Source: Thermoleptolyngbya sichuanensis A183 (GTDB lineage: Bacteria; Cyanobacteriota; Cyanobacteriia; Elainellales; Elainellaceae). From it: DNA of 64,000 bases. Both the position numbers and the translations under genes were made by a program. The DNA lies in contig NZ_CP053661.1 of assembly GCF_013177315.1 (NCBI RefSeq), positions 1,364,001-1,428,000 on the forward strand, written 5' to 3'. Below are positions 1-64,000 of the stretch, one piece after another (position 1 is the stretch's first letter; each line of letters opens with the position of its first letter). The notes under the pieces are model-generated. The model did no database searches. It had not been told where the DNA came from and saw nothing but the letters and a program-made list of their open reading frames with translations.

Positions 1-224
<224 letters not shown>

Positions 225-526
225 AACACCCAGAAAGCAGCTTTTAGGGGGCGCAAGCTCCACAACCTTGAATTTAAGTGGCACAATAGCTAACTGGCCA
301 GCCTAATTGCAGGCAAGGCAATTCGGTTTGGTATTTCGAGATACCGACCCAACTCGGAAAATGCCACTATACCTGAATCGTCGTAAAAACAGTTTATCTC
401 TCAAGCTCAAAAACGGTTGTGTAGCAGGCATTACGCGAGCAGTGAAAAGATTACGAGTTTTAGACTGCAACTTTTAGACTGCAACGTTTGCACGGGTTGG
501 TTTTAGTTCTTCTAGAGACTTTGATT
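225..526. other. Intergenic region, no gene recognised
   Basis: About 300 bases between rsmH and the binding-protein gene. A short reading frame crosses the start of this region but overlaps rsmH and has no family resemblance. A small hairpin (GGTAT...ATACC, about 329-344) is present, without a T tract. The leader of the downstream gene presumably lies here. Confidence 0.4.
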
Positions 527-1315
527 ATGAAGCGACTCAAGTTCTTGTTCACGGCCTTTTTGACGGCCCTGTTGACGATTACACTGGTGACTGCTTGTAA
601 CTCCAGCGCCCCCACAGCGGGCGGCGACGCTGGCAGAACATTGACCATGGCTACCTCTGCCGACTATCCCCCCTATGAGTTTATCGACACGTCGAGCGGC
701 AGCCAGGAAATCGTTGGCTTTGATGTCGATATCGCCAAATACATCACCAGCAAGCTGGGTTATGGACTCAAGATTGACAACATTGACTTCAATGCGCTGA
801 TTCCAACTCTGCAATCTAAGCGGGCTGATTTTGTGATGGCGGGCATGACCCCGACGGAAGAGCGGAAGCAAAACGTCGATTTTTCCCAGATTTATTATGA
901 AGCCAAGAATGCGATTGTGTCGAAATCTGGCTCAGGTCTGACGAGTGCTGCAAGTCTGAGCGGCAAGACCCTGGGCGTGCAGTTGGGTTCGATTCAAGAG
1001 CAAGCCGCCAAGGAGTTTCAGGGCGCAAACGTCAAGGCGTTGAACCGAATCAATGAGATGATTCAGGAGCTAAAGGCTGGACGGATTGATGCCATTTTGA
1101 TGGAAGACACGGTTGCCAAAGGCTACATGGCCGCCAACCCCGACCTGGAAATGAATGTCCTCCCCAACGAGGGAGAAGCGGGTTCGGCGATCGCCTTCCC
1201 CAAAGGGTCTGAACTGCTTGGCCAGTTTGACCCCGTCATTTCCGAGATGAAATCCAACGGCGAGTTGGAAAAGCTGATTGTGAAGTGGTTTGGGAGCGAC
1301 ACGCCTGCTTCCTAA
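527..1315 (+). CDS. Amino-acid ABC transporter substrate-binding lipoprotein
   Basis: A 262-residue periplasmic solute-binding protein of the SBP_bac_3 (polar amino acid) family. The ATG at 527 is preferred over an upstream in-frame TTG at 488 because it places a lysine/arginine n-region, a hydrophobic core and a lipobox (VTAC, cysteine at about residue 21) right at the N-terminus. The mature part shows the family's ADYPPYEF and GFDVDIAKYI segments, DFVMAGMTPTEERK and the C-terminal LIVKWFG. No permease or ATPase gene lies next to it, so it is an orphan binding protein here; the ligand cannot be told from sequence. A strong terminator follows at 1400-1433. Confidence 0.85.
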   Translation: MKRLKFLFTAFLTALLTITLVTACNSSAPTAGGDAGRTLTMATSADYPPYEFIDTSSGSQEIVGFDVDIAKYITSKLGYGLKIDNIDFNALIPTLQSKRADFVMAGMTPTEERKQNVDFSQIYYEAKNAIVSKSGSGLTSAASLSGKTLGVQLGSIQEQAAKEFQGANVKALNRINEMIQELKAGRIDAILMEDTVAKGYMAANPDLEMNVLPNEGEAGSAIAFPKGSELLGQFDPVISEMKSNGELEKLIVKWFGSDTPAS

Positions 1316-1399
1316 TCGCCTTGGGTAATACTCCGTTAAGGCATACCCCATGCTGAATTCCTCCATCTTGGGTGTTCGCAGATGGGCTGAAATTCAAAA

Positions 1400-1433
1400 A
1401 GCCAGAGAGAATCAAGTCTCTCTGGCTCTTTTG
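1400..1433 (+). terminator. Rho-independent terminator of the binding-protein gene
   Basis: A perfect 10-bp stem GCCAGAGAGA / TCTCTCTGGC with a 6-base loop, followed by TCTTTTG, 85 bases after the stop codon of the binding-protein gene. Confidence 0.8.
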
Positions 1434-1500
1434 ATCTGGCTCTTTTGGTGTAGATAAAGTCGAATAGCGGATAGGCTTACAACGCTTACGCCTTCTCTAA

Positions 1501-1581
1501 TAGACCTCTTGCATAAATGCTTTTCTGAGAGCGTGAATCGTTGGGCGGCACCGCTGCCCAACGATTCACGCAAGAGGTCTA
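1501..1581. repeat. 81-bp inverted-repeat element with TAGACCTCTTGC ends
   Basis: Termini TAGACCTCTTGC and GCAAGAGGTCTA are exact inverse complements. Inside them a second, longer inverted repeat (about 1532-1546 and 1556-1570, GTGAATCGTTGGGC type) closes on a 9-base loop. The bases between the left end and the inner stem (ATAAATGCTTTTCTGAGA) are unpaired. It has no coding capacity. The form is that of a miniature inverted-repeat element or a decayed IS remnant; only one copy was noticed in this window. Confidence 0.6.
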
Positions 1582-1708
1582 ATATAAGAACATAAGAAGC
1601 GGAGGAATTGGCTTGGAGGTTCTGCCCTGCACTGGAAAGAGCTTGAAGCCTTCGGCGCACCCCAAAAGGCAAAGGGCAGATTGCAAGTTGCACATTGCAT
1701 TTAGTGCC

Positions 1709-1737
1709 CAAAAAAGGGCGCTCCAATGGAACACCCT
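1709..1737 (-). terminator. Terminator of petC-petA
   Basis: Read on the minus strand, AGGGTGTTCC, a 3-base loop and GGAGCGCCCT form a stem with G-U pairs, followed by TTTTTTGG. It lies 32 bases beyond the petA stop codon. Confidence 0.65.
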
Positions 1738-1768
1738 TGTAGCTATCAACCTGTGATGAACACAGCCT

Positions 1769-2761
1769 TTAGAAGGTCATTTCAGCAGCCTGGACGCGCT
1801 CGACCTGCTTCTTCTTCAGCACCAGCAGGATTTGAGTCAGCGTAATGGCCGCTAGGAATGCAATCAGACCTTTAATGCGGTTCGGGCTTTGCAACACGAT
1901 TTCGGTGTCCTTCTGACCAAAACCGCCGACGTTGGGGTTGTTGGTCAGTGCAGCACCACTGGCGACTTCTTCGCCTTCAGAAACGATTAGCTCTGGGCCA
2001 GCAGGAATCTTGTCCACCACGGTCGTACCGTCTTGGGTGCGAATCTTGACTTCGGCGCTGCCGTCGTCCGCTTTGGCGATCGCCGTAATCACGCCCGCCG
2101 CTGAGGCATTATAAACGGCGTTGTTGCTCTTTTCACCCGTGGGATAGACTTGTCCCCGCCCCCGGTTTGCGCCCAGGTGAACCGAGTATTTGCCAAAGGC
2201 AACGCTCTTGTTCGTGGCGGGGTCAGGCGACAGCACCGGGAAAACGATTTCCTCATACTGGTCGCCCGGTAGCGGCCCCACCAGCACGATATTTTGTTTG
2301 TCATCGGCGTAGGGCTGGAACAGGTAGCTAGGGCCGACCTCTTCCTTCATTTCTTCAGGAATACGGTCTTCCGGCGCAATGGTGAAGCCCTCCGGCAGTA
2401 TTAGCACTGCCCCCACATTCAGCGGCCCCTTAGAACCGTCCGCCTGTACCTGCTGCACCGAATGGTCGTAGGGAATTTTCACCACGGCCTTAAACACAGA
2501 ATCCGGCAGCACAGCCTGGGGCACCTCGATTTCGGCGGGTTTGGCGGCCAGGTGGCAGTTGGCACAGACGATGCGACCCGTGGCTTCGCGAGGATTGGCG
2601 TAGTTTTGCTGTGCCCAGAAGGGGTAGGCAGCAGCGGACTGAGGCAGCAGGGCATCGCTCGACACCAGCGCCGCTAGCGTCAGCACCGCCACCATCAGCC
2701 CCCGAACCAGAGCGGTTATACTCCGGCGACGAGAGGGAAATGAGCAAACCTTGAAGTTCAT
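1769..2761 (-). CDS. petA: Apocytochrome f of the cytochrome b6f complex
   Basis: Cytochrome f (330 residues) carries electrons from the Rieske protein to plastocyanin or cytochrome c6 on the lumenal side of the thylakoid. The signal peptide ends ...SAAA before YPFWAQQ, so the mature protein starts with the Tyr that serves as axial heme ligand. The c-heme site CANCH is at residues 66-70. A single C-terminal membrane anchor ([18 protein letters not shown]) precedes a basic stromal tail. The ATG at 2761 is chosen because an upstream in-frame start would add 23 residues before the signal peptide. It follows petC by 104 bases on the same strand, the standard cyanobacterial petCA order. Confidence 0.97.
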
Positions 2762-2865
2762 TTTTAGAGTGCGTGTTCGGTTTAGAAAAAGGTTCGGCAG
2801 AAATGGGCGATCGCCCAACGTTAAACCCAAAAATGGGGCAGGTCAGAACTAGGCAGGGCAACTCC

Positions 2866-3408
2866 CTAAGTCCACCAAGGCGCATCGCCCGTGCGGAAGT
2901 CGGTTTCCGTCCAGGGGGTCATGGCAATCTTGCCGTCTTCGGTGATCTCGGTATGCACCAGCGCTAGCGACAGCGGAGCCGGCCCGCGCACCACCTTACC
3001 CGTCGCGTCATATTGAGAGCCGTGGCAGGGGCAAATAAATTTATTTTCGCTGGCATTCCAGGGAACAACGCAGCCCAGGTGGGTACAAACCGCGTTGATG
3101 CCGTAGCTGGCGATCGCCCCAGCGTCTTCTACCACCAAATAGGTCGGGTCGCCCTTTAGCCCTTGCGCCAGCACGCGCTCGCCCACAGCATGGGTAGCCA
3201 AAAAGTCTTTCAACACCACATCGTTGCCCAGGGCATCTTTGGCCGTCACGCCGCCGCCTGCACCGCCACTGGAGGGGGGAATAAAGTACCGCACGACGGG
3301 ATACAACATGCCCAGCACCGTGCCCGTGGCTGCCCCAAAAGTAAGAAGATTCATAAACTGCCGCCGGCCCAAATCGGGCACATCAGGCGTTCCAGAAGCT
3401 TGAGTCAT
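2866..3408 (-). CDS. petC: Rieske 2Fe-2S protein of the cytochrome b6f complex
   Basis: The 180-residue Rieske protein oxidises plastoquinol and passes one electron to cytochrome f. An N-terminal RRQFMNLL segment followed by a hydrophobic stretch (about 18-40) forms the Tat-type uncleaved anchor. The flexible hinge is glycine-rich (SSGGAGGG). The cluster-binding boxes CTHLGC (108-113) and CPCHGS (126-131) supply two Cys, two His and the stabilising disulfide pair. It is the first gene of the petC-petA unit. tatC, needed for export of Rieske proteins, lies less than 1 kb away. Length and motifs are normal. Confidence 0.97.
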
Positions 3409-3622
3409 GATTATGAACGGTGAGTTTAGAGAAGTAACGTTGGGTAAAACCCTGTCCGGTGCAAGGCCTCCATCCTTGGCAGCAGTCCTTGTTCGGCAAT
3501 GGTTTACAGTTTTCTATGAAGTATTCTATAGCGCTGACCGCACCAGAAACCGCAGATAGCCCCTCTGAACAGCGGTATCGTAACGAAACGTAAAACTTCA
3601 GATCTCCTAAAATAAATCGAGC

Positions 3623-3713
3623 AGCCCAACCTGATAGCCCAACCCGACAGCCCAACCTGATAGCCCAACCTGATAGCCCAGCCTGATAGCCCAACCTGAT
3701 AGCCCAACCTGAG
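3623..3713. repeat. 13-bp tandem repeat upstream of petC
   Basis: Seven tandem units of AGCCCAACCTGAT with a few substitutions (AGCCCAACCCGAC, AGCCCAGCCTGAT). It lies between the divergent petC and DUF3067 genes, 215 bases upstream of the petC start and 40 bases before the other gene. Confidence 0.85.
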
Positions 3714-3752
3714 CTGACCCCTGACTTCTTAAACCCTAATCCCTTAGCCCCT

Positions 3753-4061
3753 ATGACTGGCGAGGAACTGCATCAGCTATTACTGACCAAATGGAGCCGC
3801 TCCTTCGACGTGCAGCTACGGAAGGTGCAGGGAAAGGTGTTGTTTCAAGTGATGTGGAAATATTTGGAGCAGGTGTCGTTTCCCATGACGGAAGACGAAT
3901 ACCTGGAGCATCTCAACGATGTCGCCAGTTATCTCACCGCGCTGGGCAGCGCTGAGCGAGTCCAGCAGTTCATTGAGCAGACCACAGAGAAGCCGCGCCT
4001 GGGAAAGGCAGTCAGCTATCCCATCGACCTGGGCGATCGCGCTTCGGAGTGGATGGTCTGA
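3753..4061 (+). CDS. DUF3067 family protein
   Basis: A 102-residue soluble protein starting MTGEELHQLLLTKWSRSF and ending in DRASEWMV. The composition and the segment VLFQVMWKYLEQ.SFPMTEDEY match what I know as the cyanobacterial and plastid DUF3067 family, which has no established biochemical role. It sits between petC and tatC, convergent with tatC (36 bases between stop codons). The location suggests, without proof, a link with thylakoid electron transport or protein export. Confidence 0.7.
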   Translation: MTGEELHQLLLTKWSRSFDVQLRKVQGKVLFQVMWKYLEQVSFPMTEDEYLEHLNDVASYLTALGSAERVQQFIEQTTEKPRLGKAVSYPIDLGDRASEWMV

Positions 4062-4097
4062 CGGTCAAAAACTATCTTTGGAGCATGAACCCGGCCG

Positions 4098-4919
4098 CTA
4101 TCGGCCCAGCAGCTTCACCATGCCCGTGCCGCCAAAGTAAAGCCCTAGCACTGCGCCCGCCAGTAAGCTCTGCGTCACCGGATCGGTAGAAGGCGTGAGG
4201 ACTGCGCCCAGCACCGCGCCGCCCAGCACCACATACCGCCAGCCCGACAGCATTTGCCCAGAGGTGACGAGTCCCAAAAGCCCCAGGAGGACTTGAATGA
4301 CTGGAATCTGGAATGCCAGCCCAGTGCTAAACAAGAGCAGCAGCACGAACTCAAAGTAGCGGTCGATGGACCAAAGCTGTTCCACAACGTCCGCGCCATA
4401 GCTAATAAAAAAGTTTAGGGCTGCGGGAATCAGCGCCACATAGGCAAACACCAGCCCGCCGACGAATAGGAAACTGGAGCCAAGAACGATGGGGCCAATG
4501 ATACGTCGCTCTTTGCGAGTCAGCCCCGGCAGCACGAATTGAATAATCTGGTACAGCACAAACGGGCTGGCAACCAGCAAGCCGCTGTAGCCTGCGACTT
4601 TCAGCGACACGAAGAAGTATTCCCCTGGCGAAAGCTGAAGAAACTTCACCCCCTGCGCGGGCACTTCCAAAAGCTGCACGATGGGATTGACAAAGAAGAA
4701 GCAGATGATGACACCCACCACGGTTGCGATGAGGGCATAGAAAATCCGCATCCGCAGTTCTTCCAAATGGTCGAACAGGGACATTTCTACATCCAGATCA
4801 GCAACGTCATCCGTCTGCACATCCACAGCGGGCGATCGCCCAGGGTTAGCGGCGGTGTTCAGTCCATTCTGGGTGGCTCCGTTCTGGGTGGCGAGGTCGG
4901 TTTCCGTCGGGGCAGTCAT
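4098..4919 (-). CDS. tatC: Sec-independent (Tat) protein translocase subunit TatC
   Basis: TatC (273 residues) is the multispanning receptor that binds twin-arginine signal peptides and, with TatA/B, exports folded proteins across thylakoid and plasma membranes. After an acidic N-terminal tail of about 45 residues comes the hallmark [13 protein letters not shown], then six membrane segments. Conserved [11 protein letters not shown] and [13 protein letters not shown] loops are present. The ATG at 4919 is preferred to an in-frame TTG six codons upstream. Neighbours are petC-petA and the DUF3067 gene. Confidence 0.93.
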
Positions 4920-5511
4920 GGGCAAGCTTTGCGGCAACGGGATAGAGCAGTCGTGTAGTCAATACTAGCCTAGCGCCTGTTTAAGCTGCGTTGCGGAATT
5001 GTCTGTCGGGAAATTTCTCCGGAAAATTTCTCTGGAAAATTTCTCTGGGAAATTTCCCAGAAGGGTAGTCTGTAGACAAGAGTCGGGTCAGCGGGATCGG
5101 GCAAGTGCTTTAAGGAATATTCACCTTTAGGTAGCAGATCCGCCACAGACGATGCCTCAGCCAGGAAAATTGACCCGCGGGGTTCTCAAAAATCAACATT
5201 TTTGAGTCTCTTTTTATACCAAAAAATATTCATCTGGTTGTAAACACGCACTCTGTGCTTGGCGGCGATCGCCCCCCTCCGGCAACACACCCCAGAATTC
5301 CACGCACATCCCGATTCACGCGAACTGGGCTGAACGCGCTCTCAAAAAAGCAAATCCGTTGATTTATGGAAAAAGGACAAACGCGCTCTGCCGTAGTCTA
5401 GCGGAATGTGCGATCGCCCGGGGGCAAAAACATAGTTTCCGTAAAAAGCCTGGACGATGTGATGACTTATACCCAGGCTTGAGCCACACTGAATCTAGGT
5501 TCACTGACTGG
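4920..5511. other. Intergenic region with short repeats and a hairpin
   Basis: No gene recognised in about 590 bases. It contains a 13-bp tandem repeat (5008-5059) and a perfect hairpin CTCAAAAAT caac ATTTTTGAG (5185-5206) followed on the plus strand by TCTCTTTTTAT. No plus-strand gene precedes the hairpin, so its role is unclear. Confidence 0.5.
5008..5059. repeat. 13-bp tandem repeat GGAAAATTTCTCT
   Basis: About four imperfect units (GGGAAATTTCTCC, GGAAAATTTCTCT, GGAAAATTTCTCT, GGGAAATTTCCC) upstream of tatC. Confidence 0.75.
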
Positions 5512-5610
5512 TCACAACAACAGAACGGCAACGGGGCTGGCAAGCGCGAGAATAAGAATCGCCTGCTGGCCCCGTTCCGCTTCGAGTTTAGCCCGCGTTT
5601 CAGAAGTCAT
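5512..5610 (-). CDS. Possible small single-span membrane protein (32 residues)
   Basis: An ATG-started frame of 32 codons, 32 bases downstream of the S1 gene on the same strand. It reads MTSETRAKLEAERGQQ, then a hydrophobic stretch AILILALASPVAVLLL that ends at the stop. A short charged head plus one membrane span is the layout of many small thylakoid subunits, but I cannot match it to psb, psa, pet or ndh subunits that I know. No clear Shine-Dalgarno sequence; a HIP1 site overlaps the spacer. It could be a chance reading frame. Confidence 0.4.
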   Translation of the reverse strand: MTSETRAKLEAERGQQAILILALASPVAVLLL

Positions 5611-5642
5611 AGGGGCGATCGCCCGCAAAACCCCGCCCCAAG

Positions 5643-6671
5643 TTATTCAGCGGCTTCGTCTGTGGCTGAGTCGTCCGATGCAGCAGGTTCGTCCAGGGCT
5701 TCTGGGGCTTCTGGGGCCTCTACATCTCCTACCGCTTCTTCAGCCAGCTCGACGCTGCTTTCTGCATCTGTCTCTGCATTTCTCTCCACATCTTTAGGGG
5801 CGATCGCGCTGGCTGCCGACTGCTGAAGCTTTTGGGCACGAGCCTCGGCCTCGGCCATCACCGCCGCCATGTTTTCCAGCATCTCACCGGGATAGTTTTC
5901 CAGCGGCTTGGTAGACAGCGAAATCCGCCGCTTGACTTCATCCACCTCATTCACGAGCGCCCGGACGGGCTGCCCTAGCTGAAACAGGTCGCCAAGGGAC
6001 GAGATGTAGTTCTTGCTGATCTGATTGATGTGGAGCAGCCCCGTCGCGCCGTCAAAATCCACAAACACGCCAAAGGGCTTGATACCCGACACCTTACCGC
6101 TGATCAGTTGACCTTCCACGATTTGGCTAAAGCTGGCAGCTTGCGCGGCTAGCCGCTGCGACAGCACCAGTTTCTTGGTGGTGGGATTCACCTCGATAAA
6201 GGCCACCGTCATAGACTTGCCAATCAGAGACTCCAGGTTCTCTCGCTCGCTCAGGTGCGATCGCGGAATAAAGCCCCGCAGCCCCATTGCATCCACCGTC
6301 ACGCCGCCTTTGTTAAACCCGTTCACCCGCACCTGGATCGTTTTGTTTTCCTCCTGCATTTCGGCGAACTGGCTCCAGATCTGGCGCAGTTCAAGTTGAC
6401 GCAGCGATAGCGTCACCTGGCCATCAGCATCCTGCTCCCGCACAATGAGAAACTCGCGCTCCTCTTGCAGCGGCAGCACTTCTGACACGTTGCTGATGCG
6501 CCGCAAAGACGCTTCCTCTAGCGGCAAAAACGCAGCGGACTTGCCGCCAATATCGACATAGGCTCCGTCCGATTCATAGCTGTAGGCCTTGCCCCGCACG
6601 ATTTGTCCCTTCTGAAACGCATAGTCGTGCTGTTCTAGGGCTTTGGCAAAGTCATCACTGGAAAACGACAA
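5643..6671 (-). CDS. rpsA: Ribosomal protein S1 (S1-domain RNA-binding protein)
   Basis: A 342-residue cyanobacterial-type S1 protein that helps mRNA bind the 30S subunit. Three S1 folds follow each other: about 22-90 (GQIVRGKAYSYESDGAYVDIGGKSAAFLP), 105-175 (VNGFNKGGVTVDAMGLRGFIPRSHL) and 190-260 (GQLISGKVSGIKPFGVFVDFDGATGLLH). The last 60 residues are acidic and Ala/Glu-rich, probably disordered. The start is a TTG at 6671, placed 8 bases after a strong GAGGAGG Shine-Dalgarno sequence. Cyanobacteria usually have two S1 paralogues; which one this is cannot be decided here. Confidence 0.85.
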   Translation of the reverse strand: MSFSSDDFAKALEQHDYAFQKGQIVRGKAYSYESDGAYVDIGGKSAAFLPLEEASLRRISNVSEVLPLQEEREFLIVREQDADGQVTLSLRQLELRQIWSQFAEMQEENKTIQVRVNGFNKGGVTVDAMGLRGFIPRSHLSERENLESLIGKSMTVAFIEVNPTTKKLVLSQRLAAQAASFSQIVEGQLISGKVSGIKPFGVFVDFDGATGLLHINQISKNYISSLGDLFQLGQPVRALVNEVDEVKRRISLSTKPLENYPGEMLENMAAVMAEAEARAQKLQQSAASAIAPKDVERNAETDAESSVELAEEAVGDVEAPEAPEALDEPAASDDSATDEAAE

Positions 6672-7113
6672 ACGACTGACCTCCTCAAGCAGGTATCTAG
6701 AGAACCCGCCGCTCTTGGGCTGCCCTGAGCGTAGCTTGGCTCAGGTCTGGCGGATTTTTGAAGTAGGCAATTGGCTTCAATTGAGCTTTTTTAATATAAG
6801 CGATTCTTTGGTTAATCAGCATCGTTAGCCAGGGGTGAAACGGTTGGGCGACGAGTTTGGGCTGCTACCGAGGCAGAACATTTCCAGAAATAGGCGGGAA
6901 ATGCACCAGTGCGCTTGTAGAGTCATTAATGGGGCAAGCTATTTGTAGGCTGATTGCAGGCTGAAATGACACGCTGAAATTGCACGCTGAAATTGCAGGC
7001 CGAACCGTGCTAGGTTAAGCCTCTTCCTGGCTCAGACGTGCCCAGCCTGCCTCGCGCAGATGCCCTGTTCATTCACTGGAGCTAAGACCCACGGTAAGGG
7101 GAGCGGTCTATTT
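6672..7113. other. Divergent intergenic region with 13-bp repeats
   Basis: Separates the S1 gene (leftward) and the FHA gene (rightward), so it should hold both promoters. A short tandem repeat of CACGCTGAAATTG type lies at about 6958-6997. No gene recognised. Confidence 0.5.
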
Positions 7114-7899
7114 ATGATTGTTTGTCCGAATTGCAACCATCAAAATCCCGATGGCGCAGTGCAGTGTGAAGCCTGCTACACGCCGCTGCCCACCATGATG
7201 AGCTGTCCCAACTGTGGGGCTTCGGTTCAGTCCGATGCCAGCTTTTGTGGACAGTGTGGGTTTAACCTGCGGGCGGCGGCGGCAGAGGGGACAGAGGTGT
7301 CCACACCAACGGTCGCGCCTGATTTTGCAATTCCCGATTTGCCAGCAGTAGAACCCTTGGTTCCACCCGATCCATTGCCAATCACGCCGCCGATTGCAGC
7401 AACACCGGACTCGTTTGCAACTTCGGGCGTTTCACCCGTTTCTGAACTTCCGCCACCGCCGCCACCACCTGTCACGCCGCCCGTTGCGCCGCCATCGCCT
7501 GTCATGCCGCCCGTCGCAGTGCCGCCAGTAGCTAGTCCGACCGCTTCCTTGGGGCCGACCCAACTCCAGACGCAGCGAGCCAGCTTGCTGCACGTGCAGA
7601 CCAATCAGGTTGTAGAGCTACCCCAAGCGCTACCTGTCGTTCACATTGGCAAGCCCAACGACCGAATTCCGCCGGATATTGACGTGTCTGGTTTTCCCAG
7701 TTCAGAAATTGTGTCGCGGGTTCACGCTGATATCCGGGTGGAGGGCGATGCCTATTACCTGGAAGATGTGGGCAGTTCCAATGGAACCTACGTGAACAAC
7801 ATGCCGCTGCCGATGGGCAACCGCCACCGCCTGCGGCCGGGCGATCGCATCTCGCTGGGCAAGGGCGATCGCATGACGTTCCTGTTCCAGCTTTCCTGA
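7114..7899 (+). CDS. Double zinc-ribbon protein with C-terminal FHA domain
   Basis: A 261-residue protein with two N-terminal zinc-ribbon knuckle pairs (CPNC at 4-7 with CEAC at 18-21; CPNC at 31-34 with CGQC at 45-48), a proline/valine-rich linker (about 60-160) and a C-terminal FHA domain, recognised by the SRVHADIRVEG and DVGSSNGTYVNN motifs that bind phosphothreonine. ATG 7114 is chosen because the first zinc ribbon starts there and GGGGAG precedes it; an upstream ATG at 7060 would add 18 unrelated residues. Such proteins usually read out Ser/Thr kinases. No kinase gene is adjacent, but a second FHA gene lies 2.7 kb downstream. Confidence 0.8.
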   Translation: MIVCPNCNHQNPDGAVQCEACYTPLPTMMSCPNCGASVQSDASFCGQCGFNLRAAAAEGTEVSTPTVAPDFAIPDLPAVEPLVPPDPLPITPPIAATPDSFATSGVSPVSELPPPPPPPVTPPVAPPSPVMPPVAVPPVASPTASLGPTQLQTQRASLLHVQTNQVVELPQALPVVHIGKPNDRIPPDIDVSGFPSSEIVSRVHADIRVEGDAYYLEDVGSSNGTYVNNMPLPMGNRHRLRPGDRISLGKGDRMTFLFQLS

Positions 7900-8000
7900 G
7901 CGGGCAATGACTTTGCTCATGCATTTGCTGCCCATGCATTTGCTGCCCATGAATCTGCTCAGGGTTCAGCGCTAGACCTGACGCTGGATCGAGCGCCAGT

Positions 8001-10061
8001 CTAGTGCAACTCCTGAAGCAATTGCTGAAGCTGCTGCTTCAGGCTGTCCTGCGTTTGCTCTTGGGCGATGATGCTGGCTTGGAGGCGATCGCGCTCGTCT
8101 TCTAGGTGGCTCATTTTGGCTGCCAGCTTCTCGCGCAGGTCATTTTCGCTGCCGCTGTTATTCAAGGGCTGCAATTTTTTGGCAATGCCTTCCTGCTCGT
8201 CAGAGAGGCGATCGCGCTTTTTGGCAAGCTTCTGGATTTCCCGCTGCGTTTGGGCAATCTGCTGATGCAGGTCTAGAATGCCGCGCAACTCCTGAAACAG
8301 GCTGGCGTTGATAAATTTGTTGTGCAGGTACGCCTGGAGAGTCTGGTAATCCAGGTTGAGGATTTGTTCGTCTCGAGAAATTTTTCGGCGCTGCTGCACG
8401 CGAAACTCGCTCTGCTGCCGGGGGGCGATCGCCAGCTTCCAGCGCTGAAACTCAGCCGTCTGCTCCATCGGCTCCACCGTCTCAAACAACTCGTAGCCGC
8501 TGAGAATGCGCTGCTCAATCACCAAAGCAATGGGATAGGTGTTGCGGTTGTCGATGCGGTAGACGGTCTGGCGGGTTTCCCACTGGTCATGAACGAGGTA
8601 GTCACCTTTCCCAAGGGCGATCGCCGCCGTTTCCAGGCGTGACTCGTCTTCCCGCAAAATCTGCACGCCCAAATCCACAGCGTAGGGCACAAAAAACTCG
8701 CCCTCAGCAGGCGTAAAGCTCAGCACTGCTTCCCCCACGTAGTTCTCTGCCTCCAGCACCGTCGCCGGGCCGCGCTCTAGGGTCAGCCCAGTCGTGTTGG
8801 TCGCGACGATGGTCACCACTGGATGGTCTGGCATTTTTTCAGCGTTGAACCAGTGCTGTTTGCGGCTGGCCAGCGTTGCGCCCAAAATCGGCACCATCGC
8901 GCTCTGTCCCCGCTTGATCGTGACCGGAATGCCCACGTCGTACTGAAACAACTCGCCCCGCGCCACGCCCGTTGCCTGAACCTGAGTTGCCTGGGCCAGG
9001 TCGCGGCGGGCAGATTTGAACCGACTGCTGCCCATGCCTGGAGCCGCTAGCTCTGCATCTAAATCAGACTCGTAGAAGTTGGAATCCCTATCGAGTAAGC
9101 TGTGCGACACAGATGCCACATCGATATGTGAATATAGGCGACCTTCTTCAAAGCTGACGGGGCCCGCCACCGTTCGCGCTTCGTCCTCGACAGTGGGGCG
9201 ATCGACAAAGCGGGGCGTGTAGAGGTCGTAGATAAAGCTGATGGGCTGTCCCGCGATCAGCGTTAGGGAGACATCTTCGAGATCTTCATCGAGCTGGTTG
9301 TCCACAATGCCCCAGCCCTGGATGAATAGCTGACCGCTGTCGCTGTTGTCGGCAACACCACTGCCCTCGGCAGGTGCATCGGGCGTGTAGCCGAGGCGAT
9401 AGCTGACGCGCCAAGTGGGGCTGGGAGCAACATAGCTAACTAGCAGATCTTGATTGGGGCGATCGAGAAAAATGGTGACGCTGCGCTGTTCCTCGCGGGA
9501 TTGGCTCAAGTCCAGCACATAGCGCAGATCATCGCCGCTGCGAGCATCCAAAATATCCAGACCCCGCACCTGAGACAGCAGAAACGTCCGCAGGCTAGGC
9601 GTGCTGTCGGCTTCGCTGCCTGTGGTCATGATGGCGACTAGAGTTTGCTCTGGCTTTTCGGCAATCTGGTTTAGCCCCACCATGCAGCCGCTGACCACAA
9701 ACTCGGAGCCAGACGCGCTGATGATCCGCTCCTGCGCCCCGTCGGTTTCGCCGCCAGCGATATGGAGCCGCACCTGACAACCCCGCAGCGATCGCACCAA
9801 ATCTAGCCAGGCCTGGCGATCGCTCAACACCAGCGGCGCTTTGCTCAGCGCGTCTTGCTTCTCTTCCGGCGTTTCATAGGACACGTTCACCACCTGCCCA
9901 TCGCCCTGGGGAAAGGCCGCCAAGCTTTTGAGGATATCGTTCATTTCCTCTTTTTTGAACGTCAAGGTGACGGAGGACTCTGGCCCCAAAGCCCCCAAGC
10001 GCTCAAAGAAACCGACCCCGTGCTTGTATAGCACCATGCGCTTTACCGGTAAGTTGGGCAT
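8001..10061 (-). CDS. Large DUF4139-type protein with C-terminal coiled coil
   Basis: A 686-residue protein, start MPNLPVKRMVLYKHGVGFFER. The N-terminal part and the middle (LLVSYVAPSPTWRVSYRLGY, NRNTYPIALVIEQRI) resemble the DUF4139 beta-rich domain known from mucoidy-inhibitor-A-like proteins. The last 90 residues are Gln/Leu/Lys/Glu-rich with heptads, a likely coiled coil. No signal peptide or membrane span is evident, and no catalytic motif was recognised. It is convergent with the zinc-ribbon/FHA gene and divergent from the second FHA gene. Function is unknown; a structural or scaffold role is possible. Confidence 0.65.
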   Translation of the reverse strand: MPNLPVKRMVLYKHGVGFFERLGALGPESSVTLTFKKEEMNDILKSLAAFPQGDGQVVNVSYETPEEKQDALSKAPLVLSDRQAWLDLVRSLRGCQVRLHIAGGETDGAQERIISASGSEFVVSGCMVGLNQIAEKPEQTLVAIMTTGSEADSTPSLRTFLLSQVRGLDILDARSGDDLRYVLDLSQSREEQRSVTIFLDRPNQDLLVSYVAPSPTWRVSYRLGYTPDAPAEGSGVADNSDSGQLFIQGWGIVDNQLDEDLEDVSLTLIAGQPISFIYDLYTPRFVDRPTVEDEARTVAGPVSFEEGRLYSHIDVASVSHSLLDRDSNFYESDLDAELAAPGMGSSRFKSARRDLAQATQVQATGVARGELFQYDVGIPVTIKRGQSAMVPILGATLASRKQHWFNAEKMPDHPVVTIVATNTTGLTLERGPATVLEAENYVGEAVLSFTPAEGEFFVPYAVDLGVQILREDESRLETAAIALGKGDYLVHDQWETRQTVYRIDNRNTYPIALVIEQRILSGYELFETVEPMEQTAEFQRWKLAIAPRQQSEFRVQQRRKISRDEQILNLDYQTLQAYLHNKFINASLFQELRGILDLHQQIAQTQREIQKLAKKRDRLSDEQEGIAKKLQPLNNSGSENDLREKLAAKMSHLEDERDRLQASIIAQEQTQDSLKQQLQQLLQELH

Positions 10062-10556
10062 GACAGACGTTTTCCTCCAGCATCAACAATGACCGAAATG
10101 ACCGATCTATCAAGAATGCAGATCTATCAAGAATGCAGAAGAATACAGGACAGACCGGAAATCGCCTCAAATACCCCAGCAGCCTCACACAGACCCTCAA
10201 AACATTGGCACACATTGGCACTTCCTAGAGTTCCCAGCCTATTCTAGATTGAGGCAGTCTTGTCCAGATTTGCCCCCTACGCGAAAGTCAAGTTGACCAG
10301 ACCTGGCCATAAAGTTTGCATTTGCTTTTAAGAAAGCGACATAGGATTGCAGCGTAGGATTTAGGATGAGTGGATGATGAATGCCAGCCGTTGTTTCACC
10401 CTACGGCCAGCAGCCTGTCGGATCAGTCACAATACTTGATCAGCCCCAAGATTCAGTTTCAAATTTCAGCCATAAAATTCAGTCGCCCTGCCATCAGGCA
10501 TCTCTTCCTGAAAATTTGCCACTCTGTTCTTTCGCCGTAGGTTTTGCGTCACGAGT
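10062..10556. other. Divergent intergenic region
   Basis: About 500 bases between the DUF4139 gene and the second FHA gene. It contains a 17-bp direct repeat GATCTATCAAGAATGCA twice in tandem (10104-10137). No gene recognised. Confidence 0.5.
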
Positions 10557-11075
10557 GTGATTACTTTATCCCTTCTGCATCCGGTCAAGCAGGTTCCAGC
10601 CCAGGTTTGGAAGTTTGAAAATGAGTCGGTGATTCGCATTGGGCGAGCGACCGATAATAATGTGATTCTCTACAGCGCTGTCGTGTCTCGCCATCATGTA
10701 GAGCTGCGTCGGGTTGGCGCAAATTGGGAAATTGTTAACTTGGGCACAAACGGTACCTACCTGGACGGCAAGCGAATTACGCAAGTCCCACTGACGGATG
10801 GCGCAGTGATTCGGCTGGCCCGCTCTGGGCCGAATATTAAGATTCGCCTGGGCAGCGAAAACGGTGATGACCCACCCACGACCGGATTGGTGAGCGATCG
10901 CACGGTTGGGCAGCCTGCCTCCGATTTGCCCCAAGCCCCAACCGAAATCACCCGCGGTCGGCAGGAGGGCGATCCAGACTCTCCCGACGCAGCGACCAAA
11001 ATCCATCGCCCACCGACTCCCGGCGGGGCAATTCCAGTGCCGCCCCATTTGCAGTTGCCTGATCCACCAACTTGA
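10557..11075 (+). CDS. FHA-domain protein with disordered tail
   Basis: A 172-residue protein starting at a GTG. The first 100 residues are an FHA domain: VIRIGRATDNNVIL, SRHHVELRR and NLGTNGTYLDGKRI carry the Gly-Arg, Ser-x-x-His and Asn-Gly residues of phosphothreonine recognition. The tail (about 105-172) is rich in Pro, Asp and Thr and probably disordered, offering phosphorylation sites. The GTG start is placed by the FHA domain beginning almost at once; no strong Shine-Dalgarno sequence was seen. A kinase-linked adaptor role is likely but the partner is unknown. Confidence 0.75.
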   Translation: MITLSLLHPVKQVPAQVWKFENESVIRIGRATDNNVILYSAVVSRHHVELRRVGANWEIVNLGTNGTYLDGKRITQVPLTDGAVIRLARSGPNIKIRLGSENGDDPPTTGLVSDRTVGQPASDLPQAPTEITRGRQEGDPDSPDAATKIHRPPTPGGAIPVPPHLQLPDPPT

Positions 11076-11168
11076 GTAGGAGGCGCTGCCGCTAGTGGCC
11101 TTCTAGGGCGTCCCTCTCTCTCTGTCTCTCTAGGGATTTCAGGTGTTGTGAACTGCTGACTAAACCGT

Positions 11169-11213
11169 GACCTGGCAAGTTTTGACCTGGCAAGTTTTGA
11201 CCTGGCAAGGTTT
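11169..11213. repeat. 15-bp tandem repeat GACCTGGCAAGTTTT
   Basis: Three tandem units, the last one diverging at its end, between the FHA gene and the M50-type gene. Confidence 0.8.
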
Positions 11214-11343
11214 CGAGTAGGCTATGCCCAGTGCCCCAGAGTTACGCCTGGAATCATGCCTGGAGTGGCACAGGGGGCGATCCACGGAGGCAAGCGCTAG
11301 AGTTGAGTCATGGTTCTGCAAGACTCCTCCTTCAAGCCCTGCC

Positions 11344-12105
11344 ATGACGAATCGCTGGAACAAAGACAATCCGTTTGATGACCCGCAACGGTGGGATGGC
11401 TCCGACTCCAAGTCTGACCGGGTGGGGTTGACCTGGCTGGTCGCAGCGGCGATCGCCACCAGTCTGCTCTGGCAATTGCCCATTGGCAACTACATCCTGT
11501 ATCCCTTCAGCATTTTGGCGACCTGGTTTCATGAAATGGGGCATGGACTCATGGCCATGCTGCTGGGCGGCAACTTCCAGCAGTTGCAGATGTTTCCCAA
11601 CGGCTCTGGCTTTGCGGTTCACAGCGGCAGTTTGTTTTTGGGGCCCGTGGGTTGGGCGCTGGTGGCGGCGGCGGGGCCGATGGGGCCGCCGATCGCTGGG
11701 GCGCTGTTTATTCTGGCATCGCGCAGCCGCCAGATGGCCCGCTATGCGCTGCTGTTTTTGGGGGCAATGCTGATTGGGTCGGCGCTCATCTGGGTGCGAT
11801 CGCTCTTTGGGCTGGTGGCCGTGCCGTTTCTGGGGGCTGCGGTGCTGGCGATCGCCCTCTCCGGCTATCCCTGGCTCCAGGTCTTCGCGATCCAATTTCT
11901 GGGTGTGCAGGCGTGCGTCAGCACCTATCACCAGATGGATTATCTGTTCACCCGCCAAGCCAATATCGGCGGGCAAGTCCTCCTGTCGGACTCTGGGCAA
12001 ATCGCTCAAAACCTGCTGTTGCCCTACTGGTTTTGGGGCGGGCTAATGGCGATCGCCTCGCTGCTGTTGCTGGTCAAGAGCCTCCAGATCGCCTATCGAA
12101 ATTAA
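11344..12105 (+). CDS. M50-type membrane zinc metalloprotease-like protein
   Basis: A 253-residue membrane protein with several hydrophobic segments. The first, ending ATWFHEMGHGLMAMLLGG, contains a zinc-protease HExxH (HEMGH, residues 63-67), the hallmark of site-2/M50 intramembrane proteases. A second small-residue-rich membrane segment follows (GPVGWALVAAAGPMGPPIAGAL). The ATG at 11344 is preferred to one at 11224, because the latter adds 40 residues without family character. A second metal-ligand Asp motif was not clearly located, so activity is not certain. The stop codon touches a mobile hairpin element at 12110. Confidence 0.65.
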   Translation: MTNRWNKDNPFDDPQRWDGSDSKSDRVGLTWLVAAAIATSLLWQLPIGNYILYPFSILATWFHEMGHGLMAMLLGGNFQQLQMFPNGSGFAVHSGSLFLGPVGWALVAAAGPMGPPIAGALFILASRSRQMARYALLFLGAMLIGSALIWVRSLFGLVAVPFLGAAVLAIALSGYPWLQVFAIQFLGVQACVSTYHQMDYLFTRQANIGGQVLLSDSGQIAQNLLLPYWFWGGLMAIASLLLLVKSLQIAYRN

Positions 12106-12109
12106 GGGA

Positions 12110-12201
12110 TAGGACTTACGCAATTGGACAATGTCTCGCGGGCGCAGCCCAGGAGATATTGTCCAAAATCCAAAGAGCTTATCGCAAGTGCGTAAGTCCT
12201 G
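12110..12201 (+). repeat. Mobile hairpin element, family A, copy 1
   Basis: A non-coding element of about 92 bp with inverted ends TAGGACTTACGCA / TGCGTAAGTCCTG and an inner inverted repeat (GGACAATGTCTCGCGGGC type). The 6-bp sequence AAGGGA flanks it on both sides (12104-12109 and 12202-12207), a target-site duplication. Related copies lie at 28290, 31991, 53481 and 60725. Confidence 0.85.
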
Positions 12202-12380
12202 AAGGGATTTGGATTCGGAGGTGAGGCAGCAAACAGAGTTTTGCCAATCGCTTGCCTAAGATAAAATTTTGCAGCAGCTCATGCAGGGTGCTGAAACCAA
12301 TAGGCACTTTGGCCTGTGCAGGTGAAACTCGCCGTCAAACCTGATTCTCAACCCCAATCCCAACGCTTTACCCCTTGAAC

Positions 12381-13109
12381 ATGGCTCGAGGCGACCAAAT
12401 CTACGTTATGCGACCGCTCGCTGGCATGGACGGTGTGTATGAACACCACGGCATCGACTGCGGCGATGGCAGCGTCATTCACTACAGCAAAGCCACCGAG
12501 CCGCCGACGATTCGCCAGACAGAGTTTTCGGCGTTTTCCTGGGGCAACCGGGTGTTCGTCAAGCAATACACCGTTTGCTATTTGCCCGATATCGTGATCG
12601 AACGGGCCGAGAGTCGGCTGGGTGAACAGCGCTATAGCTTGCTCGAAAACAATTGCGAACACTTTGCGACCTGGTGCAAAACGGGCCGCAGCGTCAGCGA
12701 ACAGCTTGCAACCTTTGGACTCGATGCCGCCATGCTCAACCCCCGCAGTTCTCGCCGCATGATGGAAGACGCAGTGCTGGCGAACGACCCTGCAATGGCG
12801 CTGCAACAGTTCGACCAGGCGCGACGGAATATGGCGATCGCCTGCGACCAACTCCAGCGACAAATACAGGTAGCCCAGAAAGACATGGACACCTGGCATC
12901 GGATCGCAGAACTGGCCCTCAAGCAAGGCAAAGAACCCGCCGCCCGCGCTGCGTTGGAGCGAAAAGTCGCCGCCAAACGCGAACTCACCGACTATCAATC
13001 CCAACTCGACCAGCTCGACATCCTCGCAGCCGACCTAGAGCGTAACGCGGCAGCCCTACACCAGCGAATTGCGCTCTCTACTTCGCCAGAGCATCAGGAT
13101 TGGGGCTGA
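12381..13109 (+). CDS. LRAT-like (NlpC/P60 superfamily) protein with coiled-coil tail
   Basis: A 242-residue protein. The N-terminal 110 residues fit the LRAT/H-box fold, a permuted NlpC/P60 thiol hydrolase/acyltransferase: a first His in VYEHHGIDCGDGSVIHY and the catalytic Cys in NNCEHFATWC. Residues 140-240 are helical and Gln/Ala/Glu-rich (several heptad-like runs), probably a coiled coil. The ATG at 12381 is preferred over a TTG two codons upstream. Eukaryotic relatives move acyl chains between phospholipids; bacterial members are mostly uncharacterised. No signal peptide, so probably cytoplasmic. Confidence 0.7.
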   Translation: MARGDQIYVMRPLAGMDGVYEHHGIDCGDGSVIHYSKATEPPTIRQTEFSAFSWGNRVFVKQYTVCYLPDIVIERAESRLGEQRYSLLENNCEHFATWCKTGRSVSEQLATFGLDAAMLNPRSSRRMMEDAVLANDPAMALQQFDQARRNMAIACDQLQRQIQVAQKDMDTWHRIAELALKQGKEPAARAALERKVAAKRELTDYQSQLDQLDILAADLERNAAALHQRIALSTSPEHQDWG

Positions 13110-13286
13110 ACCTGAGTTTTGCGCCGGTTTTGGACTTTGGATTTTAGATTGACAATTTTGGATGAGAGCTTTTGGCACCGCCCAAAATCCCAACTCTACA
13201 ATCCAAAATTGCCGAGATCTTTCAGAGGGGTTGCCGAAAGCCTCCACACAGCTTCCACAAAGCCCCCACTAAGCCCCCACTAAGCC

Positions 13287-13898
13287 CTAATTGGCGCTGA
13301 CCACCGTCGGGCGACTGCCGACCGAATGCTTATCGATCACCTGATCAATCAAGCCGTAGTCCATCGCTTCCTTAGCAGACATGAAAAAGTCGCGCTCAGT
13401 ATCGCGCTCAATGCGCTCTAGGGGCTGCCCTGTGTGCTTTGCCAGCCAGCGGTTGAGATTTTGTTTGTGGTAGAGAATTTCTTTTGCCTGAATCTCGATG
13501 TCTGTTGCCTGACCCTGGGCACCGCCGAGGGGTTGGTGAATCATAATCCGCGAGTGGGGCAGGCTCATCCGCTTGCCCTTAGCGCCAGCGCTCAGAAGAA
13601 ATGCGCCCATGCTGGCGGCTAGCCCGACACAAATCGTGCAAACATCCGGGCGCACATGGTTCATGGTGTCAAAAATGCCCATGCCAGCAGTCACAGAGCC
13701 GCCTGGAGAGTTGATATAGAGATAGATGTCCTTTTCGGGATCTTCGGCTTCTAGAAACAGCATTTGCGCCACGATCAGATTCGCAACGTCAGAATCGACA
13801 GGCTGTCCTAGAAAAATGATGCGCTCCCGCAGCAGACGCGAATAGATGTCAAAGGCGCGTTCGCCGCGACCCGATTGTTCAATAACGGTAGGAATCAT
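13287..13898 (-). CDS. clpP: ATP-dependent Clp protease proteolytic subunit
   Basis: ClpP (203 residues) forms the tetradecameric peptidase chamber fed by ClpC or ClpX. The catalytic Ser is at residue 96 ([10 protein letters not shown]), His at 121 ([11 protein letters not shown]), and the Asp lies in the following helix region. The oligomerisation segment [11 protein letters not shown] is intact. This copy keeps the full triad, unlike the inactive ClpR relatives. Cyanobacteria have several clpP genes, often paired with clpX or another clpP/R; no partner is adjacent here, so the paralogue number is not assigned. Confidence 0.93.
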
Positions 13899-14030
13899 GG
13901 AGCCTTTCCCAAGTAGAACCTTTCTACTTATTTTAAGCCGTGTTTTGTTAAGCCGTGTTTTGAAAGTCGTCGCTGAGGGTTTAAAGCGGGTGGCTCCGAC
14001 CCAGGAAGCACACCCCTAATGCTCTCTCGT

Positions 14031-14441
14031 CTATCGGCGCGGAAAGTCTTCTGGGTCAGCGATGGGGTTCAGGGGGTTGGGCGATTCAGCAGGAGGCTCA
14101 TCTAGCAGGTGGCGCAAGAGCGATCGCAGCTTCATGCGACTAATGTAGGGCCAGCCACCTTCGGCCTCCATATCGCGCAGCAGGGCGTAGAGCGAATGGC
14201 GATTTTTGGGCAGCGTTTCTTGAAACATCGTGTCGCGGATTTCTTGATGCAGCTTTTCTAGCAGGCGCAATAGCCGCAACAGCGCAACGCCATCGCCTTC
14301 AGACGCTTTGGCGGTTTCCTGTACCTGTTGGGCGATCGCCTCTAGATGGCGCTGAAGTGTCTCCTGAGGCTGGAGCGCTTGCTCCAAACTTGCCAGATCT
14401 GGATGAGATGGGCGATCGCCTCCATTATCCTGCTCGTTCAT
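14031..14441 (-). CDS. Conserved cyanobacterial protein of unknown function
   Basis: A 136-residue soluble protein with no domain I can name. The ATG at 14441 (MNEQDNGGD) is preferred over a start seven codons upstream. A helical, Gln/Leu-rich middle (QETLQRHLEAIAQQVQETA, LRLLRLLEKLHQEIRDTMF) is followed by SLYALLRDMEAEGGWPYISRMKLRSLLRHLL and a proline-rich end. The alternating charged helices suggest a protein-interaction role. It stands alone between clpP and psbO. Confidence 0.5.
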   Translation of the reverse strand: MNEQDNGGDRPSHPDLASLEQALQPQETLQRHLEAIAQQVQETAKASEGDGVALLRLLRLLEKLHQEIRDTMFQETLPKNRHSLYALLRDMEAEGGWPYISRMKLRSLLRHLLDEPPAESPNPLNPIADPEDFPRR

Positions 14442-14834
14442 GCCGCTCCACGCTCCACACAACTGAGAAACAACTGCTGAGAAACAACTGCAAAAGAATT
14501 TGCGAAAGAATCACGAAAGAACTCTGCAACACCTATGAAACACTTGTTCCATGCAATTTTCTATACATTTCTACACAATTCACGTCCCTTATCATCTACG
14601 CCAAAGCCAGGATTTACTCTAAAGTCTCGCCCTGAAGTCTTACGAAGTCGGTCTGTTCCAGAAACAAGCGCACAAGGTCTTGTAAAATTCAACATTAGAG
14701 TATCAGACACAATCTGTTAGATTTGTTCGACTAATCTTGTTCGATCAAACATTCGACCCAACAGACCTACGAATTCATCCACTAGAATTCATCCACCACC
14801 AAGCCATATCAAGATTGAGATATCGAGGTTGACC
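14442..14834. other. Leader region of psbO
   Basis: About 390 bases between the start of the leftward gene and psbO. AT-rich, with several TTCGA and ATTCATCCA short repeats. It should contain the psbO promoter, but no convincing -35/-10 pair was fixed by eye. Confidence 0.35.
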
Positions 14835-15665
14835 ATGAGGTATCGCGCTCTAATTGTCGCGCTGATTGCGCTCTGTATGGGGTTTCTCACTGCCTGTAGC
14901 AGCGGCACCCCTACCGCCGCCAGCGGCCCGCTCACCTATGAGCAAATCCGAGGCACTGGTCTAGCTAACAAATGCCCTACTCTTGACACCATCAAGCGGG
15001 GTTCCATTCCGATTGACCCCAGTGAGACTTACAAAATCGTCGATCTGTGCCTGGAACCGACCAACTACGCTGTGAAGACAGAGCCAGCAAACAAACGCCA
15101 AGAGGCAGAATTTGTGGCTGGCAGACCGTTGACACGCTATACCTCCAGCCTCGACCAGGTGCGAGGCACGCTAAAGGTCAACCCCGATCGTAGCCTCACC
15201 TTCATCGAAGAAGAAGGCTTTGATTTCCAGGCCATCACTGTGCTGCTGCCCGGTGGAGAGGAAGTCCCTTTCCTGTTCACCATCAAGGACTTGGTTGCTA
15301 CAACTCAGCCTGGATTGGACAGCATCTCTGCCTCCACGGACTTCGAGGGTGAGTTTAAGGTGCCCTCCTACCGCACGTCTAACTTCCTTGATCCCAAAGG
15401 TCGCGGTCTGACGGCGGGCTACGATAATGCAGTTGCGCTGCCTGCCCAGGCCGACAGCGATGAACTTCAGCGCGAAAATAAAAAGGCGTTTAAGACGGGT
15501 CGTGGCAATATCTCCTTCCAGATTGCCAAGATCAATGCCGCAACGGGCGAGATCGCTGGAACTTTCCTGAGTGAGCAGCCTTCAGATACTGACATGGGTG
15601 GCAAGGAACCTCTGGATGTTCGTATTCAGGGGCTATTCTACGCTCGGATTGAACCCGCTGCGTAG
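14835..15665 (+). CDS. psbO: Photosystem II manganese-stabilising protein PsbO
   Basis: PsbO (276 residues) is the 33-kDa extrinsic subunit that shields and stabilises the Mn4CaO5 cluster on the lumenal side of photosystem II. The signal peptide ends in a lipobox-like FLTACSSG, as in other cyanobacterial PsbO. The mature part starts near LTYEQIRGTGLANKCPTL, with the two disulfide cysteines in NKCPTL and VDLCLEP, and contains the usual GDNAVALP-like loop (YDNAVALPAQAD) and a C-terminal LDVRIQGLFYARIE. The ATG at 14835 is used; a TTG two codons earlier is possible. Single-gene unit with its own terminator. Confidence 0.97.
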   Translation: MRYRALIVALIALCMGFLTACSSGTPTAASGPLTYEQIRGTGLANKCPTLDTIKRGSIPIDPSETYKIVDLCLEPTNYAVKTEPANKRQEAEFVAGRPLTRYTSSLDQVRGTLKVNPDRSLTFIEEEGFDFQAITVLLPGGEEVPFLFTIKDLVATTQPGLDSISASTDFEGEFKVPSYRTSNFLDPKGRGLTAGYDNAVALPAQADSDELQRENKKAFKTGRGNISFQIAKINAATGEIAGTFLSEQPSDTDMGGKEPLDVRIQGLFYARIEPAA

Positions 15666-15733
15666 TCCCTCAAGACTCTATGAGAGTGACTGGCTACAGA
15701 TTTTGATCTTTTAGCCCTTCTAGATTTTGAAAC

Positions 15734-15770
15734 GAAAAGACCTGCTGGCAAGGCGCTGGCGGGTCTTTTC
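15734..15770 (+). terminator. psbO terminator
   Basis: GAAAAGACCTGC and GCGGGTCTTTTC form a stem around GGCAAGGCGCTG-type loop sequence, 68 bases after the psbO stop; the 3' arm provides the T-rich run. Confidence 0.75.
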
Positions 15771-16734
15771 ATGTTTGGGCTCAGTTTTTGGGCTAAATTT
15801 TTGGGCTAAATTATGAGGTTTCCATAAAGCTGAACTTTACTAAAACTTTAAAAAGTGCGGTTTGGAATCACGCTTTTATAAAGTCTGGAGCCAGAGAGAA
15901 TCACAGTTTTCACACCATGTAATCCTCAAAGTTAGGAGCTAAAAGGTCTACTGGAAACTACCTGTCAGCTCTGTCTAGGGCCAGTTAAACGCTGTTTCTA
16001 AAGGGCGATCGCCCTCCTTGTCTTAAAGGCGATGTCCAGTTCACTGCTCCGCCGAGGGGCGATCGCGCTTAACGCTTTCTCATGATATTGCTCCATAATA
16101 TTGGAAGCTTTCATCTTAAAATGTAAACTGCTCATCAGTGAATTCCACAGACTCGCGTCTGATTCTTTCCTCCTGATTCATTCATCAAGCCGTCTCAAAC
16201 TTTTAGAGGATCTATCCCGATCTTCATCTAATGAGGCGATTCAGGTTTTTCGACACTTCTTTCAGGTTCCGTAAAAATGCAGTTGTAGGCGTTGCCCTAA
16301 ACCAAATACCTTGAGTTCAGAAATTTTCTGGGGCCTCGTCAAGCGGCAGATTTATTACTATCAAGCAACGTTACTGGAGCTTTAGTGATTGGAGTTCGTT
16401 GTCAGAAATTTAGGATAGCTGAAACCTCTGACTTCATACGTTAGCTCACTGCTCCAAATTCGCTGCTCCAAATGCTTGCAAGTAGTAACCAGGCTCTAAG
16501 CAGCAAATAGGCTCCAGTTAACAAGCAAGAGCGTTTCTGCGCTCACTAGCCTGGTTTCACAACCTGCAAGCGACTGTTTAAGCCTCTGCTAACCTGCCAA
16601 ATTTAAGTAAGCCATTGAGTCAAGTAAGCCAGGTAACTTGAGTTTCAACTTCTCAGTTTGATACCCTTGTGCCTTTCATAGGGATGCATCTAGGTTACGG
16701 TCTCTTGGCTAACCCCATCTACCTGAATCTCGTC
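15771..16734. other. Long gene-free leader before the SigF-like gene
   Basis: Nearly 1 kb with no recognisable gene on either strand. It includes a TTTTTGGGCTAAA repeat (15784-15812) and AT-rich sequence. Room for small RNAs or a regulated promoter, but nothing specific was identified. Confidence 0.45.
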
Positions 16735-17541
16735 ATGTCTACACCCATTTCTACAGAACTTAAGACCGAAAGTTTACAACTCCTGCGAGATTATCAAACC
16801 TCTCCAACTGCCGAAATCCGCAATCAATTGGTGCAACTCAATTTTGGTTTGGTTCGCAAAGAAGCGCATCACTGGGTCAATCAATGCACCGAAAGCTATG
16901 ATGACCTGCTCCAAGTGGGAAGCCTAGGACTGATCCGTGCTATCGAGCGGTTTGACATGAGCAAGGGTCATGCCTTTAGCTCCTTCGCCATTCCCTACAT
17001 TCGTGGCGAAATTCAGCACTATCTGCGCGATAAGGGGTCTTCTGTTCGGATTCCTCGTCGCTGGCAGGCGCTTCAGCATCAAGCTGCAACCGTTACGCGC
17101 ACCCTCCAGGCAGAGCTTCATCGTTCTCCAACCGATGCTGAACTTGCCTCTGCTTTGGGAGTCTCGCTCGACGAGTGGCAAGAAATCAAACTCGCCTACC
17201 GCAATCGGCTGCCCCTCAGCCTCGATGCGCCCATGCGAGAAGAAGAGGAAGGCGCAACGCTAGGTGAAATGCTGCCCGATTCGCAATACCGCAGTTTCCA
17301 GCTTGCTCAGGAAGACCAGATCCGGCTTCAACAAGCCCTGTATCAGCTTGAAAAGCGAACCCGCGAGGTTCTGGAAGCCGTTTTTCTCTATGACTTGACG
17401 CAAAAGGAGACAGCCGAGCGCTTGGGCATTAGCGCGGTTACTGTATCCCGCCGCGTTAAGAAAGGACTGAAACTCCTGAAAGAGTCGATGCTGGGCGCAG
17501 AGCCAGCTAGTCCATCGCGAGAGATTGGACGCTCTGCTTAG
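16735..17541 (+). CDS. sigF: Group 3 RNA polymerase sigma factor, SigF-like
   Basis: A 268-residue sigma-70 family factor without region 1.1. Region 2 (DDLLQVGSLGLIRAIERFDMSKGHAFSSFAIPYIRGEIQHYLRDK, split over about 60-105) binds core polymerase and the -10 box; region 3 (RSPTDAELASALGVSLDEW) and region 4 (LTQKETAERLGISAVTVSRRVKKGL) follow. This domain layout and wording resemble cyanobacterial SigF, which in Synechocystis controls pilus and motility genes (established there, inferred here). The ATG at 16735 is preferred to one at 16669. A prepilin peptidase gene lies about 9 kb away, not linked. Confidence 0.8.
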   Translation: MSTPISTELKTESLQLLRDYQTSPTAEIRNQLVQLNFGLVRKEAHHWVNQCTESYDDLLQVGSLGLIRAIERFDMSKGHAFSSFAIPYIRGEIQHYLRDKGSSVRIPRRWQALQHQAATVTRTLQAELHRSPTDAELASALGVSLDEWQEIKLAYRNRLPLSLDAPMREEEEGATLGEMLPDSQYRSFQLAQEDQIRLQQALYQLEKRTREVLEAVFLYDLTQKETAERLGISAVTVSRRVKKGLKLLKESMLGAEPASPSREIGRSA

Positions 17542-17600
17542 GGTTCAGCGTTGCTCGCTGAATTGCTCAGCTTGCCTTTCGAGTTCATGGCTTTGTCAGT

Positions 17601-17645
17601 CCCCGATGCTGCTTCTCAGAATTAAGCAGTGTCGGGGTTTTTGCA
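17601..17645 (+). terminator. Terminator of the SigF-like gene
   Basis: CCCCGATGCTGCTT, a 9-base loop and AAGCAGTGTCGGGG form a long stem with one mismatch, followed by TTTTTGCATTTTT; 59 bases after the stop codon. Confidence 0.85.
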
Positions 17646-18643
17646 TTTTTGTTAGTGTCCTTGGTTTTTCGCCACCTCAATCTGGCAACTGCTGAAACCC
17701 TTACAGCATGGTTGTTCTTGATTGGTCATTGTGAGGGTGGCGAATAAATCGGGACCCTGACGCATTTTTCGATCACATCCTCAGCCAACTTCTTGCTTTC
17801 TGTAGAGCAGAAAGCGTGTAAACCGGCCCCTTAGGCACAGGCGGTGATCAACGCAAGTCTTGTAAATTAAGGTATCTCAGTCGGAAGCGTTGTCTAAATG
17901 ACTGGCTTATGCAGGCGGGAGAGGCTGATGCGGGTGCATAGCATGATACCTAGAGTCGATAGATTGCTGTGTGTGCCGCATATCCAGTTGTCTAAGCCAG
18001 CTTTCTACGGTTCGCATTTCTACAGTTCATATTCTGTCAGCGATTAGGACTTGGGCTGAATTATTAAAAAAACATTACGAACGAGCTGCTTGCGGAGGTG
18101 ACCGATGCTGACTCTGATCACACTGGTTTTGTTGTACAGGATGCATTCATATCGGGAAAATCTCGGTAATGTTGGGTCTAACGTTTCTGGATATGCTCCC
18201 AATTTGCTGATTTAGGGGCGTGACAGCATCTCTCATAAGTGTTACATTTTTTAATATTCAGATTGAGCAAAGGGTTTCTGGGTGGTGAGTATCGGAGTGT
18301 ATGAGGTGCTTCGTGTTGGCTGTCTCCCAGGCGTGTCTTCCAAAAGTTATTCACCTGATGAGTCTGTGATTAGGTTTCGGGTTCGATGCTGGGTCTGAGG
18401 TGCTTTTCTGAGAGGCGATCGCTCTGGTCGGGAGGCGGCATCTGTTGCCAAAGGGTAGCAGCCAAAGCTTGTCCATTGAGTGGTAGCTGAGGGTTCGCAA
18501 TCAAATAGCAACTGAATAGCAATTGAATAGAGTCGTATCCAGCCCTCAGCGCTCTGGTCTTTAAGGTTTTTATTTTTCTCGGTTGGGTAGTTGCCCGGTA
18601 GCTGCCCCGTTTTGTGTTTTTCCAACTCCTCACGTGTCTTGTC
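17646..18643. other. Long gene-free leader before the group 2 sigma gene
   Basis: About 1 kb with no recognised gene. A small hairpin CTTTCTG tagag CAGAAAG is present near 17800. As with the preceding sigma gene, a long leader suggests complex control, but no defined element was identified. Confidence 0.4.
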
Positions 18644-19600
18644 ATGAAAACGAGTCAAGCCTCCACCGATCTGGTTCGCACTTACCTTCGAGAAATTGGA
18701 CGGGTTCCTCTGCTGACGCACGAGCAGGAAATTCTGTATGGAAAGCAGGTTCAGCGTCTGAGCCTGTTGCAGGACGTGAAGGCGGCGCTGTCGGAGCAGC
18801 TTGGGCGATCGCCCAGCCTGAAAGAATGGGCAGACCAGGCCGGCCTGTCGGTCGATGAGCTAGAGCAGGTGGTGGCCGAGGGCGAAAACGCCAAGCGCCG
18901 CATGGTAGAGGCCAATTTGCGCCTAGTGGTGTCTGTAGCCAAAAAATATATCAAGCGCAATGTGGATTTGCTGGATCTGATCCAGGAGGGCACAATTGGG
19001 ATGCAGCGAGGCGTAGAGAAGTTTGACCCAACCAAAGGCTATCGCTTTAGTACCTACGCCTATTGGTGGATTCGGCAGGCAATTACGCGGGCGATCGCCG
19101 AGAAAGGGCGCACCATTCGCCTCCCAATTCACATCACCGAAAAGCTAAACAAAATTAAGAAAGCGCAGCGGCAGCTTGCTCAGCAGCTTGGTCGAGCAGC
19201 AACCGTTTCGGAACTGGCGACGGAGCTAGATATGTCGGTGAAACAGGTGCGCGAATATTTGGAGCGGGCACGCCAGCCCCTATCGCTGGATTTGCGAGTG
19301 GGCGATAACCAGGACACGGAACTGGGTGAGCTGTTGGAAGACACGGGGCCGTCTCCGGAGGACTATGCTGCCAATTCTTCGCTGCGAAACGAGCTTGAGC
19401 AATTGATGGCAGAGCTAACGCCGCAACAGCGCGAAGTCTTGTCGCTGCGCTTTGGGCTAGAGGATGGGCGATCGCTCACGCTGGCCAAAATTGGCGATCG
19501 CCTGAACATCAGCCGCGAGCGGGTGCGCCAGATCGAGCGGGAAGCCTTGACCAAACTGCGGAAGCGCCGGGCCGACATTCGCGAATACCTGGCCAGCTAG
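18644..19600 (+). CDS. Group 2 RNA polymerase sigma factor (SigB/SigD-like)
   Basis: A 318-residue sigma-70 factor. Region 1.2 starts at once ([24 protein letters not shown]), then region 2 ([58 protein letters not shown] in pieces), region 3 and region 4 ([42 protein letters not shown]). The lack of a long N-terminal region 1.1 and the short length fit non-essential group 2 factors, which handle stress, light and carbon/nitrogen shifts. Which of SigB-SigE it is cannot be settled by eye. The ATG at 18644 is used instead of an in-frame start ten codons upstream. Confidence 0.85.
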
Positions 19601-19630
19601 CACAAACGAGCTTTGGGGTTCGGACTCTGA

Positions 19631-19663
19631 GGGGGAGTGGCGATTCTCCGCTTCCCCTTTTAT
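19631..19663 (+). terminator. Terminator of the group 2 sigma gene
   Basis: GGGGGAGTGG and CCGCTTCCCC pair around CGATTCT, followed by TTTTATTTATATTT. It originally also separated the convergent chlD gene. Confidence 0.75.
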
Positions 19664-19691
19664 TTATATTTATGCATTTTTCTTATGCTCT

Positions 19692-19720
19692 CTAGCCATT
19701 CTTGGCATCTCGCAATGCAC
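19692..19720 (-). pseudogene. Detached original 3' end of chlD
   Basis: Joining the chlD coding sequence to this flank across the insertion sequence restores an uninterrupted end: MGA then LRDAKNG and a TAG stop (19692-19694, minus strand). The seven bases GTGCATT (minus strand; AATGCAC on plus, 19714-19720 and 21238-21244) are the target duplication. This stub is no longer translated as part of ChlD. Confidence 0.85.
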
Positions 19721-21237
19721 CTTTAGTTTGGACTAACTGGCATCACAATAATGCTCAACAGGATGCCATAAAGAATCTGCTCAACCGTTCATAACAGTTG
19801 AACTTAAGGAATTGGATACAATCCTGCTCGCAGTTAAGCTGCTGTTGCAACCGGACTGTTCAGGGATTGTTCGGATGTCTTGCGTTTCGAGGCTCGTTTT
19901 TTGACCATCGGATAGCAGGGACGAGGAGTTGGCTTGTGCCCCTTGCCTCGTCCTGGCGATTTACCACGAGGTTTAGGCGCAGGAGCAGGGGTGCCAATCG
20001 CTGCCAAAATGCCTGCAAACGCTTGTGCGACCCGACCCGGAGTCAACGTTTCTTGCGGTGCCTGCCAGGGCAAGGGGTGGTCAGTACAGTCCTTTCGCGC
20101 TAACCACAACTGCCAACTGAGCAACGGCATCAGGCTGCTCCACTGTTCGGTTGCCGATACAGAACTGAACTGGGGATGTGTCCAATATAGCCTCTGCTTG
20201 GCAAAGCGATACCAGTGTTCAATGGCAAAGCGACGGAGGTAGTGCAACCACAGGGTTTCTAACGGAGGCATCTGCTCACCCAGCCAAACTAACCACAAAG
20301 GAGCCAAGCGTCGCGTGCTGCTCTGTGTCTCCAGCACCTCCACGCGCAACACTTCCATTGCCCGTTTGGGGGATTTGCGGAAATGGTATGCACTCCAACG
20401 ACTGACCCGCACTCGTCCCCAGTTGGGATCATCGACTTCAACGGTTTCGACCGGGACACTCCAAGTGTCAGGGTCATTGAGTTTCATCTTATGTCCATGC
20501 TTGGCAGGTGCGCCTCGCCCTCGATACGCTGGGGGCGCGCCATAGACACATCGATTGGATGTAACCCGCAGCAGCAAGTCTGCCTCAATCCCTGCCGTTT
20601 GGTTGACAAAACTGGCATTGCCGTACCCTCGGTCGTAGATCGCCAACGGACGCACCGCTAACTGCCGAGTCACTTGTTTGAGTTGGAATGCCGCTTTACT
20701 GGCGGGTGTTTCAAAGCTGGTGATGCGCTCATGCCGCAATGGTAATGCCCAACTGCCCCTGTCTTCAGCAATCCAGGCTAAGGTACTGTAGTTTTGTCCG
20801 GCTATCGGGGCATGTCCTGTTCTGCCTGATAAGGTGCGGTCTTTCAAACGCCTGGCAGCAGGACGGTTCCACCGACTCGCATCACCTGCCAACAACGGTT
20901 GCTGCTGAGTCGGTATCTGCTGCACCAACAGCTTCAGCACCTTTGATCGGGGTAGGCGGCTATCGCGCAACGCTTCATAGGTGCTCGACCACTGGCGACG
21001 AAAGACAGGACTCTGCGATAGCCTCACAAACGACACGATGCACGCACTCACTAACACGGCATCCATCAGATCAAACAGGGCATCTCTGGCGTTTCCCAAG
21101 CTGGCATACAACGTTTGGCGAAATTGCTGAAGTTCGTTGAAAATCATGGGGTCAATGTTGGTTGTACTTCATTGACCTTACGGCAGTCGGTGCTTCTCAT
21201 TGACTGCCTTCCTCTTCACCATTAGTCCAAACTAAAG
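19721..21237 (-). mobile_element. 1517-bp insertion sequence, copy 1
   Basis: Ends CTTTAGTTTGGACTAA / TTAGTCCAAACTAAAG are perfect 16-bp inverted repeats. The 7-bp direct repeat AATGCAC flanks it (19714-19720, 21238-21244). It carries one transposase gene on the minus strand. A second copy in the opposite orientation is at 30296-31812, with the same length; only one coding difference was found (Arg versus His in the transposase). The insertion hit the last codons of chlD, so the IS end now supplies that gene's stop codon. Confidence 0.95.
19834..21147 (-). CDS. DDE transposase (IS4 superfamily, IS701-like), copy 1
   Basis: A 437-residue transposase. A DDE catalytic core is suggested by LLAGDASRWNRP (first Asp region), LAIYDRGYGNASFV (second Asp, the DRGY of IS4-type enzymes) and FAIEHWYRFAKQRLYW (Glu with following Arg/Lys, as in IS701-like enzymes). 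The C-terminus is basic and proline-rich. Full length, no frameshift, so probably active. It is co-directional with the upstream chlD gene, whose transcript would now run into it. Confidence 0.88.
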   Translation of the reverse strand: MIFNELQQFRQTLYASLGNARDALFDLMDAVLVSACIVSFVRLSQSPVFRRQWSSTYEALRDSRLPRSKVLKLLVQQIPTQQQPLLAGDASRWNRPAARRLKDRTLSGRTGHAPIAGQNYSTLAWIAEDRGSWALPLRHERITSFETPASKAAFQLKQVTRQLAVRPLAIYDRGYGNASFVNQTAGIEADLLLRVTSNRCVYGAPPAYRGRGAPAKHGHKMKLNDPDTWSVPVETVEVDDPNWGRVRVSRWSAYHFRKSPKRAMEVLRVEVLETQSSTRRLAPLWLVWLGEQMPPLETLWLHYLRRFAIEHWYRFAKQRLYWTHPQFSSVSATEQWSSLMPLLSWQLWLARKDCTDHPLPWQAPQETLTPGRVAQAFAGILAAIGTPAPAPKPRGKSPGRGKGHKPTPRPCYPMVKKRASKRKTSEQSLNSPVATAA

Positions 21238-23306
21238 AATGCACCCATTGTGGCAGCGGCGATCGCCTGGTCGGTGGCCTTGGGCAGGTGATAATACTTG
21301 CCACCTGCCTGTTTCGCTAGTTCTTTAGCAAAGCCCGTAGACACAAACTTATTCTCCGTGTCAATCACTAAAAGCTGAATATTTTGCGCCCGAATCTTGG
21401 TGGCAATGTCCAGCAGTTCCGCCTTAATGTCCGGCTTCTCTTCGCTGAGGATGGGTTCCCCCAGGGATTTGGCCAGCGGCACGTTGCCTCGTCCATCGGT
21501 AATAGCCACAATCACCACCTGTCCAATGTCACCGGAAGAGCGGGCATTCACCCCCACGCGCACCGCCTGCGTGAGTCCATGCGCCAGGGGAGAGCCGCCC
21601 CCACAGGGCATCCGCTCCAGTCGTCGCCGTGCCGAGGTGATGGAGCGAGTCGGGGGTAGCAGCACTTCTGCCTGGTCACCCCGAAAGGGAATCAGCGCCA
21701 CTTGGTCACGGTTCTGGTAGGCCTCTGTCAGTAGCCGCAGAACTGCGCCCTTGGCAGAGTTCATCCGGTTCAGCGCCATTGATCCAGAGGCATCGACCAC
21801 AAACACAATCAGCGCCCCCGCCTTGCGGGCCAGCCGCTTGGCGCGAAGGTCCGACTCTTCCACAAACACCCGCTTGCGAGGCGGCTGAGTTGCCGCTGCT
21901 CCCTGCTCGTAGCGCGATCGCCGGGCCTTTTGATAGGGCGCTGCCGAGCGCAACGTCGCGTCTACGGCAATCCGCCGCACCTTGCCCCTGGGCAGCATCG
22001 GCTTGATGTAGCGTCCCCGATCTTCCGAAAAGATCAGACTGCGCGACCCCGACTTGCCGCGTCGATTGGCCATCTGAGCAAAGTACAGCACCGACGGGTC
22101 GAGCAGCACGCCCTCTGGGTCAAAGATAAACTCCTCCGGGAGTTCCGGCGGATCTTGGGACTGGTCTTCTTCGTTCTCGTCTTCGTCGTCTTGCTCGTCT
22201 TCGTCCTGATCCTGGTCAGACGGCTGCTGATCCTGGGGCGGCGGGGGTGGCGGGGGCGATTCATCTTCGGGCGGCGGCTGGAGATCCAGCGCCCGGGGCA
22301 CAATCACCAGCTTCACAGCCACGCGCAGATCGTCGGCGCTGACCTCGGTACGCCCTTCCAGCGCTGCGTTTGCCTTGGCCACCCGCACAGCAAACAGTTC
22401 CGCCCGATGCCCCTGCACGCCGCCGCGCAGCGCTTCCTGAACCAGATACTCAATCTGGGTGCGGGAAATGGTGACATCCTGGAGCCACTCGCGGGCGAGG
22501 ATGATCTGGGTTTTGAGATTGTCCAGTTCTTCGCGATAGAGCTTGAGAAAATCTTCCGGCGACTGGGCATAGTCTGTAGCCCGCTCTACGGCTGCCACAC
22601 GCTGGTCTAGCCCCAGGATTTCGTCCGCCGAAAGGGCGATCGCAATTCGGTCGAGCAAATGATTTCGCAGGTCGCCCTCTTCGGGGTTATAAGTGGCAAT
22701 CAGCAGCGGCTTGCAGGGATGCTGAAAGCTAATGCCTTCGCGCTCAATCTGGTTGCGTCCCTCCGTCAGCGTCGTCAGCAGCAGATTCGCAATCTGGTCA
22801 TCCAGCAGATTGATTTCGTCCACATACAGCACGCCTCGGTGCGCCTCTGCCAGCAGCCCCGGCTGGAATACGGTTTCCCCCGCCTTGATGGACTGAGCCA
22901 CATCCACCGAGCCGAGCAGCCGATCTTCCGTTACGCCCAGCGGAATTTGGATAAAGGGAGCCGGGATGACGTGCGTGGGCAAAGCAGAATCCGCTTCGGG
23001 ATCTGCTTTGAAATCCGCTGCTGCTTTGACCTCTGCGTATTTTTTCAGCGTGTCATCATCCCAGGCTTCGGGCAGGAGCGGATCGGCATTGCAGCAGGAG
23101 CCTTCGATGACTTCGATGGGGGGCAACAGCGCATGAATAGCGCGGGCCATGACGGATTTGGCCGTGCCGCGACGACCCGCAATCACCACGCCACCTAGCC
23201 CCGGGTCAACGGCGCAGAGCAGCAGGGCCAGCTTAATCGCCTCCTGTCCGACAACGGCGGTAAGGGGAAAACTGAGGGGTTGATCGGTCAACGTGGCGGC
23301 AGGCAT
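21222..23306 (-). CDS. chlD: Magnesium chelatase subunit D, C-terminus altered by an IS
   Basis: ChlD (694 residues) works with ChlI and ChlH to insert Mg2+ into protoporphyrin IX, the first step of chlorophyll synthesis. The AAA+ part has GRRGTAKS (44-51) as Walker-A-like loop; a Pro-rich then Asp/Glu-rich linker (about 345-390) leads to a von Willebrand A domain with the MIDAS motif DASGSMALN and TDGRGNVPL. The last residues read [14 protein letters not shown] and the stop lie inside the insertion sequence end. The ancestral tail was MGALRDAKNG (see 19692). Only seven residues were replaced, so function is probably kept. Confidence 0.93.
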
Positions 23307-23376
23307 GGCGAAAATCCAGGCGGGTTCAGGCTTCCAGCATATTCAGCATATCAGGAAGCGGGGCAGGGGGTTGGGG

Positions 23377-24324
23377 CTAGAGGGCGGAAAAGCGATCGCT
23401 CGCGTCCAGCAGCGCCGTCCGAATTCCTGGTTCGTTCATCGAGTGGCCTGCATCTGGCACGAGAATTAGCTCCGCCTCGGGCCAGGCGCGGTGAAGCTCC
23501 CAGGCAGACACCGCTGGACACACTACGTCGTAGCGCCCCTGCACAATTACGCCGGGAATGTGGCGAATGCGATCGACGTTTCGCAAGAGCTGGTCGTCTG
23601 GTTCAAAAAAGCCCTTGTTCACAAAATAATGGCATTCAATCCGGGCAAAGGCATCGGCAAACTCCGCCTCTGCAAAGCGCTCCTTTAGGTTGGCATCGGG
23701 CAGGAGCTTGCTGGTACTGGCTTCCCAGACCGACCAAGCGCGGGCCGCCTCCAGCCGAATTGCCGGGTCATCGCTGGTCAGCCGTCTGTAGTAGGCGCTG
23801 ATTAAATCGTGCCGCTCCTCCGCAGGAATCGGCTTCAGGTAGTCTTCCCAGGCATCGGGATAGATGTAGCTGCATCCCTCCTGGTAGAACCACAGCAATT
23901 CCTTGCGCCGCAGCATGAAAATGCCCCGCAAAATTAGCCCCTTGCAGCGGTCGGGATGGGTCTGGCTGTAGGCGAGAGAGAGCGTGCTGCCCCAACTGCC
24001 GCCAAAGACCACCCAGCGATCGATGCCCAGGTGCGTCCGAATTGTCTCAATGTCATTCACCAAGTCCCAGGTGGTGTTTTCGCGTAGTTCGGCGTGGGGC
24101 GTGCTGCGACCACAGCCCCGCTGGTCAAATAGAACCACGCGCCACTTTTCCGGGTCAAAAAACTGGCGATAGCTGGGCGTAATGCCGCCGCCGGGGCCGC
24201 CGTGCAAAAAGACGACGGGTTTGCCTTGGGGGTTGCCCGCTTCTTCGTAGTAAATGGTGTGTAGGTCGGAAACCTGGAGGGTGCCAGAGGCGTAGGGTTC
24301 GATGGGGGGGTAGAGATCCCGCAT
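23377..24324 (-). CDS. pip: Proline iminopeptidase (S33 family)
   Basis: A 315-residue alpha/beta hydrolase that removes N-terminal proline from peptides. The family signature is complete: FLHGGPGGG (oxyanion loop), LFDQRGCGRS, the nucleophile elbow VVFGGSWGSTLSLAY with the catalytic Ser, an Asp in IVQGRYDVVCP and the His in VPDAGHSMNEP. Length is normal for the family. No signal peptide, so cytoplasmic. It follows chlD on the same strand but is probably a separate unit, with a purine-rich tract upstream of its start. Confidence 0.9.
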   Translation of the reverse strand: MRDLYPPIEPYASGTLQVSDLHTIYYEEAGNPQGKPVVFLHGGPGGGITPSYRQFFDPEKWRVVLFDQRGCGRSTPHAELRENTTWDLVNDIETIRTHLGIDRWVVFGGSWGSTLSLAYSQTHPDRCKGLILRGIFMLRRKELLWFYQEGCSYIYPDAWEDYLKPIPAEERHDLISAYYRRLTSDDPAIRLEAARAWSVWEASTSKLLPDANLKERFAEAEFADAFARIECHYFVNKGFFEPDDQLLRNVDRIRHIPGVIVQGRYDVVCPAVSAWELHRAWPEAELILVPDAGHSMNEPGIRTALLDASDRFSAL

Positions 24325-24421
24325 GGGAGGAGAGAGAAAAAAGAGGGAAGAAAGAAGAGGGAAAAAGGAAGAGAGAAGAACGAAGAGGGAAGAAGGAAGA
24401 ACGAAGAGGTGGGGGGAGGGG
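24325..24421. repeat. Polypurine tract (GA-rich on plus strand)
   Basis: About 95 bases almost entirely A and G on the plus strand, with repeats of GAAGAACGAAGAGGGAAGA type. It separates the peptidase start from the stop of the next upstream gene on the same strand. Confidence 0.85.
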
Positions 24422-24442
24422 TGGTGGTGCTGGTCTGTATCC

Positions 24443-24727
24443 TTATTCGGGAGTGTGTGGGGCGATGACGGTGGTGACTTGGGATGTGCGATCGCACACG
24501 ATCCAGCCCAGGTCTGGGGTTACATCGGCAGGGTTTTCGGTGACGCGAAAGAAGACTTTGCCGTCGGTTCGAGACTCGATGGCAAAATCGGCGCGATCGG
24601 CGTAGAGGACTTTGTAGCCCCGATCTTGCAGGCAATACTTGGCCCAGGCTTTGAGGGAGTGCTTTTGCGGCTCGTAGGGAATCGGAGGCTGGCGAAACAC
24701 CTCCTGCATTGCGGCGATGAGTTGCAT
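24443..24727 (-). CDS. Small protein of unknown function
   Basis: A 94-residue soluble protein starting MQLIAAMQEVFRQPPIPY. The ATG at 24727 is chosen; an upstream in-frame start would add 15 residues. The segment LQDRGYKVLYADRADFAIESRTDGKVFFRVTE faintly recalls restriction-endonuclease-like folds (GYxV ... D ... ES), but no catalytic set could be confirmed and I would not name it. It sits between accD and the peptidase gene on the same strand. Confidence 0.5.
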   Translation of the reverse strand: MQLIAAMQEVFRQPPIPYEPQKHSLKAWAKYCLQDRGYKVLYADRADFAIESRTDGKVFFRVTENPADVTPDLGWIVCDRTSQVTTVIAPHTPE

Positions 24728-24885
24728 AGGGGCGTAGCAGCAGGATCTCAGTAAAGACAACAGATCCACCATACAAGCTTTTTCCTGTCCGGATGGTGAC
24801 CGCTTGCAATGACGGCTTATATGCGGTGTGAAATTATTGAAACTACTGAAATTACGCTGAAATTGCTATCGAAGCCACAACGAGA

Positions 24886-25821
24886 TTACAACTCGTGGGG
24901 AATTTTGAGTGGCAAGGTTTCGGGTACGGTGTCGGGGACGTGAACCGCGTGGGTTGCGGGCTGTGGAGGCTGATGCAGCAGGATGAGTTGGGCCAGGGTT
25001 TTTTTCAACTCAGTGCGCGGCACGATGGTATCTACAAAGCCGTGGTTGAGCAAATATTCCGAGGTTTGAAAGTCGTCGGGGAGCTTTTCGCGGAGGGTCT
25101 GCTCGACGACACGCCGCCCTGCAAAGCCGATAGTGGCCTGGGGTTCCGCCAGGATCAGGTCGCCCAGCATAGCAAAGCTAGCCGTTACGCCGCCCGTTGT
25201 GGGATGGGTTAGCACGGGGATGTAGAGCAGACAGGCTTCTCGGTGTCGCTCTAGGGCCCCGGAGATTTTCGCCATTTGCATGAGGCTGAGCATTCCCTCC
25301 TGCATTCGTGCGCCGCCAGAAGCACAGACGATAATCACTGGGAGGCGATCGCGCGTGCCTCGTTCAATCATGCGGGTCAGCTTTTCGCCCACGACAGACC
25401 CCATGCTGCCGCCCATAAAGCGAAAGTCCATCACGCCCAGCGCCACGGGCAAATCGTTCAGCCGTCCAACGCCTGTGGCAACAGCATCCCTGAGGCGTGT
25501 TTTTTCCTGAGTGTCGCGGATGCGATCGCTGTAGGATTTGCGATCGCGAAAACCCAGCGGATCGGTGGGCGATAGGTGTTCGTCCAGCGGGGTCCAGGTG
25601 CCTGGATCGATCAGTTGCTGAATGCGCTCGTCGCTAAAGATGCGGTTGTGATGCTTGCACTCTGGACAGACCATGAGGTTTGCCCGCAGGTCTTTGGTAT
25701 AGGTCAACACGCCGCAGTTGGGGCACTTGCTCCAGAGTCCGTCGGCGATTTCTCGCTCCTGCTGATTCTGGCTGATGGCACCAGCTTTGCGTCGATTTGC
25801 AAACCAGTCAAACAGAGACAT
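24886..25821 (-). CDS. accD: Acetyl-CoA carboxylase carboxyltransferase subunit beta
   Basis: AccD (311 residues) joins AccA to transfer carboxyl from biotin to acetyl-CoA, giving malonyl-CoA for fatty acids. The N-terminal zinc ribbon is visible as [10 protein letters not shown] and [10 protein letters not shown]. The carboxyltransferase core has [31 protein letters not shown] and [16 protein letters not shown], including the glycine pairs of the oxyanion holes. The C-terminal 35 residues are Pro/Thr-rich. Gene stands alone; accA is not in the window. Confidence 0.96.
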
Positions 25822-26022
25822 GAAAAAAACAGGGGATAAAGGGTGGTGTTAAATTTCGCTGAGGCGGCGCTCTATGGCAAAGGCTCTATGGCAAAAGAGA
25901 ATGGAAAGAGTGGATTGGGGAAGATTCTGTGAAAACGGGAGACTTTACGTAGAAGACTTTACTAAAGGGATAAGTGGGGAGGCGTTTCTAGTGTGCTAGG
26001 AGAGGGCGATCGCCCCTCTGCG

Positions 26023-26247
26023 CTACTCCGGTTTTACGTCCTCTGCGTCATCGATAGGACTCAGCAGCAGCAGCGCCGTCCACCAGTCTCGCGGGTCAAC
26101 CTGCACCGCCGCAGGCGTGCCCCCGCCGAAATGCGCCTGAACGCCCTGTGCCACCACCCGCGCCGGAATCTCATGGGCCGCCAGCATTTGCTGCATGAGT
26201 TCTGCTTCCAAATAAGTATTGGTGGTTCTCAACGTTGTCCAAGCCAC
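26023..26247 (-). CDS. DUF2007-type small protein
   Basis: A 74-residue protein. The order TLRTTNTYLEAELMQQMLAAHEIPARVV, then AVQVDPRDWWTALLLL, matches the DUF2007 fold, a small ferredoxin-like domain sometimes labelled as putative signal-transducing and related to PII-like folds. There is no known ligand. The gene lies alone between accD and the prepilin peptidase gene. Confidence 0.65.
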   Translation of the reverse strand: MAWTTLRTTNTYLEAELMQQMLAAHEIPARVVAQGVQAHFGGGTPAAVQVDPRDWWTALLLLSPIDDAEDVKPE

Positions 26248-26488
26248 ATCCGTAGCGTATGTGATTCAAACTACGATGTTGATTCTATCAGAGGCGGGGG
26301 GAGATCAGGGGTTGGGGGTTGGGGGCCGGAGCGGTTCTGCGTCCTGTTGCTTTGCTCTGAGATCTTGATTCTGGCTTTTAGATTAGCGATTTTAGATTGC
26401 CAGTTTTAGATTCCCAGTTTGAGGGGCTGCAAGGCTTCCAGCCATTTCCTCTGGGGCGCTGTTTGGGGAATTTAGGGAATTAGGGAAT

Positions 26489-27328
26489 TTATTGAACAAT
26501 GCCCCAAAAGAGCCCCAGGTAGCCGCGAATCAGGCTCTCTCCAAAGAAGACGGCGAGAATCGCGCCAAGTGCCAGAAACGGGCCGAAAGGGATGGGCTGG
26601 CGACGGCTGAGCAGGCCAAGGGCGATCGCCCCCCCGCCCACAAATGCCCCCAACACGCACGCCAGAAACCCCGCCAGCAGCAGCAATTTCCAGCCTAGCC
26701 ACGCCCCCATCATCGCCGCCAGCTTTGCATCACCGCCGCCCATTGCGGTTTGCCCCAAAGCTACAGAGCCAACAAACGTTATCAGATCCAGCCCCCAGAT
26801 GCCCAGCACTGCGCCCACTACGCCGCCCATCACCGCTGCGGCGCTGCCCATCAGTCCGCCCTGCCCAGTGGCGACTCCCTGCGACCAGCCCATCGCCGCC
26901 TGAAAGACCAACCCCGCCACCAGTCCCGATTGGGTCAGCACGTTGGGCAGGGTGAGCGTATCCAGGTCGATCAGCGCCAGCGCCATCAGCCAGCTCACCA
27001 GCGCCCAGTAGCCCACCGCAGGCAGCGGTAGCGCAAAAGACTGAGCCACGGCGACAAACAGCAACCCTGTAATCAGTTCCACCAGCGGATATCGGGGGGA
27101 AATCGACGCTTTGCACGTTCGACACTGTCCACCCAACCACAGCCAGCCCAGCACGGGCACGTTGTCGTAGGGCCGGATGGGGGTGAGGCAAGAGGGACAG
27201 CGAGACGGCGGATGCAGCAGCGACAGCCCTGCCGGAATCCGATACACCACCACGTTGAGAAAGCTGCCGACCGATGCGCCGATGAGGAACACGATCAGTG
27301 CCCTCAGTCCTTCAAGAATTAGCTCCAT
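26489..27328 (-). CDS. pilD: Prepilin peptidase (A24 family, PilD-type)
   Basis: A 279-residue polytopic membrane protein that cleaves type IV prepilin leaders and N-methylates the new N-terminus. The N-terminal domain has SVGSFLNVVVYRIP and the four-cysteine zinc site (CPSC...CRTC). The two catalytic aspartates are in ALIDLDTLTLPN and GGGDAKLAAMMG. Around seven membrane segments. Both halves are present, so this is a bifunctional peptidase/methyltransferase. Its promoter region faces the DnaA-box-like cluster. Confidence 0.93.
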   Translation of the reverse strand: MELILEGLRALIVFLIGASVGSFLNVVVYRIPAGLSLLHPPSRCPSCLTPIRPYDNVPVLGWLWLGGQCRTCKASISPRYPLVELITGLLFVAVAQSFALPLPAVGYWALVSWLMALALIDLDTLTLPNVLTQSGLVAGLVFQAAMGWSQGVATGQGGLMGSAAAVMGGVVGAVLGIWGLDLITFVGSVALGQTAMGGGDAKLAAMMGAWLGWKLLLLAGFLACVLGAFVGGGAIALGLLSRRQPIPFGPFLALGAILAVFFGESLIRGYLGLFWGIVQ

Positions 27329-28049
27329 AGACCAAAATTAGACAAAAATTAGACCAAAGTGACCGAAAGCCCTTGAATCCTAGTCTCTGTAGGCGCTGCA
27401 ATGTCAAGCTATGGCCAAAAGTCAGGGCGCTTTCCAGCAGTTTGCAATTCTTATCTTTCGGGGCGATTTTCCCCACAGTCTCCACAAGCTTTCCACAGCG
27501 ATATCGAAGTTTTCCACAGGGGATCGGGTAGTTTTCCACAGGCTTCTACGGTGGCATTGGGGCTAGAGGAATTTTCTGGGGAATTCGCCAAAGGGCGATC
27601 GCCCCCTCAGAATCATCGGGCTTTAATGAAGTTTCGTAACAAAAAACGACCTCAAATCCGCATTGCACCGTAAAACTTTTTTAAATCTAAAGCCCTCTGC
27701 AACAGTTCTTAAGGTTGACAACCCCACCCCCTCCTGGCGCAAAATGATGCGACCTGCTCAATTAAAGCGCTCCTTGGCAGAGGGGACCGACTATCACCAG
27801 AGTTCGATTTTTCGGTCTGGCGTGTCGCTATCCGTCCTCTGGCGAGAGTTTGCGCTGCTTTTGTGTGCCTGAGCGTCGGGACAAAGCGGCAACTTGCTGC
27901 CTCCCCTCACCTCCACCATCAGGTGCGTGCCTTTTCAAAACCTGACCTCATTCTGGCTGGCCCAGTCAAACGAGAGGGTTTATCGAGTTTGGTTCCTGCG
28001 TCCGAGCTTCTGTTTCACCATCCAAAACTTCATCACTGAGGTTTCCCAC
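27329..28049. other. 720-bp divergent intergenic region
   Basis: Lies where transcription switches from leftward (pilD, accD, pip, chlD) to rightward (DUF2811, hemJ). The left half holds a cluster of TTTTCCACA-type sites; the rest is AT-rich in places with one HIP1 site. No gene recognised. Confidence 0.5.
27467..27540 (+). promoter_or_regulatory. Cluster of DnaA-box-like sites
   Basis: Within 75 bases, two exact TTTTCCACA (27510-27518 and 27532-27540), one CTTTCCACA (27489-27497) and two weaker matches (TTTTCCCCACA about 27467, GTCTCCACA about 27478), all on the plus strand. TTTTCCACA is the form reported for cyanobacterial DnaA boxes. The region is a possible replication origin or DnaA-controlled promoter. 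Confidence 0.5.
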
Positions 28050-28274
28050 ATGAACGCAACTGTCAGCATCCTGGCCGAAATTCCTGAAGATTTGCACCTA
28101 TCCCTCAAGGGCTACCTGGAAACCCATCCCGATTGGGATCAAGACCGGGTGTTCTGCGCCGCGCTGTCGCTGTTCTTGCTGCAACACGTCAGCAGCAACA
28201 GCCCAACCACTGCCCACTGCTATCGGCAGGCAGCACGGGTCTACCTCGACACGCTGTTCAAACATGCCGTTTAA
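28050..28274 (+). CDS. DUF2811 family protein
   Basis: A 74-residue protein reading MNATVSILAEIPEDLHLSLKGYLETHPDWDQDRVFCAALSLFLLQ (given here in one family-defining stretch broken at EIPEDL and THPDWD), then a C-terminal ARVYLDTLFKHAV. The pattern is that of DUF2811, a cyanobacterial family of unknown function with a predicted ribbon-helix-helix-like or small helical fold (inference). The ATG at 28050 is chosen since the family begins there. First rightward gene after the strand switch. Confidence 0.7.
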   Translation: MNATVSILAEIPEDLHLSLKGYLETHPDWDQDRVFCAALSLFLLQHVSSNSPTTAHCYRQAARVYLDTLFKHAV

Positions 28275-28289
28275 GCCGTTTAACAGGTT

Positions 28290-28381
28290 TAGGACTTGCA
28301 CACTGGCGATGGGTTTTCTGGATTTTGGACGATTTTTCGTAGACTGCGCCTGCGAGAAATCCTACAACTGCGTCAGTCCTA
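28290..28381 (-). repeat. Mobile hairpin element, family A, copy 2
   Basis: About 92 bp, ends TAGGACTTGCACA and TGCGTCAGTCCTA, reverse orientation relative to the copy at 12110. The inner hairpin is degraded (GGACGATTTTTCGTAGACTGCGCC). The flanks carry similar GTTTAACAGGTTT / GTTTAACGGGTTT sequence rather than a clean short duplication. Confidence 0.75.
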
Positions 28382-28783
28382 AAGTTGTTTAACGGGTTTG
28401 GGGGATGCCGTCTTAGCGATGCAGAGCGATACAGGCAGCCCCCCAAACGGCTGGATGCGATCGCGCAACATCCGACAGAATCTAGCCGTTTACTTCAAAA
28501 GCTCCCCGCCCAAACTGCAAACCTTGAGCGGGGAGTTTTTAGAATCAGCAGATGCACCCGTTCCACAGACAATTGCGCTAGGCAATTGCGCTGAACGGCT
28601 GCTTACCTCTCAGACAGCTAAAAGCGAATGTCACAGGTCAACACTGCGTCAGCGCTGCGTTAAATAGTAATCAGAGTTTTATGCGGCAAATTTCAAGAAA
28701 TCTAAAGCCAGTCCGCCCTGGCCCCAAGGTGGCTTGATATGATCGGGCTTGCACGACTTTGACGCTGTGGAAAGAGACTTTAG

Positions 28784-29374
28784 ATGAACTATTTTTGGTT
28801 TAAGGCCTTTCATATTGTGGGCATTGTGGCGTGGTTTGCAGGATTGTTTTACCTGCCGCGCCTATTTGTGTATCATGCTGAGGCGTATGAACAGCCCGAA
28901 CCCGCCCAGAGCATTCTGAAAAACCAGTATCAGATCATGGAGAAGCGGCTCTACAGCATCATCATGACCCCGGCGATGTTGTTGACCGTCGCGATGGCGA
29001 TCGCCCTTATCACCACAGAACCCGAAGTCCTCAGGGAACCCTGGCTGCACGCCAAACTCGCCCTTGTGGTTTTGCTCATCGGCTATCACCACTACTGCAA
29101 GCGGCTGATGAAAAAACTGGCAGCCGACGAGTGCAAAATGACCAGCCAGCAGTTCCGCTGGTTCAACGAATTTCCCACGATTCTGTTTATTTTGGTAGTA
29201 ATGCTGGCGGTGTTTAAGAACAACTTGCCGACGGATATCGCTGCCTATGGCGTGGTGGGGCTGCTGATTGCCTTTGCCGCCGCAATCCAGCTTTACGCCC
29301 GCAAGCGACGGCTCGACCGCGAACGCGCCCTCAGTGCAGACCTGTCCGATGCTGGCGTGGGCAGTTCGACCTAG
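28784..29374 (+). CDS. hemJ: Protoporphyrinogen IX oxidase HemJ
   Basis: A 196-residue four-helix membrane protein of the HemJ/UPF0093 family, which oxidises protoporphyrinogen IX to protoporphyrin IX, the last shared step of heme and chlorophyll synthesis in most cyanobacteria. Motifs: FKAFHIVGIVAWFAGLFYLPRLFVYH with the conserved His residues, MEKRLYSIIMTPAM, PWLHAKLALVVLLIGYHHYCK and FRWFNEFPTILF. Charged C-terminal tail. A 28-bp leader precedes the ATG after a T-rich stretch. chlD, acting one step later, is 5.5 kb away. Confidence 0.93.
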   Translation: MNYFWFKAFHIVGIVAWFAGLFYLPRLFVYHAEAYEQPEPAQSILKNQYQIMEKRLYSIIMTPAMLLTVAMAIALITTEPEVLREPWLHAKLALVVLLIGYHHYCKRLMKKLAADECKMTSQQFRWFNEFPTILFILVVMLAVFKNNLPTDIAAYGVVGLLIAFAAAIQLYARKRRLDRERALSADLSDAGVGSST

Positions 29375-29400
29375 CGCGAGACACAGGCTTCGGGGCCTTG

Positions 29401-29631
29401 CTCTAAGACATTTTGCTCTAAGAGCTAATTTATGAAGCAAATCTTAAGAAGCCTGAAACTCTTGGCATGTGTGGCTTTGAGGTCATGTTTGCCCAGGAAA
29501 AGCGGTTTCTCGGAAATCCTTGATTAACAAGGCTTTCAGGCTCCTTTACAAATTAGCTCTAAGACGTTTTGCTATAAGACATCTTGCTTTAGGACATTTT
29601 GTTTTAAGACAACATGCTCTAGGACATAAAG
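29401..29631. repeat. 15-bp tandem array interrupted by a 140-bp element
   Basis: Units of CTCTAAGACATTTTG: 29401-29415, then a partial unit, the inserted element, and five more at 29557-29631 with growing divergence (CTATAAGACATCTTG, CTTTAGGACATTTTG, TTTTAAGACAACATG, CTCTAGGACATAAAG). Confidence 0.85.
29421..29560 (+). repeat. 140-bp element, family B, copy 1
   Basis: Begins AGAGCTAATTTATGAAGC and ends TTTACAAATTAGCTCT, with 11-bp exact terminal inverted repeats AGAGCTAATTT and a second, imperfect pair (AGCCTGAAA...TTTCAGGCT) inside. It is base-for-base identical, in inverse orientation, to 35112-35251. CTCTAAG flanks it on both sides because it lies within the tandem array. Confidence 0.9.
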
Positions 29632-29677
29632 CGGCTGAGAGGTACTGGAGCGACAGCCCCGCCTAATTTGCAGCGTG

Positions 29678-30295
29678 CTACTCGCTCAACAGCGCCAGAC
29701 TTTCGGAGAAATCAGCGTCTAGCACCTCTTCCCACTCTGAGAGCATGACGGCAAAATCGACCTTCTCTGGCGGTGAGAGATCAGAAGTGGCAATCGCCCC
29801 GACCTAGACCTTGCTCAGCAATTGATCAATCTCAAACACATCGGCCCCATAGTCCGATAGCTCCTCCCACTCGTTCGCCCAGGCAGCCGTAATTGTCTCT
29901 AAGATGGCGATCGCATTGTTGCCGTTGCCTGCCTCCACAAAGTCTTGCGCCTGTTGCAGTAGGTTTGAAATTTCTTCCGTAAATGGGTCATCCTCATGCC
30001 CCTCCTGCAAATACACCAGCCCATTCCGCAAAATTTCTCTCATTTCTTGCCGAATGGGTTTAATGTCAACCGTCGGGCGATAGCAACGTCTGGTGTCGCG
30101 GGGCGGCGCAGGATTTAAAAGCCTGAGAACATGGCGCTCGATCTCGTCCAGCAGTTGAGGATTGTCTTCTGCAAGCGCCTGGATTAGTCCCTGCGTTTGC
30201 ACCAGGTTTAACCAATCGAGCAACTGCGCCAGAGTCGGGCGAGACTCGATTGGCTGCTTTTCCCGCACCACGCTCAGCCCCACCGCCACCAGATG
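29678..30295 (-). pseudogene. SWIM-type zinc finger protein remnant
   Basis: The 5' part has been cut off by the insertion sequence at 30296, and a TAG at 29804-29806 interrupts the frame. Reading through, the same frame continues for 41 more codons (SDLSPPEKVDFAVMLSEWEEVLDADFSESL) to a stop at 29678. The preserved part (RPTLAQLLDWLNLV, RQEMREILRNGLVYLQEG, then a leucine-rich tail) resembles the C-terminal half of SWIM zinc finger proteins. The CxC/CxH zinc site itself would lie in the missing portion. No trace of it was found beyond the IS. Confidence 0.6.
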
Positions 30296-31812
30296 CTTTA
30301 GTTTGGACTAATGGTGAAGAGGAAGGCAGTCAATGAGAAGCACCGACTGCCGTAAGGTCAATGAAGTACAACCAACATTGACCCCATGATTTTCAACGAA
30401 CTTCAGCAATTTCGCCAAACGTTGTATGCCAGCTTGGGAAACGCCAGAGATGCCCTGTTTGATCTGATGGATGCCGTGTTAGTGAGTGCGTGCATCGTGT
30501 CGTTTGTGAGGCTATCGCAGAGTCCTGTCTTTCGTCACCAGTGGTCGAGCACCTATGAAGCGTTGCGCGATAGCCGCCTACCCCGATCAAAGGTGCTGAA
30601 GCTGTTGGTGCAGCAGATACCGACTCAGCAGCAACCGTTGTTGGCAGGTGATGCGAGTCGGTGGAACCGTCCTGCTGCCAGGCGTTTGAAAGACCGCACC
30701 TTATCAGGCAGAACAGGACATGCCCCGATAGCCGGACAAAACTACAGTACCTTAGCCTGGATTGCTGAAGACAGGGGCAGTTGGGCATTACCATTGCGGC
30801 ATGAGCGCATCACCAGCTTTGAAACACCCGCCAGTAAAGCGGCATTCCAACTCAAACAAGTGACTCGGCAGTTAGCGGTGCGTCCGTTGGCGATCTACGA
30901 CCGAGGGTACGGCAATGCCAGTTTTGTCAACCAAACGGCAGGGATTGAGGCAGACTTGCTGCTGCGGGTTACATCCAATCGATGTGTCTATGGCGCGCCC
31001 CCAGCGTATCGAGGGCGAGGCGCACCTGCCAAGCATGGACATAAGATGAAACTCAATGACCCTGACACTTGGAGTGTCCCGGTCGAAACCGTTGAAGTCG
31101 ATGATCCCAACTGGGGACGAGTGCGGGTCAGTCGTTGGAGTGCATACCATTTCCGCAAATCCCCCAAACGGGCAATGGAAGTGTTGCGCGTGGAGGTGCT
31201 GGAGACACAGAGCAGCACGCGACGCTTGGCTCCTTTGTGGTTAGTTTGGCTGGGTGAGCAGATGCCTCCGTTAGAAACCCTGTGGTTGCACTACCTCCGT
31301 CGCTTTGCCATTGAACACTGGTATCGCTTTGCCAAGCAGAGGCTATATTGGACACATCCCCAGTTCAGTTCTGTATCGGCAACCGAACAGTGGAGCAGCC
31401 TGATGCCGTTGCTCAGTTGGCAGTTGTGGTTAGCGCGAAAGGACTGTACTGACCACCCCTTGCCCTGGCAGGCACCGCAAGAAACGTTGACTCCGGGTCG
31501 GGTCGCACAAGCGTTTGCAGGCATTTTGGCAGCGATTGGCACCCCTGCTCCTGCGCCTAAACCTCGTGGTAAATCGCCAGGACGAGGCAAGGGGCACAAG
31601 CCAACTCCTCGTCCCTGCTATCCGATGGTCAAAAAACGAGCCTCGAAACGCAAGACATCCGAACAATCCCTGAACAGTCCGGTTGCAACAGCAGCTTAAC
31701 TGCGAGCAGGATTGTATCCAATTCCTTAAGTTCAACTGTTATGAACGGTTGAGCAGATTCTTTATGGCATCCTGTTGAGCATTATTGTGATGCCAGTTAG
31801 TCCAAACTAAAG
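30296..31812 (+). mobile_element. 1517-bp insertion sequence, copy 2
   Basis: Same ends and length as copy 1 but opposite orientation. Its flanks do not match (CCAGATG left, AAGTTTG right), so no target duplication is left. It truncates the SWIM-type gene on its left. Confidence 0.95.
30386..31699 (+). CDS. DDE transposase (IS4 superfamily, IS701-like), copy 2
   Basis: 437 residues, identical to copy 1 except VFRHQW in place of VFRRQW. Core motifs as in copy 1 (DRGYGNASF, IEHWYRFAKQ). Intact. Confidence 0.88.
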   Translation: MIFNELQQFRQTLYASLGNARDALFDLMDAVLVSACIVSFVRLSQSPVFRHQWSSTYEALRDSRLPRSKVLKLLVQQIPTQQQPLLAGDASRWNRPAARRLKDRTLSGRTGHAPIAGQNYSTLAWIAEDRGSWALPLRHERITSFETPASKAAFQLKQVTRQLAVRPLAIYDRGYGNASFVNQTAGIEADLLLRVTSNRCVYGAPPAYRGRGAPAKHGHKMKLNDPDTWSVPVETVEVDDPNWGRVRVSRWSAYHFRKSPKRAMEVLRVEVLETQSSTRRLAPLWLVWLGEQMPPLETLWLHYLRRFAIEHWYRFAKQRLYWTHPQFSSVSATEQWSSLMPLLSWQLWLARKDCTDHPLPWQAPQETLTPGRVAQAFAGILAAIGTPAPAPKPRGKSPGRGKGHKPTPRPCYPMVKKRASKRKTSEQSLNSPVATAA

Positions 31813-32124
31813 AAGTTTGGAGCCTTGTCCCAAACCGGGGCTGATTCAGGCACTTTTTCTGAGGCGGCCCGTCCAGGGTTTGTATAGAACTGGGCCTAAC
31901 AGGTGACTGAATCGATGAAATCAGTCTGGCACTGGGTTGCTGGGTAATGGGCGATCGCCCCTCTTCCAGTCCCACTTCTTCTATTACCAATAGGACTTAC
32001 GCAGTTGGAGGATTTCTTGTGGGCGCAGCCCGCAAGAAATCCTCCAAAAACCAGAAAACTTATCGCAAGTGCGTAAGTCCTGACCAATTCATTCGCAGGC
32101 ACATCAGGAAAGGGAGAGCCTCAC
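31813..32124. other. Intergenic region with hairpin element
   Basis: Apart from the family A element at 31991-32082, nothing recognised. In particular, no missing SWIM-gene 5' sequence is present next to the IS. Confidence 0.5.
31991..32082 (+). repeat. Mobile hairpin element, family A, copy 3
   Basis: Ends TAGGACTTACGCA / TGCGTAAGTCCTG, inner stem GGAGGATTTCTTGTGGGC / GCCCGCAAGAAATCCTCC. A 5-bp target duplication ACCAA flanks it (31986-31990 and 32083-32087). This is the best-preserved copy with copy 5. Confidence 0.88.
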
Positions 32125-32823
32125 ATGCGTCAACAATTTAACCTCTGGCAACGATTGGCAAGCACAGCAGGTGTCGCGGTGGTGGTCGGCATGGGAGCCA
32201 TGACGATGCCCAAACCTGCCGACGCGCAGACCGTGCCCAGCGGCACCCGCTTTAGCTGCCAGCTCGAAAATGGCGAGTATCAGGTGATGTATTCGCCCGC
32301 AAGCCAGCCAGGGCAGCTTTATCCCTGGGCGCGTCCCACGACGCTGGGCGGCGGCTGGACGGCCGATCGCCGCTGTGCCGAGATTGCGCGGAGGCTGGAA
32401 TCTTATCGACCGGATGGGCTGACGGAACTGAAAACCGGGACGCTGAACGGCTATAACGTCGTCTGCGCCACGACCCAGCAGGTTCCCGACTGTCGTCTGG
32501 TGTTGACGGTGCCGCCCGGACAAGACCCGATCATCGTGCGCGATCGCGTGTTTGAAAACCTGACCGTAGCCGACAGCGGCCAACGCACCGAGGGCGTGAC
32601 GACCTTCCAGGGGCGCGACGGTCGGCTGATCGAGCAAATTGGCGATGCGCTGAATCTCCGCCTGCCCCGCAGCCGCCGTTCCTCCTCTGCACCCGCCAGC
32701 GGCATCAACCTGCGGCCGTTCCTCGACCCGGCAGATGGGGGCACGGGCGATCGCCTGCGTTCTGCGGTTCCCGCCCGCTCAAGCTCTGGCAGCTATCGGC
32801 TGAATCCAGATCTCTTTCGATAG
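32125..32823 (+). CDS. COP23-domain secreted protein
   Basis: A 232-residue exported protein: basic start, hydrophobic core and cleavage near PADA/Q (about residue 35). The mature domain (GTRFSCQLENGEYQVMYSP, WTADRRCAEIARRLESYRPDGL, NGYNVVCATTQQVPDCRLVLTV) matches the COP23 family named after a circadian oscillating protein of cyanobacteria; biochemical role unknown. The C-terminal 60 residues are Ser/Arg-rich. Preceded by an AGGAAAGG-like sequence and the family A element. Confidence 0.75.
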   Translation: MRQQFNLWQRLASTAGVAVVVGMGAMTMPKPADAQTVPSGTRFSCQLENGEYQVMYSPASQPGQLYPWARPTTLGGGWTADRRCAEIARRLESYRPDGLTELKTGTLNGYNVVCATTQQVPDCRLVLTVPPGQDPIIVRDRVFENLTVADSGQRTEGVTTFQGRDGRLIEQIGDALNLRLPRSRRSSSAPASGINLRPFLDPADGGTGDRLRSAVPARSSSGSYRLNPDLFR

Positions 32824-32962
32824 GAGGAGTTTGGCAGGCAGGAGACAGGGTTGAACCAATGGGGTGGCGAAAGCTTGCATAAAAAGCCTGCATAATAGGC
32901 TGAAGCCTGTATGACTCGTTGCCAGCAGGCGAACCCGTCACCCTTTATTTCAGACCTTCCTC

Positions 32963-34525
32963 ATGCCCGCCAAGACCCGTGGTGCGATCGCCGCCGGACA
33001 CCCCAAAACCGCCGAAGCTGGAGCCGAGATGCTGCGGCTGGGGGGCAATGCATTTGATGCTGCGGCGGCGGCGATGCTGGCATCCTGCGTTACAGAGCCA
33101 ACCCTCACGTCGCTGGGAGGCGGGGGGTTTTTGCTGGCGCACACGGCGGAGCGGCAAAATATTCTGTTCGATTTTTTTACCCAGACCCCGCGCCAGCGGC
33201 GACCCGTCGAGGCGGTCGAGTTTTATCCAGTGCTGGTGGACTTTGGAACGGCGGTGCAGGAGTTTCATATTGGGCTGGGGGCGATCGCCGTTCCGGGCAC
33301 CGTGGCGGGTCTATTTCAGATGCACCGTCGGCTGGGGCGGCTGCCCATGTCGGCTGTGGCAGAACCCGCGCTGCACTACGCCACAGCGGGCGTAGAAATC
33401 GGCGACTTCCAGGCTTACTGCTTTCAAATCTTGCGGCCGATTTTGCTGACCTGTCCAGAGATGGGGCAACTCTGCACGCGAGAGGGGGAACTGCTGCAAC
33501 CGGGCGATCGCTTCTACAATCCCGACCTGGCAGAGACGATCCGGCTGCTGGTGCAGGAGGGGCCGCAGGCGTTTTATGAAGGCGAGATTGCCCATGCGCT
33601 GGTGAAAGATTCCCAAACGCGGGGCGGCTATTTGTCGCTGGAGGATTTGCGCCAGTATCGCGTCATCGAGCGATCGCCCCTGATGACCCGCTATCGGGGC
33701 ACCACGCTCGTTACCAACCCGCCCCCCAGTTCCGGCGGCTGCCTGATTGCCTTTGCGCTGGCGCTGCTGTCTCAAGTCGAGGTTGCAGGGTACGAATTTG
33801 GCTCAGAGGCGCACCTGACGCTTTTGGCAGACGCGATGCGGCTCACCAACTTGGCCCGTGCCGATGGCTACGACTCCCGGATCAACCAGCCCGATGTGGC
33901 AGAGCGCTTTCTGGCAGAGGCACACCTGCATCGCTATGCCCAGCAGCTTTTGCAGACGGCAGGGGTGAACAAATGGGGCAGCACAACCCACTTTAGCGTC
34001 ATCGATGGCGAGGGCAATGCGGCTAGCATTACTGCCTCCAACGGCGAAGGGTCAGGCTATACGATTCCGGGAACGGGCATCATGCTGAACAATATGCTGG
34101 GCGAGGCAGATCTGCATCCTGGCGGGTTTCATCAGTGGCCGCTTGATGCGCGAATTTCCTCCATGATGGCTCCGACGATGGTGCTGGCGGCGGGAATGCC
34201 AGAACTGGTGCTGGGGTCTGGAGGCTCGAACCGGATTCGCACAGCGATTTTGCAGGTGATTTCCAACGTCATCGACTTTCAGATGCCGATTGAGCAGGCT
34301 GTAAACTCACCTCGCATCCACTGGGAAGCAGACGTGATGAACCTAGAGCCAGGGTTTGAGATTCCCAAAGTCCACACTCAATTTCCCTGGAACAGTGAGA
34401 TCGTGCCGTGGGAACATCTGAATATGTTTTTTGGTGGGGTTCATACGGTGCTGGCGAACCCGGATGGCAGGCTGACGGGTGCGGGCGATCGCCGTCGCAG
34501 CGGCTTTGTCGCGCTGGTCGAATAG
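32963..34525 (+). CDS. ggt: Gamma-glutamyltransferase
   Basis: A 520-residue member of the GGT family, which hydrolyses or transfers the gamma-glutamyl group of glutathione and relatives. It starts directly at the domain (GAIAAGHPKTAEAGAEMLRLGGNAFDAAAAA), without signal peptide. The autocatalytic site is STTHFSV, with the nucleophile Thr at residue 341, followed by NAASITASNGEGSG. The C-terminal small subunit has LNNMLGEADLHPGG and SSMMAPTMVL. Lack of a signal peptide would keep it in the cytoplasm, unless the true start is upstream. All motifs are intact. Confidence 0.9.
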   Translation: MPAKTRGAIAAGHPKTAEAGAEMLRLGGNAFDAAAAAMLASCVTEPTLTSLGGGGFLLAHTAERQNILFDFFTQTPRQRRPVEAVEFYPVLVDFGTAVQEFHIGLGAIAVPGTVAGLFQMHRRLGRLPMSAVAEPALHYATAGVEIGDFQAYCFQILRPILLTCPEMGQLCTREGELLQPGDRFYNPDLAETIRLLVQEGPQAFYEGEIAHALVKDSQTRGGYLSLEDLRQYRVIERSPLMTRYRGTTLVTNPPPSSGGCLIAFALALLSQVEVAGYEFGSEAHLTLLADAMRLTNLARADGYDSRINQPDVAERFLAEAHLHRYAQQLLQTAGVNKWGSTTHFSVIDGEGNAASITASNGEGSGYTIPGTGIMLNNMLGEADLHPGGFHQWPLDARISSMMAPTMVLAAGMPELVLGSGGSNRIRTAILQVISNVIDFQMPIEQAVNSPRIHWEADVMNLEPGFEIPKVHTQFPWNSEIVPWEHLNMFFGGVHTVLANPDGRLTGAGDRRRSGFVALVE

Positions 34526-34617
34526 AGATCTTCGGATTCCTTTAGATTCTCAAGTTTCTTAGATTTTCAATATAGATTCTCAAACTTCAGCCCCTCAGAC
34601 CTCAGCTTTTCCAAAAA

Positions 34618-34691
34618 CGCCCCAGGCAGGACTCGAACCTGCGACCGACTGCTTAGAAGGCAGTTGCTCTATCCGGCTGAGCTACTGGAGC
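34618..34691 (-). tRNA. tRNA-Arg (anticodon UCU)
   Basis: A 74-base cloverleaf on the minus strand: acceptor GCTCCAG pairs with CTGGGGC, discriminator G, TAGCTCAG at positions 8-15, anticodon loop CTTCTAA in the stem CTGC..GCAG type, and GCAGGTTCGAGTCCTGC as T arm. CCA is not encoded. It decodes AGA and probably AGG. Confidence 0.93.
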
Positions 34692-35530
34692 CAGCAAACC
34701 TTACGCGATACGTGTAGCTGTGTAGCTGACCTACAACACAACCCATAGGCTTGAGATGAACTTGATTCTATCAGTTACACCCGCTTGCTTGAAGTGTGAT
34801 TGCTTAAAGCGTCAGCCGTTGCGGACAGGATTCTGAAGTGCGGATTTCCAGGATTTCCAGGATTTCCAGGTTTAAGCACACCCTATGCCAACTCATGCCA
34901 ACTCATATTTTTAATCAGACGACCAAGCGGCGTTAGGGAACCCAGACAAGATGGGAAAACTAAACCAGCCCAACTTAACACACGAACGAGTCTATATGAA
35001 CCGATCAGCAAGTTTAGAATAAACCCCCAAAGGGCTTGGACTCGCCCAATATCTGAGTCCTGCGCTCCGACAAGCTGTTCAGCAGAGACCATTGCTCCCA
35101 AGCGTGCCCTAAGAGCTAATTTGTAAAGGAGCCTGAAAGCCTTGTTAATCAAGGATTTCCGAGAAACCGCTTTTCCTGGGCAAACATGACCTCAAAGCCA
35201 CACATGCCAAGAGTTTCAGGCTTCTTAAGATTTGCTTCATAAATTAGCTCTAAGGCAGATTTCATGTTTTGCAATCGCTCCTCCAGCGTCCGCGTTTCAT
35301 CCCATCAAAATTACTATACGCTTACTATACGATCTAACGCTTGCGGGGTCTTGACCTTGCAAACGGTCTGTCCACCGTCTAAGCGCTCTGTCCAGAACCA
35401 AGTTCGTCCCAGTGCCCAGCGCTAAACGAATCCGGTATCAGGTGTACACTTAGACCAATCCAGTGTGTATCGCCCATCGAACGGCGGTTTTCCAACACCC
35501 CCGCCCTGACAGGAGTCAACCGACCAAATC
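34692..35530. other. Gene-free region with repeats
   Basis: About 840 bases. It contains GGATTTCCA three times in tandem (34844-34872) and the second family B element. Several short frames exist but none looks coding. Confidence 0.5.
35112..35251 (-). repeat. 140-bp element, family B, copy 2
   Basis: The exact reverse complement of 29421-29560 over all 140 bases. Flanks CCCTAAG left and CTCTAAG-overlapping right. Confidence 0.9.
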
Positions 35531-36202
35531 ATGTTTATCTTAAAGCGGCAGGATGTTGAAATTACGAGCGTTCAACACCCCAAAAAAGATCAACAGATTC
35601 CTGTTCTGCATTACCAGGGACAGTCCTTTCGGCTGATCAGCGTGTTTAACGCGGCTCAGGAGGAAGACGCAAAAGCCTTTTGGCGCGATTTGACGGATAA
35701 TCGGGGCAAAGCCTGCGTGTTGCTGGAGGAGCCAGAGCGCTATAGCGTGTGGGGCAAGGTGCGGCTGGATCAGCTTGCTGCGGACAGTGGCGACCAGGTG
35801 GCAACGGATAGCACGTCTCCAGCCCTGATTCAGGCGGCGCTGCTGCTGCTCCAGGCGGTCTACATCGATATTGAAGATCTGCTGGGGGGACGGCAGGCTG
35901 GCATGTTTCAGAAAGAAATTTCCAGCGTATTTCAGCAGTGGCGGTTTCCTCAAACCGAGTCGCCGGATGCGATTAACCAGCTTCTGACGGTTGATCCGCT
36001 GGCATCGCTCCAGGTGCCCCCCTGGCAAGAGCATCATCTGAACACGCTGCTGCTGGAGTTGCTGCGCTTAGGCAAAGAGCATTTTGGGAATACTAGCTTC
36101 ACGGGGCGGGTGCTGGATGCGCTTCAGGATATGTCTGAGGGCGATCGCACGCAGTTCCTAAACTGGCTCAAGCAGTCCCCCTCTGGAAAAGACTGGCAAT
36201 AG
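35531..36202 (+). CDS. Conserved cyanobacterial protein of unknown function
   Basis: A 223-residue soluble protein without signal peptide. Features seen: an N-terminal beta-rich part (MFILKRQDVEITSV, VLHYQGQSFRLISVF), RDNRGKACVLLEEPERYSVWGKV in the middle (shortened) and a helical C-terminal half ending in LNWLKQSPSGKDW. It resembles proteins sometimes annotated as Npun_F0813 family, but I hold that only loosely. AGGAG precedes the ATG by 13 bases. No operon partner. Confidence 0.6.
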   Translation: MFILKRQDVEITSVQHPKKDQQIPVLHYQGQSFRLISVFNAAQEEDAKAFWRDLTDNRGKACVLLEEPERYSVWGKVRLDQLAADSGDQVATDSTSPALIQAALLLLQAVYIDIEDLLGGRQAGMFQKEISSVFQQWRFPQTESPDAINQLLTVDPLASLQVPPWQEHHLNTLLLELLRLGKEHFGNTSFTGRVLDALQDMSEGDRTQFLNWLKQSPSGKDWQ

Positions 36203-36431
36203 CTGGCAGGTATTCGCAAGCATTCTTCGCGATCCTTCCTCGCGATTATTCATTGAGGGCGATCGCTCAATCAGTCAGACTTGTCGCCTTGCATTGTGGT
36301 CTAGTGCAGCTTTTTACCCTGCGGCTTCTTAATAAAGTTGCCATTGAGCGTCCAAACTATGAAAAATTCTGTTTTAATTTGGCTATTCTCAACCCGCATC
36401 TTCCTGTGCCCTCCAGTTAAGGAGTGATTCT

Positions 36432-37424
36432 GTGGCTAAGAAAACCTCTGGCTCTTCCTCGTCCATCCCAGTGCAGACCATTGTCATCATCGCTATCCTG
36501 TGGGCGGTGTTTTCCCTGCTGTTCTTCCTGCTGTTTAGCGTGCCGCTGCCGGGGCAGGGTCGTCCAGAGTGGTATGGCATTACGACCTATTTTTTGGAAA
36601 ATATTGCCTTTTTGGGAGCGTCCATCCTCTGCTTTCGCAACTGGCGCAGTCCGCTGATCGTGAGCGGGCGCACGGTTTGGCTGCTGATTGGGCTGGGAAT
36701 GCTGTCTTTCTTTATTGGCAATTTGATTCTTGGACAGTGGGAAATTGGCTGGGGCAAGGAACCGGATGCGTCTCCTGCCGACCTGTTTTTCCTGCTGATG
36801 TATTTGCTGGTGGGCGCGGGTATGTTTTTGGCGGTGTCTTCGCGCAAGCTGAACCTGGCAATCTGGCAGTGGCTAGCGGTGATAGGCGTAGGGGTTTTGG
36901 GGGTTGTGATTGCCTGGTTTATCTACAACGGGGCAAGTGGGGCTGCCTCGGCGGCGGTCTGGATTGATCCTCCGGCGATCGCCCAAACTGCGCCCGACGC
37001 GGCCCCAGCGGCTCCGGCGACTGCCCCGGTGCCCGCCGAGCCTGCCCCAGCCGCCGCAGCTACAACCTCCAGAGTCCCTGGTTGGGCGGTGGCGCTAGAA
37101 GACACCCTGTCCCCGTTCTCAGGTACCTTTGCGATCGCCTATGTGGCTGGAGATATCATTCTGCTGATGGCTGCGATGGCACTGCTGCTGGCGTTTTGGG
37201 GCGGGCGATTCTCGCTGTCCTGGCGCTTCATTGCCGCCGCTGCAATCTGCTTTTACGTTGCAGATATGTGGTTCCTCTACGCTACCCGCTACGTCGAGGG
37301 CTATCAAACGGGCGGCTTGCTCGAAGTGTTCTGGATTTTTAGCGCCTGCCTGTTTGCCATTGGTGCTGCGCTGGAGTATGACCTGTCGAGCCGCTCTCGT
37401 CGGGGCAGCCGTCGCCGCGCCTGA
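36432..37424 (+). CDS. Polytopic membrane protein of unknown function
   Basis: A 330-residue protein with about eight hydrophobic segments: five in the first half (about 14-36, 50-66, 78-98, 113-133, 145-165), an Ala/Pro-rich soluble loop of some 50 residues (about 178-218), then three more, and an Arg/Ser-rich C-terminus. The GTG at 36432 follows AAGGAG by 8 bases, which decides the start. No transporter or enzyme motif was recognised. Layout resembles sensory membrane modules without an output domain, but this is only an impression. Confidence 0.6.
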   Translation: MAKKTSGSSSSIPVQTIVIIAILWAVFSLLFFLLFSVPLPGQGRPEWYGITTYFLENIAFLGASILCFRNWRSPLIVSGRTVWLLIGLGMLSFFIGNLILGQWEIGWGKEPDASPADLFFLLMYLLVGAGMFLAVSSRKLNLAIWQWLAVIGVGVLGVVIAWFIYNGASGAASAAVWIDPPAIAQTAPDAAPAAPATAPVPAEPAPAAAATTSRVPGWAVALEDTLSPFSGTFAIAYVAGDIILLMAAMALLLAFWGGRFSLSWRFIAAAAICFYVADMWFLYATRYVEGYQTGGLLEVFWIFSACLFAIGAALEYDLSSRSRRGSRRRA

Positions 37425-37867
37425 GTGTTTTGGAACCCGCTTAGAGCTAAGTAAATCTAGAGGCAGATAAACTTAGAGGCAGATAAACTCCCCTTGTGTG
37501 CAGCTTGCATAAGGCGTAGTTGAGGCGCGTAGTTGAGTCCTAGTTGCTAGGCAGTGTCTTAAAACTTTCTAGGTCGTTGATTACCTTGAGTCGATCCCCC
37601 TAGATCCCCCTTATTAAGTAAATCCCCCTTATTAAGGGGGACTTCTGGAGTGGTTCGGCTCGGTTCCCCCCTTTCTAAGGGGGGCTAGGGGGGATCGAAG
37701 GGTCTTAAAACATGCCCTAGGGTGTGGCCGCTTTTGTGAGGGTTTTACCGCAGACATTGAATTTTAGTTACCCTTGTACTGTTACGTGCAAGGGTCAGAC
37801 AATTCTGAGTTACGATCAATCAGGTTTTTCTTCAGTGCTCCCCGGTGGGGCGAATGGTTAACGCGGC
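37425..37867. other. Intergenic region with hairpin element
   Basis: Contains a 17-bp direct repeat (TAGAGGCAGATAAACT type, 37457-37489) and the family C element. Confidence 0.5.
37547..37721. repeat. GATCCCCC hairpin element, family C, copy 1
   Basis: Outer inverted ends CTAGGCAGTGTCTTAAAAC / GTCTTAAAACATGCCCTAG (imperfect), with inner GATCCCCCTAGA ... CTAGGGGGGATC and further CCCCCTTATTAAGGGGG palindromes. Same architecture as 60385-60552. Such C/G-run palindromes are common in cyanobacterial genomes. Confidence 0.75.
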
Positions 37868-38956
37868 ATGCCTCCTACGAAACTGACCGATTCTGACAAG
37901 CAAAAAATTCTGGCACTGTATCGCCAGTCAGACGAAACCACCACCTCCCTGGCTCAGCAATTCAGCGTCAGTACCTCTACAATTAGCCGCATTCTGAAGC
38001 AAAGCCTGTCGGAAGCCGAATATGACGCGCTGATTCAGAAAAAGCGAGCCGCAGGCAGCAGCAAGTCTGAAGCTGAGAACGCCACCGACGTATCCACTGC
38101 CGCTTCTACGGCGGTGGCCCTGGAATCAGAAGAAGATCCGCAGCCTCCCCAGCCAGACGTGTTTAGCGCTGTGCCCCAAGCCGTGCCCGAAGCCGTGGAG
38201 CCGGATGCGGACGAGATGGACGCAGCCGAACCAGACTCCGCACGCCGGGATGGTCGCCGCCAGCGCCGCCGTTCTGGGAGCGTTCCCCCCGAACCCAGCA
38301 AGCCATCCACAGTTGCGCCGCCCAAACTGGCTAAAAAGAAGCGGATTGATGAAGATGGGGCGATCGCCTCTGTTGAATCGGCCTTCGCTGCGGATGCTGA
38401 GCTTGTGGAGGAGGATTCGGCGGAACCTGTCGTCGCTGAGCTAGAGGCAGTTGAGCGCGACATTCTGAAGCATGAAGGCGTTTTCACGGATATTGACGAA
38501 GAAGATGACGACGACCTGGATGATGAAGACCTGACAGACGACCTCGACGACGACCTGGATGACGGTCTGGACGATGAAGATGACGGCTCCTTGCTCGACG
38601 CAGCCGTTGAGCTGGACGACCTGACGGGCGGACTGCACAGCAATATACCGCTGCATATTGCGCCGCTCTCGGAAGCCAAACTGCCCAAGTCCTGCTATCT
38701 AGTGGTCGATCGCACGTCGGATTTAGTGACTCGGCCGCTCAAGGACTTTGCGGGGCTGGGGCTAATTCCCGACGACCAAGAAGAAGAGCGGACGCTGCCT
38801 GTGTTTGATAATCATCGGGTGGCCAAGCGCTATGTGCGGAGGATGCAGCGCGTGGTCAAGATTCCCGACGGTCAGGTGTTTTTGAAGGCGAGTCCCTATT
38901 TGCAGGCGAAGGGCATCACGCGTCTGCTGATCGATGGGCGGGTATATTCACTCTAG
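37868..38956 (+). CDS. HTH protein with long acidic linker
   Basis: A 362-residue protein with three parts: an N-terminal helix-turn-helix (KLTDSDKQKILALYRQSDETTTSLAQQFSVSTSTISRIL, in the family of transposase-like or resolvase-like HTH), a disordered middle (about 65-255) first basic (RRDGRRQRRRSG) then extremely acidic (DEEDDDDLDDEDL repeats), and a folded C-terminal domain (about 265-362; CYLVVDRTSDLVTRPL, VFDNHRVAKRYVRRMQRV). I take it for a DNA-binding protein conserved in cyanobacteria; regulon unknown. Confidence 0.65.
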   Translation: MPPTKLTDSDKQKILALYRQSDETTTSLAQQFSVSTSTISRILKQSLSEAEYDALIQKKRAAGSSKSEAENATDVSTAASTAVALESEEDPQPPQPDVFSAVPQAVPEAVEPDADEMDAAEPDSARRDGRRQRRRSGSVPPEPSKPSTVAPPKLAKKKRIDEDGAIASVESAFAADAELVEEDSAEPVVAELEAVERDILKHEGVFTDIDEEDDDDLDDEDLTDDLDDDLDDGLDDEDDGSLLDAAVELDDLTGGLHSNIPLHIAPLSEAKLPKSCYLVVDRTSDLVTRPLKDFAGLGLIPDDQEEERTLPVFDNHRVAKRYVRRMQRVVKIPDGQVFLKASPYLQAKGITRLLIDGRVYSL

Positions 38957-39058
38957 GCAGAGGTCTAGCTGAGGGGATGTCTGGCTAAGCAGTCTGGCTA
39001 GGCGGTCTGGCTAGGCGGATACTTGGGCGATCGCCCGGTGTTCTGCTACCAGGCGAGG

Positions 39059-39304
39059 CTATTCGTCCTCAAACGGATCGCCCTCGTCCAAGCTGCGGGC
39101 ACTGGAAGCGCGATCGCCCGGTAGCACCAGCGCCGCGCCCAGCATCCCTGCCGACGCGCTAAACCCCAGCAGCAGCCCGATGGGAATCGGCACCGTCCTG
39201 CCTGTCAAAAAGCGGAGTTCGACAGGGGTCGCGTTTTGCACCGAAAGCAGGGCGATCGCACTCACCCACAGCGCAACAATCGAGGAAACCAGGACGTTTA
39301 GCAT
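39059..39304 (-). CDS. Small membrane protein, LapA/DUF1049-like
   Basis: An 81-residue protein with two membrane segments (SSIVALWVSAIALLSVQN and IPIGLLLGFSASAGMLGAALVL) and an acidic tail. The intervening NATPVELRFLTGRTVPIPIG is characteristic of the LapA/DUF1049 domain. The ATG at 39304 is preferred; longer forms need an unsupported extension. Confidence 0.6.
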   Translation of the reverse strand: MLNVLVSSIVALWVSAIALLSVQNATPVELRFLTGRTVPIPIGLLLGFSASAGMLGAALVLPGDRASSARSLDEGDPFEDE

Positions 39305-39378
39305 GGCGGCAAGCAGGCAAAAGACCGAAGGCTGAAATCCAAAACCCAAAATCCAAAATCTAAAACCCCAAAGCTGGC

Positions 39379-40128
39379 TCAGGGTGAAGCAGGCGTGCAG
39401 GCCTCATTCAAGCAGATGACCAGTACCGACTGGATGGTCGCATCTTCTCGAAACTGCTGCGTTTCGTTGTATTCCGCTATGGGCGAGGGATAAATGCCCG
39501 CTGTTTCGCTGTTGCCATTGCCCGTGCCAAAGGACAGGTTGGTGGCGGGATGCTGGGCAAACCGGACGTATTCCCGCGATTCGTTCTGCGTATTATACGA
39601 CAGGGTGGCATCGCCATAGATCTGCTCTGCTTGAGCGATCGCCGTACCGGGGCCCACGCCGCGATCGGTGCGGTAGCTGGGGTTATCGGTCAGCACGCCC
39701 TGCACCACGTCATCATCGCCAAAGCTCTCGCCCGCCAGGTACAGCACATAAAACAGTGGCTTGCCATTCTGGGACACGGCGATCGCATCGAAATCGACGA
39801 TAAAAGGCGACTGAACTTCAAACGTGGCATTGGGCAGCGCTTGCTTGAGTTCTCCCAGCGTTATGCCCAGCTTCGCCGGGCCGATACCCTCGGCTGAAAT
39901 CACAAACAGCGACGGATCGGTTGGCGCTGGGGCAGAAGCCGTGGGGCTGGGCGCGGGAGCAGAAGGCGCAGGCGAGCCTGGGCCAGCCGTTGGCGACGCG
40001 CTAGGATAGGACGAAGGCGGCTGGGCATCGTTGCATCCGACCAGCCCCGCCAATCCGCCCAGCAGCAAGCTCCCCAGCAGCAGTTGTCTTGTGGATTGTT
40101 TCATCAACCGACTTATCAACCGACCCAT
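39379..40128 (-). CDS. Lipoprotein of unknown function
   Basis: A 249-residue exported lipoprotein: LLGGLAGLVGCNDA gives a lipobox with Cys at about residue 32, then a 45-residue Pro/Ser/Ala linker, then a globular domain (VISAEGIGPAKLGITLGELKQAL, GDDDVVQGVLTDNPSYRTDRGVGPGTAI). The TLGELKQ and GPGT segments recall small two-lobed domains seen in cyanobacterial secreted proteins, but I name none. The start is fixed by AAGGAGAAAGCA right before the ATG. Confidence 0.65.
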   Translation of the reverse strand: MGRLISRLMKQSTRQLLLGSLLLGGLAGLVGCNDAQPPSSYPSASPTAGPGSPAPSAPAPSPTASAPAPTDPSLFVISAEGIGPAKLGITLGELKQALPNATFEVQSPFIVDFDAIAVSQNGKPLFYVLYLAGESFGDDDVVQGVLTDNPSYRTDRGVGPGTAIAQAEQIYGDATLSYNTQNESREYVRFAQHPATNLSFGTGNGNSETAGIYPSPIAEYNETQQFREDATIQSVLVICLNEACTPASP

Positions 40129-40303
40129 TGCTTTCTCCTTCTGAATCCCACGCCGACTCCGTGACGACCTCAGCATAGCGTTTGTACCAGAGCGTCGGCT
40201 TCCGGTTGTGCCGGAAGACGCAATCACCGGACAAAGATTGCTACACCTGTTTTAGCAAGCTGTCCTGATTTTGCCCTGACTTTGCTTGATCTGGCGGTAC
40301 GGG

Positions 40304-41125
40304 CTATTTAGGCAAATTGAAGGCGGCAACCGGATTAAGCCATCGCGTGATGGTGCGCTTGAGCTGAATGAAATCTCGGTTTAGCCCCTGCTGCATAAAC
40401 TGTCCGAGGGCATCCAGCGGCGTAAAGGTTGCACCGGGCTGCCATTTCAAATCTTGACCCATTGGTGTTAGGTGGTTGCCGCCCAGCGTATGCAGCGTGG
40501 TCATGCCTGGAAAACGGCGAGTGAGAACGTCCGAGAGCGATCGCGTCTGGTCGATATCATCCATTGCAAAGCGAATCAGCAGATTGCGCCGCACCTGATA
40601 CTGCCGCTCGATCAGCGTGTAGGTTTCTGTCGGCGATGGCGTAAATTCTACATTCAGCAGCGGCGCAAACTGGGGCGGAATCTGGGAAGAAAACTGGGTC
40701 GAAAACTGCGACATTTGATCCAGAAACGGAATCGATCGCCGCGCTGGATAATTGTTAAACGACAGAAAAACGTTGCCTGCTCGCTCTTGCGACGAGCGGC
40801 TGCCGATCAGCAGATGCAGCTTGCAGCCCATGCTGTGGCCCAAACCATAGAGCGGCACGTAGCTGCGACGAAACACACGCTCCAGCAAATATTCCTCAGC
40901 CCGGAGGAACGATCGCAACACCTGGCGGGCGATCGCCTCATGGTCAAACGTGTTGACAAAGGGCGTGGCAACAACGGCATAGCCCTGCTCTGCTAGATGC
41001 TCTAGTAGCGAGCGATAGGTGACCTGCGGAGCCGCCGCCACAAACGCCCCGCCCAAAAAATGAATCATCGCTGTCGGGCTTTCTGGCACCACCAGCCAAT
41101 TTCCGCCCAGTTCTCGCCATTCCAT
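40304..41125 (-). CDS. DUF1350 alpha/beta-hydrolase-like protein
   Basis: A 273-residue soluble protein of the DUF1350 family found in cyanobacteria and plastids. MIHFLGGAFVAAAPQVTYRSLLEHL and the elbow YGLGHSMGCKLHLL (Ser in G-H-S-M-G) indicate an alpha/beta hydrolase; a late LHTLGGNHLTPMG could supply His. Substrate unknown. Confidence 0.7.
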   Translation of the reverse strand: MEWRELGGNWLVVPESPTAMIHFLGGAFVAAAPQVTYRSLLEHLAEQGYAVVATPFVNTFDHEAIARQVLRSFLRAEEYLLERVFRRSYVPLYGLGHSMGCKLHLLIGSRSSQERAGNVFLSFNNYPARRSIPFLDQMSQFSTQFSSQIPPQFAPLLNVEFTPSPTETYTLIERQYQVRRNLLIRFAMDDIDQTRSLSDVLTRRFPGMTTLHTLGGNHLTPMGQDLKWQPGATFTPLDALGQFMQQGLNRDFIQLKRTITRWLNPVAAFNLPK

Positions 41126-41245
41126 AGGTAAAGAAGGGTGAAGCTCTCTCTCATGGTAGACGATGTGGCAGCGGGTGGGGGGATAGGAAAGGGATCAGTA
41201 ACTTTATCTCTCGATCCCCTGCTTGCTCTCTATCCCCCGCTTGGC

Positions 41246-41947
41246 TTAAATAGCCTGCAACAAAAACACCAGCCCCACGCCTGCGATCGCCAGTCCAGGC
41301 AGGGTCAGCGCTCTAGCCCGTTCGGATGTGCGGCGCAGCAAGCGATCGCCCAGCCATCCTGCTCCCAAGGCGATCGCCGCCTGGATCAGCGTGAAACCCA
41401 GCAGATAGGCGGATAGGGGCGACGGCGTTGCACCAATGATTGACTCGCCGTAGGCATAGCCGTGGAATACACCTGCCAAAACTCCAAAGGCGATCGCCCC
41501 ACCCAGAGGTAGTGTCTTTTGCAGCCCCAGCCCCAGCCCGATCAGGAACACCGACAGCGCAATGGCAATTTCAACGGCGGGCAAATCCACTGAATTCAGG
41601 TGTAGGGTCGTGCCGCCCAGCGCTGCTAGCAAGAAGCTGATAGGAAACAGCAGTCCCCAGCCTTGCTTTGCCGCCAGTAGCCCAATCGCCACCACAAACG
41701 CAAAGTGATCTAGCCCAATGACGGGATGGGCCAAGCCAGACAAAAACCCTTCCAAAAAGGTTTTGGGCGTTTCGCCTCCCAAGGCGTGGTGCGCTAGGGC
41801 TGGTTCAGCACAGAGCGCCATTCCTGCTAGCAAGAGCAGTGCGCCGCTGCGCCAGCCCGCGCCAGGTTTGCTGGCCAGGACGGTTCGCCGATCGCGCGCT
41901 CTGGGCGATTTCGGGAATTTCCGGGTTCTGGTGATGCTTGCCTTCAT
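41246..41947 (-). CDS. hupE: HupE/UreJ-family transporter under a cobalamin riboswitch
   Basis: A 233-residue membrane protein with signal peptide (ending ALAHHALGG). GLAHPVIGLDHFAFVVAIGL is the family's metal-binding signature (His-x5-Asp-His), followed by GVFHGYAYGES. HupE/UreJ proteins move nickel or cobalt. The upstream cobalamin riboswitch argues for cobalt supply to B12 synthesis (inference supported by known B12-controlled hupE genes in cyanobacteria). No cob genes lie next to it. Confidence 0.85.
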   Translation of the reverse strand: MKASITRTRKFPKSPRARDRRTVLASKPGAGWRSGALLLLAGMALCAEPALAHHALGGETPKTFLEGFLSGLAHPVIGLDHFAFVVAIGLLAAKQGWGLLFPISFLLAALGGTTLHLNSVDLPAVEIAIALSVFLIGLGLGLQKTLPLGGAIAFGVLAGVFHGYAYGESIIGATPSPLSAYLLGFTLIQAAIALGAGWLGDRLLRRTSERARALTLPGLAIAGVGLVFLLQAI

Positions 41948-41979
41948 GTCTGTACCTCGCAGAGTCTAAATTGGCAAAA

Positions 41980-42125
41980 TGGCGCATCGGCGGGCATCCT
42001 GACTGGTCGGGCGGGGTGTCTTGCCCAACTTCACAGTTGCGGGACAGCGGCAGACTTGCACTGCACTTTCCCCAATCGGCGCGATCGCCAATCTCCAAAG
42101 GCTGTTCCCCTTTGAGAGCCGATGA
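41980..42125 (-). promoter_or_regulatory. Cobalamin riboswitch upstream of hupE
   Basis: On the minus strand the leader has, in order, a GTGCAGTGCAAGTCTGCC segment, the core GCCGCTGTCCCGCAACTGT (complement of 42033-42051) and the GACCAGTCAGGATGCCCGCC box (complement of 41989-42008). These are the conserved parts of the adenosylcobalamin riboswitch. It ends about 40 bases before the hupE ATG, so control is probably at translation or by a late hairpin; binding of B12 would switch the gene off. Confidence 0.85.
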
Positions 42126-42248
42126 GCGACTGAAATCATAGCACCGTTTGCAGGAGCAAACACGCAGAGTCACGAATGTTCAAGGAGCCAAACGCTTTGA
42201 GACACTCCAAAATCATCAATCCAAAATCATCAATCCAAAATCTAAAAT

Positions 42249-43376
42249 TCAGTCTGCAACCGGGACGATCGCCCCCTGCTGTGCCATTGACCGAGACAAC
42301 GCTTCGAGGATGGTGATTAGCTCCGTGCCAACTTCGCCCGACGACAGGCTGGAGGGGCGATCGCCCCGCACACAGTCCACAAAATGTTCGCAGGCGCGGC
42401 GCAGTGGCTCTTCGCGGGAAACGGCGATCGCCCGTCGCTCTTGGGTCGTGGGCAAGAATTGTCTGTCTTGCTGCATCAGCGCTCCAGTTTGCAGCACCAG
42501 CGAATCGGTCGCCATTTCGTCAAAAATTAGCGAGGCGCGATCGCCCACCATGCTCAGCCGCCGCTGTCGGTCGGGATTGAGCCAGCATACCTGCAGCGTC
42601 GCCTGAAATCCGCTGGGATAAAACAATCGCGCCCAGACTAGATCAGATACTCCCGATCCTCCCGATCCTCCCGATTGCACTGCCGTTTTTGCCTGGTTTG
42701 TTTCCTGGGCGATTGCCCCAAGCTGTGGGGTTAGCGCAGGCTGCAACCAAACCGTTCCCCAGGCTTGCCCCTGCACGGGTCGCTCTTCCAGCCAGTGGTT
42801 AAAAATGGCAATGTCGTGAATTGCCAGATCCCATAGCGCATCGACATCGGAGCGCACTGGGCCGAGGTGCGTCCGGCTGCTGCTGCCATAGCGCACCTGC
42901 CCAAGTAGCCCTCGCTGAACGAGCGATCGCCCCGCTTGCACGGCTGGGTGAAACAAGTAGGTGTGATCTACCACCAACCGCCGTCCTTGCGCTGCCGCCA
43001 GTTGGCACAGTTCTCGCCCCTCGGCAGCGCAGAGCGCCAGGGGCTTTTCTACAAATCCGTGTAGCCCCCAATTCAGCGCGGTTCGCAGGAGTGCTGCATG
43101 GGTGCTGGCGGGTGTGGCGATCGCCACGGCATCTACCCCATCCAGATCGAGCGCGGCTGCCCAATCTGTAAGGGCAAGAACAGCGGGCGTGCGATGTGCT
43201 AGCCCAAGCTGGTTCACCGCAGTTTGCAGGCGGGTGGTGCTGGGATCGGCGATCGCCACCACGCGCACCCCCGGCAGCGCCAAAAAATTTCGCAGCAGAT
43301 GCATTCCCCACCGCCCCAGCCCCAAAATCACAATGCCCACTGACGGTGAATCCTGGGCTGCGTCTACGTTGCTCAC
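42249..43376 (-). CDS. Gfo/Idh/MocA-type oxidoreductase
   Basis: A 375-residue NAD(P)-dependent oxidoreductase. The Rossmann motif is GIVILGLGRWGMHLLRN; DPSTTRL and DAVAIATPASTHAALL follow, then the family hallmark EKPLAL. The C-terminal beta domain includes THLGPVRSDVDALWDLAIHDIAIFNHWL, which supplies the usual catalytic-region Asp/His. The start is a GTG at 43376 next to a tandem repeat. Substrate, probably a sugar or inositol derivative, cannot be told. Confidence 0.85.
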   Translation of the reverse strand: MSNVDAAQDSPSVGIVILGLGRWGMHLLRNFLALPGVRVVAIADPSTTRLQTAVNQLGLAHRTPAVLALTDWAAALDLDGVDAVAIATPASTHAALLRTALNWGLHGFVEKPLALCAAEGRELCQLAAAQGRRLVVDHTYLFHPAVQAGRSLVQRGLLGQVRYGSSSRTHLGPVRSDVDALWDLAIHDIAIFNHWLEERPVQGQAWGTVWLQPALTPQLGAIAQETNQAKTAVQSGGSGGSGVSDLVWARLFYPSGFQATLQVCWLNPDRQRRLSMVGDRASLIFDEMATDSLVLQTGALMQQDRQFLPTTQERRAIAVSREEPLRRACEHFVDCVRGDRPSSLSSGEVGTELITILEALSRSMAQQGAIVPVAD

Positions 43377-43442
43377 ATTTTTCGCTCACATTATTTTGCT
43401 TACACTTTTTGCTTACACTTTTTGCTCAAACTTTTTGCTCGC
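43369..43442. repeat. Tandem repeat over the oxidoreductase leader
   Basis: About five 11-13-bp units of the type TTTTTGCTTACAC / TTTTCGCTCACA. On the minus strand it reads GTGTAAGCAAAAA and includes the GTG start codon region of the oxidoreductase gene. Confidence 0.8.
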
Positions 43443-43722
43443 ATTTATCCTGAATTTTCGGGTCTGAATTTTCGGGACTGGCTAAGGCATTGATCCATCT
43501 CGCCTGCTATTTTCCGCCAATTTATTTGCTCATTGGCTAATGATTCACCTAATTTGCCAATTTAGCCTGCTCACTCTGAAAACTCGCATCCTCCGATCCG
43601 TCTTAGTTCCGTCTTAGTATCGTCCTCTGTCAATGTTGTGGAGCGATGACCCCCGCCAACCCACTTTTTTCGGCTTTGAGCCACAATAGGGAAGTTGGGA
43701 TGAGCCGACGGGCTGTATCCTG
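43443..43722. other. Intergenic region between divergent genes
   Basis: No gene recognised; presumably holds the promoters of the oxidoreductase and VKOR genes. Confidence 0.4.
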
Positions 43723-44697
43723 ATGAAATCTATTGCTGAGTTGACAGAAGTAGGTGCCATGAGCCGCCGTCGTCAAACCCCCTGGCTGCATCGCCAGTCT
43801 CGCAAGGTTATTGGAGCGATCGCCCTACTGGGTGCGCTAAACACTGCCTATCTCACCGCGACTCGGCTGTTTGGTGGAGAGGCAGCCTGCCCCACCAGCG
43901 GCTGTCAACAGGTGCTTTCTAGCCCCTACGCCACGCTGTTTGGGCAACCGTTGGCGCTGTTTGGGCTGCTGGCCTATCTAGGCATGGCGGCGTTTGCCTT
44001 TGCGCCGCTACTGGTCAATCCTGACCAAAACAAAACCCTGCGAACCAGTTTAGACAACACGACTTGGTTGCTGCTGTTTGCAGGCTCCACCGCCATGCTG
44101 GTGTTCAGCGGCTACCTGATGTACATCATGTTTTCCGAGTTCGTGGTGCCCTTCGGCGCAGCGGGCATCTGCGTCTATTGCATTGCATCGGCGCTGTTTG
44201 CCCTGGCTATGTTCTTGCTAACGATGTTTGGGCGAGCCTGGGAAGATGTCGGACAGCTTATTTTTTCCGGGATCTTGGTCGGCGCGGTGGTGCTAGTAGG
44301 TTCTCTAGGTTGGCACAACATCATTAAAACGCCGCCCAGTGAGGCTGTGAACGGGCCATCCGTGCCGCCTGTAACTACCGTTTCGGGGCAGGCAGAGGTT
44401 GAGTTGGCTCGCCACCTGAAGCGTATTGGCGCGAAGATGTTTGGTGCTTACTGGTGCCCGCATTGCCACGATCAGAAGCAGCTCTTCGGTCAGCCTGCCG
44501 CGGCTGAGATTCCTTACATCGAATGTGCGCCAGACGGAGCGAACTCCCAGACTGCCTTGTGTCGCGCCACGCCGCAGGTGACGGGCTATCCTACCTGGGA
44601 AATCAACGGACAGTTTTACTCTGGCACCCAAACGCTGGAGCAACTGGCCAAGGCTTCTGGCTATCAGGGCCCGACCAACTTCCAGATTTCTCCGTAG
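43723..44697 (+). CDS. VKOR-thioredoxin fusion (disulfide-forming enzyme)
   Basis: A 324-residue protein that joins a four-helix vitamin-K-epoxide-reductase-like domain to a thioredoxin domain. VKOR passes electrons from new disulfides to quinones. The loop cysteines are in ACPTSGCQQ, the quinone-side CxxC is CVYC, and the Trx active site is YWCPHCHDQK; a final CATPQVTGYPTW is the Trx cis-Pro loop. Two ATGs are possible, 43723 and 43759. A fused Trx means oxidant and donor are one polypeptide, as established for a Synechococcus homologue. Confidence 0.92.
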   Translation: MKSIAELTEVGAMSRRRQTPWLHRQSRKVIGAIALLGALNTAYLTATRLFGGEAACPTSGCQQVLSSPYATLFGQPLALFGLLAYLGMAAFAFAPLLVNPDQNKTLRTSLDNTTWLLLFAGSTAMLVFSGYLMYIMFSEFVVPFGAAGICVYCIASALFALAMFLLTMFGRAWEDVGQLIFSGILVGAVVLVGSLGWHNIIKTPPSEAVNGPSVPPVTTVSGQAEVELARHLKRIGAKMFGAYWCPHCHDQKQLFGQPAAAEIPYIECAPDGANSQTALCRATPQVTGYPTWEINGQFYSGTQTLEQLAKASGYQGPTNFQISP

Positions 44698-44856
44698 GGG
44701 CGCTGTCCTAATTTCGAATTTGGATTTTGGATTTGCGATTTTGGATTGCTAGCCGAGCCTGTCGGGGTTTTCTAGCAGTTTCATTCGTAGCACCACTCAG
44801 GAGAATTGATATTCAAGGGCCGGTTTGCAAGGGCTGATTTTAAGGCTGAGCATCTG

Positions 44857-44897
44857 CCCCCTTTAGTCCTCCTTAGGGGCGAAAGGGGGGAGTTTTT
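44857..44897 (+). terminator. Probable terminator after the VKOR gene
   Basis: CCCCCTTT and AAAGGGGG pair around an 18-base middle, followed by GAGTTTTTATC. It lies between two convergent genes and may also be a decayed CCCCC hairpin. Confidence 0.45.
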
Positions 44898-44952
44898 ATC
44901 GTGTTCCTCTGGACGTGTTCCTCTGGAACTGTACCTCTGAAACCCTGTACTG

Positions 44953-47808
44953 TTAGTCCCCCACGCCTGCCCCTTTGCCCTGCCAGCGCGACAGTATTTT
45001 TTCTAGCTCAATCCAAACAAAGAGCAGCAGGCTGAATCCAAGACAAATCAGCAGTTCCAGGGGGCTGAGGATTTGGGTGCCAAAGAAGTTTCGCAGCGGC
45101 TCGACGTAGATCAGCGCTAGTTGCAGCAGGCTGGTAAAGACGACGGAGGTGAGGACGTAGGGATTGGAGAAGGGGTTGAGTTCTAGGGTTAGGCGGGTGT
45201 TGGATCGAATAGCTAGGGCATGACCCATCTGGGCCAGGCACAGCGTAGTGAAGACCATTGTCTTCCAGCGATCGGGGTCGCCGGGGATGGTTTGGGCAAG
45301 GTGATAGCCGACGACCATTTGGGCGATCGCAATGATAGACAGCACCACGCCGATGCGGATCATGTAGGTGCCCAATCCTCGTGCAAAAATGCTCTCTTTG
45401 GGATCGTGGGGCGGGCGACTCATGACGTTGGGTTCCGCAGGTTCTACTGCCAGCGCCAGGGCGGGCAGTCCATCGGTGACCAAGTTCATCCAAAGGATTT
45501 GCAGGGGCGTGAGGGGCACGCCGCCAAAGGCAAACAGCGGCGATGCGGCAATGGTAATCACTTCGCCGATATTGGAACCCAGGATGTATTTGATAAAGCG
45601 GCGAATGTTAGTGTACACCACGCGCCCTTCTTCCACCGCAGAGACGATGGTGGCGAAGTTATCGTCCAACAGCACCATGTCGCTGGCTTCTTTGCTGACA
45701 TCGGTGCCCGTGATGCCCATTGCAATGCCGATATCGGCCCGCTTCAGCGCGGGGGCATCGTTCACGCCATCGCCCGTCATGGCGACGATGTGGTGCCGCC
45801 GCTGAAGCGCCTGCACGATTTTCAGCTTATGCTCTGGGGCCACGCGGGCATAGACGCTGACCCGCTCGACGTGGGCTTCCAGTTCTTCTGGGGTGCAGTG
45901 TTCCAGATCGGGCCCGGTCAGCACTTCATCGCCGGGTTGGGCAATGCCCAGGTCTTCGGCGATCGCCCGTGCAGTGAGCTGGTGGTCGCCTGTAATCATG
46001 ACAGGGCGAATTCCGGCGGAGCGACAGCGGGCCACGGCCTCGCGTGCTTCGGGGCGGGGCGCGTCTAGCATGTCCACCAGTCCCAGCCAGATCAGCCCTT
46101 GCTCGGTTTCCTCGGCGCTGTCTTCGGCGGGCAGTGCTTCTAGGGGACGGGCGGCAAACCCCAGCACCCGTAGTCCTTTGCTTGCCAGGTGATTGTTTTG
46201 CTGCAAGATTTGCTGACGGCGATCGCCGCTGAGTGGCTCCACGGTGCCTTTGACATACACAAACTGGCAGCGCTCCAGCACCAGTTCTGGAGAGCCTTTG
46301 CAAAACAGGAGTAGGGAGGAGGATGGTAGGAGCAGCGGGGCGATCGCACCCATTGCATCCGTGATCCTTCCACCCCCTTCCTGTTTGACCATGACGCTCA
46401 TGCGCTTGCGCTCGGAGGTGAAGGGAAACTCACCCAGGCGCGTCCAGGCATAGCTCAACTGATGGCGATCGAGGCCAGCTTTGGTGGCAGCCACTAGCAG
46501 TGCGCCCTCGGTGGGGTCGCCTAGGATGCACCAGTCGCCGTTTTCCTTTTGCAGCGCAGCGTCGTTGCAGAGAAGGCCGGCCGTCAGCAGGGCGATCGCC
46601 TCTGGGTGGTGCCGAGTGTCAATCGGCTGCCCGTTTAGCAAAAACTCGCCCTCCGGCGTATAGGCGTGGCCGGTGACGCTGAGGGAGCAGGAGTGTTGGT
46701 GAATTCCCTGAACCACCATCTTGTTTTGGGTCAGGGTCCCCGTTTTGTCGGAGCAGATCGTGGTGACAGAGCCGAGGGTTTCTACCGCAGGCAGCTTGCG
46801 GATCAGGGCATGGCGGCGCACCATCCGCTGGGTTCCTAGCGCCAGCGTTACCGTAATCACGGCGGGCAAGCCCTCTGGCACAACGGCCACTGCCATGCTC
46901 AGCGACACCTCCACCAGTTCCCGCAGCTTGCCCCATCCGGCCACCAGCAGCCCTAAGACAACGACCACCGCCACCAGCGACAGGGACCCCGTGACCAACG
47001 CCTGACTGAGCTGATCCATCCGCTGCTGCAAGGGCGTTGGCTCTGCCTCGACAGATTGCAGCAGGGTGGCAATTTTGCCGAGTTCGGTGCCCATGCCGGT
47101 TTGGGTGACGATGGCCACGCCGCGCCCCTGCACAACGTCGGTTCCCTGATACACGCAATTGAGGCGATCGCCCAAGGGAGTATCTTCTGACAGGTCTGCG
47201 GCGACCCGCTTGCTGACGGCCTGCGCCTCGCCCGTCAGCGCTGCCTCCCGCACTTGCAGGCTGGCTTCCTCCAACAAGCGACCGTCCGCCGCCACCTGCA
47301 CGCCTGCCTCCAGCAGCATGATGTCCCCTGGCACCAGTTCCCCAGCGCTCACCTCCTGCACGCGCCCATCGCGCACTACGCGCACCCGCGGCGAGGCCAT
47401 ATTTTTCAGGGCGGCTAGCGCTTTTTCAGCACGACTTTCTTGCACATAGCCCAGCAAGCCATTCAGAAACACGATCGCCAAAATCGCCACGGTGTCTTTG
47501 AACGGAATGTCGTTGGACTTGACCCGTCCTGCCTGCATGTCCATTAGATCCATCACGCCGGAAATGATCGCCACCGCAATCAGCATGATCAGCATGATGT
47601 TTTTGAACTGATCCAGCAAGATTGCCCAGTTGCTCCGGCCGCCTGTGTCTTCCAATTCGTTTGGGCCAAATTGGCGCTGGCGTTCGGCGACTTGCTCCGA
47701 CGTGAGGCCCAACTGGCGATCGCTCTGCAACTGCTCCAAAACCTTTTCAGCAGGCAGCAGATGCCAGCGGGTGGCAGGAGAGACAGAGCCAGTGTCAGAA
47801 ATAGTCAT
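44953..47808 (-). CDS. pacL: P-type cation ATPase, PacL-like (Ca2+ type)
   Basis: A 951-residue P2-type ATPase. N-terminal cation-ATPase domain ([18 protein letters not shown]), actuator TGEAQAVSK, helix M4 PEGLPAVIT, the phosphorylation site [13 protein letters not shown], nucleotide-binding KGSPE region and the hinge [21 protein letters not shown]. The C-terminal six helices contain [12 protein letters not shown]. All catalytic motifs are complete. Cyanobacterial homologues export Ca2+; related ones move Na+, so the ion is not certain. Confidence 0.9.
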
Positions 47809-48146
47809 TTAGGTTTAGAGTTTGATAAAACCGAACTTTTAAGGCAGGGTAAACGCTGCGAACCTGCCTCGAATGAGGTTGCAATCTGCCAGCCAATCTG
47901 TTAGGGATTTCAGGCAAAGATTTCAGCCAAAGATTTTAGAAACTGAACACCGCTCGCAGCATTTGTGCAAGCGGTGTATCAACATCCAGGGTAGGTCTCT
48001 GGAGCGGGAATTGAGTATGGGAAAGGCGTTAAGTTTTCAAACAAAAAGGATGCCAAAAATCAAGTTTTGCTACGCAATCGAAACCTTCCAGACGGAATCC
48101 AAGCGGAACGTCATCAGGAACGCCTCAAAGTAACTTCTCAGCGGAG
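47809..48146. other. Intergenic region
   Basis: No gene recognised. A long hairpin of ACACCGCT...AGCGGTGT type lies at about 47946-47977, without a T run. Confidence 0.45.
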
Positions 48147-48617
48147 TTATGGTTGAGGGACAGAACGGGGCGATCGCCCTCCTGTGGAAAGATATAGTAG
48201 CGCTTCGTAGGCCCAGTGGTCGGGTGGCACATCGGAAAAGGGCAGCACAGGACGCTGAGTGTCGATCTGTCCAATGGAGTCTTGTCCAATGGCATCCGAA
48301 TGAGCATCGCTGGACGGAGCGGGCACGGGGGTCAGCGGTTGCAATGCTGGAAAGCCCTGCGGGTCAGAAATTGCTGGAGACGCTGGGCTAAGCTCAATCT
48401 GGACGGGAATCGAAGCAGACGGCTGGCGATTTTGGGCCTGCTCTTGGGCCTGGGCAAGCGGGACAAAACTAGCCCATGCAGCTAGGCTAGAAGCGATTGA
48501 TACACCCGCCCAGGTTGCCGCCGCAGCAAAACGGAAATGTTTTGGAAACGGGCGATCGCCAGCAAGCGGGTTCATAGCAGCTTGATCTACCAACTGATTT
48601 ACCATTGGCTTCACCAT
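48147..48617 (-). pseudogene. Secreted protein with truncated SLH domain
   Basis: A 156-residue frame with N-terminal signal segment (AAAATWAGVSIASSLAAWASFVPLAQAQ), a Pro/Ser/Gln-rich linker (about 60-130) and the start of an S-layer-homology repeat, PFSDVPPDHWAYEALLYL. The repeat breaks off at STGGRSPRSVPQP next to a GGGCGATCGCCC site. A complete SLH repeat is about 55 residues. Either a broken gene or a recent truncation; other frames beyond the junction show no SLH sequence. Confidence 0.55.
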
Positions 48618-48694
48618 ACGCTGTCCTTTCTGTCTCAATTTCTTCTGTCTCAGCTTCAGACACGGAATCCTCTTAATCGTATCTTGTCCAACTT

Positions 48695-49591
48695 ATGACT
48701 GTGGGATCTATTGCCATGTCAACGCCTCCCAAAACCCTCCTCATTACGGGCATCAGCGGTTTTTTGGGATGGCATATCTACCAGGCGACCCGCGCCAGTT
48801 GGACGGTCTACGGCACGTACCAAACCCGGCCCGTGTCCTTTGCCGATGCGAACACGCTGGCGCTGGATCTCACGGACTGTGCTGCCCTCCAGCAGGCATT
48901 CCAGGAGATTCGCCCGGATGCAGTGATCCACACAGCCGCCCTGTCTCAGCCCAACGCCTGCCAAACCCAGCCCGAATTGTCCCGCCAGATTAACGTCCTC
49001 GCCAGCCTAAACCTGGCTAGCCTCTGCGCCGATGCGGGCATTCCCTTTGCCTTCACCTCCACCGATCTGGTGTTCGACGGACACCACGCGCCCTACCGCG
49101 AGGCCGATCCGGTCTGTCCCATCAGCCTTTATGGGGAGCAAAAGGCAGAAGCCGAAGCCGGAATCCTGAGCCGCTATCCAAAGGCTGCCGTTTGCCGGAT
49201 GCCGCTGATGTTTGGCGCTGCGCCCACGGCCCCTAGCTTCTTGCAGCCGTTTTTGCAGAAGCTGCGCGATGGTGAGGCGCTGCGCCTGTTTACCGACGAG
49301 TTTCGCACGCCCATCAGCGGCCGCGATGCAGCAAAGGGACTGCTGATGGCGCTCGACAAGGTTCAAGGTCTGGTTCACCTGGGCGGGCCAGAGCGGCTGT
49401 CTCGCTATGAATTTGGGCTACGGATGGCGGCGGCGTTTGGTCTTTCCCCTGACTTGATCAGCCCTTGCAAGCAGGCGGATGTGCCCATGCCCGCCCCGCG
49501 CCCGCCGGATGTGTCGATGGATAGCAGCTACGCCTTTAGCCTGGGCTATGCGCCGGGGGGCGTGCTGGAGGAGTTGCGGGCGTTGGCTTAG
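48695..49591 (+). CDS. NAD-dependent sugar epimerase/reductase (dTDP-4-dehydrorhamnose reductase-like)
   Basis: A 298-residue extended SDR. TLLITGISGFLGWHIYQ is the nucleotide site, DAVIHTAALSQPNACQ the second strand region, and SLYGEQKAEAE holds the Tyr-x3-Lys type pair (YGEQK). GRDAAKGLL and FTSTDLVFDG match RfbD-like enzymes. ATGs at 48695 and 48716 are both possible. No rhamnose operon nearby, so the substrate is open. Confidence 0.8.
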   Translation: MTVGSIAMSTPPKTLLITGISGFLGWHIYQATRASWTVYGTYQTRPVSFADANTLALDLTDCAALQQAFQEIRPDAVIHTAALSQPNACQTQPELSRQINVLASLNLASLCADAGIPFAFTSTDLVFDGHHAPYREADPVCPISLYGEQKAEAEAGILSRYPKAAVCRMPLMFGAAPTAPSFLQPFLQKLRDGEALRLFTDEFRTPISGRDAAKGLLMALDKVQGLVHLGGPERLSRYEFGLRMAAAFGLSPDLISPCKQADVPMPAPRPPDVSMDSSYAFSLGYAPGGVLEELRALA

Positions 49592-49601
49592 GGTGGTTCT
49601 A

Positions 49602-51125
49602 CTACTCCATGACTCGAATTGCGGCGGCGCTCATGCCGGATAGGGTGAAGGTCGCCTGGCCGTCGGGCTGAACGGTGATGGGCATGGCGCAGGTGGCGGG
49701 GTTGGACGCACTGGGCTGGAGCAGGTCGCAGTAGCGGCCGGGGGGCAGGCTGGTTTGAAAGGTGTGGGTGAGGGGCTGGGATTCTCGGTTGATCACCACA
49801 AAGGCGCGATCGCCCCGCCCAAAGGCAATCTGGTTTTGCCCGTTGCTCCACCAGTCCACCAGGGGCGCATCGCCGGCCGCGTTGCGAAACTGCACCATTT
49901 GCACCAGGGGCGATCGCCGATGTTCGCAGATCCAGCCGTCGGCGCAGGTTGCAGCGTTGGGGCTGAGGGGCGATCGCGTGTTGCCTTTGGCATCGGCGGG
50001 GGGCCCTTGGTCGCCATCTGAAAAGTCGTAGCTCGACATCACCAGCGGCTTGCCGTAGGGATGGGCCAACATGAACACATTGGCCAGGTCGTAGAGCGGG
50101 CCGTCCTTGTAAGTGAGGTAGTTGCCGCCGCCCCCGTGACCCCGCTGCTTGTCGTGGTTGTCGATGAAGACCACAGCCTTTTCGCTAGGGACAAATCCCC
50201 AGCCCTCGCCCAATGTTTCTAGCTGCGCCAGGGTTTGCCCGTCGAGTCCGGCAAACTTTTCGCTCACGACTCGTCCATACTCAAACTCGAACACGTCGCC
50301 AGAGGCATAGTATTCGCCCTTTTTCACGGCTTCGGTGCCGGGGTCGATCACTTCCTGATAAATGAAGAGATCAGCCAGGGTCTTGCCCGCTTTCTGTTCT
50401 GCCAAGACCTGCTCAAGCTGGGTCAGAATGCCATCCAGGTCGCGGGCATTGATGTGTTTAGCAGCGTCGATCCGAAAGCCGTCGATGCCCAAACTGACCA
50501 AATCGGCGAGGTATTCTGCGAGCCGCCGCTGCACGTAGGGCGTGCTGGTTTTCAAATCAGCCAACCCCACCAATTCGCAGCCCGTCACCTCGTCGTGGTT
50601 CTGGTAGCTCTCGATGTTGCGGCGACAGTCGTTGAAGTCTTGTGGCTGGTAGATGCCGGGATAGTCGTATTTGGTAAAGACTGACCCGGCGCTGCCGATG
50701 CCCTGCTCGACCCCGGCCATGTGGTTGATCACCGCATCGGCGTAGACCTTGACCCCGGCCGCATGGCAGCGGCGAATCATGGATGCAAGCTGAGCGCGAT
50801 CGCCACTGCGACTTTCCAGCCGATAGCTGACGGGCTGATAGCGCTGCCACCAGGGAAAGCCCCGCTCAGGTAAGACGACGTGTTCCTGGGGGGGCGAAAT
50901 TTGCACGGCGGCGTAGCCGTTTGGGCCCAAAACCGTTTCGCATTCCTGGGCAATATCGTCCCAGCGCCACTCAAACAAATGCACCATCACCGCCTGGGAC
51001 GGGCGTGATTTGATCATCTCTGCATCTTCGACCGCAGCGGCTCGGCCTGTGGGGCGGGCGCAACCCGTCATTAACAGTGCAGTCAGCGCGAGTAGAGAGG
51101 CACTAAGGGTAAACGGATGTCGCAT
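49602..51125 (-). CDS. Alpha-amylase lipoprotein (GH13)
   Basis: A 507-residue secreted glycoside hydrolase. Lipobox LLMTGC (Cys at about residue 22). GH13 regions in order: DAVINHMAG (I), GFRIDAAKH with the nucleophile Asp (II), IYQEVID with the acid/base Glu (III) and FIDNHDKQRG with the third Asp (IV). The arrangement, with a C-terminal beta domain (IAFGRGDRAFVVINR), resembles animal/actinobacterial-type alpha-amylases. The ATG at 51125 is chosen from the signal peptide. It probably degrades external or periplasmic glucans. Confidence 0.9.
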   Translation of the reverse strand: MRHPFTLSASLLALTALLMTGCARPTGRAAAVEDAEMIKSRPSQAVMVHLFEWRWDDIAQECETVLGPNGYAAVQISPPQEHVVLPERGFPWWQRYQPVSYRLESRSGDRAQLASMIRRCHAAGVKVYADAVINHMAGVEQGIGSAGSVFTKYDYPGIYQPQDFNDCRRNIESYQNHDEVTGCELVGLADLKTSTPYVQRRLAEYLADLVSLGIDGFRIDAAKHINARDLDGILTQLEQVLAEQKAGKTLADLFIYQEVIDPGTEAVKKGEYYASGDVFEFEYGRVVSEKFAGLDGQTLAQLETLGEGWGFVPSEKAVVFIDNHDKQRGHGGGGNYLTYKDGPLYDLANVFMLAHPYGKPLVMSSYDFSDGDQGPPADAKGNTRSPLSPNAATCADGWICEHRRSPLVQMVQFRNAAGDAPLVDWWSNGQNQIAFGRGDRAFVVINRESQPLTHTFQTSLPPGRYCDLLQPSASNPATCAMPITVQPDGQATFTLSGMSAAAIRVME

Positions 51126-51522
51126 TTTGAAATGAGCGTGTGCAAAACAAACGAATTTAGTAAAAAGGTCGAGATGCTTGATGGATATGCCCTCAGAGTG
51201 CCCAAAAAGCGGGCATTTTTCCCGCAATAAGAATCTCAGCAAGAATTCCAGCAAAAATTCCAGCTTCATGTTCAATCTGCCCTAGCCATCCCCATTCTGC
51301 CCTGTTGGCCAGTGGGCTGTCTGTTTCATAGATTCGGTCAGGGGGTTACTCAGAAAGCAGAAAAAGCCACACGCTGGAGGGCGGCGGCCTGGGGTTGGAT
51401 AGTGCTGAATATTGACTGCTAGATATTTACAGATGTGGGGATAGGCGCTGGATCTCTGCTGGATCTCTACTTGATCTTTACTGGATCTCAGTGCTACCTC
51501 AATCTACATATATCCAAGTATT
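51126..51522. other. Intergenic region
   Basis: About 400 bases; GGATCTCT/CTGGATCT short repeats near 51450-51490. No gene recognised. Confidence 0.4.
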
Positions 51523-51726
51523 CTACACCCAAATATTTTTGAGGCTCTGGCTAAACTGAATCAGCCGCTTGGTCGTCCATTCTTCGTCGCTGGTTTTGGG
51601 CGGAACGGTGCGCGGTTCGACCGCATCCATCGACAGACCTTGGGATAAATTTTGCCCTAAATTGAGCAGTTGCTCTGCGGTGGGCAGAGATGTACGGCGC
51701 TTGCGGCGAAACCCTCGAATTGTCAT
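51523..51726 (-). CDS. Small basic protein of unknown function
   Basis: 67 residues, MTIRGFRRKRRTSLPTAEQ then a helical LLNLGQNLSQGL and a C-terminal WTTKRLIQFSQSLKNIWV. The ATG follows AGGAAGG by 7 bases, a good ribosome site that supports expression. No family recognised. Confidence 0.5.
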   Translation of the reverse strand: MTIRGFRRKRRTSLPTAEQLLNLGQNLSQGLSMDAVEPRTVPPKTSDEEWTTKRLIQFSQSLKNIWV

Positions 51727-52075
51727 CGTAAACCTTCCTCTGTGGCAGCACCCTTGACGGCACTTTTGGTGGCACTTTTATTCAGTGATGAATAAGTGAG
51801 AAGCAGCGGCGATCGCCCAAATCCCTTTCCCTAGCCTTTTAACCAAGGCGCGGAACAATGGGCAAAACCCACTAGGGCGATCGCTCAGGTTTGGGTCAAG
51901 GTGCCTCGAACGAAGCCTGTGCGCTGCGATTCCTTAGCACTTCATTGTAAAGTGTGCTACAAAACATAGTGCCGATATTTTCAAAAGTATTAAGGATTAC
52001 CAGCAGCAGGCGTTTCTGTGGGTGTTTCTGGTGTTTCTTTGGGTGTTTCTCTCGGTGTTTCTCTAACTCTTGGGT
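51727..52075. other. Intergenic region
   Basis: Several TGTTTCT repeats near 52010-52065 (GGGTGTTTCT type). No gene recognised. Confidence 0.4.
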
Positions 52076-53221
52076 TCAGCCATTGCTATCGCTGCTGTTG
52101 CGCGGGTCGAGGGCATCGCGCAGCCCGTCGCCCAGCAGGTTAAACGCCAGCACCGTCAGCACGATGAGAAATGCCGGAGCCCAAACCAGCCAGGGTTGCA
52201 GCACCAAAATCGACGCATTGCTGGCCAGGGACAGCATATTTCCCCAGGAGGGGTCGGGCTGCTGAATGCCAAGTCCCAGATAGCTCAGCACGGCTTCTGC
52301 CAGGATGAAGCTGGGAATCGCTAGGGTGGCCGTGATAATCACATAGGTTGCGGTCTGCGGCAGGACGTGGCGCAGGATGATGTAGAGCGATCGCCCGCCC
52401 ATCGCCCGCGCCGCCTGCACAAAAGAGCGTTCTTTAATTGACAAGACCTGCCCGCGAATTACCCGCGCCAGCCCCGCCCAACTGACAAACGAGGTGATCA
52501 GGGTAATCAGCAGAAACCGCTGGGCATTGGTCAATCCTGGTGGCAGCACCCCTGCCAGCGTAATCAGCAGGTAAATGCCGGGGATAGTCATCAGCACTTC
52601 GGCAAAGCGCATCAGGATGGAATCTGTCCAGCCGCCAAAGTAGCCAGAGATGCCGCCAATCAGCAGCCCCAATGGGAAGGAAATGAGAATCCCCACCAGC
52701 CCGATCGACAGGCTAATGCGGCTGCCGTGAATGAGCCGACTGAGTTGGTCGCGGGCTGCTTCGTCAGTGCCCAGCAGGTTCAGCCGACCGGGACCAACCG
52801 TGCCAAATAGGTGGCGATCGCCCGGAATTCCCGGCAAAATTTCCTTCTCCTGGAACTGCGGATCGGTCAGCGAAAACCGCGTCGGCAGCGGCAGCTTTAG
52901 GTTGAGGAATCGGTAGGGGTCGCCTTTGACAAATAGACGAATCGGCGATGGCTGGCTAAAGTCCCGCGAAAGCTGGCGATCGCCCGTCTCTAGATCTACC
53001 GCGCCCTGGGTGGTGGGATAGACGTGCGGCCCAAGAAACTGTCCTTGGGGCGATCGCCAAAACACCTGCGTCGGCGGCAGCAGCGAGCCATCCGTCTGCG
53101 ACACGTAGGGATCATAGGGTGCAAAAAACTCTGCCCCAATCGCCACCAGATACAGCAACAGCAGCACCAGCGCCCCATAGCGGGCCAGCGAGTTTCTCTT
53201 GAGCTTTTGCCACCAATTCAT
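52076..53221 (-). CDS. Peptide/nickel ABC transporter permease (DppC/OppC-type)
   Basis: A 381-residue membrane protein. N-terminal OppC-N segment (MNWWQKLKRNSLARYGALVLLLLY with FAPYDP), a 110-residue extracytoplasmic insertion, GRLNLLGTDEAARDQLSRLIHGSRISL, then the permease domain with EAA-like loop VQAARAMGGRSLYIILRHVLP. The C-terminus GDGLRDALDPR is typical. Binding protein, partner permease and ATPases are not in the window. Tandem repeats lie upstream. Confidence 0.85.
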   Translation of the reverse strand: MNWWQKLKRNSLARYGALVLLLLYLVAIGAEFFAPYDPYVSQTDGSLLPPTQVFWRSPQGQFLGPHVYPTTQGAVDLETGDRQLSRDFSQPSPIRLFVKGDPYRFLNLKLPLPTRFSLTDPQFQEKEILPGIPGDRHLFGTVGPGRLNLLGTDEAARDQLSRLIHGSRISLSIGLVGILISFPLGLLIGGISGYFGGWTDSILMRFAEVLMTIPGIYLLITLAGVLPPGLTNAQRFLLITLITSFVSWAGLARVIRGQVLSIKERSFVQAARAMGGRSLYIILRHVLPQTATYVIITATLAIPSFILAEAVLSYLGLGIQQPDPSWGNMLSLASNASILVLQPWLVWAPAFLIVLTVLAFNLLGDGLRDALDPRNSSDSNG

Positions 53222-53381
53222 GCGTCTTGCCCTTCGGACAACCTTTGAATCCCCATGATATAGCAAGCCTAGAGAGGTTAGGGGTTAGAAAATCGGGATG
53301 ATTCTGCCCAGTCCACTGGCTCGATTGGATTTTCCAACTTGTTACAACAAGTGGCGACAACCTGCTATAGTAAGGGCGTAA

Positions 53382-53437
53382 TGACTTGTTGTGACAAGTC
53401 TTGTGACTAGTCTTGTGACAAGTCTTATGACAAGTCA
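53382..53437. repeat. 12-bp tandem repeat TCTTGTGACAAG
   Basis: About four units with point changes (CTTGTTGTGACAAG, TCTTGTGACTAG, TCTTGTGACAAG, TCTTATGACAAG). Each unit is itself an imperfect palindrome. Confidence 0.8.
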
Positions 53438-53480
53438 GGTTCGTGTCTAGACGCTATCTTCTAATCAAGAATTATCAAGA

Positions 53481-53573
53481 TAGGACTTCCGCACTTGCGA
53501 TTAAACTCTCTGAGTTTTGGACGATTTCTTGAAGACTGCGCCTGCGAGCAATCGTCCAACTGCGTAAGTCCTA
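53481..53573 (-). repeat. Mobile hairpin element, family A, copy 4
   Basis: Ends TAGGACTTCCGCA / TGCGTAAGTCCTA, reverse orientation. A 5-bp duplication CAAGA flanks it (53476-53480 and 53574-53578). It lies 65 bases before the desaturase start. Confidence 0.85.
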
Positions 53574-53638
53574 CAAGAATTTCACTGAGTTGTTCATTGA
53601 ATTGTTCATCTGAGCCATTCATTAAAAGGGCAGGGATC

Positions 53639-54652
53639 ATGGGGTTTTCACAAGAAACGCTGGAATTGGGCAAGGTCGAGGGTGCGATCGCCCCTTGCCG
53701 CGAGGTTGCGTCAAATGCCCGACAGGTCTTGTCTATCGAAGAACTCGCGGCGCTGAACCAGCGCTCGACGTGGCAAGGGCTGTGGCAATTGGGCAAGCAT
53801 CTGGCCGTGATGGCAGTCAGCGGCACACTCTGGGCCACGCAGATGCAAAATCTGCAAAATTTGCAAAATTTGCAAAATTTAAATTTGTGGGTGGCGCTGC
53901 CAGCGCTAGTGGTCTACGGTTTCAGCCTGGCCTCAATGTTTGCAGCGATGCACGAATCGGTTCATCGGACGGCCTTTGCCAACAATCGGCTCAACGATAT
54001 CGTCGGCTGGTTGGCTGGGCTACTGTCGTTTTACAACGGCACGTTCTATCGCCGCTATCACAAATGGCACCACCGCTACACGCAAATTCCTGGCAAAGAC
54101 CCCGAACTCAGCGACCCAAAGCCGCAGACCCGGCGCGACTATTGGCTAGAAGTGAGCGCGATTCCCTGGTGGATTGGCAAGGTGAAAACGCACCTGAAAA
54201 TTGCCGCCGGAAAGGTGCAGGACTATCCCTTTTTGCCAGAGAGCGCCTATACCGACGTAATTCGCTCGACACGGGTGCAGTTGGGTGTATACGCAGGGGC
54301 GATCGCCCTCTCCATTCTCCTCGGACATCCCGCCGCCGTTTTCCTTTACTGGGTGCTGCCTCTGGCGGTGGGTCAGCCGATTCTCCGCGCCATTTTGCTG
54401 GCAGAACACACCGGCTGCACGAACGACGACAACCCGTTTACTAACACGCGAACAACGCTGACCACGTTCCCCATTAAGCTCTTGATGTGGAATATGCCCT
54501 TTCATGCAGAGCATCATCTCTATCCCTCGATTCCGTTTCATGCGCTGCCGGCTGCCTATGAACGTTTGTCAGAACGCTGGAGATACGTTGAGAAGGGCTA
54601 CATTCGAGTCAACCAAAACATTATCGCGGCTCTAAAAACTGCTGCTGAATAG
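53639..54652 (+). CDS. Membrane fatty acid desaturase
   Basis: A 337-residue di-iron desaturase with the three histidine boxes: MHESVHRTAF (HxxxH), YHKWHHRYTQ (HxxHH) and FHAEHHLYP (HxxHH), plus LAEHTG. Four or so membrane spans. The ATG at 53639 is chosen; longer forms would run back into the hairpin element. A nine-base repeat makes LQNLQNLQN at about residues 70-80. The substrate (acyl lipid or carotenoid) cannot be told. Confidence 0.85.
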   Translation: MGFSQETLELGKVEGAIAPCREVASNARQVLSIEELAALNQRSTWQGLWQLGKHLAVMAVSGTLWATQMQNLQNLQNLQNLNLWVALPALVVYGFSLASMFAAMHESVHRTAFANNRLNDIVGWLAGLLSFYNGTFYRRYHKWHHRYTQIPGKDPELSDPKPQTRRDYWLEVSAIPWWIGKVKTHLKIAAGKVQDYPFLPESAYTDVIRSTRVQLGVYAGAIALSILLGHPAAVFLYWVLPLAVGQPILRAILLAEHTGCTNDDNPFTNTRTTLTTFPIKLLMWNMPFHAEHHLYPSIPFHALPAAYERLSERWRYVEKGYIRVNQNIIAALKTAAE

Positions 54653-54683
54653 CTAAATCAGTGACCCGATCGAGAATTCTGCC

Positions 54684-55727
54684 ATGAATGCTGCTGCGAA
54701 CGGCGATGCACAAATCTTTGTGATAAAAGATTACACGCTTCAGTGTGGCGCAACGCTGCCGGAAGCGAAGGTCGTATATCAAACCTATGGAACGCTGGCG
54801 GGCGATCGCCGTAATGTCATCCTCTATCCCACGTCCTACGGCGCACAGCACCCCGACATTGAGTGGCTGATCGGGCGCGATCGCATCCTCGATCCAGAGC
54901 GCTGGTTCATTGTCATTCCCAATATGTTCGGCAATGGGCTATCCAGTTCCCCCAGCAATGATCCCCATTGCAAACTCAGCGAGTCGGGCTTCTGGTTTAC
55001 GCACTGGGACAACGTTCGGGCGCAGGAACAGTTGCTCCGCGAGGTGTTTGGCGTGGAAACCCTGGCACTGGTCTACGGCTGGTCGATGGGAGCGCAGCAG
55101 GCCTATCACTGGGGCGCGCTCTATCCTGAACGGGTGCAGCGAATTGTGGCGCTCTGCGGCACAGCCCGCACAACGGAACACAACCAGATTTTCTTGCACA
55201 GCCTGCGAACAGCGCTGACGGCTGATCCCACCTGGACGGGCGATCGCTTTGAGGGGGTTCCCGATCGCGGCTTTCGCGCCTTTGCCCGCATCTACGCCAG
55301 TTGGGCCGCGTCGCAAGCTTTCTACCGCGAAGGGTTGTATTACCCACTGGGTTACACCTCGCTGGAGGATTACTTGCTGCGCGGCTGGGAGGCGGGCTAT
55401 CGCAAGCGCGACCCGCACAATTTGCTGAGCATGATTGACACTTGGCTGCGCTGCGACGTGGGCAACAATCCGGTCTATCAGGGCGATTATGAGAGGGCGC
55501 TGGGTTCGATTCGAGCAAAAACCTGGGTAATGCCTGCCACCACCGACCTGTATTTCACGCCAGAAAACTGCGAAGCCGAGGTACGGCTGATTCCAAGTGC
55601 AGAATTCCGCCCGATTCCTTCAATTTGGGGACATCGGGCGGGGAATCCGTATCAAAATCCGGCAGACGAGGCGTTTATCCGTCAGGCAGTTTCGGACGCG
55701 CTAGCAGATGCGCTGACAGATGGCTGA
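54684..55727 (+). CDS. MetX-like alpha/beta hydrolase
   Basis: A 347-residue protein of the homoserine O-acetyltransferase superfamily. VVYQTYGTLAGDRRNVIL at the front, nucleophile elbow ALVYGWSMGAQQAYHW, Asp region ATTDLYFTPENC and a His in IWGHRAGNP. It is close to the desaturase gene (31 bases) on the same strand. Cyanobacterial proteins of this group are often not true MetX; function open. Confidence 0.75.
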   Translation: MNAAANGDAQIFVIKDYTLQCGATLPEAKVVYQTYGTLAGDRRNVILYPTSYGAQHPDIEWLIGRDRILDPERWFIVIPNMFGNGLSSSPSNDPHCKLSESGFWFTHWDNVRAQEQLLREVFGVETLALVYGWSMGAQQAYHWGALYPERVQRIVALCGTARTTEHNQIFLHSLRTALTADPTWTGDRFEGVPDRGFRAFARIYASWAASQAFYREGLYYPLGYTSLEDYLLRGWEAGYRKRDPHNLLSMIDTWLRCDVGNNPVYQGDYERALGSIRAKTWVMPATTDLYFTPENCEAEVRLIPSAEFRPIPSIWGHRAGNPYQNPADEAFIRQAVSDALADALTDG

Positions 55728-55742
55728 TGCCAGCGGAAGCCG

Positions 55743-56558
55743 CTATCCGCGCATCATCCGCAGTTTGCCAAGCTCCCAGCGGGTCTGGGGCAGCGGCGCG
55801 GCCCATTGCAGCACTTTTTCCATCAGCCACGGCGCAAATCGCTGTCCCCAAAGGGCGAGATGGCTCTGCCAGCCGACGAGAATCTCGCTGCGGCCCCGCG
55901 ATAGTCCGCGAGTGAGTGCTTGAGCGACCTGCTCTGGGGTCATGGGCAAAATCCAGCGAAACCAGCGGAGGTTTCGCACCATGTCGGTATCGGTCAGGGA
56001 TGGCAGCAGAGACACAACCCGGACATTGTGCCCCGCCAGCTCACCCCGCAGCGCCTGCGTAAAGCCGAGAATGGCGAACTTAGTTGCCGAGTAAGTTGCC
56101 ATCGTGGGCGCGGCCAGCTTACCCATGAGGCTAGAGACGTTGACAATCGTACCTTCATGCTGGGCCACCATGCGACGAGCCATCAGGCGCGTAATCGTGT
56201 ACATACCGACCAAGTTGATGGCGATTTCTTCTTGCACCTGGGGCAGGCGGGATTGCAGGAATGGGGCCTGATGCGCCACGCCCGCACAGTTTACCAGGCA
56301 GTGAATCGGGCCGTGGTCGCGCCACGCTTTGGCCACGGCGATGCTGACTTCCGCAGGCTGGCTCAAGTCCAGCGGCAGGGCGATCGCCTCTACGCCCAGT
56401 TCTTGCAATTCGTCGGCTAATTCGGCCAATCGCTGGCGATCGCGGGCCACCAGCAGCAGCCGCTTTGCACCCTGATGGGCAAATTCCAGGGCGATCGCCC
56501 GTCCAATGCCGCGAGAGGCTCCGGTAATTAGAGCAGTCTTTCCGTAAATCGTCGTCAT
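55743..56558 (-). CDS. Short-chain dehydrogenase/reductase
   Basis: A 271-residue classical SDR. TALITGASRGIGRAIALEF is the TGxxxGxG coenzyme loop, NCAGVA the structural motif, VNVSSLMGK the Ser and YSATK the Tyr-x3-Lys catalytic pair. The C-terminal extension LVGWQSHLALWGQRFAPWLMEKVL looks membrane-associating. The start is set by GGAGG before the ATG at 56558. It converges with the MetX-like gene. Confidence 0.85.
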   Translation of the reverse strand: MTTIYGKTALITGASRGIGRAIALEFAHQGAKRLLLVARDRQRLAELADELQELGVEAIALPLDLSQPAEVSIAVAKAWRDHGPIHCLVNCAGVAHQAPFLQSRLPQVQEEIAINLVGMYTITRLMARRMVAQHEGTIVNVSSLMGKLAAPTMATYSATKFAILGFTQALRGELAGHNVRVVSLLPSLTDTDMVRNLRWFRWILPMTPEQVAQALTRGLSRGRSEILVGWQSHLALWGQRFAPWLMEKVLQWAAPLPQTRWELGKLRMMRG

Positions 56559-57725
56559 TACAAAGCCTCCAGTCTTGAAGACTCGCCGCCGAGCAAACGC
56601 CACCCATCGCGCCGGGTCTGCTTGCGGCGAGTGAGTGATCCAAATCGGTTTAGCCAGAAGTTTGGGCTTAGTCAGGAGCTTGAAGGAGTCCGAAACTGAG
56701 AAGTTATCTTACTCAGTTAAGCAATCGAGTGAAGCAGGGAATCCTGAATGTCCTGGAATGAAGTTCAGGTGAATGGCGCGGCAGCGCCCAGCGTTTGCAG
56801 ATTTCACAAAGTTCGCAAATAGAAGTTCGCAAACACAGGTTCGCAAATACAAGTTCACAAAGAATAGTTCAAGAATTTGCCAGAGAAACCAAGAGAGATG
56901 GCTAAGCGACCTGAACCTCATCAATTGATTTTGGAATCGATCTGGATACGCGAGACAGACCATAAACCGGATGAGAATCGGATGCTACCGAATCCATCAC
57001 TTGAGTCCAGCGTTGAAGGGAACTGTCCATCTCATCAATCCAGCAGAGAACGCGATGACGCGGCTGCAAAGCATTGATGAGAGCATTGCCCTGCAAAGCT
57101 GACGAACCAGCTAGAGTCATGACGTTCCAAAGCATACGCACAGAGTTTGTCAAGAAAAATACACACAGCCTGGTCGATTCTGAGAACTGGACGAAGATGG
57201 ATTCATGCCAGTTCCAGCACTTTCCTGATCCTTCGGCAGGAATGATGGGACGAATCTCGAACCAACTCTAGACAGATGTGACTGATCGAGCGATGCAAAT
57301 TTATTGAGAACGGAAAAGTATCAACATTTGGAATAGCGCTATCCATCAGTCGATATGCACACGTTAGCAGCGGGATCAAGCGGCTGCAACATTTATTAGG
57401 GAAAATCCGCAATCTTTACATTTTGAAATACTAGCGCTCAGGAAGGGCGATCGCCCCTCAGTGCTGCCGATGTGCCGATGGCTCGACTTCTTCTCCAGCG
57501 CACCGCTGCAACGGGTGTCCCTCAGTTTCTGAGAATAAGCCAGGTTGGGGTTCGCTTCCTGATGGGCAATCTTTATAGTTTGTAGTCGCAGAAATTTTTG
57601 ATGGGCTGTTCTTCCACAAACAAAAAATTAGTCGCAAAAAAACGCACCTGGTTTCCCAGATGCGCCCCAATGAATTGCCAATGAATTGCCTAAGTGAATT
57701 TAGGTGGTTGGTTGCGGTTTAAAGA
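56559..57725. other. Gene-poor region
   Basis: About 1.15 kb. An AAGTTCGCAAATACA repeat at 56808-56870. A minus-strand frame at 56902-57153 (with MLWNVMTLAGSSALQGN) looks protein-like but matches nothing I know and could be a degraded gene. No intact gene recognised. Confidence 0.4.
56808..56870. repeat. 15-bp tandem repeat GTTCGCAAATACAA
   Basis: About four imperfect units. Confidence 0.75.
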
Positions 57726-59597
57726 TTAGGCAATCGCTCCTTCTGGCGCTTTCACCTGACTCAACAGGTCTTTCAGGGTTTCGCCCTCGATCACCTCCGT
57801 TTCCAGCAACTTCGTGGCGATGGTTTCCAACAGATCCCGATTGTGCTGGAGGATGTCAAGCGCTTTTTGGTGTGCGGTTTCGACGATATCCTTGACTTCT
57901 TTGTCAATGGCTTCGGCGGTTTGTTCGCTGACCATGCGGCGGGGGTTCATCTCGCCCCCCAGGAAGCTGTTTTGCTGCCCCTGCTGATAGGCTAGCGGCC
58001 CCAGCACTTTGCTCATGCCGTAGGTCGTCACCATGCGCTCGGCCAGGTCGGTGGCCCGCTGGAGGTCATTCGATGCGCCAGTGGTAATGCTGCCAAAGAC
58101 GATTTCTTCGGCAGAGCGTCCGCCCAGCAGCGTGGCGATTTGTCCCAATAGCTCGGCTTCGCTCAGCAAGAAGCGGTCTTCCGTCGGCAGTTGCAGCGTG
58201 TAGCCCAGCGCCGCCATGCCGCGGGGCACGATGGAGATTTTTTCCACTTTGTTGCTGCCGGGCATCACTGCGCCCACCAGCGCATGGCCGACTTCGTGGT
58301 ACGCCACAATCTTCTTTTCCTGGTCATTGAGGACGCGGCTCTTTTTCTCCAGACCCGCCACCACGCGCTCAATGGCTTCGGCGATGTCTTCCTGGGCAAC
58401 GGCTTCGCGGCCGTTGCGGGCGGCCAGCAGTGCCGCCTCGTTGATCAGGTTGGCCAGGTCGGCTCCGGCAAATCCGGGTGTGCGCGTGGCGATCGCCTTC
58501 AAATCCACATCTGGGCCCAGCTTCACGTCCTTGGCGTGAACCTCCAGGATGGCCAGCCGCCCTTGCAAATCTGGGCGATCGACCAGCACCTGACGGTCAA
58601 ACCGGCCGGGTCGCAGCAGTGCCGGGTCGAGGGTTTCGGGGCGGTTCGTCGCAGCCAGCACAATCACTGTCTGATCCCCCGCGTTAAAGCCATCCATTTC
58701 CGTCAGCAATTGGTTTAGCGTTTGTTCACGCTCGTCGTTGCCGCCGTAGAAGCCGCCCGTGGCGCGAGATTTGCCAATCGCGTCTAGCTCGTCAATGAAG
58801 ATGATGCAGGGAGCCTGCTTCTTTGCCTGCTCGAATAGGTCACGCACACGGGAGGAACCCACGCCGACAAAGAGTTCGACAAACTCCGACCCGGAAATGC
58901 TGAAGAAAGGCACACTTGCTTCGCCTGCCACCGCTTTGGCCAGCAGCGTTTTTCCAGTTCCCGGTGGGCCAACCAGCAGCACACCCTTGGGAATCCGTGC
59001 GCCGATTTGAGTGAACTTGCGGGGATTTTTCAGAAATTCAACAATTTCCTGTAGCTCGGTTTTGGCTTCTTCTACACCCGCTACGTCGGCAAAAGTGACC
59101 TTGTTTTCGTCCCCTTCTACGTAGACCTTGGCGCGGCTCTTGCCGATGGACAGCACGCCCTGGCTGCCGCCGCCCGCCCCTCGCGACAAGAAAAACTGCC
59201 AGATGGCTACGAAAATCAGCGGCGGAATCACCCACCCCAAAATGTTAGACAGCCAGCCGTTGCGCGGCGGTGGGATAGCGGCAAACTCGACACCGTTTTC
59301 TTCTAGCAGCGAAGGCAGCTTTAGGTCAAAAATGGGCGTAGTTGCCAGGATCTGTCCCTCTTCTGCGGGAGGAACGGGCTTAAGCTGGTAGCGGATCTGC
59401 TCTTGGCCGATGTAGGCGCGGGCGACTTCGCCTTCGCTGACCTGATGAATAAACAGGCTGTAGGGAACCTGAGGAATTTGAGGCCCTAGCAGCCCAGGGA
59501 GGAGAATATTTGCTAGTAAAAATAAACTAGACACCAGCAGCAAAATGTTGCCGATGACGCGCGATCGCGGGACTTTGGGCTGGTCTTTAATCGGCAT
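57726..59597 (-). CDS. ftsH: ATP-dependent zinc metalloprotease FtsH
   Basis: FtsH (623 residues) is the membrane-bound AAA protease that degrades damaged membrane proteins, D1 among them. Two N-terminal membrane segments, then AAA with GPPGTGKT Walker [11 protein letters not shown] Walker B and RPGRFDRQV; the zinc site HEVGH starts at about residue 434. The start at 59597 (MPIKDQPKV) follows AAGGAG. Cyanobacteria have four FtsH proteins; the paralogue number is not assigned. Confidence 0.95.
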
Positions 59598-59750
59598 TTG
59601 ATAATGCTCCTTATTGACGGACAGAACGGACAACCAGAGAAAAACCTTTGAATTGAAGAGTACTCAGAACATGGAGCGGATAGTACAAAAATTCTCTAGC
59701 TTTCTTCATTTTAAAGGTTTATGAAGAAGCTGAGAGATAGAAACTGGAAA

Positions 59751-59779
59751 GGGGCACACCGGAATGTGCCCCCCAAAAT
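59751..59779 (-). terminator. Probable terminator of the DUF2949 gene
   Basis: GGGGCACA ccggaa TGTGCCCC; read on the minus strand it is followed by TTTCCAGTTTC. Ends 53 bases after the DUF2949 stop. Confidence 0.45.
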
Positions 59780-59831
59780 GGCGAAATACCCGAACTTGTC
59801 AAACGGAAATCTTTAAACTCAGGCGGTAAAC

Positions 59832-60053
59832 TCAGGCGGTTTCCAGCCAGTCGAAAATGCGGTCGAGCTGTTCTAGCGTGATTAGCCCGTATTGCCACAA
59901 AATCATCGGCAGCAGGTTCGAGTCTTGCTCTGGCTGTTTGAGGGCGATCGCAATTGACTCGGTTGGAATGGAGAGTTCTTCCCGCAGAAACTTAATCAGC
60001 CTGGCTTGAGTTGTGGATTCGTTCGTCATAGTATTCGCCATATTATTTGCCAT
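59832..60053 (-). CDS. DUF2949 family protein
   Basis: A 73-residue helical protein, TQARLIKFLREELSIPTESIAIALK then LPMILWQYGLITLEQLDRIFDWLE, as in DUF2949. Function unknown. Three in-frame ATGs (60053, 60041, 60029) are possible. Confidence 0.65.
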   Translation of the reverse strand: MANNMANTMTNESTTQARLIKFLREELSIPTESIAIALKQPEQDSNLLPMILWQYGLITLEQLDRIFDWLETA

Positions 60054-60384
60054 TTAGGGTGTGTGACACGAAGAAACGTAGTCTTTTTGTTAACTTTTGC
60101 AACAATCTTTCAGGATTGATGTTGAAGATTATAGCGATAATCTCACCTTGCGTCCCCACCAAAAGGATTACTTCACTTAACTTTGTCGATATTTCATGGG
60201 GCGGATTCTTGTTTCTGGGGCTGTCCAGGCATTCTCAGATTGTGGCGGACTGTAGCGGATTGTGGCGGACTGTAGCGGATAGGCTGCCTCAAAAATGAGA
60301 ATGGCCCTGACGCTGGTTCAGGAATCACTGTGAAATGCCTCTGTTGGGCGACGAGCGTGTGGCTCATCCGGCCCAACAATGCTG

Positions 60385-60552
60385 TAAGAGGATGTTTGAA
60401 AAGTCCTACTGTTTGTAGCAAAGCGTGCAAGATCCCCCTAAATCCCCCTAAAAAGGGGGATTTTAAGGCGGTTTCCCCCCTTTTTAAGGGGGGCTAGGGG
60501 GGATCTCTGGGTGCTTAACATTACAGGCGATACCTTTTCAAACACCCTCTAA
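60385..60552. repeat. GATCCCCC hairpin element, family C, copy 2
   Basis: Outer ends AAGAGGATGTTTGAAAAG / CTTTTCAAACACCCTCT; inner GATCCCCCTAAA ... TAGGGGGGATC with CCCCCTAAAAAGGGGG palindromes. Confidence 0.75.
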
Positions 60553-60724
60553 GACACGTTGGATGATTGATGCAATGAATCTGTCAGGATACGCACTGGT
60601 TCACGATGGAGGAACTGAGCCACTCTCCAAGGCTCCTTGATTGCTGGCAAAGCGGCGCGTTCGTGTGGAGATCTGGGAATGATTTGACCGTGTAAGCCCT
60701 GTCTGTCGTAATTCCACAATCAAT

Positions 60725-60815
60725 TAGGACTGACGCAGTTGGACGATTTTTCGCGGGCGCAGCCCGCGAAAAATCGTCCAAAACCCAGAAAACTTACGCA
60801 AGTGCGTAAGTCCTG
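60725..60815 (+). repeat. Mobile hairpin element, family A, copy 5
   Basis: Ends TAGGACTGACGCA / TGCGTAAGTCCTG; perfect inner stem GGACGATTTTTCGCGGGC / GCCCGCGAAAAATCGTCC. Same orientation as copies 1 and 3. No clear target duplication. Confidence 0.85.
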
Positions 60816-60861
60816 ACTGAAATCAATACTGAGCAATGGTGCTTGAGGACTGCCCAGCCTT

Positions 60862-61908
60862 ATGAAATGGATTGATAATCTGCCTCGGTGGGTGACCTGG
60901 GGACTGGCGCTGCCGCTGGTCGTGCTAAACGGCTGGGCGCTGCTGGTGGTGATGGACTATTTTCGGCAGCTTCTGACAATTTTTGTGGGGGCGAACCTGC
61001 TGGCATTTGTGCTGAGCTATGCGGTGCGCTGGCTTCAGCGGCGGGGGCTATCGCGCGATCGCGCGATTTTGCTGGTGCTGCTGGCGACCCTGTTTCTGCT
61101 GCTGGTGCTGGCGGTCACGCTGATTCCGATTCTCCTTGACCAAATTAATGGGCTGGTCACCAAACTGCCTGCCTGGATCGAATCGGGCAACCAGCAGTTT
61201 CAGGATATGCAGCGCTGGGCCACAGCGAGACGACTTCCGGTAGACCTGATCGATTTTGTGGCGCGGCTCCAGGAGGCGCTGGTGGCCCAGCTTCAGCCGC
61301 TCAGCAGCGGTGTGTTGGGGTTGGGCATTGGGCTGGCGGGCAGTGCGCTGGATTTTGTAATCACGATCGCCCTCACGTTTTATCTCTTGCTGCACGGTGA
61401 GACGCTGTGGGCCGGCATTCTCCGCTGGCTGCCGGGTTCTCAGGGAGAACCATTGAGGCGATCGCTCCGCCAGAGTTTCCACAACTATTTCAGCGGTCAG
61501 GCGATGCTGGCGCTGGTCATGGGGCTGTCGATGATTACGGTTTTCCTGCTGCTGCAAGTGCCGTTTGGGCTGCTGTTTGGTCTGGCGGTGGGCGTGATGA
61601 CGCTGATTCCGCTGGGCGCACCGCTGAGCATTTGCCTGATCAGCTTTTTGGTCGGGCTGGGCAGTTTTTGGGTGGGTGTAAAGATGCTAGCGGTAGGGAT
61701 TGTGGTGGATCAGGCGATTGAAAATGCGATCGCCCCCCGTCTCCTTGGCCGCTTTACGGGTCTAAATCCTGCCTGGGTCATCGTGGCGCTGCTGATTGGG
61801 GCCAGGGTGGCGGGCGTGCTGGGAATTTTAATGGCCGTGCCCACCGCAGGGTTTGTGAAGTCGCTCCTGGACCTGTCTCAGACGGAGAAACCCAAGGAGC
61901 TTTATTGA
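60862..61908 (+). CDS. AI-2E family (PerM-type) transporter
   Basis: A 348-residue membrane protein with about eight helices. Paired N-terminal helices, a soluble segment (ESGNQQFQDMQRW), then FQVPFGLLFGLAVGVMTLIPLGAP and NPAWVIVALLIGARVAGVLGILMAVPTAG, the family's conserved C-terminal motif. Members export small molecules or exchange Na+/H+; substrate not known. Confidence 0.85.
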   Translation: MKWIDNLPRWVTWGLALPLVVLNGWALLVVMDYFRQLLTIFVGANLLAFVLSYAVRWLQRRGLSRDRAILLVLLATLFLLLVLAVTLIPILLDQINGLVTKLPAWIESGNQQFQDMQRWATARRLPVDLIDFVARLQEALVAQLQPLSSGVLGLGIGLAGSALDFVITIALTFYLLLHGETLWAGILRWLPGSQGEPLRRSLRQSFHNYFSGQAMLALVMGLSMITVFLLLQVPFGLLFGLAVGVMTLIPLGAPLSICLISFLVGLGSFWVGVKMLAVGIVVDQAIENAIAPRLLGRFTGLNPAWVIVALLIGARVAGVLGILMAVPTAGFVKSLLDLSQTEKPKELY

Positions 61909-61921
61909 CTGAACGATTCCA

Positions 61922-62890
61922 CTAAACGCCCAATCCAGCGCGGGGATTGAACGTTTCAATTTGCCGCAGTTTGTCGTAGAGTTCGCGCTCCTGGGGACTG
62001 AGGTCTTTGGGAACCTGGATGGTGATTTCCACGATCTGATCGCCGCGCTTGCCGTCAATGGGATAGCCCTTGCCTGCCAGCCGCAGCTTTTGCCCTGCTT
62101 TCACGCCGGGAGGAATCACCATTTTCACCGGCCCATCCAGCGTTGGTACTTCGATCGCTCCCCCCAGCACTGCTTCGCTGGGCGTTAGGGGCAGCAGACA
62201 GTAGATATCTGCCCCGTCCAACTGATAGAAGGGGTGGGGCGCGATTTCGATGCGGAGAAACAGGTCGCCGCCAGACACGCCTTGCCCCTTCAGGCGAATC
62301 TTTTGCCCAGTGAGCATGGCGGCGGGCATATTTACTTCGAGCGATCGCCCATCTTCCAGGCGAATCCGCTCGCGCCCGCCCGCAAAGGCCTTTTCCAGCG
62401 GCACAGTCAGCCGGGCTTCGGCGTTGCGCGGTGTGGCGCGGGGAACCGTGTAGGTGGTTTTGGTAGTGCCGGGGCGGTAGGGATCGCGATCGCGCGGTGG
62501 GGTTCGCGGGGCGGCGGGTTCCTCATTGCGGCGGTTCAGCAGTTGGTCTACAAAGCTGTTAAAGTCGCGAAACTGGCTGAAGTCTACTTCGTCGGGGCTG
62601 CGGCTGGCGGTGCGGCTATTCCAACTGCGGGACTTGGGCGTTGCGCCACTCTGAAAGCCACCCTGCTTCCAGAAGCGGCTGAACTGGTCATACTGCGCCC
62701 GCTTGCTGGCATCCGACAGAACTTCGTAGGCCTCGCCAACGTCCTTGAACTTTTCCTCTGCTTCCTTGTCGCCAGGGTTCAAGTCGGGGTGATATTGCCG
62801 CGCCATCCGCCGATAGGCCTTTTTGATCTCCTCAGCCGTGGCGGTTTTGGGAATTCCGAGAATTTGATAGTAATTCCGAAAATTCTGCAT
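61922..62890 (-). CDS. dnaJ: DnaJ/Hsp40 co-chaperone without zinc finger
   Basis: A 322-residue type II J protein. J domain at residues 4-70 with HPD ([10 protein letters not shown]), a Pro/Arg-rich linker, and C-terminal substrate-binding domains ([43 protein letters not shown]). No CxxCxGxG repeats. It starts 8 bases after the stop of the upstream gene, so they form one unit. In Synechocystis a similar DnaJ lies behind dnaK3 (known); that suggests the upstream gene may be a dnaK. Confidence 0.88.
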
Positions 62891-62898
62891 CCGGTCTC

Positions 62899-64000
62899 CT
62901 ACAGCCATTCGTCTTCTTCCTCATCCCAAATGCCCCGGCTGCGGGGAATCTCGCCAGTTTGCGGGCGGCGACGGGGAGTGTCGTCGCTGGGGCGACCCGT
63001 GGGACGGTTATATTCTGGCTTGTCTAGCGATTCGTCTTCGTCGGTTGGTGCTTCAGCGGGCGGGTCCTCCCAGTCTCCTGCTGGTTCGCGACGGGGGCGC
63101 TTGGGCGCGTCGTCCCACGGATCGAGACTGATGGAGTCGCGGCTGTCTGAGTCAAAACTGCCAGAGTCTGAAGTCCGCAGGTTCAGTCCTTGTCGCTCCG
63201 AGCGGCTGCGATTTTCTGGGCTGCGGTTTTCTAAGCTGCGGGTTTCTGGGCTGCGATTTTCTGGGCTGCGGGCTTCTGGGCTGCGATTCTCGGAGAAATC
63301 ATTCTGCGAAGCGTCCATTTCGCGTCCAGATTCTCGTCCCATCTCGCGGGTTCCAGGTTCGCGGCCGCGGCTGGGCCTGTCGTCCCAGCGATCGCCATTG
63401 CTGCGGGGACGGCTTTCGAGGGGGTCTGGGTCGCGGCTGCGGTCGGCGGCCTCTTCCCAGCGATCGCGGGCGGGCGGGCGGCCAGAACGCGGCTCGTCCC
63501 AGGAATCACGGCTGGCAGGACGGCTAGAGCGCGACGGCTCATCCCAGGAGTCGCGGGCGGGTCGGCTAGGGCGCTGGGGTTCGTCCCAGGAATCGCGGCT
63601 GGCCGGCCGGGCAGAACGCGGCGGCTCATCCCAGCGATCGCGGGCGGCGGGTCGCTGAGGTTCGTCCCAAGAATCGCTGGCCGGGCGGCGCGGTGGCTCG
63701 TCCCAGGAGTCGCGGCTGGCAGGACGAGCGGGGCGGCTGCTGTAGGGATTGGGGCGATCGCCGCCTCGATCATTCCAGTTTTCTCGTGCCGCAGGACGGC
63801 TGCCATACGGATCACGGGGTTCGTCCCAGGAGTCGCGGGCGGCGGGGCGGCTGCTATAGGGATCGCGGGCCGCAGGGCGGCTGCTGTAGGGATCAGGGCG
63901 ATCGCTCCAGGAATCGCGACGAACGGGCGGCCGGTCATCCCACGGGTCGCGGCGGGCCGCAGGGCGATCGTCCCACGGGTCGCGGCCGCCTCGATAGGAG
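62899..64000 (-). CDS. RDSWDEP-repeat protein, 3' part; possible DnaK C-terminal extension
   Basis: The frame is open from the right edge to TAG at 62899, about 367 codons, with the 5' end outside. It is low in complexity: repeats of RDSWDEP with RPAS or RPAAR (about 63450-63900, minus), [11 protein letters not shown] units, then SPENRS repeats (63200-63300), an acidic stretch and a final WDEEEDEWL. No stop codon in 1.1 kb in spite of strong repeats, so it is coding. The acidic DEWL end and the dnaJ next to it suggest the disordered tail of a cyanobacterial DnaK paralogue; the ATPase domain is not visible. Confidence 0.6.

Follow-up and report, generated by a model that had tools for sequence, protein, structure and literature searches.

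The dnaK3-dnaJ3 locus of Thermoleptolyngbya sichuanensis

The window analyzed here, a stretch of 64,000 nucleotides (C1:1364001-1428000) of a genome consisting of one contig of 5,525,100 bases, ends inside an open minus-strand frame of 366 codons (62899-63999) that reaches the window edge and precedes a dnaJ gene (Table 1). The same frame runs past the edge (locus L005) for 1,913 bases to a TTG start codon and for 1,904 bases to an ATG, giving a full-length product of 1,001 residues from the ATG or 1,004 residues from the TTG three codons upstream. Pfam HSP70 (PF00012) matches residues 7-609 at 817.5 bits, so that the repeat-rich stretch shares its frame with an entire Hsp70, the ATPase and the substrate-binding domain both being complete, and the whole protein scores 1180.4 bits against the NCBIfam model PRK13410 (DnaK3-type), above its curated cut-off of 1019. 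The C-terminus does not carry the canonical DDVxDAEF-type motif, with which the DnaK2 of the same genome ends (DDDVIDAEFSETK), and reads DEWL instead of EEVD, while the class B dnaJ that marks the DnaK3 gene cluster lies 8 bases downstream. The repeat-rich stretch is thus almost certainly the C-terminal tail of a DnaK3, the cyanobacterial Hsp70 linked to thylakoids.

The original prediction, made within the window, had described more than 360 codons with SWDEP units, an ENRSPE block and a terminal DEEEDEWL, all of which are present (366 codons, ending WDEEEDEWL). Its headline, a distinct disordered protein that partners a J protein, was wrong; the frame continues into the HSP70 domain, so the stretch does not form an independent gene and a separate disordered one is ruled out. 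Its other reading, an unusually long DnaK tail, is borne out by the same-frame HSP70 domain, by the PRK13410 score and by a tail that ranks second among 80 complete ones. The decisive check was to read rightward for a DnaK ATPase domain in the same frame, together with the comparison with DnaK3-type tails, and it found a complete HSP70 domain rather than a start codon near the edge with no DnaK domain, the outcome that had been set against the tail. The window part of the tail itself showed no Pfam or NCBIfam homology at 0.001 and no match among PDB sequences at 0.1. An antisense ORF of 474 aa covers the same DNA on the plus strand (62234-63658) and was treated as a mirror of GC-rich coding frames.

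When dnaJ3 is started at the methionine of its conserved MQNFRNYY (62890), it begins 8 bases after the dnaK3 stop codon, the distance first given for a zinc-finger-less dnaJ, and the domain content agrees with that description, as DnaJ and DnaJ_C were the only Pfam domains found in the product and a zinc-finger domain was not found; a start at 62908 would overlap dnaK3. In the junction sequence, TAGGAGACCGGATG, an AGGAG overlaps the dnaK3 stop codon, which, together with the 8-base gap, is as expected for coupled translation. A fold model of DnaJ3 (8 rows, mean pLDDT 73.7, pTM 0.41) has its matches in Thermus DnaJ and in class B J proteins, including the Hdj1 and Sis1 complexes with Hsp70 peptide (3agz, 2b26). 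The closest solved structures are those of Thermus thermophilus DnaK with DnaJ2 (PDB 9dvi, 6psi; fusion 6prp), whose PDB titles point to studies of both a bacterial Hsp70-Hsp40 complex and a fusion of DnaK with DnaJ2.

Table 1 Features of the dnaK3-dnaJ3 locus in window coordinates.
Feature	Position	Strand	Remarks
Last 366 codons of dnaK3 (residues 636-1001 counted from the ATG) with the stop codon	62899..64000	minus	ATG at G000:C1 1429904 (L005:2900-5905)
Variable linker with RDSWDEP / DPWDDRP / RDPYSSRP repeats, Arg/Asp/Ser/Pro-rich, lysine-poor	63380..63999	minus	
ENRSPE block, 15-bp (5-codon) tandem repeat, 5.7 copies	63204..63288	minus	L005:3205-3289
Conserved tip WDEEEDEWL and stop codon	62899..62928	minus	Ortholog comparison
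dnaK3 stop codon TAG overlapping the AGGAG ribosome-binding site of dnaJ3	62891..62901	minus	Sequence reading
dnaJ3, encoding a class B J protein with J domain and DnaJ_C but without zinc finger	61922..62890	minus	Possible longer start 62908
DnaJ3 CTDI strand, residues 179-192 (from the 62908 start), candidate tip site	62333..62374	minus	Strongly conserved in most DnaJ3 seen

In eight genomes checked, dnaJ3 does not lie beside dnaK3 (L055-L057, L062, L073, L076, L078, L080); L069 is a ninth locus of this kind. Six of the eight genomes have a DnaJ3 at another site, with 60-67% identity, whereas in G008 a single DnaJ3 frame of 456 codons (57-58%) lies about 36 kb away, and G060 has only a 144-codon piece (65%). 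The use of natural DnaJ3 loss as a test of a pairing between the DnaK3 C-terminus and DnaJ3 failed, since seven of the eight genomes have DnaJ3 elsewhere.

Several further features of the same genome were recorded. DNA similarity found two more J-protein genes (L006:3908-4885 and L007:2256-2960), one encoding a DnaJ paralog (44% to DnaJ3) and the other a protein in which a proline/serine-rich stretch comes after the J domain. The gene of a third, DnaK1-like DnaK (G000:C1:3068795-3070414, L089) meets a TGA after 542 codons, with lid-like coding continuing directly in another frame; it looks frameshifted, or the assembly is in error. In the window, a perfect 20-bp inverted repeat with a 3-base loop (60739-60781) has another small palindrome, acttacgcaagtgcgtaagt, after it and resembles an intergenic element of a mobile or repeated kind, and an imperfect 26-bp inverted repeat of CCCCCTAAA/AAGGGGG runs lies at 60434-60501.

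Linker and tip in the tails of DnaK3 orthologs

The lid end and tail start were searched against 116 genomes of the class, own genome included, of which 110 matched at E 1e-8. One locus each was fetched from 80 other genomes, comprising best matches and some weaker, hand-chosen ones, and all 80 fetched orthologs are nearer to the DnaK3 core of our genome than to its DnaK2 or its (frameshifted) DnaK1. L045, cut by a contig end, was left out of the tail counts, which leaves 80 complete tails, our own and 79 orthologs. Two other rows were dropped, one as a duplicate of our own (L001) and one because the wrong ORF had been picked (L097). Twenty further loci, mostly from families with a short best match, and one more then brought coverage to 95 of the 115 other genomes.

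Counted from the lid end, residue 606 of our protein, the 80 complete tails span 53-414 residues (median 148), with 396 residues here. Even the eleven DnaK3 proteins of the same family range from 717 to 1,001 residues, so that tail length, which differs more than twofold within the family, is labile between genera. As far as sequences tell, both the length and the repeats of the linker turn over quickly between genera, and the tandem DNA repeats under our own tail are mainly of 15-45 bp.

The repeats of our tail resemble its end. Of its 15 internal tryptophans, 13 are followed by two acidic residues (W-[DE]-[DE]), as in the tip. In 5,000 shuffles of this tail such units numbered 0.83 on average and never more than 4, and the highest count in any other of the 80 tails is 4. 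The linker here would thus amount to many copies of something like its own tip, a feature unique among the tails seen; other species mostly use tyrosine in RDxY-type units, of which our tail is the tryptophan version. Composition was compared over the 48 tails of at least 120 residues, tips included. Arginine outnumbers lysine 1761:110 (16:1) in these tails, against 2520:1193 in their cores, aspartate accounts for 16.7% of residues and is preferred over glutamate, aromatic residues make up 12.0% (4.7% in the cores) and ILVM 3.6% (26.5% in the cores). The net charge of our tail is -21, and the median of the 48 long tails without tip is -7. Such a composition is that of disordered, weakly sticky regions, and by this measure the DnaK3 tail is probably disordered. 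A structure model of a relative DnaK3 (L124, 8 rows; mean pLDDT 47.5) was poor throughout, including the ATPase domain, and therefore too weak to demonstrate disorder.

The end of the tail behaves differently from the linker, and most orthologs keep a short tip consisting of tryptophan, three to seven mostly D/E/G residues, a second tryptophan and leucine or phenylalanine. Under a strict pattern (W, then 3-7 residues drawn from D/E/G/N/S/Q, and at the very end W, optionally followed by L/F/I), 64 of the 80 tails qualify, against a mean of 0.014 and a maximum of 1 in 1,000 rounds of shuffled tails; more loosely, 72 end in tryptophan alone or followed by one hydrophobic residue. Position -4 is aspartate in 75 tails, position -2 tryptophan in 62 and position -1 leucine or phenylalanine in 59. 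The 16 tails off the strict pattern comprise ten near misses (tyrosine or phenylalanine for the first tryptophan, alanine or lysine inside, arginine for the second tryptophan, valine or methionine at the end, an extra serine) and six tails of family f2 in which the tip is changed or lost (WDNDFYR-like, DPWADG-like). One protein of family f19 ends in WGNDDDDWV. Five DnaK3s of family f16 have almost no linker yet end in REWDDENW or REWDDDNW, indicating that the tip is kept independently of the linker. We consider it likely that the tip is under selection as a binding motif.

A scan of named loci, of which 80 were kept (8 DnaK3, 16 cyanobacterial DnaK2-type, the rest from other phyla by title), gave the same division: the tip is present in all eight DnaK3 loci (Mojavia, Nostoc, Roseofilum, Anabaena, Paraprochloron, an uncultured cyanobacterium, Thermosynechococcus and a Synechococcales MAG), and all 16 cyanobacterial DnaK2-type loci end in the VIDA[DE]F motif. 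A DNA pattern for the tip with its stop codon matched twice in our genome, once in dnaK3 and once with TGG in place of the stop; the backward control also gave two matches, so this search shows only that no other gene has the exact tip form. No description of the two-tryptophan tip was found in the open-licence literature, and older subscription papers may describe it.

Distribution of the tip among DnaK lineages

In a tree of 34 rows, rooted at the midpoint, 14 DnaK3 rows including our own form a clade at 100/100, apart from DnaK2 and DnaK1; twelve of them carry the tip and two are f2 rows with changed ends. A second split at 100/100 puts families f22, f5 and f27 on the DnaK3 side, with f22, which has Y...W tips, on a long branch and of unsure placement. 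At all five loci from f5 (four) and f27 (one), a DnaK with a canonical VIDA[DE]F end stands beside a DnaJ, and L107 and L116 of these families fall on the DnaK3 side of the tree; such DnaJ-adjacent proteins are possible intermediates between DnaK2 and DnaK3. Families f13 (three loci) and f29 (one) yielded DnaK2-type proteins only, and two f13 genomes and one f29 genome stayed below the PRK13410 cut-off. This cut-off is no clean divider, since f5, f27 and a second DnaK of 630 aa in G015 (f16; 1020.3 bits) also pass it. The simplest order, taken with the outgroups, would be an early DnaK3 with the ordinary DnaK motif and a later swap to the tryptophan tip, which we infer from a midpoint root. 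The tip as a strict thylakoid marker is unsupported by f5 and f27, if these have thylakoids.

Possible roles of the DnaK3 tail

DnaK3 and DnaJ3 are described as a conserved cluster, with DnaK3 essential in Synechocystis and tied to photosystem upkeep, and the protein is reported to co-purify with membranes in Synechocystis and Synechococcus (PMC7281324). A C-terminal GFP fusion of Synechocystis DnaK3 is reported to have segregated fully despite the essential gene, the fusion primer giving ...GWDDDDDDWF as the fused end, and the same paper describes the recovery of DnaK3 with Vipp1 after high light (PMC4297356). The DnaK3/DnaJ3 pair of Synechocystis sp. PCC 6803 (sll1932 / sll1933) shares with ours, as described, the gene arrangement, the tip GWDDDDDDWF and a C-terminus implicated in membrane binding. 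It differs in that the Synechocystis protein has about 771 residues, whereas ours has 1,001 and W-acid-acid repeats. The ordinary DnaK, according to the accounts available, also bears a disordered C-terminal linker with a conserved acidic motif (DDVVDAEFEEVKD), and its conserved acidic motif is reported to have fitness effects (PMC7918210, PMC8215388). In contrast to DnaK3, however, its motif is another one without a terminal W-L/F and its linker is much shorter; the DnaK2 of our genome is of this ordinary type.

The explanation that we favor, to which we give an even chance as a whole, is that of a disordered tether with a conserved docking tip at the thylakoid surface. Many weak Arg/Asp/aromatic contacts of the flexible linker would hold the Hsp70 at this surface, where the tip would serve as a specific docking element for a partner in place of the canonical motif DDVIDAEF. 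The W-acid-acid repeats here might then act as weaker extra copies of the tip, and the conserved basic CTDI strand of DnaJ3 is one candidate partner. For the tail as a multivalent tether, taken by itself, we put the chances slightly below even. An arrangement of folded domain, hypervariable disordered linker and conserved terminal peptide is likewise found in the unrelated proteins SSB, with its acidic tip, and FtsZ, with its C-terminal peptide, although only as an analogy. Several observations count against this explanation. The fully segregated GFP fusion shows that a free C-terminus is not essential, 16 of the 80 tips depart from the strict pattern, and the DnaJ-adjacent DnaKs of f5 and f27 end in the canonical VIDA[DE]F motif although they group with DnaK3 in the tree. 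Most other species have tyrosine in place of W-acid-acid in the linker, so tip-like repeats are not a general feature. The DNA pattern for the tip matched no more often in our genome than its backward control, and the disorder of the linker is judged from composition.

Three rivals place the weight elsewhere, and as all rival explanations considered here overlap, their odds need not sum to one. The linker could be a low-complexity spacer that drifts by neutral repeat expansion, only the last ten residues being of importance. The span of 53-414 residues, the more than twofold spread within one family and the tandem DNA repeats are what such drift would leave, but the composition has been kept across lineages in the 48 long tails (arginine over lysine 16:1, aspartate over glutamate, aromatic-rich and aliphatic-poor), and we regard pure drift as rather unlikely. 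Somewhat less probable still is an auxiliary client-binding tail, in which the acidic aromatic tip and the repeats weakly hold unfolded clients, as proposed for the C-terminus of ordinary DnaK. The tip matches the canonical motif DDVVDAEFEEVKD in position and acidic-aromatic character, mutation of that motif is reported to cost fitness in P. putida (PMC7918210), the mobility of the DnaK tail is described as restricted with a misfolded client (PMC8215388), and the DnaK2 of our genome keeps the canonical motif. Against this, W-acid-W-L/F is a different motif, and a linker varying from nearly absent to more than 400 residues shows more variation than a generic auxiliary site needs. We give the same low weight to a membrane anchor, by which the C-terminal region would bind thylakoid lipids directly, mostly via an amphipathic (D/E)FF(G/S)S(I/L)(K/R)RT segment just after the lid, while the tail would play no part. 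Tight binding to membranes has been linked to the DnaK3 C-terminus (PMC7281324), inspection by eye of 81 aligned rows shows such a segment in many of them, though with less clarity in f2, f16 and f22, and five hand-picked versions are amphipathic as helices, with moments of 0.44-0.59 obtained without control; the tail itself, in contrast, is hydrophilic and net negative, which argues against its electrostatic binding to anionic lipids.

A more specific rival considers the tip a bacterial analog of the eukaryotic EEVD tail, docking on the CTDI strand of DnaJ3 and thereby releasing or recruiting the J domain. As described for Sis1 and DNAJB1, the eukaryotic system likewise pairs an acidic Hsp70 C-terminal tip with a class B J protein whose CTDI strand is basic, and at site II of both proteins the EEVD peptide is reported to run along beta-2 with salt bridges from lysines (PMC11722011). 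The candidate strand (ERIRLEDGR-type) is strongly conserved in 61 rows chosen by similarity to our DnaJ3 and in 64 rows, and our DnaJ3 model places it after a strand and a helix, which at the level of secondary structure looks like the beta-1/alpha/beta-2 unit that binds EEVD at site II of Sis1 and DNAJB1; the match of this fold to the Hdj1 and Sis1 complexes (3agz, 2b26) points the same way. Our filter recovered no J protein at 20 of 100 loci, though some do have one (f2, f11, L060), and strand counts therefore refer to the other 80: an ERIR-type strand occurs in 68, of which 66 have a W..W tip, all five canonical-tip loci lack it, and in f2 strand and tip are both altered. The association is nevertheless clumped on the tree and reflects few independent events. 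The DnaJs at canonical-tip loci are equally basic on the strand (KRRLRV, QQRLRV), which makes the contrast one of pattern and not of charge; f11 keeps the tip beside a strand without ERIR, SALLKLDDGRQLEV, and f16 combines RQRLS or RHRLS with WDDENW-type tips. Moreover, the DnaK3 tip is not EEVD in sequence, its link to the CTDI strand is a sequence association, and the free C-terminus appears dispensable in Synechocystis, where C-terminal GFP was tolerated (PMC4297356); a functional fusion of this kind means that the free end is not essential and argues against terminal-carboxylate recognition. For T. thermophilus, CTDII rather than CTDI is the reported binding site of EEVD (PMC11722011). Both the EEVD-like reading and DnaJ3 as the partner of the tip are accordingly judged unlikely by us, and doubtful to a greater degree is the full version, in which the tip would be a bacterial EEVD counterpart on the DnaJ3 strand by which an Hsp70 recruits and switches its own class B J protein, with about 13 tip-like copies here enabling one Hsp70 to gather many DnaJ3 dimers at the thylakoid surface.

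In conclusion, the gene pair at this locus is an ordinary one, and its DnaK3 tail is of a known kind taken to an extreme. According to a 2021 review, it is unknown whether the Hsp70 C-terminus switches prokaryotic class B J proteins as in eukaryotes (PMC8215388), and DnaK3-DnaJ3 offers a natural pair in which to test such C-terminal switching, a question on which the 2025 Thermus structures may already bear. The division into a drifting linker and a conserved ten-residue tip is new, and it makes the unexplained C-terminus of DnaK3 directly testable by providing a small and cheap target.
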